From a virus: a stretch of DNA of 20,523 bases. Location of the stretch: IMG/VR virus record IMGVR_UViG_3300034122_002435, positions 1-20,523 of that record, one strand, 5' to 3'. This document shows positions 1-20,523 of the stretch, piece by piece (positions within the stretch are counted from its first letter, which is position 1; the number at the start of each line of letters is the position of its first letter). The notes beneath the pieces are model-generated. The model was not told the DNA's origin. It worked only from the letters and a program-made list of their open reading frames with translations, and did no database searches. The translations under genes were made by a program, and so were the position numbers.

Positions 1-2
1 TC

Positions 3-320
3 CAAGGGGCGACCGTCAGCCAGGTCGATGACGAGGGCTTTTACGACATCTCGTACACGTGGGAGTACGACCAGGGCACGACGTTCTTCCCCGAGCCGCA
101 GAGTCGAGACGTGCAGTATTGCACGCCGGTCATCGGCGTCGGCGGTCAACCCGTGCGGCCCCAGTACACCGTCCTCGTCGGGTACCAGGTCGGCAACCCC
201 GAGACGGACAAGCCCATCATGGAGTGGCAACCGCTGTACGAGTACGGCAACCGCACCGCGGGCAACAACAACGACGGCCTTGGTTGGCAACTGCTGCCGG
301 GTGCAAACCGGATCATCTAA
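3..320 (+). CDS. C-terminal part of a phage structural protein (5' truncated)
   Basis: Open from the first base of the window in the frame that ends at TAA 318-320, so the start lies outside. The visible 105 residues are rich in Tyr, Gly, Asn and Pro, contain one Cys (near VQYCTPV), have no membrane segment, and end GANRII. I do not recognise the family. The next gene starts inside its stop codon (TAATG), so the two are translationally coupled. Position upstream of a collagen-like fibre suggests a tail or neck-associated protein; that role is inferred from context only. Confidence 0.7.
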   Translation, partial: QGATVSQVDDEGFYDISYTWEYDQGTTFFPEPQSRDVQYCTPVIGVGGQPVRPQYTVLVGYQVGNPETDKPIMEWQPLYEYGNRTAGNNNDGLGWQLLPGANRII

Positions 321-727
321 TGGCCGACCCTCGTCTCATCCTCGGAAAGATCATCGCCGTGCAAGGCACGTCGCCGGGCCGTGCGTCGACCATCTCGTAC
401 ACGATCGCGGTGCACGACCCCAACACCGAGGGCGTGTTTACGCTCAATGGTCAACGGCCCGTGAAGCGGCTGCCCGACACCATCGACGTGGAGGCGTTTG
501 TCGTCGGCGACATTGTGATCGGCAGCGTCGAGGCCAACCGCGTCCGGTGGCACTTCCAAGAGTTGCCCGCGTTCGCCGACTGCCCGACGCTGACGCCGCC
601 CGCGCCCATCGTGTCGCCCGAGGACCCGTTCCGCGTGCCGCCGATTACGCCGTTCCCCAACGTCACCAACTACGCTCAAGCCGGTTCGTCCTCGTCCGCG
701 CCGGCTCCGCCGCCGGTAGGAGATTGA
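320..727 (+). CDS. Small phage protein with proline-rich C-terminus, unknown function
   Basis: 135 residues starting at ATG 320, which overlaps the TAA of the upstream gene by one base; a longer in-frame extension upstream is only read-through of the previous gene. The first 85 residues look like a small beta-rich domain (LILGKIIAVQG, ISYTIAVHD, VGDIVIGSVEANRVRWHF), resembling an OB-like or SH3-like barrel by strand pattern only. Residues 90-135 are low-complexity Pro/Ala/Ser and probably disordered. An AGGAG just before the stop serves the next gene. Likely a minor structural or tail-accessory protein by location; the family is not recognised. Confidence 0.75.
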   Translation: MADPRLILGKIIAVQGTSPGRASTISYTIAVHDPNTEGVFTLNGQRPVKRLPDTIDVEAFVVGDIVIGSVEANRVRWHFQELPAFADCPTLTPPAPIVSPEDPFRVPPITPFPNVTNYAQAGSSSSAPAPPPVGD

Positions 728-730
728 TTT

Positions 731-2056
731 ATGGCCACCGTCTCGACCGTCCTGACGCCGATCAACACGCCCGAGGGCGGCACGTTCAACCCGTCGCAAG
801 TGCTGTCGTCGATCAACAGCGGCTTGGTGTACGACGTGCTGGAGTACGCGACGATCCGGGCGCAGATTGACTTCCCATTGGACGCGACCATCGCGGGCAC
901 GATCAGCGTGCAGGGCAGCAATGACGGCGAGACCTGGTCGGCCATGCCGCAGGGTGCAATCGACTACAGCAGCGGCGGGCTCAAGGAACCGATCTACGTC
1001 GCGGGCATCCGCTACGTGCGGTTCCAGGTCACGGCCACGAGCGGCAGCGTCGAGTTCCGGCTGACCGTCACGGGCACGACCGGCGACGTGCTCGAGGTGC
1101 CAACGGCGGTCACGACTCGCGGGTACTACGGCGTCTTCACCGCCAACGCCGACCAGAGCATCGGCAACGCGACAGCCACGGAGGTGCTGTTCGACACGAC
1201 CGAGGAGGCCACGGGCGTCAGTTTGGGCAGCCCGTTGAGCCGCGTCGTGGTCGCCAACGCGGGCACGTACAACTTCCAGTTCAGTGCTCAACTGCGGCAC
1301 AGCAGCGGCGGCACCGAGCACGTCAGCGTTTGGTTTCGCCACAACGGCACCAACATCGCCAGAAGCAACACCGACTACGCCATCTCGGGCAACAACGCCG
1401 CCGAGGTCATGGCGTGGAATTTCGTCTACACCATGGCCGCGGGCGACTACTTCGAAATCGTCATGTCCGCCACGGACAGCGACATCACCCTTGACTACAT
1501 CGCGGCGGCCACAAGCCCGACGCGACCGGCCACGCCAGCGGTGATTCTGACCGTCGTGCAGGCGTCGTCGGGCACGCCGGGTCCGACGGGAGCCACAGGG
1601 CCGACGGGTGCGACTGGCCCGACGGGGGCAACTGGGCCGACGGGTGCGACTGGCCCGACGGGGGCAACTGGGCCGACGGGTGCGACTGGCGCGACCGGCG
1701 CAACTGGCCCGACCGGGCCGACGGGTGCGACGGGAGCAACCGGTGCCACAGGACCGACTGGCCCGACCGGTGCGACCGGGCCGCAAGGCCCCGGCTTTAT
1801 CTGGCAAGGAACGTGGGCATCCCTGCTCACGTACAACGTTGACGATACCGTGTACTACAACGGGTCGTCGTACATCTGCATCGCGTCAAGCACCAACAAC
1901 ATTCCGTCATCGTCGCCGACGTTCTGGTCGCTCGTAGCCCAGCAGGGAGCGACGGGACCAACTGGGCCGACCGGAGCGACCGGCCCGGCGGGAACAGGCA
2001 GCACCGCCGTCGTTGACGCGGCTGGCAAGATATACGCTTACCGCGGCTTTCGATAA
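731..2056 (+). CDS. Collagen-like tail fibre with C1q-like and carbohydrate-binding-like modules
   Basis: 441 residues; ATG 731 is preceded by GTAGGAGA at about 716-722. Residues 1-120 form a beta-rich head. Residues 130-275 resemble the C1q/TNF-like domain common in phage fibres ([17 protein letters not shown], then [17 protein letters not shown]). Residues about 283-354 are an uninterrupted Gly-X-Y tract, mostly GPTGAT hexapeptides, expected to form a collagen-like triple helix. A compact Trp/Tyr module follows ([32 protein letters not shown]), matching the pattern of CBM5/12 chitin-binding-like modules used in phage adhesins. A second short Gly-X-Y tract sits at about 407-424. The order implies a trimeric host-recognition fibre or head decoration. 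The C-terminus (KIYAYRGFR) is short and has no visible chaperone domain. Confidence 0.85.
1579..1794 (+). repeat. Tandem 18-bp repeats encoding GPTGAT collagen-like tract
   Basis: In-frame 18-base units (one GPTGAT each) with a 36-base higher-order pattern: units with GGGGGCAAC alternate with units with GGGTGCGAC. Length change in multiples of 9 or 18 bases would lengthen or shorten the fibre without a frameshift. The tract degenerates at its 3' end to GATGAT and GPTGPT variants. Confidence 0.9.
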
Positions 2057-2065
2057 GGACTCACC

Positions 2066-2485
2066 ATGGCAGCGAATACCTCTCCGATCTTCGGCCTCAC
2101 CAGCAAGACCAACGCCGTGGCGACCACGGGCACCGGCAGCACATCGCTTACCGCGCCGACGCAGTTGACCACGCTCTACACCGCAGGCACCGATGGCGGC
2201 ATGTTCGTCGGTGCCAACTGCAAGTCGACCAACACGACCACGGCTGGCATGATTCGGTTCTGGCTTACGCCGAGCGGCGGCACGCGACGGCTTCTCGGCG
2301 AGGTCATCTCGCCGGCCGTGACACCATCGGGCACGGTGTCGTCCGCCGAGGTGCAGTACCTCGCGCCTCTTATGTCTCTGGTGAATGGCATGGAAGGCAT
2401 GCCACTGGCCTCAGGCGATGTGGTCGAGGTCAACACGCACAACAACGAAACGTGGAACATCACCTGCATCGCGGTCAACTTCTGA
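2066..2485 (+). CDS. Probable virion protein, unknown function
   Basis: 139 residues; ATG 2066 follows AAGGA at 2055-2059, ten bases after the fibre gene stop. The N-terminus is Thr/Ser/Ala-rich (residues 1-35), followed by alternating hydrophobic strands (GMIRFWLTP, RRLLGEVISPAV, GDVVEVNTHNNETWNITCIAVNF) typical of a small all-beta domain. There is no signal peptide or membrane segment. It ends six bases before the next gene, within the fibre operon, so it is likely a fibre-associated or decoration protein. The family is not recognised. Confidence 0.75.
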   Translation: MAANTSPIFGLTSKTNAVATTGTGSTSLTAPTQLTTLYTAGTDGGMFVGANCKSTNTTTAGMIRFWLTPSGGTRRLLGEVISPAVTPSGTVSSAEVQYLAPLMSLVNGMEGMPLASGDVVEVNTHNNETWNITCIAVNF

Positions 2486-2491
2486 GGCACC

Positions 2492-3616
2492 ATGAATCGC
2501 GGCTACTTCGAGGTCAACGGGCGGACCAATACGGGGCTTTTCCTCCGCCGTGGCCGCATCCCACCGCCGCACATTCTCACCAGCACGCCGCACATCGGCA
2601 ACATCATCGGCAACTACAGCATCGGCGGAGTGTCTCCCTCGACACTGACGACCGCATACGTGTATGGCACCAGCGGAACGGTGCGAGCCTTGCGGTTCAT
2701 GCAGGACCGCGACAAGCAACTCCTCACCGAGATCTGGTACGCCACCGGCGCGAACACCGGAACGCCGACGGGAGCCTTGACAATCCAACTCCGGGCCGCG
2801 GATGCCACCGCGCCGACTCTCAAGGCCGGAACGCTCATCACCAGCCAATCGCACACGCCGACACAAAACTCGTGGAACCGAGTGGTGCTCACCACGCCGC
2901 AACAACTGAGCATCAACACGATCTACTACGTGGTCATTGGAGATGCCGCAGGCAACGCCACCAACTACTACCGCGTGTATGACAACACGGGTGGCGTGCT
3001 TGGTGCGTTGGGTGGCGTCGAGTCACGATTCTGGGCACCGATCAACACGACGAACGGCTTTAGCACCAACGGCACGCTCATCAACGGCGGCATGTGCATG
3101 ATCCTCGGCTTTGCCGATGGGTCGTATCGCGGCATGTTGCATGCCGGCGGCGGCACACCAGCGAGCAACTCGCTCAAGCGTGGGTACTACCTGAGCAACT
3201 TCGAGACCGACATTGTGCTCGAAGGCATCAGCGTCGGCACCTCGACCAACTGGAACGGCATCGAGATCTTCGGCGGCGACCAAGCACCGTTCCAAACACC
3301 GTTGTACCGCGAGGTCATGAACGCCGACAATCGCGGCCTGTTGTTGGGATATCTCAATCAACCGTTCCGCATGCGCGTCGGCAACGCCTATCGCGTCGTC
3401 ATGACGTTCAGCGGCAACTCGACGAGCCCCGGACAGATTGGCGTGGCGAACGCCACGACCGCCTTCCCCGCCAACGTCGGTTGGGCGTGGGGGTGTCGCG
3501 CGGATCCAACCATCGCCACCACCAGCAACGCTTGGAGCACCGGCGCAAAGACACTCGGCATCACCAACTACGGCATGCTGCTGATGGTGCGCCGCGTCAT
3601 GGACCCGCGAACATGA
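2492..3616 (+). CDS. Beta-rich fibre- or tail-associated phage protein
   Basis: 374 residues from ATG 2492, with GAGG at 2484-2487 just upstream. The N-terminal 40 residues hold a basic Arg/Gly segment (LFLRRGRIPPPH). Residues about 50-170 resemble a jelly-roll, carbohydrate-binding-like domain found in phage and surface proteins (LRFMQDRDKQLLTEIWYATG, NTIYYVVIGDAAGNATNYYRVYD). Residues 200-374 form a second beta-rich region with many Asn/Gly/Thr (GLLLGYLNQPFRMRVGNAYRVVM). Its stop overlaps the next start (ATGA at 3613-3616). A role in adsorption or tail-tip structure is inferred from neighbours and composition. Confidence 0.75.
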   Translation: MNRGYFEVNGRTNTGLFLRRGRIPPPHILTSTPHIGNIIGNYSIGGVSPSTLTTAYVYGTSGTVRALRFMQDRDKQLLTEIWYATGANTGTPTGALTIQLRAADATAPTLKAGTLITSQSHTPTQNSWNRVVLTTPQQLSINTIYYVVIGDAAGNATNYYRVYDNTGGVLGALGGVESRFWAPINTTNGFSTNGTLINGGMCMILGFADGSYRGMLHAGGGTPASNSLKRGYYLSNFETDIVLEGISVGTSTNWNGIEIFGGDQAPFQTPLYREVMNADNRGLLLGYLNQPFRMRVGNAYRVVMTFSGNSTSPGQIGVANATTAFPANVGWAWGCRADPTIATTSNAWSTGAKTLGITNYGMLLMVRRVMDPRT

Positions 3617-3897
3617 ACAGCCAGCGAGTGCTACAGGCCATCGCCACGTATCGGGTTGCCAACGGCGGCTCGATTCCGTCGCTCATCGTCATCGACACGG
3701 ACAACGACACCATCGCATGTCACACCTTCGCCGATTTGGAGGCCAGCACCGATCCTGAATGGCGGCCAGTCTGGATCAACTACACCGTGCTGGTGGACTA
3801 CTACAAGGACGACATTCCGCTCATTCTCGATTCTGTCAACCGCACCACGGTGCGCGACTATCTGTGGATACTGCTCGAGGCCGAAACTCGGCCATGA
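3613..3897 (+). CDS. Small acidic phage protein, unknown function
   Basis: 94 residues starting at ATG 3613, sharing ATGA with the previous stop, so translation is probably coupled. In-frame sequence upstream is read-through inside the 374-residue gene. The protein is acidic and rich in hydrophobic/aromatic residues (SLIVIDTDNDTIACHTF, WINYTVLVDYYKDDIPLIL, RDYLWILLEAE). It has no membrane segment long enough to call. The family is not recognised; location points to a minor virion or assembly protein. Confidence 0.65.
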   Translation: MNSQRVLQAIATYRVANGGSIPSLIVIDTDNDTIACHTFADLEASTDPEWRPVWINYTVLVDYYKDDIPLILDSVNRTTVRDYLWILLEAETRP

Positions 3898-3901
3898 CGG
3901 G

Positions 3902-3907
3902 TACACT
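3902..3907 (+). promoter_or_regulatory. TACACT -10-like element (GGTACACTGAC)
   Basis: GGGTACACTGAC lies five bases after the upstream stop and 26 bases before ATG 3934. With +1 near 3914 the leader would be about 20 bases and would keep the AAGGAA Shine-Dalgarno at 3921-3926. The same GGTACACTGAC recurs at 13919 and 19641. No good -35 box is visible, so promoter activity is inferred from recurrence and position. Confidence 0.45.
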
Positions 3908-3933
3908 GACACCGAACCCCAAGGAACCGAACC

Positions 3934-4809
3934 ATGTCCGCAGCATTTCTCAACGCCGGTGCAACAGCCTTTGCCGCCGCCAACTGGTCCGACACCACCG
4001 GCTTCGTCGATGACGCCGAGTTGTACATCCAGTCGGGCACCCAGACCGTTACCGGCGACCTGACGCCAAGCCTTGCCAACGGCATCCAGAACCTCGACAT
4101 CTTGTCGGGCTGGTCGGGCAACATCGGCGGGGCCAACGGTTCGCTCGCGGTCGAGACGCGTTCGAGCCTCATCAACCAGGTCACGCAGATTCCCCGCGTC
4201 CGGTACTACGCCTCGGGCGGCACGTTCTACTACACGCCGCAGGGTGCCGGTGCGGCCGCAAACGTCTGCGACTACTACCAGATCGCGGGCTCGGGCAACG
4301 GCTACCTGACCGGCACCGGCACCGTCAAGCGGCTGGAAAGCAACGGCGGTCGTCTGTACGTCGGCACCGCCGTCACCAGCGTGGCGACGTTCCGATGGAT
4401 GTTCTCGGGCGGCACCGTCACCATCGACGGCGTCGTCGGCACGACCAAGGTGCACGCCCTGACGATCAGCGGCGGGCAGCACCTGCTCAAGCGTGGCGTG
4501 CAAGGCAGCACGATGGCCTCGACGGGGTTTGTCGAAGGGCTCAACGTCGCGGGCGGAGCCGTGACCATCGACGCCTACGCCGAGACGATTAGCGACCTGC
4601 GGCTTTACGGCGGGTACGTGACCGTGGTGAACTGCGGCGCCATCGCCGTCGTGTCCGGCTACTCGGGCACGCTCGACTTCTCCAAACTCCAGCGGCCCGT
4701 GACCGTGACGCTGCTGGAAGATTCGCCCGGGCTGACCGTCATCCCCTCGCGTCTGCTGACCATCACGACGCGGAACCCGATTGGCCCCGGTGCCAACGGC
4801 CTGACCTAA
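3934..4809 (+). CDS. Phage structural protein with beta-helix-like repeats
   Basis: 291 residues; ATG 3934 follows AAGGAA at 3921-3926. The sequence is a run of short Gly/Thr/Val-rich strands with turns every 15-25 residues (GNGYLTGTGTVKRLESNGGRLYVG, SGGTVTIDGVVG, VAGGAVTIDAYAETISDLRLYGGYVTVVNCG), the look of a right-handed beta-helix or stacked-sheet fibre. No lyase or depolymerase catalytic residues can be identified. Its stop is immediately followed by the ATG of the Cys-rich gene (TAAATG). A tail spike, fibre or decoration protein is the best reading, inferred from repeat pattern and neighbours. Confidence 0.75.
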   Translation: MSAAFLNAGATAFAAANWSDTTGFVDDAELYIQSGTQTVTGDLTPSLANGIQNLDILSGWSGNIGGANGSLAVETRSSLINQVTQIPRVRYYASGGTFYYTPQGAGAAANVCDYYQIAGSGNGYLTGTGTVKRLESNGGRLYVGTAVTSVATFRWMFSGGTVTIDGVVGTTKVHALTISGGQHLLKRGVQGSTMASTGFVEGLNVAGGAVTIDAYAETISDLRLYGGYVTVVNCGAIAVVSGYSGTLDFSKLQRPVTVTLLEDSPGLTVIPSRLLTITTRNPIGPGANGLT

Positions 4810-6135
4810 ATGGCCAAGATCATCGCCATCGACGGACGGGTGCGGGCCGCCAACCGGCGGCTCGTCACAAACGCCCTCGGTGCGCCGTGCTGCTGTGCCG
4901 ATACCGGCGTCATCTACGTCTTCGTCGAGTGTTGCGATCGCCTGCCGCGGTTCGTGCTGACCAAGGCGGCGATGGATGCCCTGCTCGCCCGGTGTGCGTT
5001 CTCGTCCGATCAGCCGACGGCCGTGGTTCGCCGGCCCGGGTCGGACGTGTGTTATTCGTACGACCCGGCCTATCGCACGCTGACGCGGGACCAGGCCGTC
5101 GCCCTTGGGTACGAGGTCATCGAGGATTCGACGCTGCTGCTCTGCGTCGATACCACGCGGCCTGATGGTGTCGCCAACCGATGCAACGCGGCACCTGAGG
5201 ACTGCCGCCCGTGCCCGCGTCAGTGCTGCCTCATGCGAGTCTGGCGGGCTCGGTGTCCTGACCCCACGCGGGTCGAGACGCTGCCCAAGGCGAACGTCTG
5301 CTGCAACTACGGGCGGGTCGCACGGCGAACGCTGTACTACTCGCGTCGGTACGAGCGGTCGGACTACACCCTGCTCAACGCAAGCGGCTCGACCGACCCG
5401 TTTTGCCCGCCCGGCTGCTACGTGGACCTGCTGACCGCGAGGTACAGCACGGTCGATACTGGTCGTGAGGTCGCCCGATTTACGGCGTGCAACGACGACC
5501 TTGAGATTCCCGACGACGGCGGCTTTGAGTGCATCGAGGCCGAGCATCGGTCCACGGTCGAGTCGATCAATCGGCGATGGGCGTTCCTCAACCCACAGCC
5601 CAACGATTCCAGTTGCCTCACCTACGTCGATTCGCCGACGTTCGACGAGCAACGCTCTGCCGAGTGCCGCGACACCGCGCTTGTGCCCGGCGGATTCCCG
5701 GCACGGCTGCGGCGGACCATCCAACGCAACGCCGACGGCAGCGTCTGCAACATCCTCGACCGCGATGGCCCTGAGGAGTTTTGCCTCGACCGTTATCAGG
5801 CCACGTGCGTGACCGACATTCCCAACGTGAGCCGGGCGACCGTCACGACCACGTACCAATATGCGGTCGGCTGCCGCCAAGGGTCGTTCTTCTGGCTCCG
5901 CGAGGTCGAGGTGCGGCAACCCGACAACGTCGACCCGTCGTGCCCGCAGGCCGCAGGCGCCCTCATCTACCGCGAGCGGTACCAAGAGGAGTACACCTGG
6001 TCGATCGCAACCGAGCGGGCTGACGGGTGCCCGGTCAACGTCTGCGACGGCTACCAGCGCGAGGGCACGTACTCGACGTTCCCGACCGCACCCGGCGTCG
6101 TGACGCCTGCCGACGGCGCGTTTCTGTTCCTCTGA
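4810..6135 (+). CDS. Cysteine-rich phage protein (29 Cys in 441 residues)
   Basis: 441 residues starting directly after the previous stop, without a recognisable Shine-Dalgarno, so it probably depends on coupling. I count 29 Cys, including CCC near residue 28, CC near 38, a CRPCPRQCC cluster near 132-140, CC near 160 and CPPGC near 196, then roughly evenly spaced single Cys. The rest is rich in Arg, Tyr, Asp and Thr with beta-strand character. There is no signal peptide or transmembrane helix. Such density suggests disulphide cross-linking in the mature virion or several metal sites. The downstream protein is also Cys-rich and may be a partner. The family is not recognised; a tail or surface role is inferred. 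Confidence 0.75.
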   Translation: MAKIIAIDGRVRAANRRLVTNALGAPCCCADTGVIYVFVECCDRLPRFVLTKAAMDALLARCAFSSDQPTAVVRRPGSDVCYSYDPAYRTLTRDQAVALGYEVIEDSTLLLCVDTTRPDGVANRCNAAPEDCRPCPRQCCLMRVWRARCPDPTRVETLPKANVCCNYGRVARRTLYYSRRYERSDYTLLNASGSTDPFCPPGCYVDLLTARYSTVDTGREVARFTACNDDLEIPDDGGFECIEAEHRSTVESINRRWAFLNPQPNDSSCLTYVDSPTFDEQRSAECRDTALVPGGFPARLRRTIQRNADGSVCNILDRDGPEEFCLDRYQATCVTDIPNVSRATVTTTYQYAVGCRQGSFFWLREVEVRQPDNVDPSCPQAAGALIYRERYQEEYTWSIATERADGCPVNVCDGYQREGTYSTFPTAPGVVTPADGAFLFL

Positions 6136-6137
6136 CC

Positions 6138-6584
6138 ATGGCGTGCGGCTGCTCCAACACCAGTGCCGCCGACCTGCGACCGACGCGGGCGGCCATGTGC
6201 CAGGCGTGTCCGTTCGCCGAGCGGCTGCCCAGCGGCAGCGCGATCACCTGCACCATCTCGGGCCGGTCGATTCTGACGGTTGTGCATGTAGAGGACGCGT
6301 GCCCAAGAAGGCGACACCCCGACCGCGATGGCCAAGTGCGATGGGCTGGCGCCGACTGGCTGGGCGTGCCCGAGCCGATCCGCTGGCGATTGGTCTGGGA
6401 TCTAGGCCGCGAGCCGCAAGGGCTGGTCGGCTGCGGGTGCCTTGCGGCCGTCAAAGCCTCTAGGGCGGGCCCGTGGCTGGAACCCTGGCTGGAGGGGGTC
6501 CAAGCCCTGCGGACGCGGCTGGCGGGCTTTATGGGCGACTGGCGGGCAGCCATGGCCGCCGACGTCACGTTGACGCCGCACTGA
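6138..6584 (+). CDS. Small Cys-rich protein with CxC, CxxC and CGC motifs
   Basis: 148 residues from ATG 6138, two bases after the previous stop; longer in-frame extension upstream is read-through. Cys occur as CxC (3, 5), CxxC (21, 24), single Cys at 38 and 55, and CGC (99, 101), a pattern that could bind zinc or an iron-sulfur cluster. Between these is a Trp-rich stretch (VRWAGADWLGVPEPIRWRL), followed by a helical C-terminus. It closes the late operon: a 153-base gap with a palindrome and promoter follows. Proteins with this layout occur, from memory and without a search, as hypotheticals in phage-like regions. Function unknown. Confidence 0.7.
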   Translation: MACGCSNTSAADLRPTRAAMCQACPFAERLPSGSAITCTISGRSILTVVHVEDACPRRRHPDRDGQVRWAGADWLGVPEPIRWRLVWDLGREPQGLVGCGCLAAVKASRAGPWLEPWLEGVQALRTRLAGFMGDWRAAMAADVTLTPH

Positions 6585-6604
6585 TTAGCAAACACAACCC
6601 TACC

Positions 6605-6618
6605 GACCCGTTCGGGTC
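6605..6618. terminator. Perfect palindrome between late and early regions, possible terminator
   Basis: GACCCGTTCGGGTC is a perfect 14-base palindrome (GACCC/GGGTC stem, GTTC loop) 20 bases after the last late gene. No T-tract follows, so intrinsic termination would be weak. It could equally be an operator for a dimeric protein. Confidence 0.3.
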
Positions 6619-6677
6619 CTGCTGACGATCTGCACAAATCGCGGGCGTGGACTGGACTGACCCGTGCGGTTTGCCGA

Positions 6678-6683
6678 TAGACT
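6678..6683 (+). promoter_or_regulatory. TAGACT -10-like element of the early region, with 5' hairpin
   Basis: GATAGACTT matches the element at 7122-7127. With +1 near 6690 the transcript would begin almost at the hairpin at 6693-6711 (GTGGGGC, loop AGCGA, GCCCCGC; one G-T pair). No convincing -35 is seen. An overlapping TATATC at 6686 is an alternative -10. The leader to ATG 6738 would be about 48 bases. Confidence 0.4.
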
Positions 6684-6737
6684 TGTATATCAGTGGGGCA
6701 GCGAGCCCCGCGACCAGCACCGCGATGGAGACCAGCA

Positions 6738-7121
6738 ATGACCGACCCGATCCTCAACGGAACCAATCCCGCCGCCGACCGCCGCCTCATGGAGGACGTC
6801 ATGTCCGCGCCCGATCCGTTCGACGGCGGCTGCGCACACGACTGCGCCGACCGTCACGATACCCGTGGGCTGACCGAGGCCGACCTGTCGCGTGCCGACC
6901 GCCACGTGATCGCCATGTGCGAGTCGTCGTTCGAGTTGGGCTGGCTGCGCTGCTACCGCAAGGCCGAGGCGATCGTGGCTGACCTGCCGATCGACCCCAG
7001 CGTCAAGGCATCTGTGCTGCTCGCCATCATGGGTTTGCCAGGCAAGCCCTCGACCGACGCCGCCAAGGCGCACCGCCGCGACCAGGTCGAGATGCACCTG
7101 CGCATCGCGTTGGGTGCCTGA
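6738..7121 (+). CDS. Small early phage protein, unknown function
   Basis: 127 residues. ATG 6738 is chosen over an upstream GTG at 6693 because GGAGA (6728-6732) sits at good spacing and the extension (GQRAPRPAPRWRP) is low-complexity. The N-terminus is hydrophilic and Asp-rich with HDCADRHD (residues about 34-41), a possible metal-binding cluster. The C-terminal half is helical with hydrophobic faces (VIAMCESSFELGWLRCYRKAEAIVADL, VKASVLLAIMGLPGKP). First gene of the early block, separated by a 101-base leader from the RecE-like nuclease. Not recognised. Confidence 0.7.
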   Translation: MTDPILNGTNPAADRRLMEDVMSAPDPFDGGCAHDCADRHDTRGLTEADLSRADRHVIAMCESSFELGWLRCYRKAEAIVADLPIDPSVKASVLLAIMGLPGKPSTDAAKAHRRDQVEMHLRIALGA

Positions 7122-7127
7122 TAGACT
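7122..7127 (+). promoter_or_regulatory. Extended -10 (TGATAGACT) upstream of the recombination genes
   Basis: TG-A-TAGACT fits an extended -10. The TGA of the motif is also the stop codon of the previous gene. +1 would fall near 7134, giving an 89-base leader with a symmetrical hairpin at 7143-7168 (GCGGC/GCCGC outside, GGC/GCC inside) and a second pairing CGCCCA 7174-7179 with TGGGCG 7198-7203. No clear -35 box. Confidence 0.45.
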
Positions 7128-7222
7128 TCTCTCTCCTCCTCTGCGGCACCGGCCAACGCCGACGCCGCGGTTTCGCCCATCATCACCGCCGGACTCGTGG
7201 GCGACCGGCATGGAGAACATCA

Positions 7223-8131
7223 ATGACCGTTCGCAAAATGACCGACCGTGCCTTTGGCGACTACGCCGCCGACAAAGACGTCAACGCCTCGGCCCTGAGG
7301 GCTGGCCGCAAGTCGATGCTGCACATGAAGGCCGTCATCGACGGCGTGGCCAAGGAGCCGTCGCCCGCGATGCTGCTCGGCTCGGCCTTGCACGCCGCCA
7401 TTCTGGAGCCCGCCCGGTTCGGCGAGATGCTGCGCGTCGCTCCCGACGTTGACCGCCGCACCAAGGCGGGCAAGGAGGAGTACGCCGCGTTTGTGGCGTC
7501 GCTGCCGAAGAACGCCATCGTCCTGACCGCAGACGACTACAACGCCGTCCGCGATGCACAACTTGCCGTCAACGCCACCATGGTGCCAAACCTCATGGGT
7601 GCAGGCGAGTCCGAGGTGTCCGTCTACTGGGGCGAGCAGTGCGGCGACAAGGTGGTCGGATGCAAGGCCCGCATCGACTGGCTTGGTCACCTGGCGGGCC
7701 AGCCCGATCAGGGGCTCATCATCGACATCAAGACGACGCGCGACGCCAGCCCGGGTGCGTTCGCGCGGTCGGCAGCGTCGTACGGCTACCTGCACCAGGC
7801 TGCGTGGTACATGCGGGCCGCGGCTCGCCTCAACGCCACGGGGCAAGGCCCCAAGATCGCCGACTACTTCATGGTCGCGGTCGAGATGGAGCCCCCGTAC
7901 GCCGTCGGCCTGTACCGGCTGTCGAGCGACGACCTGAGGGCCGCGGACCTCGACAACCTTGAGACACTGCAATGCTGGGCCGCCGCGTGCGAGGCCGACC
8001 AGTTCCCGGGCCCGACCGGCAGCACCATCCGCACCCTGAACGTGCCCGAGTGGGTGTTCCGCTCGGCCAATCCGACCGTGAGCAGCGTGCAGGACGACCT
8101 GCTCGACGGCGACATCACCATCCCTTTCTGA
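7223..8131 (+). CDS. RecE/exodeoxyribonuclease VIII-type PD-(D/E)XK nuclease
   Basis: 302 residues; ATG 7223, with GGAGA at about 7211 just upstream. Hallmarks in order: GSALHAAILEPARF (53-66, the GxxxH helix of RecE C-terminal domains), E131 in SEVSVYW, GCKARIDW (K148, R150, D152), IIDIKTT (D168, K170; the D-x-K core) and YLHQAAWYM (Q192, Y196). These match lambda-exonuclease/RecE-like PDDEXK enzymes that digest the 5' strand of duplex DNA to give 3' single-stranded tails. The next gene is a RecT-like annealing protein, the classic partner. Length fits a stand-alone phage RecE catalytic domain. The specific subfamily is not resolved. Confidence 0.88.
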   Translation: MTVRKMTDRAFGDYAADKDVNASALRAGRKSMLHMKAVIDGVAKEPSPAMLLGSALHAAILEPARFGEMLRVAPDVDRRTKAGKEEYAAFVASLPKNAIVLTADDYNAVRDAQLAVNATMVPNLMGAGESEVSVYWGEQCGDKVVGCKARIDWLGHLAGQPDQGLIIDIKTTRDASPGAFARSAASYGYLHQAAWYMRAAARLNATGQGPKIADYFMVAVEMEPPYAVGLYRLSSDDLRAADLDNLETLQCWAAACEADQFPGPTGSTIRTLNVPEWVFRSANPTVSSVQDDLLDGDITIPF

Positions 8132-8141
8132 GGAGAACCCA

Positions 8142-8939
8142 ATGACCAAGAAAACCACCAAGCAGCCGGAGTTGGACGACCTGTCGTTTCTCGCCGACGC
8201 CACGCCGAACCAGCCGGAGCCGGAGGCGACCAAGCCGGAGCCCAAGCCCGAGCCGGTGCCGGAGCCGGTGCCTATGCCCGTCATCAGGCCCGAGCCGCCG
8301 CCGGTGCTCGCCAAGGCCGAGGTGATGCCGCCGCCAACGCCGATCCGGTTCGGCCCTCGGGGCTTCGAGCCCGACACGTTCGAGGCCGTGCAACGCCTGT
8401 CGCGGTTCTACTTGGCGGGCGACGCCCTGCCCAAGTCCACGATGGCCGGGGCCCGCGACGCGACGGCTGTGCTTGCCCGCATCGGCATCATTCTGGAGCG
8501 TGGCAAGGCGCTCGGCCTGCCCGCGGGCACCGCCCTCGAAAGCATCACGATCATCAACGGGCGGGTGTGCCTCTGGGGAGACGCCATGCTCGGCATTGTC
8601 CTGGCACACGCCGACTGCGAAGGCGTCGAGTGCGTGATGCAGGGCACCGGCGACGACCGCTTCGTCGTCTGCACCGCCTACCGCCGCGGCCGCAAGGTGT
8701 CGCCGTCACGGTTTGGCGTGGCCGACGCCAAGCGGGCTGGCCTGTGGGGCAGGTCGGGCCCGTGGTCGTCCTACCCCGACCGCATGCTCCAGGCACGTGC
8801 TCGAGGCTTCGCCCTCCGCGACACGTGGGCGGACGTTCTGACGGGCACCAAGGTTGCCGAGGAGGTGCTCGACTACGACGAGAACCGCAACCACGCCGAG
8901 GGGCTGGCCGAGTTGATGGAGCGGCTTCGGGCAGGATAA
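8142..8939 (+). CDS. RecT-like single-strand annealing protein
   Basis: 265 residues; ATG 8142 follows AGGAGA at 8131-8136, ten bases after the nuclease stop. Residues 1-70 are an acidic then Pro/Glu/Lys-rich, presumably disordered, tail with repeated PEP. The core (72-245) carries the signature of phage RecT-related proteins: GVADAKRAGLWG (192-203), GPWSSYPDRMLQARARGFALRD (206-227) and ADVLTG (230-235). Such proteins bind single-stranded DNA and anneal complementary strands, working with the 5'-3' exonuclease next door. The long Pro-rich N-terminus is unusual and may dock the nuclease or a host single-strand-binding protein. Assignment rests on the motif block, not a search. Confidence 0.8.
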   Translation: MTKKTTKQPELDDLSFLADATPNQPEPEATKPEPKPEPVPEPVPMPVIRPEPPPVLAKAEVMPPPTPIRFGPRGFEPDTFEAVQRLSRFYLAGDALPKSTMAGARDATAVLARIGIILERGKALGLPAGTALESITIINGRVCLWGDAMLGIVLAHADCEGVECVMQGTGDDRFVVCTAYRRGRKVSPSRFGVADAKRAGLWGRSGPWSSYPDRMLQARARGFALRDTWADVLTGTKVAEEVLDYDENRNHAEGLAELMERLRAG

Positions 8940-9190
8940 CGCGCCCATAGGGGCCGGTGGCGCGGGCTACGGCCGCAATAACCGCCCCAGCGACGAACGT
9001 GCGGACCTTCACCGCACGTCACTCCCCCGCGGTGTGCGGGCGTTCGCAACAAACACCTGGGACCGGCGATCGAAAGGCCGCCGGAGCCCATTGGAATGGC
9101 GCCAGAGCGTCCGTCGGCGGCACCGGCCCTCGTGTTGGGGGTCGGCCGCCGGCGGCTCTGGCGGGCATCCAGACGGCAAGGACGAATGAC
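8940..9190 (+). other. 251-base intergenic region with strong inverted repeats
   Basis: No credible gene. An in-frame extension of the next ORF back to 8957 lacks protein-like character. Two pairings stand out. ACGTGCGG 8997-9004 pairs perfectly with CCGCACGT 9012-9019 (7-base loop). CGCCAGAGC 9100-9108 pairs perfectly with GCTCTGGCG 9155-9163, with an inner CGGCGG 9115-9120/CCGCCG 9146-9151. There is no T-tract after either. A structured leader, processing site or small RNA upstream of the 9191 gene is possible. No -10-like element was identified. Confidence 0.4.
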
Positions 9191-9772
9191 ATGAAGACGA
9201 TTCTGGCGACGATCAAGGGCACGACCTCTCTCCTCCAGCACCGCTTCGGCGAGAAGGCCGAAATCGCGGTGCAGGCCAACACCCGCCGCATGAAGGTCGA
9301 GGCGAACACGGCGACGCCGCGTGACGCCGCCGAGCAGGTGTCCTACCAGCGTGACGACGGCACGTTCTACTTCCCCGGTGCGGCGGTTGGCCGCCTGATC
9401 CGCGAGGCCGGTGGCGGCCACAAGATCAAGGGCAGCCGCAAGTCGGCGAAGTACGTGGTGCCCGCGGCGGTGCTGGTCATGGACGACACCGTGACCATCG
9501 CCGACGAGGACGGCAAGCCGGTGGGCGACTTCGAGGTGGACTCGCGTCCGGTCGTGATCCCGGCGACGAAGGGCCGCGTGATGCGGCACCGCCCGCGGTT
9601 CGATCGGTGGACGGCGAAGGTGACGATCCGCGTGAATGACGAGATTTTGGATCCCGATTTCGTGCATCGCCTGCTGGTCGAGGGCGGGCAGCAGATCGGG
9701 CTGGGCGACTTCCGGCCCGAGAAGGGCGGGCCGTTCGGCACGTTCATCGTGACGGAGTGGTCGGAGAAGTAA
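9191..9772 (+). CDS. Unknown early phage protein with RAMP/Cas7-like sequence features
   Basis: 193 residues from ATG 9191; the long upstream extension is rejected because it overlaps structured, non-protein-like DNA. A GCAAGGACGA lies at 9177-9186. Features: a leading strand ATIKGTTSLLQHRF, a FYFPGAAVGRLIREAG block (59-74) like the IPGSSLKGALR helix of Cas7/RAMP proteins, a strand-rich middle (YVVPAAVLVMDD, VVIPATKGRVMRHRPRFDRW), and a C-terminal glycine-rich loop GGQQIGLGDFRPEKGGPFGTFIV (165-187) like RAMP G-loops. No Cas genes or CRISPR are nearby, so this is not a CRISPR system. Placement after RecE/RecT suggests nucleic-acid binding in recombination or replication. Fold assignment is inference; the gene itself is firm. 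Confidence 0.75.
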   Translation: MKTILATIKGTTSLLQHRFGEKAEIAVQANTRRMKVEANTATPRDAAEQVSYQRDDGTFYFPGAAVGRLIREAGGGHKIKGSRKSAKYVVPAAVLVMDDTVTIADEDGKPVGDFEVDSRPVVIPATKGRVMRHRPRFDRWTAKVTIRVNDEILDPDFVHRLLVEGGQQIGLGDFRPEKGGPFGTFIVTEWSEK

Positions 9773-9856
9773 ACAACGAGGCCGGGAGCGGCGGGGCGGG
9801 GCAGGGCTCGGCAAGGCGAGGCCAGGCGGGGCGGGGCAAGGCAAGGCAGGGCAAGG

Positions 9857-9891
9857 AACATCCGCAACGGCGAAAGCCGGGGCGGGTGGTT
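9857..9891 (+). other. Hairpin A of the array (GAAA loop)
   Basis: AAC 9857-9859 pairs with GTT 9889-9891, then a bulged G at 9888, ATCCGC 9860-9865 with GCGGGT 9882-9887 (one T-G pair), an internal loop, and CGGC 9868-9871 with GCCG 9876-9879 capped by GAAA. Confidence 0.75.
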
Positions 9892-9981
9892 TGCGGCGGC
9901 GCGGGGCCGGGTGTGGTCTGGCTTGGCAGGGCTGGGCTTGGCGGGGCGTGGCAAGGCGAGGCGGGGCAAGGCACGGCAAGG

Positions 9982-10016
9982 AACATCCACCGCAGCGGAA
10001 GCGGCGGTGGGTGGTT
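9982..10016 (+). other. Hairpin B of the array (GGAA loop)
   Basis: AAC 9982-9984/GTT 10014-10016, bulged G 10013, ATCCACCGC 9985-9993/GCGGTGGGT 10004-10012 (nine pairs, one T-G), an A/G mismatch, GC/GC, and a GGAA tetraloop at 9997-10000. Confidence 0.78.
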
Positions 10017-10117
10017 TGGACGCGCGGCCAGGCGGGGCTGGGCAAGGCCGGGCGGGGCGGGGCACGGCATGGCAAGGCACGGCGAGGTCAGGCGGGGCGT
10101 GGCAGGGCAAGGCATGG

Positions 10118-10152
10118 AACATCCGCACGAGAGGAATCGCGTGCGGGTGGTT
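10118..10152 (+). other. Hairpin C of the array (GGAA loop)
   Basis: AAC 10118-10120/GTT 10150-10152, bulged G 10149, ATCCGCACG 10121-10129/CGTGCGGGT 10140-10148. The stem sequence differs from B at several pairs, each compensated on the other side. Then an A/G mismatch, GA/TC, and a GGAA loop at 10133-10136. Confidence 0.78.
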
Positions 10153-10233
10153 TGGACGCTGGGCTCGGCTCGGCGTGGCCTGGGACGGCCGGGCAGGGCT
10201 AGGTGCGGCACGGCGCGGCGCGGCAAGGCACGG

Positions 10234-10268
10234 AACATCCACCGCGGCGACAGCGGCGGTGGGTGGTT
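10234..10268 (+). other. Hairpin D of the array (GACA loop)
   Basis: AAC 10234-10236/GTT 10266-10268, bulged G 10265, ATCCACCGC 10237-10245/GCGGTGGGT 10256-10264, inner GC/GC, loop GACA 10249-10252 (the only copy not strictly GNRA). Confidence 0.76.
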
Positions 10269-10355
10269 TGTTGGCGAGGCGGAGCCGGGCCCGGTCTGGC
10301 TTGGCCGGGCTGGGCTTGGCGTGGAAAGGCTTGGCAATGCGAGGCAAGGCACGGA

Positions 10356-10385
10356 CGATCCGTCAGGCGAAAGCACGGCGGGTCG
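10356..10385 (+). other. Hairpin E of the array (GAAA loop, divergent flanks)
   Basis: CGATCCGTC 10356-10364 pairs with GGCGGGTCG 10377-10385 (nine pairs including T-G). The AAC/GTT outer pairs of the other copies are replaced by a CG/CG pairing. Inner GC/GC caps a GAAA loop at 10369-10372. It ends 14 bases before ATG 10400. Confidence 0.68.
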
Positions 10386-10399
10386 GTTGGGAGGTTCAC

Positions 10400-10594
10400 A
10401 TGGACGACGACTTGGAAGCCGTCGCGGTCAAGTTGGCCGCGACCAAGGAACGCGAGTACCAGCACGGCTGGCGGGCGTACGTCAACGGCGCCAAGAGGCC
10501 CGCGACGCATTGGGCGGCCGTCGGCTGGGACGAGGCCTGGCACGCGGACCAAGCGTGCTGGCGGCCGATTGAGTGGTCGCGGAATCGTTGGTGA
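10400..10594 (+). CDS. Small Trp-rich protein, weakly RMF-like
   Basis: 64 residues. ATG 10400 is set by GGGAGG at 10389-10394; the frame stays open upstream through the repeat array but that is not coding. The sequence has a short helix (MDDDLEAVAVKLAATKE) and a Trp/His-rich part (YQHGWRAYVNG, HWAAVGWDEAWHADQACWRPIEW). The GW-x-AY-x-x-G pattern followed by W-x-x-AW recalls ribosome-modulation-factor-like small phage proteins, but lengths and Cys positions do not settle it. It is directly downstream of hairpin E, so its ribosome-binding site could be affected by that structure. Confidence 0.6.
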   Translation: MDDDLEAVAVKLAATKEREYQHGWRAYVNGAKRPATHWAAVGWDEAWHADQACWRPIEWSRNRW

Positions 10595-10600
10595 TTGGCC

Positions 10601-10629
10601 TTGCGTTATCGGCCGCGGGCCGGTATGCT
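10601..10629 (+). promoter_or_regulatory. Candidate sigma-70-type promoter, TTGCGT-17-TATGCT
   Basis: TTGCGT 10601-10606 and TATGCT 10624-10629 are separated by exactly 17 bases, the best-formed -35/-10 pair noticed. Predicted +1 is about 10636, which is also the first base of a perfect 10-base stem in the leader. It would drive the replication-region genes starting at 10758. Confidence 0.6.
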
Positions 10630-10635
10630 GTGGGT

Positions 10636-10724
10636 GCAGACCCCCCAATAGAGACTCATGCAGACCTCATCGACATTCCGACCCCGCACCGTGCCTTGGC
10701 GTACTGCATGCGCCGGGGGTCTGC
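10636..10724 (+). ncRNA. Structured leader RNA of the replication gene
   Basis: GCAGACCCCC 10636-10645 pairs perfectly with GGGGGTCTGC 10715-10724. Inside it CATGCAG 10657-10663 pairs perfectly with CTGCATG 10704-10710. A second GCAGACC at 10660-10666 could compete for the same GGTCTGC, allowing an alternative fold. The structure starts at the predicted +1 and ends 23 bases before the GGAG Shine-Dalgarno (10747-10750). It matches no riboswitch class that I recognise; it could be a regulatory leader or a small RNA. Confidence 0.45.
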
Positions 10725-10757
10725 CACGGTGTCGGGTCGGGCTGTCGGAGAGCGGAT

Positions 10758-11528
10758 ATGTCCAACCTTGACATGACCGACGGAATCTACCGTCGCATCT
10801 ACTCGGGTTTCATCAGTCACCCGAAGATCAACGCTCTGTCATGGATGGCCGAGGCATGGTTCTGGCGGCTCGTCGTGCTGGCGGACGACTACGGCAACCA
10901 TCCGGCAAACTGGCGACTGTTGGCCGCCATTGCAAGCCCTGTGCGTGACATCTCCGCGGCTGAGGCCAAGGCCTTGACGGAGGAGTGCATCGCCCAATCG
11001 CTGGTCACCCTGTACGACCACGAGGGGCAGCCGTACCTGAACATCTCGGGCTTTACCAAGCGGCAGCCCGCCAACAAGAACGGGCGGCGGATTCAACGCT
11101 TCCCGATGAACGGCCCCGTGCCCACTGGGGAATCCGGGGGAATCCGGGTGAATCCGGGTGAATCCAAGGGAATCCGAGTGAATCCGGGTGAATCCGGGGG
11201 AATCCGGGGGAATCCAGTCCCTCCTATACCTACTCCTATTCCGATTCCAAATCCGACTCCTACTCCTACCTCGAGTCCAAGCGATCCGACGCCAACCGAT
11301 GGCATCGGGCCGCGACCGATGACCATGGACGAGCGGCAGCAGGTCAGGCAGGGATTGATTCGCATTGGAGTCGATTCAGGGGCAGCACAGCAGGTAGCCC
11401 TGCACCCGCTGCTCACCCTTGCCATGGTCACGAGCAACATGAAGGCCGTGAAGAAGTCCAAGGGCGTCAAGTCGCAAGCCGCCGTGCTGCTGACCAGGCT
11501 GCGCCGTGAACTGGAGATTGCGGAATGA
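10758..11528 (+). CDS. Replication-initiator-like protein with internal iterons
   Basis: 256 residues; ATG 10758 follows GGAGAG (10747-10752). Met at 10773 (MTDGIYRR) is an alternative. Residues 8-105 look like the N-terminal winged-helix domain of phage replication/replisome-organiser proteins (GFISHPKINALSWMAEAWFWRLVVLADDYGN, then a short strand-rich end YLNISGFTKRQ). Residues about 124-153 are three copies of GESGGIRVNP encoded by 10-bp DNA repeats. Residues 154-181 are a Pro/Thr/Ser hinge, and 186-256 a helical C-terminal domain. This layout (DNA-binding head, origin inside the gene, partner-binding tail) resembles lambda O. It overlaps the next gene by ATGA. Function is inferred from architecture. 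Confidence 0.7.
   Translation: MSNLDMTDGIYRRIYSGFISHPKINALSWMAEAWFWRLVVLADDYGNHPANWRLLAAIASPVRDISAAEAKALTEECIAQSLVTLYDHEGQPYLNISGFTKRQPANKNGRRIQRFPMNGPVPTGESGGIRVNPGESKGIRVNPGESGGIRGNPVPPIPTPIPIPNPTPTPTSSPSDPTPTDGIGPRPMTMDERQQVRQGLIRIGVDSGAAQQVALHPLLTLAMVTSNMKAVKKSKGVKSQAAVLLTRLRRELEIAE
11127..11215 (+). repeat. Nine 10-bp iterons (GGKGAATCCG), candidate phage origin
   Basis: AATCC recurs exactly every 10 bases at 11131, 11141, 11151, 11161, 11171, 11181, 11191, 11201 and 11211, mostly as GGGGAATCCG or GGTGAATCCG. The spacing places every copy on one face of the helix. A lower-GC, pyrimidine-rich stretch (about 11216-11280, CCTACTCC/ATTCC hexamer-like) follows immediately, as an unwinding element would. 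The tract lies inside the initiator-like gene. Confidence 0.75.
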
Positions 11529-11830
11529 CCAACCACGAACCAGCACGGCTCATCGGACCAATCTGGGACGACCAAGCCGCCAGCCGCGTCGCCGTCGCCA
11601 TGTCCGCCATGGTCAGCGAGACGCTCAAGTTGTCCGCCATGCTCACGTCGCATGGCAAGGACCATCACGTGCTGTTGCAAATCGGTGACGTGTACCGGGC
11701 GATGGACGACGCCCTGGAGGCCATCGAACGCCTTGAAAAGCAGGTGCGGGCGGGCAGGGCGTCGGCCGAGGAACGGTTGGAAGTGGCGAAGGTGAAAGCA
11801 GGGCTGAGGCCCGAAGGAGAAAAGCAATGA
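11525..11830 (+). CDS. Small helical protein, unknown function
   Basis: 101 residues; ATG 11525 shares ATGA with the initiator gene stop, implying coupling. After a short N-terminus (PIWDDQAA) the protein is almost all helix (AVAMSAMVSETLKLSAML, VYRAMDDALEAIERLEKQV, ERLEVAKVKAGL), the last part likely a coiled coil. The stop overlaps the next start at 11827. In replication operons this slot often holds helicase loaders or small regulators, but nothing here shows such a role. Confidence 0.68.
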   Translation: MTNHEPARLIGPIWDDQAASRVAVAMSAMVSETLKLSAMLTSHGKDHHVLLQIGDVYRAMDDALEAIERLEKQVRAGRASAEERLEVAKVKAGLRPEGEKQ

Positions 11831-12201
11831 CCGAGGAAAACCTGTTCGACGACAGACCGTTGCAAGCCCGGATCGATGACGCGTGGCGCCGGTTTGCCGC
11901 CATCCGTCCCAAGTCGCCGATCGTCCGGCACGACTCGCCCATCACCTCGCGGTGCGTGGCCGAGCGGCTGGCCGAGTCCGACCGATTCCGCCTACGTCTT
12001 GAGGTGCTGCTGCAGGCCGTGTGCGACGCCGGCGACAACGGCATCATCGACGACGACCTGATCTGTGCGTTTCCCGACTGGCCGCCATCGAGCGTTACGG
12101 CGACCATGTCGCGGCTCCGCAACTGGGAACTGGTCAAGGCCGGGCCCGACACCAGGCCGACGCGGTACGGCAACCCCGCGCTGATCAACCGGGTATGGTG
12201 A
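11827..12201 (+). CDS. Winged-helix DNA-binding-like protein
   Basis: 124 residues; ATG 11827 overlaps the preceding stop, with GAAGGAGA at 11813-11820 as Shine-Dalgarno. Residues about 55-124 read as a winged helix: RLRLEVLLQAVCDAG (helix 1), IIDDDLICAFPDW (helix 2), SSVTATMSRLRNWELV (recognition helix) and a wing rich in Arg/Pro/Thr ending PALINRVW. This resembles phage wHTH proteins that discriminate restriction-like or replication sites. It could be an operon regulator or part of the replication complex. Its TGA provides the TG of the extended -10 before the next gene. Confidence 0.72.
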   Translation: MTEENLFDDRPLQARIDDAWRRFAAIRPKSPIVRHDSPITSRCVAERLAESDRFRLRLEVLLQAVCDAGDNGIIDDDLICAFPDWPPSSVTATMSRLRNWELVKAGPDTRPTRYGNPALINRVW

Positions 12202-12207
12202 TACGAT
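12202..12207 (+). promoter_or_regulatory. Extended -10 (TGATACGAT), leaderless spacing to ATG 12216
   Basis: TG-A-TACGAT ends eight bases before ATG 12216, which has no Shine-Dalgarno. +1 would lie within about two bases of the start codon. No clear -35. Confidence 0.42.
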
Positions 12208-12215
12208 CGAATACC

Positions 12216-12431
12216 ATGCCACGCAACCAGACGCCCGAGCCGCCGCGATCCGTGCAAGCCGTCATCATCGACATGGCGAGAGGCCTGCACCCCAAGGACA
12301 TTCGGCGGCGGGCTCCGTGGATGAACCGGGCGAACGTCACGGCGTACCTGACGGGCAAGCCGATCCGAATGTCGGAGCGGGCCATCGACCAGATTATCGT
12401 GGCGATCTTGGATGCGAAAGGGAAGTTGTGA
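12216..12431 (+). CDS. Small HTH-like protein, possibly leaderless
   Basis: 71 residues from ATG 12216. No Shine-Dalgarno precedes it; a TGATACGAT element lies eight bases upstream. The protein is basic with three predicted helices (SVQAVIIDMARGLHPKDIRRRA, NRANVTAYLTG, SERAIDQIIVAILDAKG), compatible with a small helix-turn-helix DNA-binding protein like those of phage regulators. It ends 20 bases before the next ATG. The family is not recognised. Confidence 0.6.
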   Translation: MPRNQTPEPPRSVQAVIIDMARGLHPKDIRRRAPWMNRANVTAYLTGKPIRMSERAIDQIIVAILDAKGKL

Positions 12432-12451
12432 CCCAAGGCGAAGGAGGCCGA

Positions 12452-12697
12452 ATGACAGACGACGACACCATGGCTCTGCTTGCTCGCGTGCAATGGCTTG
12501 AAGCCGAGAATCAGCGGCTGATCGAGCGTGCGGCACAGGCCGAAGCCGACCGCGACACCCTCGCGGCGGAGGTCGAGGCGTGGCGAAAGTGGTTTGACCG
12601 AGAACCAGAAACAATCATCACCGAGCCTTTGGGGTGGCAAGATGTCATCAACAAGCGGGCCGCCACCGATGCGGCAAAGGCGATGGAGGAGAAGTGA
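12452..12697 (+). CDS. Small coiled-coil protein (paralogous segment with next gene)
   Basis: 81 residues; ATG 12452 follows AAGGAGG (12441-12447), a strong Shine-Dalgarno. Residues 5-50 form a coiled coil (LLARVQWLEAENQRLIE, EADRDTLAAEVEAWRK) followed by a short tail ending ATDAAKAMEEK. The segment encoding EADRDTLAAEV-x-AWR is nearly identical in DNA to one in the next gene, indicating local duplication. It overlaps the next gene by GTGA. Small coiled-coil ORFs of this type are common phage accessory genes of unknown role. Confidence 0.68.
   Translation: MTDDDTMALLARVQWLEAENQRLIERAAQAEADRDTLAAEVEAWRKWFDREPETIITEPLGWQDVINKRAATDAAKAMEEK
12542..12585 (+). repeat. 44-bp direct repeat, copy 1
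   Basis: Matches 12826-12869 with three mismatches in 44 bases, in the same reading register, encoding EADRDTLAAEV-x-AWR in both genes. Confidence 0.85.
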
Positions 12698-13014
12698 GCG
12701 ACGACTATCAAGATGCGGCAGGTATACCCGTCTCGCGACCGGCGGAAATCACGTACCTCCTGCGATGCCTGAGCGACGACTGCGAATGGCGAGCGTTTGA
12801 GGTCGAGGAATACATCAAGCAACTTGAAGCCGACCGCGACACGCTCGCGGCGGAGGTCAGGGCGTGGCGTGAGGCAAACGCAGCCGCAAAGGATCGTACT
12901 GGAAAACTGGCAATCGACCTCATCAATGACGATTGGTCGATATCGAAAGTTGGCGCGGCATTGAACCGCACTGTCAGTTCGGGTGCCCTGACGCGGGCGA
13001 AGGAGGCCAAGTGA
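12694..13014 (+). CDS. Small coiled-coil protein, GTG start
   Basis: 106 residues. GTG 12694 is chosen because it overlaps the previous stop (GTGA) and has GGAGGAG 7 bases upstream; earlier in-frame codons are inside the preceding gene. Residues 1-40 are acidic with two Cys (YLLRCLSDDCEWRAF), suggesting a small fold. Residues 45-68 repeat the coiled coil of the upstream protein. The C-terminus (LAIDLINDDWSISKVGAAL) is amphipathic. It overlaps the next gene by GTGA as well. Function unknown. Confidence 0.66.
   Translation: MSDDYQDAAGIPVSRPAEITYLLRCLSDDCEWRAFEVEEYIKQLEADRDTLAAEVRAWREANAAAKDRTGKLAIDLINDDWSISKVGAALNRTVSSGALTRAKEAK
12826..12869 (+). repeat. 44-bp direct repeat, copy 2
   Basis: Second copy of the 12542-12585 segment. 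A shared GCGAAGGAGGCC upstream of both 12452 and 13011 starts suggests the duplication involved gene-plus-ribosome-binding-site blocks. Confidence 0.85.
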
Positions 13015-13229
13015 AGAAGGCCATGACCGCCCGCCAGTATCCGACTGACATGGACCGCGTGCCGCTATCCGAAGTTGTGCTGCTGCGGCTGGCACCGATC
13101 ACCGATCCGGCCATCCCGCGTCTGGTCGAGTCGATCGTGCGGACGCTGCGGGCGGTCGAGGCCGAGCACCGGCGAGCAACACGCGACGAACGTCGAGAGG
13201 TGACGTTGTGGACGAAGAAGGCCAAGTGA
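13011..13229 (+). CDS. Small basic helical protein, GTG start
   Basis: 72 residues from GTG 13011 (GTGA overlap, AAGGAGG at about 13000-13006); ATG 13023 is an alternative start giving 68 residues. The protein is Arg-rich with one long amphipathic helix (IPRLVESIVRTLRAVEAEHRRATRDERREV). No domain is recognised. It ends 16 bases before the VRR-NUC gene, and the TACACT element lies in that gap. Confidence 0.62.
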   Translation: MKKAMTARQYPTDMDRVPLSEVVLLRLAPITDPAIPRLVESIVRTLRAVEAEHRRATRDERREVTLWTKKAK

Positions 13230-13234
13230 CCCAG

Positions 13235-13240
13235 TACACT
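13235..13240 (+). promoter_or_regulatory. TACACT element, leaderless spacing to ATG 13246
   Basis: AGTACACTGG ends five bases (to TACACT end) before ATG 13246. No Shine-Dalgarno is positioned for that start, so a transcript starting at or beside the A of ATG is plausible. Confidence 0.48.
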
Positions 13241-13245
13241 GGTGC

Positions 13246-13590
13246 ATGGGCCGAGCCGAGAACAACGTTACGAAGCAGGTGCGGCTCGCCATCACCCAAA
13301 TGGGCGACCGGGCAGCGTTCGTCCGCGTCCAGGCCGGCACGTTTACCATCGCCGACCGCCTCATCCGTGGCGCCGAGGCGGGCACGGCCGACCTGATCGG
13401 CGTCTACCGCGGCGTGCCCGTAGCCATGGAAATCAAGACCGACACAGGCCGCCAGACCGCCACGCAGCGGGACTGGGCGGAACGCTGGGAAGCGGCGGGC
13501 GGCGTCTACCGGGTGATCCGGGGCTACAACGACGCCCTGTGGCTGTTCACGGAACTGGACACCAGGCTCGACCGCTTGGGAGGCACGTAA
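13246..13590 (+). CDS. VRR-NUC domain nuclease
   Basis: 114 residues, the usual size for stand-alone phage VRR-NUC proteins. Motifs: an N-terminal helix with NNVTKQVR, GTADLIGVYRGVPVAMEIKTDTG (46-68) giving the catalytic D49, E62-x-K64 of the PD-(D/E)XK core, then TATQRDWAERWEAAGGVYRVIRG (71-93) with the conserved Gln and Val/Arg strand. VRR-NUC enzymes cleave branched or flap DNA (as in FAN1) and in phages probably resolve recombination or replication intermediates. No Shine-Dalgarno is seen; TACACT lies five bases upstream. It should cooperate with the RecE/RecT-like pair. Confidence 0.85.
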   Translation: MGRAENNVTKQVRLAITQMGDRAAFVRVQAGTFTIADRLIRGAEAGTADLIGVYRGVPVAMEIKTDTGRQTATQRDWAERWEAAGGVYRVIRGYNDALWLFTELDTRLDRLGGT

Positions 13591-13593
13591 CCA

Positions 13594-13926
13594 GTGCCCA
13601 AGATCCGCGCCCATTCCCCGGAATCGGCGTGGGTCCCGTCCCTTGACGCCTGCCGCACCAAGACCACCGACAGGAAGCACCAGGTCGAACGCCGCAAGGC
13701 CGAGGCGAAGGCCAAGGCACGGGTCAAGGCCATGCCCATCGGGCAGCCCGTGGAGGCCGTCTGGAAGACGATGGGCGGCAAGCAGTACGTCAGGAGGGGC
13801 ACGCTGCTCGCGTGCGTCCCGTGGCATCCAGAGCCGTCTGTGCTGGTCGCCACCATCCTGCTCGATGACGGGCAGACGCTGCGGGTGGACGCGACCAGAC
13901 TGAGGCGGGCAAAGTCGGTACACTGA
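13594..13926 (+). CDS. Small basic protein, unknown function
   Basis: 110 residues from GTG 13594, three bases after the nuclease stop. GGGAGG (13578-13583) is about 10 bases upstream. The N-terminal half is very Lys/Arg-rich (TDRKHQVERRKAEAKAKARVKAM) and likely helical. The C-terminal half is a small strand-rich domain (GQPVEAVWKTMGGKQYVRRGTLLACV, VLVATILLDDGQTLRVDATRLRRA) resembling an SH3/KOW-type barrel. This suggests nucleic-acid binding, by inference. Its last codons GTA CAC TGA are the GGTACACTGA element used by the next gene. Confidence 0.65.
   Translation: MPKIRAHSPESAWVPSLDACRTKTTDRKHQVERRKAEAKAKARVKAMPIGQPVEAVWKTMGGKQYVRRGTLLACVPWHPEPSVLVATILLDDGQTLRVDATRLRRAKSVH
13919..13924 (+). 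promoter_or_regulatory. TACACT element, exact leaderless spacing to ATG 13931
   Basis: GGTACACTGAC; TACACT ends six bases before ATG 13931, placing +1 on the A of the start codon. No Shine-Dalgarno precedes this ATG. The element overlaps the stop of the upstream gene. Confidence 0.5.
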
Positions 13927-13930
13927 CCGC

Positions 13931-14701
13931 ATGACGAACCGAGCAACACTGTGGTCCGCCGTCGCCATCGCTTTCGCGGTGGCGTCGGCTTGTGGGTGCA
14001 AGGGCAAGGCGGCAGCGTCCGCGTCGGGTGGCGGCCTTCCGGCCGCGACGCAGGCGACCAAGGCCGCCGCCGTGGAAGTTCGGGGTGCCGCGGCAACGAT
14101 CGACACCGCAAACCGCAGGATCGAGGCCGCGGCACCCGCTCTCTCAACCGAGACCCAAACCATCGCCACGGGCGTCGCGCGGCTCAACAGCGTGGCAGGC
14201 ACGCTTGAAGCCACCGGCACCGGCATCGCCGCCGGAGCCGAGCAACTGGCCAAGGCCGAGGCGGACCTCGCCGACGCCCGCAAGCGGATCGCCGACCTTG
14301 AGGAGGCCAAGGACGGGTTGCTATCGCGGCTGCTGACGTTTGGTGCCGTCGCGGGCCTCGGGCTTGCCGTCGTGGGCGGCGTCTGGCTGCGGTCGATCAA
14401 CGCCGTGGTGACGGGCCTTGGCATCTTTGCGGCGTGTGTGGCGGGCCAGTGGATCATCGCGTACCGCGCGGCCATCGCCATCACGGGCCTGGTGCTGGTC
14501 GGCCTGGTGCTCGGCTGGAAACTGCTCAAGGAGCACTTGGCGGCCCAGCAACTGGTCACCACAATCGAGGCGGGCAAGGGGACCATCGCCGACTGGCAAG
14601 CATTCGCGTCGGTGGCGAACAGCGTGCAGAACAAGTACACCCGTCGCGTGGTCGACCAGGTGCAGAAGTCCTTGGGCATCAAGAAGGCGGCTAAGCCATG
14701 A
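13931..14701 (+). CDS. Membrane protein with lipobox-like N-terminus and coiled coil
   Basis: 256 residues. Residues 5-21 form a signal-like hydrophobic segment ending ASAC (C21), a weak lipobox, followed by a Lys/Ala/Ser/Gly tether. Residues 40-130 are a long Ala-rich helical coiled coil (ANRRIEAAAP, AEADLADARKRIADLEEAKDGLL). Three hydrophobic helices follow at about 134-153, 156-177 and 180-199, then a polar, helical C-terminus. It overlaps the next small membrane protein by ATGA. Two adjacent membrane proteins just before terminase suggest holin/spanin-type lysis functions, but no endolysin is visible. A tail or membrane-stress role is also possible. Confidence 0.7.
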   Translation: MTNRATLWSAVAIAFAVASACGCKGKAAASASGGGLPAATQATKAAAVEVRGAAATIDTANRRIEAAAPALSTETQTIATGVARLNSVAGTLEATGTGIAAGAEQLAKAEADLADARKRIADLEEAKDGLLSRLLTFGAVAGLGLAVVGGVWLRSINAVVTGLGIFAACVAGQWIIAYRAAIAITGLVLVGLVLGWKLLKEHLAAQQLVTTIEAGKGTIADWQAFASVANSVQNKYTRRVVDQVQKSLGIKKAAKP

Positions 14702-14976
14702 GCGAGTCCATTACGGTCGATGCGAACAAGCACATCGTCGGCAAGGGCACGCCGGGCCAGTGGATCGCGGGCGGCGCCACGCTGCTGACGGTGGCGGCGG
14801 TCATGTACGACGCGAGGGTGACAGCCGCCCGTGCCCTCGAGTTGGCGAACAAGGCGGTCGAGGCCACGGCGGCGACACAGGCCAAGGTCGACGGGGCGCT
14901 GATCGAACTTGGCTCTAGGCTGGGCCGGATTGAGGGCCTGCTCGAGGCGATCAGGGCCGAGAAGCGGGGCGGCTGA
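14698..14976 (+). CDS. Small single-pass membrane protein, holin-like candidate
   Basis: 92 residues; ATG 14698 overlaps the previous stop (ATGA). One predicted transmembrane helix at 20-37 (QWIAGGATLLTVAAVMY), then a long amphipathic/coiled-coil helix (ARALELANKAVEATAATQAKV, LIELGSRLGRIEGLLEAIRAE) and a basic end KRGG. This size and layout fit class III-like holins or small inner-membrane phage proteins. The call is by architecture only. Its stop TGA supplies the TG of the extended -10 before the next gene. Confidence 0.65.
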   Translation: MSESITVDANKHIVGKGTPGQWIAGGATLLTVAAVMYDARVTAARALELANKAVEATAATQAKVDGALIELGSRLGRIEGLLEAIRAEKRGG

Positions 14977-14982
14977 TACAGT
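14977..14982 (+). promoter_or_regulatory. Extended -10 (TGATACAGT), exact leaderless spacing to ATG 14989
   Basis: TG-A-TACAGT ends six bases before ATG 14989, putting +1 on the start codon. No Shine-Dalgarno is correctly spaced for this ATG. Confidence 0.5.
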
Positions 14983-14988
14983 TTGGTC

Positions 14989-15363
14989 ATGACAGTCGAG
15001 CCGACGATTGTGGGATCAAGGGCCATCGTGCCCGCATCGACCGAGCCGGCGACGACCGACTCCGGGCTCCTGGCTGATCCGCACCATGCTCATGAGGACG
15101 CCCGCATGGTGGCCCGGGCCCTCAAACACCGGTGGCCCATCCCTGAGCACATGCGGCCCAAGATCGTCGATCGGCTGGTTGACATCGCCACGGCGAGCCC
15201 GGACGACTCCGACGCCATCAAGGCGGCGAGCGTGCTGCGGACCATGGACGGCGACAACCTGACGGCCGAGATTGAGGCCGAGAAGAACGCCCGGATCGAC
15301 GCCGGCAAGCCGACGCAGGCGGTCCAGATGTACGGCAAGCGGGCCCCCATCGACGAGGTGTGA
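14989..15363 (+). CDS. Probable terminase small-subunit-position protein
   Basis: 124 residues from ATG 14989; TTG 14983 two codons upstream is less likely because ATG fits the -10 spacing. Residues 1-30 are flexible (Thr/Pro/Ala). Residues 32-95 form helices (EDARMVARALKHRWPIPEHM, PKIVDRLVDIATASPDDSDAIKAASVLRTMDG), a pattern often seen just before large terminase genes. The C-terminus is acidic then basic (EIEAEKNARIDAGKP). Direct overlap with the large-subunit gene (TGATG) supports a small terminase or packaging-accessory role; there is no diagnostic motif. Confidence 0.6.
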   Translation: MTVEPTIVGSRAIVPASTEPATTDSGLLADPHHAHEDARMVARALKHRWPIPEHMRPKIVDRLVDIATASPDDSDAIKAASVLRTMDGDNLTAEIEAEKNARIDAGKPTQAVQMYGKRAPIDEV

Positions 15364-16697
15364 TGGACTACGAACCGTTCGGCGCGGCTTTGGCCGTGTG
15401 GAAGAGCAAGTCGCCCGAGGTGCTGGTGCCGGGCCCGGCGGGCACGGGCAAGACCCGCGCGATTCTTGAGAAGGTGCACCTGTACCTGCTCAAGTACCCC
15501 AAGACCCGCGGGCTGATCGTCCGCAAGACGCGGGCGTCGATGACCGAGAGCGTGCTAGTGACATTCGAGGGCAAGGTGGTGCAGGCCGGGTGCACGCTGA
15601 CCAACCAGGCACGACGCACCAGGTCGGCGTACGACTACGACAATGGCTCGACGCTGGTGGTCGGCGGGCTTGACAACCCCGACCGGATCATGAGCACCGA
15701 GTACGACCTGATCGCGGCGTTCGAGGCCACCGAGTTGAGCGAGGACGATTGGGAGAAGTTGACCACGCGCCTCCGCAACGGCAAGGGCCCGTATCACCAG
15801 ATCATCGCCGACTGCAACCCCGCGGCACCGTCGCACTGGCTCAAGCGGCGGGCCGACCGCGGGCAAATGGCCGTGTTCGAGTCGCGGCACAAGGACAACC
15901 CCATGCTGTGGGACGAGGCCAAGAACGACTGGACGCCGGCGGGCCAGAAGTACATCGCCACGCTGCAGTCGCTGAGCGGGCATCGCCGTGCCCGGCTGCT
16001 CGACGGGCGTTGGGCCGCGGCCGAGGGTCTGGTCTACCCCGAGTTTGACCCGACCATCCACGTGGTCAAGGCCATGCCGCCGGGCTGGGAAGCGTGGCCC
16101 AAGATCAGGTCTATCGACTTCGGGTACGTCCACCCGTTCGTCTGCCAGTGGTGGGCGGTTGACGGCGACGGGCGGATGTACCTGTACCGCGAGGTGTACC
16201 GGTCGAAGCGGACGGTCGCCGACCACGCGAGGCAGATCGTCGCCCTGTCCGCCAGCGAGACGTACCTAGCCACGGTGACCGACCACGACGCCGAGGACCG
16301 GGCCACGCTCGCGTCGGCTGGCATCCAGACCGTGGCGGCGAACAAGGACCACCGGACGGGCCGCGACTCGGTGCACGGGCGGCTCTTGGTGCAAGGCGAC
16401 GGCCGGCCACGGCTGTACCTGCTCGACGGCTGCACGGTCGAGACGGACGCGGACCTGTACAACGCCAAGCGGCCGACCTCGACACTCGCCGAGTTCGACG
16501 CGTACTGCTACCCGCCTGGTCAGGACGGCAAGGCGGCCAAGGAAGAGCCGATCAAGGCCAACGACGACGGCCTCGACGCGCTGCGATACGCGTGCATGTA
16601 CTTCGACGGGCCCAAGGCGTCGATGGGCGCATGGGTCGGGCGTGTCGCCGACGCGGGTACACTGGATGAGGCGACCGAATCACGCGGCTGGGCATGA
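15360..16697 (+). CDS. terL: Terminase large subunit (DNA-packaging ATPase/nuclease)
   Basis: 445 residues from GTG 15360, or 444 from ATG 15363, which overlaps the previous stop as TGATG. Walker A GPAGTGKT (25-32), a Walker B-like YDLIAAFEATEL (115-126, acidic E122), and a coupling motif DCNP (151-154) form the ATPase that pumps DNA into the prohead. The conserved GHRRARLLDGRW (207-218) leads to an RNase H-fold nuclease domain: SIDFGY (D253), TDHDAED (308-313) and a late NDDGLDALRYA block (about 413-423) supply acidic metal ligands. Length is typical for phages of this kind. It overlaps the portal gene by ATGA. Confidence 0.93.
   Translation: MMDYEPFGAALAVWKSKSPEVLVPGPAGTGKTRAILEKVHLYLLKYPKTRGLIVRKTRASMTESVLVTFEGKVVQAGCTLTNQARRTRSAYDYDNGSTLVVGGLDNPDRIMSTEYDLIAAFEATELSEDDWEKLTTRLRNGKGPYHQIIADCNPAAPSHWLKRRADRGQMAVFESRHKDNPMLWDEAKNDWTPAGQKYIATLQSLSGHRRARLLDGRWAAAEGLVYPEFDPTIHVVKAMPPGWEAWPKIRSIDFGYVHPFVCQWWAVDGDGRMYLYREVYRSKRTVADHARQIVALSASETYLATVTDHDAEDRATLASAGIQTVAANKDHRTGRDSVHGRLLVQGDGRPRLYLLDGCTVETDADLYNAKRPTSTLAEFDAYCYPPGQDGKAAKEEPIKANDDGLDALRYACMYFDGPKASMGAWVGRVADAGTLDEATESRGWA
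16658..16663 (+). promoter_or_regulatory. TACACT element inside the end of terL, upstream of portal
   Basis: GGGTACACTGG lies within the last codons of the terminase gene, 30 bases before ATG 16694. If active, +1 is near 16670 and the portal leader about 24-33 bases. No clear -35. Confidence 0.38.
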
Positions 16698-18946
16698 ACA
16701 CCATGGCAAAGCGAACCACCAAGAAGGCGATTGAACCCGACCAGCGCGAGATTCCCGGCGCGTGGGTGTCGGCATCGCTCATCCCGGGCGAGTCGTCGAC
16801 CTCGTACAACAACCAGAACACGGGCCGCGACTACGAACTGGTCACGCGCGGCATCACGGGCACGGCCTACCGGGCGGCGACGATCAACGCGACGGTGCTG
16901 GCCGGGCAGACGCTGCGGCTGTTCCGCAAGACCGGCACGGGCATCGCCAAGGCCGGCCGCAAGGTGGCCGACAAGCGGATCGTCAAGCACGCGACCAACC
17001 GCGGTCGGGTCAAGTCGCTCATCGGCAAGGCGGCCACGTACGCCAACCGGGCCGGCGACCAGGTGGAGGAGGTGCTAGACCACCCGGTGCTCGACCTGCT
17101 CCAGAACCCGGACCCGATCTACACCGGCAGCATGTGGATGCACATGCTGTTCTGGTTCAAGGAGGTGTCGGGACGCGCGTACCTCTACGTGGGCGAGAAG
17201 GTCAACGGCGTGCCGGTGTCGGCGTACATCCTGCCCAGCCAGTTCGCCTGGCCGATGCTGTCCGACACGGGCTTCATTGCCGGGTACTACTACGGCAGGA
17301 ATCGGTCGGACCCCATGCGGATCGCGGCCGAGGACGTGGTGTACCTGCGGCAGCACGGCAGCCCAGTGCACCCCGCGGGCGGCATGTCCTGGCTGTTCAG
17401 CGTCATGGCCGAGACTGACATGGAAGCCGCGGCCCTCCAGGCTGAGGCCCAGCGGTGGCTCAACGGCGGCATGCCGGGCATGGTGTTCAAGGCGGCCCCG
17501 ACCACGACGGACGCCCAAATGCGGCAGATCAACGCCCACCTCAACCAGAGCACACGCGGCGTCGGCAAGGCGGGGTCGATCCTGCTGCTGCGTGACACGG
17601 AGTTGATCCAGTACGGCACCAAGCCTCACGAGATGCAATACGTCGAGGGCATCACCACGACCGAGAAGCGGATCTACGACGCGGCGGGCATCCCCGAGCC
17701 GATCTACCGGCTCAACTCGGCCAACCTCGCGTCGGCGACGGTGGCGAACGCTCAGTACATGCGGTACACGATCGCTCCGCGGCTGGCGACGCTCGCGGGC
17801 GAACTGACCGAACTGCTGCTCCCCCACTACGGCGTCGAACCCGGCGAGATGTGGTTCTGCTTCGACGACCCGACGCAGGACGACCAGATCGCCTTGGCGA
17901 CGGAACTGCGGGCGGCCGAGGCGCAGGGCATCATCACGCCCAACGAGTACCGCGCGGTGATGGACCTCGAGGCGCTGCCGGACGAGGCGAACCTCATGCG
18001 GTACCGCCAGACCGAGGCACCGGCCCCGATGGGCATCTTCGGCGGCGGCATGCCGACCCCGGCGAAGGCCGAGGACATGCCCAGCGAGGACGTTGGCGAG
18101 GCGTCGGTGGACGTCGAGCAGCCGACCCCCGAAGACGCCCCCGAAGTCACCCCCGAAGACGCCCCCGAAGTCGAGGCCAAGTCGATGGCGACCAAGCCAT
18201 GCGACCGACCCCGCGTTCCCCGCAAGTACAAGGCCGCGACGCTGTGGGACGAGGCGACCGGCGTGCCGACCGTGGGCAGTTCGCTGTTCCGCCGATTCCT
18301 GTCGGCGTTGACCGGCTGGTACACGACGGCCGTGCCGAGCATGATCGACGACACCGGCATCGTGCAGATGCCCGACAATGCCGCCATCGCGGACCTCAAC
18401 AAGATCGCCGATCGGTTCGTCGCCGACATGCTGCGAACGGGTGCGATGGACGGCCTCGCCAAGATCGGCATGGACCCCGACGACGGCGCGTTCAACGTCG
18501 CCAGCGAGACGGCCATGTCGTACGTCCGCAACCGCGGCCTCGAACTGGCCAAGACGATCCCCGAAACGCTCAAGGGCCACGTGGCCGTCGCCATCGAGAA
18601 GCAACTGGCCGCGGGCACCAGCATCGCCGACCTGCGCGACGCCATCCGCGAGGTGGCCCCCGACCTCACTGAGTGGCAGGCCGTTCGCATCGCCAGGACC
18701 GAGACGGCCATGGCGTACTGCGAGGGCAACCGCCAAGCATGGGAACAGCAAGGCGTGGCGACCAAGGCGTGGAGCGTCGCGGGCGGCCCGTGCCCCATCT
18801 GCGAGGGCATCGGCGAGGCCTACCCCAACGACATTCCGATTGGCGAAGCGTTCTCCACGGGCAGCGGCTCGTGGCAGGCCCCGCCCGCACACCCGAACTG
18901 CCGGTGCGACCTGCTGCCCGGCGTGGAGTACGTCGATGACGAGTGA
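16694..18946 (+). CDS. Portal protein fused to SPP1 gp7/Mu F-type head morphogenesis domain
   Basis: 750 residues, much longer than a typical 400-500-residue portal. Start ATG 16694 overlaps terminase (ATGA); ATG 16703 is possible. Residues 1-430 carry portal features: ATINATVLAGQTLRLF, HPVLDLLQNPDP, MHMLFWFKEVSGRAYLY, IYDAAGIPEPIYRLNSANLASATVANAQYM. Residues about 440-510 are an acidic PEDAPEV-rich linker. The C-terminal part (about 590-745) is a Mu F/gp7 domain: VRIARTETAMAYCEGNRQAW (665-684), PCPICEGIG (697-705) and APPAHPNCRCDL (731-742), whose Cys/His could bind zinc. Portals form the dodecameric DNA gate; gp7-type proteins bind portals and enter the head. Fusion of the two is seen in some phages. 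Confidence 0.88.
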   Translation: MNTMAKRTTKKAIEPDQREIPGAWVSASLIPGESSTSYNNQNTGRDYELVTRGITGTAYRAATINATVLAGQTLRLFRKTGTGIAKAGRKVADKRIVKHATNRGRVKSLIGKAATYANRAGDQVEEVLDHPVLDLLQNPDPIYTGSMWMHMLFWFKEVSGRAYLYVGEKVNGVPVSAYILPSQFAWPMLSDTGFIAGYYYGRNRSDPMRIAAEDVVYLRQHGSPVHPAGGMSWLFSVMAETDMEAAALQAEAQRWLNGGMPGMVFKAAPTTTDAQMRQINAHLNQSTRGVGKAGSILLLRDTELIQYGTKPHEMQYVEGITTTEKRIYDAAGIPEPIYRLNSANLASATVANAQYMRYTIAPRLATLAGELTELLLPHYGVEPGEMWFCFDDPTQDDQIALATELRAAEAQGIITPNEYRAVMDLEALPDEANLMRYRQTEAPAPMGIFGGGMPTPAKAEDMPSEDVGEASVDVEQPTPEDAPEVTPEDAPEVEAKSMATKPCDRPRVPRKYKAATLWDEATGVPTVGSSLFRRFLSALTGWYTTAVPSMIDDTGIVQMPDNAAIADLNKIADRFVADMLRTGAMDGLAKIGMDPDDGAFNVASETAMSYVRNRGLELAKTIPETLKGHVAVAIEKQLAAGTSIADLRDAIREVAPDLTEWQAVRIARTETAMAYCEGNRQAWEQQGVATKAWSVAGGPCPICEGIGEAYPNDIPIGEAFSTGSGSWQAPPAHPNCRCDLLPGVEYVDDE
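18125..18172 (+). repeat. Two perfect 24-bp tandem repeats in the portal linker
   Basis: 18125-18148 is repeated exactly at 18149-18172, encoding two copies of an 8-residue TPEDAPEV unit. It marks the flexible acidic hinge between portal and Mu F-like domains and is prone to in-frame length change. Confidence 0.85.
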
Positions 18947-19634
18947 CCGTGCAACCCAGATCGTTCAGGCCATCCGCCGCCGGGCCGTCGCTACCGGCGT
19001 CCTGACCAAGGCCGACAGCCCGATTGGCGTGATGGCTGGCAAGCAGACCTACCACGCCAAGGCCAAGGTCAAGCAGGCCGCGGGGCAACCCCTTGAGGTC
19101 ATCTGCTACGCCTCGACGGCGGCGGTGGACCTGGAGCAGGAGGTGGTGCTGCCCAGCGGCTGCGACATGCAGACCTACCTGGGCGTGAACCGCAACCTGT
19201 TCGTGGACCACAACTACGACGTCTGCTCGGCCGTGGCCACGGTTCGGAGCATGTCGCTCACGCCGTCGGGCTGGTTGTGCCACGGGGTGTTCCACGACGA
19301 CATGACCAACCCGTACGTGCGGGCGTGCGTGGCGCTGGCCAAGGCGGGCACGCTGGCCATGTCCATCGGCTTCGAGGCCCTTGAGTGGGGTGCTCCGACA
19401 GCCGCCGAGACCGTGGCGTACCCCGGCATCGAGTCGATCGTCCGCCGGTGCAAGGTGCTCGAGGTGTCGTACACCGCCCTGCCCATGAACGTGACGTGCC
19501 GCATGGTGTCGGGCGGCGGCCGCGACATGGCGGCCAGCGACAAGAGCCGCAAGGCCCTTCTGGAGGCCAAGGTGCCCGACCGCGTGATGGCCGACTTCGG
19601 GGTGCGGGCCGTGCGAACGATCGTCCTGCGGTGA
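18936..19634 (+). CDS. HK97-family prohead protease
   Basis: 232 residues from ATG 18936, overlapping the portal gene by 11 bases; longer in-frame sequence upstream lies inside the portal gene. Residues 50-200 show the family pattern: LEVICYASTAAVDLEQEVVLPSGC, NLFVDHNYD (candidate catalytic His), GVFHDDMTNPYVRACVALAKAGTLAMSIGFE (Ser in MSIGF) and KVLEVSYTALPMN before a variable C-terminus. The enzyme is a herpesvirus-assemblin-like serine protease that trims the capsid delta domain and itself during head maturation. The major capsid gene follows after 187 bases, the expected order. Confidence 0.88.
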   Translation: MTSDRATQIVQAIRRRAVATGVLTKADSPIGVMAGKQTYHAKAKVKQAAGQPLEVICYASTAAVDLEQEVVLPSGCDMQTYLGVNRNLFVDHNYDVCSAVATVRSMSLTPSGWLCHGVFHDDMTNPYVRACVALAKAGTLAMSIGFEALEWGAPTAAETVAYPGIESIVRRCKVLEVSYTALPMNVTCRMVSGGGRDMAASDKSRKALLEAKVPDRVMADFGVRAVRTIVLR

Positions 19635-19821
19635 CGCGGGTACACTGACGACGCATTCCCTCCTTCTCCCTGCCAGCGATGCGACGGCACGCTGGCGGGC
19701 TTCAACCGAATACACCTGCAAACGGCAGGTATCGCACGCCGGCCCGAGTGTTTCGCGCCGCGTGCCGTGCCGAGTCCGAGCAGAGAACACCATCTCCGCG
19801 GCCACGCCGCGAAAGGTTCTC
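19635..19821 (+). promoter_or_regulatory. Capsid-gene leader with TACACT element and three hairpins
   Basis: GGGTACACTGAC (TACACT 19641-19646) lies seven bases after the protease stop; +1 would be near 19653, giving a leader of about 170 bases. Hairpins: 19669-19677/19691-19699 (nine pairs, one T-G); ACCTGC 19714-19719/GCAGGT 19725-19730; CGCGG 19797-19801/CCGCG 19807-19811, the last directly abutting the AAAGG ribosome-binding site (19812-19816). No gene is seen here. The structure may stabilise or control the abundant capsid mRNA. Confidence 0.45.
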
Positions 19822-20523
19822 ATGCTCACTCGCAAGACTCTCATTGACTCGCTCAAGGCCAACGGCCTGACCGGCGAAGTCACCATCGACTCCGCCAAGG
19901 CGTACATCGCCAAGTTGGATGCCGATGGCATCAAGTTCACCGACGCCGACGGCGCTGCCATCGACGTTGACTCCGTGTGGTCTACGTTCTCGGCGGTCAA
20001 GGTCGCCGACGATGTGGCCTCCGTGAAGGGCAGCAAGGCCCCGCACGCGGCCATTGCCGACAACGACGAGCCCGTGAGCGGAGGCACCCCGCAGCGGTTC
20101 AGCATCGGCAGCAGCATCAAGAAGGCGTACGCCGCGAAGATCAAGAGCGGCCGCGCCGTGTTCCACGACGCCGATCAGGCCGAGGCCTTTGGTTCGTGGG
20201 CCCGCCTCGCCCTCCTCGGCACCTACGACTACGGCTCCCAGAAGCGTGCCGACATCGACATCTGCCGCAAGGCGCAAGTGGAGTTCAACAACCAGTTGGG
20301 CGGCGCGCTCGTCCCCATCGAGTTCCTCCCCAACCTCGTCTGGCTGACCGAGCAGTACGGCATTGCCCGCAAGATCGCCAACGTGGTGCCGATGAGCCGC
20401 GACGTGATGACGGTGCCCCGCAAGACGGGTCTCGCGTCGATGGTCCCCGTGGCCGAAACCGGCACGATGACCCCGGCGGACAACTCGTACAACAACGTCA
20501 CCCTGACGGCCAAGAAGTACGGC
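19822..20523 (+). CDS. HK97-fold major capsid protein (3' truncated by window)
   Basis: Open from ATG 19822 (AAAGG upstream) to the window edge: 234 codons without a stop. Residues 1-80 are an acidic/helical leader (LTRKTLIDSLKANGLTGEVTIDSAKAYIAKLD) resembling a delta or scaffold domain. Residues about 95-150 contain a Lys-rich, then aromatic stretch (IGSSIKKAYAAKIKSGRAVFHDADQAEAFGSW). The HK97 fold begins at about 155: GGALVPIEFLPNLVWLTEQYGIARKIANVVPMS, then the strand-rich DVMTVPRKTG, VPVAETGTMTPADNSYNNVTL, matching the N-arm/E-loop region of this family. It follows the prohead protease as usual. It forms the capsid shell. Confidence 0.92.
   Translation, partial: MLTRKTLIDSLKANGLTGEVTIDSAKAYIAKLDADGIKFTDADGAAIDVDSVWSTFSAVKVADDVASVKGSKAPHAAIADNDEPVSGGTPQRFSIGSSIKKAYAAKIKSGRAVFHDADQAEAFGSWARLALLGTYDYGSQKRADIDICRKAQVEFNNQLGGALVPIEFLPNLVWLTEQYGIARKIANVVPMSRDVMTVPRKTGLASMVPVAETGTMTPADNSYNNVTLTAKKYG

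Follow-up and report, generated by a model that had tools for sequence, protein, structure and literature searches.

A probable VIPR cassette with five predicted guide RNAs in a phage fragment from IMG/VR

The window, a phage fragment of 20,523 nt from IMG/VR, carries at 9170..10396 on the + strand what we consider, at a probability of about 0.94, to be a VIPR cassette, consisting of a Vipr gene and an array of five vrRNAs with the published mode of action. The first description of VIPR (Viral Interference Programmable Repeat), a preprint of April 2026 (bioRxiv 2026.04.26.720920, PMC13142463), presents it as an RNA-guided DNA-binding system with which phages act on competing phages and mobile elements; few VIPR systems have been tested so far. 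The vrRNAs of VIPR carry 9-16 YNNGG (GGY/NN) repeats and a structured 3' tail, and their partner is Vipr, a RAMP protein with a single RRM; the Vipr-vrRNA complex binds double-stranded DNA through the NN pairs, with one base skipped, is independent of a PAM, and acts as a repressor of genes in rival phages and satellites (PMC13142463).

What we observed in this window is a protein of the Vipr family and fold, an array that follows the repeat grammar and has structured tails, linkage of gene and array, and their gain or loss as a unit. A first-pass annotation, made from the letters of the sequence, had found the array and knew of no described element with such a build, which is that of the VIPR vrRNAs (PMC13142463). 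The kind of element is therefore already described, and what is new here is the target prediction for guide 4.

Results

The gene at 9191..9772 (+ strand), separated by 7 bases from the first tract, encodes a protein of 193 aa, which belongs to phrog_4652 (E=1.3e-18) and which the PHROG, profile and AF2 model results together identify as an unannotated RAMP protein of the Cas7/Csm3 fold. With a profile of only two sequences, one solved structure was matched, 36pp, the 'SUSP1 Vipr protein' (E=1.4e-4), and with a family profile of 47 sequences the same structure was matched over its full length at E=2.2e-15, as the only convincing match in the PDB. The AF2 model (pLDDT 86.5, pTM 0.81) retrieved Csm3 and type VII Cas7 chains as its top Foldseek matches (E 7.6e-7), and comparison with Csm3/Cas7 by VIA gave Z 11.8 over ~160 residues at 12-15% identity. 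Conserved blocks in the family include GDFRPEK and TKGR.MRHRPRF, and searches of Pfam and NCBIfam returned nothing more than chance matches below threshold. Judged from profile and model, the product is a Vipr protein with a predicted RAMP fold, though its similarity to SUSP1 Vipr is remote in sequence.

The array at 9780-10389 has five modules, each a tract of period 5 followed by a hairpin, and the first-pass annotation had both its coordinates and its build right. The tracts of modules 1 to 5 have 15, 15, 18, 14 and 16 units, and GGY with two free bases is found in 73 of the 78 units (68 GGC, 5 GGT). The five irregular units (GGA twice, GGG, AGC and TGC) are distributed as three in vrRNA5 and one each in vrRNA1 and vrRNA4. 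The earlier description of a C at every fifth base over 12-17 units was correct as to the period; the count is 14-18, however, and the fixed letter is Y and not strictly C. Self-match at lag 5 is 0.55 in the array against 0.27 in the whole window, and the tract scores were 14, 15, 18, 13 and 10, compared with a best score of 6 among 2000 first-order Markov reshuffles of the array region.

All five predicted guide tracts are on the + strand. vrRNA1 (9780..9854) has 15 units with the free pairs CG GC GG GG AG TC AA GA CA GG GG AA AA AG AA; vrRNA2 (9905..9979) has 15 units, CG GT CT TT AG TG TT GG GT AA GA GG AA AC AA; vrRNA3 (10026..10115) has 18 units, CA GG TG AA CG GG GG AC AT AA AC GA CA GG GT AG AA AT; vrRNA4 (10162..10231) has 14 units, TC TC GT CT AC CG AG TA GC AC GC GC AA AC; and vrRNA5 (10273..10352) has 16 units, including its three irregular ones. 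No Rfam family was found in the whole window at E<=1, and this includes hammerhead ribozymes between the guides. No CRISPR-type array of identical repeats and unique spacers is present; the repeats are pentamers arranged in tracts, and the tails vary. When phage sequences were searched with the array by BLASTN, all matches were weak (E>=0.2) and most were to Pseudomonas phages, and the one that was examined, vB_Pae_U8, has a GGY tract of its own.

The tail hairpins are also on the + strand and, as had been claimed, each follows the last C at a distance of exactly five bases. The tails lie at 9855..9893 (vrRNA1, GAAA loop), 9980..10018 (vrRNA2, GGAA), 10116..10154 (vrRNA3, GGAA), 10232..10270 (vrRNA4, GACA) and 10353..10389 (vrRNA5, GAAA, the most diverged copy), and their starts reproduce the spacings of 125, 136, 116 and 121 reported earlier. 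Four of the five loops are GNRA as proposed, the exception being the GACA loop of the fourth copy, and the AAC/GTT base pairing of the first-pass annotation falls outside the MFE helix, which starts at the C (C-G, A-U, U-G, C-G, C-G). All five hairpins fold far better than shuffled sequences (z -3.8 to -5.4). The covariation that had been noticed by eye was borne out, with two-sided compensatory change in 5 of 12 pairs across the five hairpins and one homologue, and with a score of 0.267 (mean of shuffles 0.111) that was reached in 0 of 500 shuffles, while slid controls scored <=0.09. The proposal that RNA of the + strand is the functional form is supported as likely.

Linkage between gene and tracts was found from both directions. 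In 80 viral Vipr loci fetched by protein alone, some of which are near-identical copies and so do not represent 80 independent events, GGY/NN tracts were present within 2.5 kb on the gene's own strand in 77, and none were present farther away on that strand. Conversely, a scan of viral contigs for eight GGCNN units gave at least 120 loci, so that homologous arrays, whose absence would have spoken against the first-pass annotation, do exist, and a Vipr homologue was detectable in 81 of the 120 listed loci, which were chosen by tract pattern alone. The array is upstream of vipr, downstream of it or on both sides among relatives. In SUSP1, used as the positive control, tracts flank the CDS pair 28031-29061 on both sides, and in an independent phage (L144), with a Vipr 62% identical to that of the window, the order is vipr, tract, a hairpin of the same family, and tract.

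Neighbour clustering gave no accessory gene common to all loci, and the top neighbour clusters were rejected as accessory genes, being antisense translations of the tracts and thus an artefact. In six loci a helix-turn-helix-like gene ends no more than ~25 bases from vipr (for example L170 3648-4217) and is a candidate accessory gene.

The limits of the cassette were given by blastn breakpoints against two relatives (L011 and L012), which are 92-98% identical to the window on both sides, to the left as far as 9169 and to the right from 10397 onwards, and have ~10 bp in place of window 9170-10396 (~1.2 kb). Because both relatives lack the gene and the array as one block, the two have been gained or lost together, and this empty site shows VIPR moving as a cassette. 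No accessory vap gene was recognisable inside 9170-10396, and the next gene, a short ORF at 10400, is present also in L011, which is without VIPR. The cassette is preceded by genes for an exonuclease VIII-like protein (7223-8131) and a RecT-like protein (8142-8939), and the short ORF beyond the array is followed by replication-initiation, Holliday-resolvase-like, terminase and portal genes. Ten window proteins were scanned and gave phage genes only.

Targets were searched for with the published decoding rule, in which NN is read and one base is skipped. Within all fetched loci (~2 Mb), skips of 0-4 gave nothing above shuffles and no full-length natural target was found for any guide; matches at a skip of 3 were rejected, as they were the arrays themselves. 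When skip rules were compared for 480 guides within the same loci, none was prominent and skips 0-2 gave no signal over shuffles, which is expected if the targets lie elsewhere. IMG/VR was then scanned with exact 9-unit cores of guides 2, 3, 4 and 5. Guides 3 and 5 had zero matches, and the single viral match of guide 2 (in L220) was rejected as an AT-rich chance match (23/30).

Guide 4 had 13 matches in IMG/VR. In 12 of them the opposite strand encodes, in codon register, AVAYLRVST, a sequence that we take to be the N-terminal catalytic motif of the serine recombinase family. These 12 come from at least two dissimilar proteins (the L240 type and L246), and the reverse complement of the guide decodes in codon register as V-[FL]-A-A-V-A-Y-L-R-V-[SR]-T-[DE]-[DE]. 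It fits AVAYLRVST[DE][DE] at 11 of 11 positions, the highest fit being 6 positions both in a set of ~430 other guides and in 20,000 random ones, for a motif that was picked post hoc, when the guide-4 matches were known. As the 12 recombinase matches agree at 20-21 of 28 guide bases, they are homologues of a target class rather than the actual target. Searches of 246 Planctomycetota genomes yielded no full-length (28-base) target, and the 12-unit pattern searched in 195 Verrucomicrobiota genomes gave no full target and one match with 3 mismatches, which does not read as the motif. In 24 resolvase loci of Verrucomicrobiota, the best DNA match of guide 4 fell at the motif in one locus only (L259), and the evidence is therefore at the level of codons. 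The decoded peptides, padded with X, had no match in Pfam or PHROGs, that of guide 4 included, so that these searches do not discriminate between guides.

We consider that guide 4 is probably, though by no means securely, aimed at a serine recombinase (integrase or resolvase) gene, in which case its site would be the codons of the catalytic motif. The fit could also be a coincidence, with another gene as the real target, and to this we give an appreciable probability, somewhat under even. The late choice of the motif, the lack of a full 28-base match, and a forward reading of the guide as S-S-V-L-T-R-[RS]-Y-A-T-A-A, which is also open, speak for coincidence, whereas fits as complete as this one were not approached by random guides, and in the published natural VIPR targets the base that is skipped is the wobble base (PMC13142463), as it is for guide 4. 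A broader and more tentative idea, which we hold as somewhat doubtful, is that VIPR includes guides, guide 4 being one, that target the codons of an invariant catalytic motif of a protein family (YLRVST) and thus act as family-wide anti-integration guides instead of guides against one phage. If this is true, a wobble-skipping guide could silence integrase or resolvase genes in a wide range of rival elements that are unrelated to one another.

Discussion

By analogy with the published system (PMC13142463), the transcript of the + strand would yield guides of 14-18 GGY/NN repeats closed by a hairpin tail, each ~110-130 nt long. Vipr subunits would form an RNP with them, aligning along the repeats and keeping each GGY off the target, so that each NN pair could read two bases of double-stranded DNA and then skip one. 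The bound complex would be expected to block transcription of genes of competing phages or mobile elements, and one purpose could be to stop integration or resolution by such elements. The information of the tracts sits in their NN pairs, and the hairpins serve as 3' tails to the guides rather than being the centre of the element.

It could be argued that the VIPR array is genuine yet decaying or inactive in this phage, as vrRNA5 combines its three irregular units with a diverged tail and single irregular units occur in vrRNA1 and in vrRNA4. However, the vipr ORF is intact and has a confident model, and four of the array's tails score 56-62 bits with the tail model; we regard decay as improbable, at something like one chance in ten.

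A reading close to that of the first-pass annotation is a repeated structural RNA (a scaffold, a protein sponge or a replication structure), with functional hairpins and with the pentamers as spacers. The hairpins do covary and are very stable, and the array is near exonuclease, RecT and replication genes. Nevertheless, the tails between the tracts are wholly different from phage to phage while the GGY/NN tracts are kept, and since the tails vary so completely, the tract grammar and the protein, and not the hairpin, are the conserved part. The covariance search that had been suggested did recover L144, but strong matches to the tail model are confined to the window phage and L144. With the adjoining gene being a RAMP, we think this very unlikely: the tracts are better taken as guides whose partner is that gene than as the scaffold or sponge, replication structure or mobile repeat that had been offered. 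A low-complexity coding region, or slippage of a simple sequence, for which long ORFs crossing the array region on both strands and short-period repeats called there by TRF could be cited, has next to no probability, because the module spacing breaks any reading frame (as the first-pass annotation had noted in treating the element as noncoding, and we verified), the phase is five and not three, independent relatives preserve the pentamer phase and not a peptide, and linkage to one gene family in nearly all Vipr loci would not be expected from slippage.

Taken as a VIPR cassette, the locus is closest to the type II VIPR of the Escherichia phage SUSP1 and of a Pseudomonas fulva prophage, with which it shares being phage-borne, a single-RRM RAMP protein of ~190-200 aa, and a guide array of GGY/NN repeats on the same strand with a structured 3' tail. 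It differs from them in a Vipr that is remote in sequence, in the lack of a recognisable vap gene in the cassette, in its tail hairpin, in having five guides downstream and zero upstream, and in a strong GGC bias. The tracts have up to 18 units compared with the published 9-16, so that vrRNA3 is slightly above the range. VIPR comprises seven types and six vaps, and a vap is typical but not universal (PMC13142463); from these numbers, it is likely that one VIPR type is without a vap. The locus would be a compact form, in which a GC-rich phage carries one gene and five guides without an evident accessory gene.

With the Cas7-group subunits of type III and VII systems (Csm3, Cas7), the window Vipr shares the fold, as given by the Z of 11.8. 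Polymerisation of a RAMP on guide RNA is known for Csm3 and could apply to the window Vipr. In contrast to type III/VII CRISPR-Cas, the window has no CRISPR repeats or spacers and, among the window proteins scanned, no other cas genes, and the guide code is gapped. Tas proteins have an RNA-binding domain different from that of Vipr, and we know of no TIGR arrays made of GGY/NN pentamers. TIGR-Tas (PMC12045711) is similar in being a phage-linked, RNA-guided DNA-targeting system with tandem guide arrays.

As phrog_4652, a PHROG without known function, is tied here to VIPR, VIPR loci exist without annotation in several named phages. GGY/NN tracts adjoin a gene annotated 'hypothetical protein' that belongs to phrog_4652 in LESphi2, UmaThurman and Ecliptus, and one such tract is present in vB_Pae_U8; the tract sites in named phages are at L282 2094-2388, L283 3093-3403, L284 3105-3296 and L018 4002-4056. 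In the cyanophage Cy-LDV1 (L019 2209-3085), four GGY tracts were seen near Bet and exonuclease genes.

As to the origin of the phage, a portal-based host search in 294 Planctomycetota genomes gave remote matches only, and the named phages nearest by terminase (46%) infect Actinomycetota.

Some other features of the window were also observed. The stretch 8940-9190, between recT and vipr, is GC-rich and noncoding with nested hairpins (z -2.5), and is a candidate structured RNA or leader; it is without an Rfam match, and is kept at 92% identity in L011, where vipr and the array are missing. In the VIPR-less relatives, another gene (start MTEKSPLTFLLSAGAAPQF; L011 ~3080-3957) is located between recT and this shared noncoding stretch, and this suggests a hotspot for accessory genes. 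Within the replication-initiation-like ORF, about nine copies of a 10-bp repeat, GGGGAATCCG, were found at 11127-11215, and collagen-like Gly-Pro-Thr-Gly-Ala-Thr repeats are encoded at 1583-1783, within the ORF at 731-2056.

Follow-up and report, generated by a model that had tools for sequence, protein, structure and literature searches.

A candidate phage replication origin formed by short direct iterons within an initiator gene

The window, by which we mean the whole stretch of viral DNA analysed here (20,523 bases), carries a gene for a protein of 256 aa (10758..11528, + strand) that, judging by its profile matches, is a replication initiator of the PHROG 1408 type. The protein matches two profiles named 'replication initiation protein', PHROG 1408 (E 1.1e-08, residues 17-112) and PHROG 2149 (E 3.4e-04). 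It comprises an N-terminal winged-helix domain, presumed to bind iterons (10758..11111, + strand), a linker encoded by repeats, and a short C-domain (C-terminal part, 11321..11528, + strand), where the relatives L011 and L180 differ from it. On the 5' side of the initiator gene are an exonuclease VIII-type gene (7223), a RecT-like gene (8142) and a phrog_4652 gene (8957); terminase and portal genes lie on its 3' side, from 15360 onward. The next two ORFs after the initiator gene gave no convincing profile match, and thus no recognisable helicase or helicase loader.

The window protein has no match in Pfam (E <= 1) or NCBIfam. Unlike lambda O, it matches no phage O family in Pfam at that threshold, and its PHROG matches are not to O-like profiles; likewise, neither Pfam nor plasmid records give a match that would place it in a plasmid Rep family. 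Plasmid records give 40 matches for the N-domain of the homologue L024. An AlphaFold model of the window N-domain, built from a 35-sequence alignment, is a winged helix (mean pLDDT 82.5, pTM 0.76), and its fold matches in BFVD include several 'Replisome organizer' entries (TM 0.78 and 0.82), in agreement with the winged-helix N-terminus proposed in an earlier, sequence-only reading of this DNA. Fold matches of the model in the PDB are weak winged helices, a PDB sequence search gave nothing meaningful, and Rfam gave no match.

Inside the initiator gene are nine GAATCC cores, at 11130, 11140 and onward to 11210, which are spaced by exactly 10 bp and end at 11215. TRF, run on the window, finds the same iteron array (11127..11215, + strand; consensus GGGKGAATCC) as 8.9 copies with a period of 10. 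The lag-10 local score of the array is 63, a value reached by none of 3000 shuffles of the initiator gene that keep the protein and the codon pool (shuffle maximum 41). The next-best lag-10 score anywhere else in the window is 46, a second peak that is probably caused by an array of GGCNN pentamers at 9.8-10.35 kb. All GAATCC cores (36/36) are identical across the window and its near relatives L008-L010, and the five variable columns of the array are all in the 4-bp spacers. A 10-bp unit is not a whole number of codons; the core is thus read in all three frames (as ES, I and NP), and protein constraint is a poor explanation of the array. Hence, the nine regularly spaced repeats that the sequence-only reading placed inside an initiator-like gene are confirmed, and the comparison with related phages that it proposed indicates that the repeat is conserved as DNA beyond the needs of the protein.

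Directly 3' of the iterons lies a candidate unwinding tract (11216..11290, + strand) with a weak 6-bp periodicity. Its GC content is 52%, as compared to 61% for the gene, and 67% of its bases are pyrimidines, matching the earlier description of a lower-GC, pyrimidine-biased stretch after the repeats; among 75-bp windows of the record, 0.7% have a GC content as low and 0.06% have a pyrimidine content as high. Within the tract, TRF finds a CTCCTA unit at 11221-11269. Taken alone, the period-6 tract of the window is not significant against protein-preserving shuffles (p = 0.109); short-array periodicity is weak in the window gene but strong in homologues.

An array inside the gene of a winged-helix protein could be an operator, i.e., a site through which the initiator represses or times the expression of its own operon. 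Plasmid initiators usually regulate themselves by iteron binding, and the winged-helix model weakly resembles the MarR, BlaI and CodY regulators (best E 0.0095). Nonetheless, the array is ~370 bp inside the gene, and an operator would leave the second array unexplained. We consider it very improbable that the iterons are an operator and nothing else; an operator role may exist alongside origin function.

Our analysis of the wider family used 109 homologous genes, from which we kept 68 representatives by dropping genes with at least 85% N-domain identity to a kept gene, as well as one truncated gene (L293). Bases 270-640 of each gene were given local scores that were compared with those of 200 protein-preserving shuffles (p <= 0.05); iteron lags of 10 and 11 were scored after masking the short array, and earlier lag-12 matches were mostly doubled 6-bp repeats. 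The layout that emerges is a 10/11-bp iteron array followed by an array of 5-8-bp repeats, between the N- and C-domains. Fifty-six of the 68 representatives have significant iterons at lag 10/11, 53 have a significant short array at lag 5-8, and 43 have both, with 3/68 significant at the control lags of 13/14. By contrast, the 95 other long ORFs of the same loci, which served as controls, include three with lag 10/11 repeats, three with lag 5-8 repeats, none with both, and five with lag 13/14 repeats. Iterons precede the short array in all 43 representatives that have both, the two being separated by a median of 10 bp (range 2-43); two representatives, L244 and L272, have neither array. A second set of 29 genes (14 from isolate phages and 15 from bacterial loci), all of which were scored with the same test fixed beforehand, has iterons in 9/14 isolate phages and 7/15 bacterial loci, and short arrays in 14/14 and 5/15, respectively; both arrays are present in 11 genes, with the iterons first in 11/11. 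The bacterial loci are clearly weaker: 10/15 are without a significant short array, and several of their ORFs are short. The sequence-only reading held that homologues which keep the protein but lose the periodicity would speak against an origin, and a minority do so: no 10/11-bp array could be detected next to the N-domain in 12/68 representatives, 5/14 isolate phages and 8/15 bacterial loci.

The short arrays are strand-asymmetric, with a purine fraction of at least 0.7 or at most 0.3 in 40/53, as compared to 3.8% of control segments; on the coding strand, 32 of the asymmetric arrays are purine-rich and eight are pyrimidine-rich. None of the 56 iteron arrays has such asymmetry. We rejected the idea that the short arrays are simple AT-rich unwinding elements, since their GC content is below that of the gene in only 30/53; the median is 0.02 below the gene. 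Recurrent units include AAGGATC, GGGAA and CCCTCG, with CTGATTC found in Escherichia, Pseudomonas, Bordetella, Vibrio and Acinetobacter phages, and GGGAACAG or close variants in Mycobacterium, Gordonia and Propionibacterium phages.

Tandem slippage could produce repetitive linkers, and it might be argued that the repeats are merely a low-complexity interdomain linker that grew by replication slippage, with no cis function for either array. Indeed, the arrays encode flexible-looking peptides (SGSGSG in L213, SPSPSP in L289 and L290, PTPTP in the window), the sequence and period of the short array vary between close relatives, and the 6-bp tract of the window does not stand out from protein-preserving shuffles. 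A linker of this kind would not be expected to keep the GAATCC core in all frames with a 10-bp unit that is not a multiple of 3, nor to have the same core in N-domain types that are only about 25-27% identical to that of the window, nor to show a fixed order of arrays (43/43 and 11/11) in a layout that control ORFs are without. We therefore regard this explanation as unlikely; slippage accounts better for the short arrays than for the iterons.

The relatives closest in protein sequence differ in what follows the N-domain. N-domain identity to the window is 98-100% for the viral relatives L008-L010, 66% for L011 and about 61% for L015, which is on the same contig as L180; the C-terminal parts of L011 and L015/L180 are unlike that of the window. 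In L011, GAATCC stays in 10-bp phase (eight such cores in the part that was examined), and a different reading frame applies to its (TCCGAT)n tract, which encodes SDSDSD vs PIPIPNP in the window. The retention of phased GAATCC in a gene with a different C-terminus, and a tract read in another frame, counts in favour of an origin. NCBIfam adhesin matches of L011 were rejected because they arise from the SD repeat. The O-like profile phrog_678 matches L011 over residues 101-280, and the C-terminal PHROG matches of relatives are variously O-like (L011, L201), primosomal (L180, L188, L316) and DnaD-like (L188, L201). Given this diversity of C-terminal matches, the N-domain and the iterons seem to move as a unit, with exchange of the partner domain.

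In IMG/VR, a search for the DNA word located 47 stretches with three GAATCC spaced by 10 bp, and 31/47 arrays are inside ORFs that match the N-domain profile, a fraction that is not fully independent of the profile since the latter was built in part from relatives found through their arrays. At 11-bp spacing there were 63 stretches, with 8/63 in N-domain ORFs, several of these being weak matches. A scan of genome contigs with the GAATCC pattern found at least 117 stretches; among the stretches listed, most have a single match. Three stretches from Saccharopolyspora genomes (L074, L082 and L061) have 8-14 GAATCC at 10-bp spacing at the start of an unrelated ORF, and the repeat alone thus proves nothing. 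In a separate case (L194 and L282, on the same contig), the gene contains a GCGGATTCCT repeat and, past the short array, a separate run of GCAAATGRCA in 10-bp steps, as though it had iterons of two types.

We also examined 19 annotated or unannotated stretches around the gene. In Pseudomonas phage F10, the initiator gene is followed by a DnaC-like loader and then DnaB; it is followed by a DnaC-like loader in Escherichia phage Louie, a DnaB-like helicase in Pitbull, a helicase in Gsput1, an ATP-binding protein in Shamal and psageB2, and a 'replication protein' in Tyrion. In phage HK639, the homologue gp54 comes after cI, cro, cII and one gene of unknown function, and before 'replication protein 14', a place comparable to that of lambda's O. 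In other stretches, such as those of Butters and Purky, only hypothetical proteins adjoin the initiator gene. These neighbourhoods bear on whether the array could be a partition site, i.e., a centromere of the TubR or ParR type. Centromeres typically have short direct repeats in phase, and the weak fold matches include TubR (rank 11), but the genes adjoining the relatives in F10, Louie, Pitbull and Gsput1 are for helicase loaders or helicases, and no partition NTPase is annotated in those four stretches. We consider a partition site the least probable of the explanations discussed here.

We conclude, with a probability of roughly 0.8, that the array in the window is a phage replication origin within its own initiator gene, with lambda-like placement, short direct iterons, and a candidate unwinding tract that is itself built from repeats. 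The intragenic origin suggested by the sequence-only reading is thus supported by the placement of the array, the identity of the gene, conservation at the DNA level and recurrence across the family. We propose that the winged-helix N-domain binds the nine 10-bp direct iterons, probably as one monomer per iteron on one face of the helix, and that the assembled complex would strain and open the adjoining strand-asymmetric tract, one strand of which may then be captured. By analogy with the relatives, the C-domain would recruit a helicase or loader. The stretch between the N- and C-domains would be a protein linker and a cis-acting origin at once, such that the sequence of the linker would be dictated by origin DNA.

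The proposed origin shares features with two groups of known systems. As in lambda, where ori is in gene O (Jha et al., 2016; PMC5043065), the proposed origin lies in the initiator gene, with iterons followed by a tract that is strand-asymmetric in most genes with a short array; the coordinates bear out the lambda-style placement claimed earlier. The unit is also shorter than lambda's, as claimed: the family has 10/11-bp direct iterons (GGGKGAATCC, 10 bp, in the window), whereas those of lambda are 19-bp inverted repeats with dyad symmetry that are bound by O dimers (PMC5043065). The tract after the iterons differs as well: in the family it is a tandem array of 5-8-bp units, as a class not AT-rich, whereas the opening region of lambda is rich in A+T and has almost all of its purines on a single strand (PMC5043065). 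The helically phased direct repeats resemble those of the iteron plasmids RK2, F and P1; plasmid iterons bind monomers in helical phase, the RK2 opening element has short repeats of its own (A+T-rich 13-mers), and the RK2 and F initiators bind the single-stranded opening element (PMC5043065). The layout combines the placement and strand asymmetry of lambda with phased direct repeats like those of plasmids. Plasmid iterons are longer, and are usually outside the rep gene.

Phage initiators of PHROG 1408, 2149 and 16167 have the same N-domain family, and some are named 'RepA-like replication initiator' in actinobacteriophage records; we found no description of their origin anatomy in the open-access literature. 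For five mycobacteriophages, the origin is likely within or immediately upstream of repA, whose product may be outside this family, and the same study reports the interval from the tail genes to parS-L to be free of repeats (Wetzel et al., 2020; PMC7157519). We did not find the two-array intragenic layout in the open-access literature, where most subscription-journal reviews are missing.

Aligning the representatives together with the second set allowed us to class 38/96 genes by iteron word. The residue at window position 56 is A or C in 31/31 genes with GAATCC iterons; in the seven genes with AAATG or AGATG (ARATG) repeats it is W, Q, K, R, R, R and A, i.e., A or C in only 1/7, a covariation that is confounded by kinship. 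L283 and L286 have the N-domain type of most ARATG genes, yet the position-56 rule holds. We tentatively suggest, at somewhat less than even odds, that these genes represent an undescribed, widespread class of phage origin in which 10/11-bp iterons are read by a winged helix, after which a strand-asymmetric, non-AT-rich 5-8-bp array is opened and gripped as a sequence-specific single strand, with the covariation of DNA word and position 56 being a readable initiator-origin code. The sequence signature could pinpoint origins in many phages, with hosts that include Mycobacterium, Gordonia, Pseudomonas, Vibrio and Escherichia as well as uncultured ones. Two questions can also be put to the test: what opens an origin that has no classic AT-rich element, and how initiator and origin co-evolve when one stretch of DNA is both linker and binding site.

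The sequence-only reading had proposed GC skew around 11.2 kb as a check. The cumulative minimum is at 8558 and 11.2 kb is not singled out; we dropped GC skew as evidence for the origin, since the minimum lies at a distance of ~2.6 kb, and the GGCNN array may have influenced it. This intergenic, G-rich array (9777-10350) has four diverged copies with 71-76% identity, at 9855, 9980, 10116 and 10232, each containing GGAACATCC, a variable inner segment resembling a stem-loop whose arms are complementary, and GGGTGGTTTG. GC skew peaks at +0.33 there, and the array has no Rfam match. L008 has the same four units; the exact word is absent from the examined stretches of L009, L010, L011 and L180. A long imperfect hairpin (~10665-10754; z -3.2), with a 6-nt bulge in its 3' arm, lies directly 5' of the initiator start codon. 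Hairpins of similar shape and different sequence are found upstream of L011 (z -5.5), L180 (-3.3) and L181 (-4.4), and long hairpins likewise upstream of L292 and L286, with none in L009 (z +0.6); the upstream hairpin has z <= -3 in 13/68 representatives, some being terminator-like. Lastly, the ORF at 731-2056 contains a collagen-like GATGPTG repeat (1583-1783) with 18-bp and 36-bp units.
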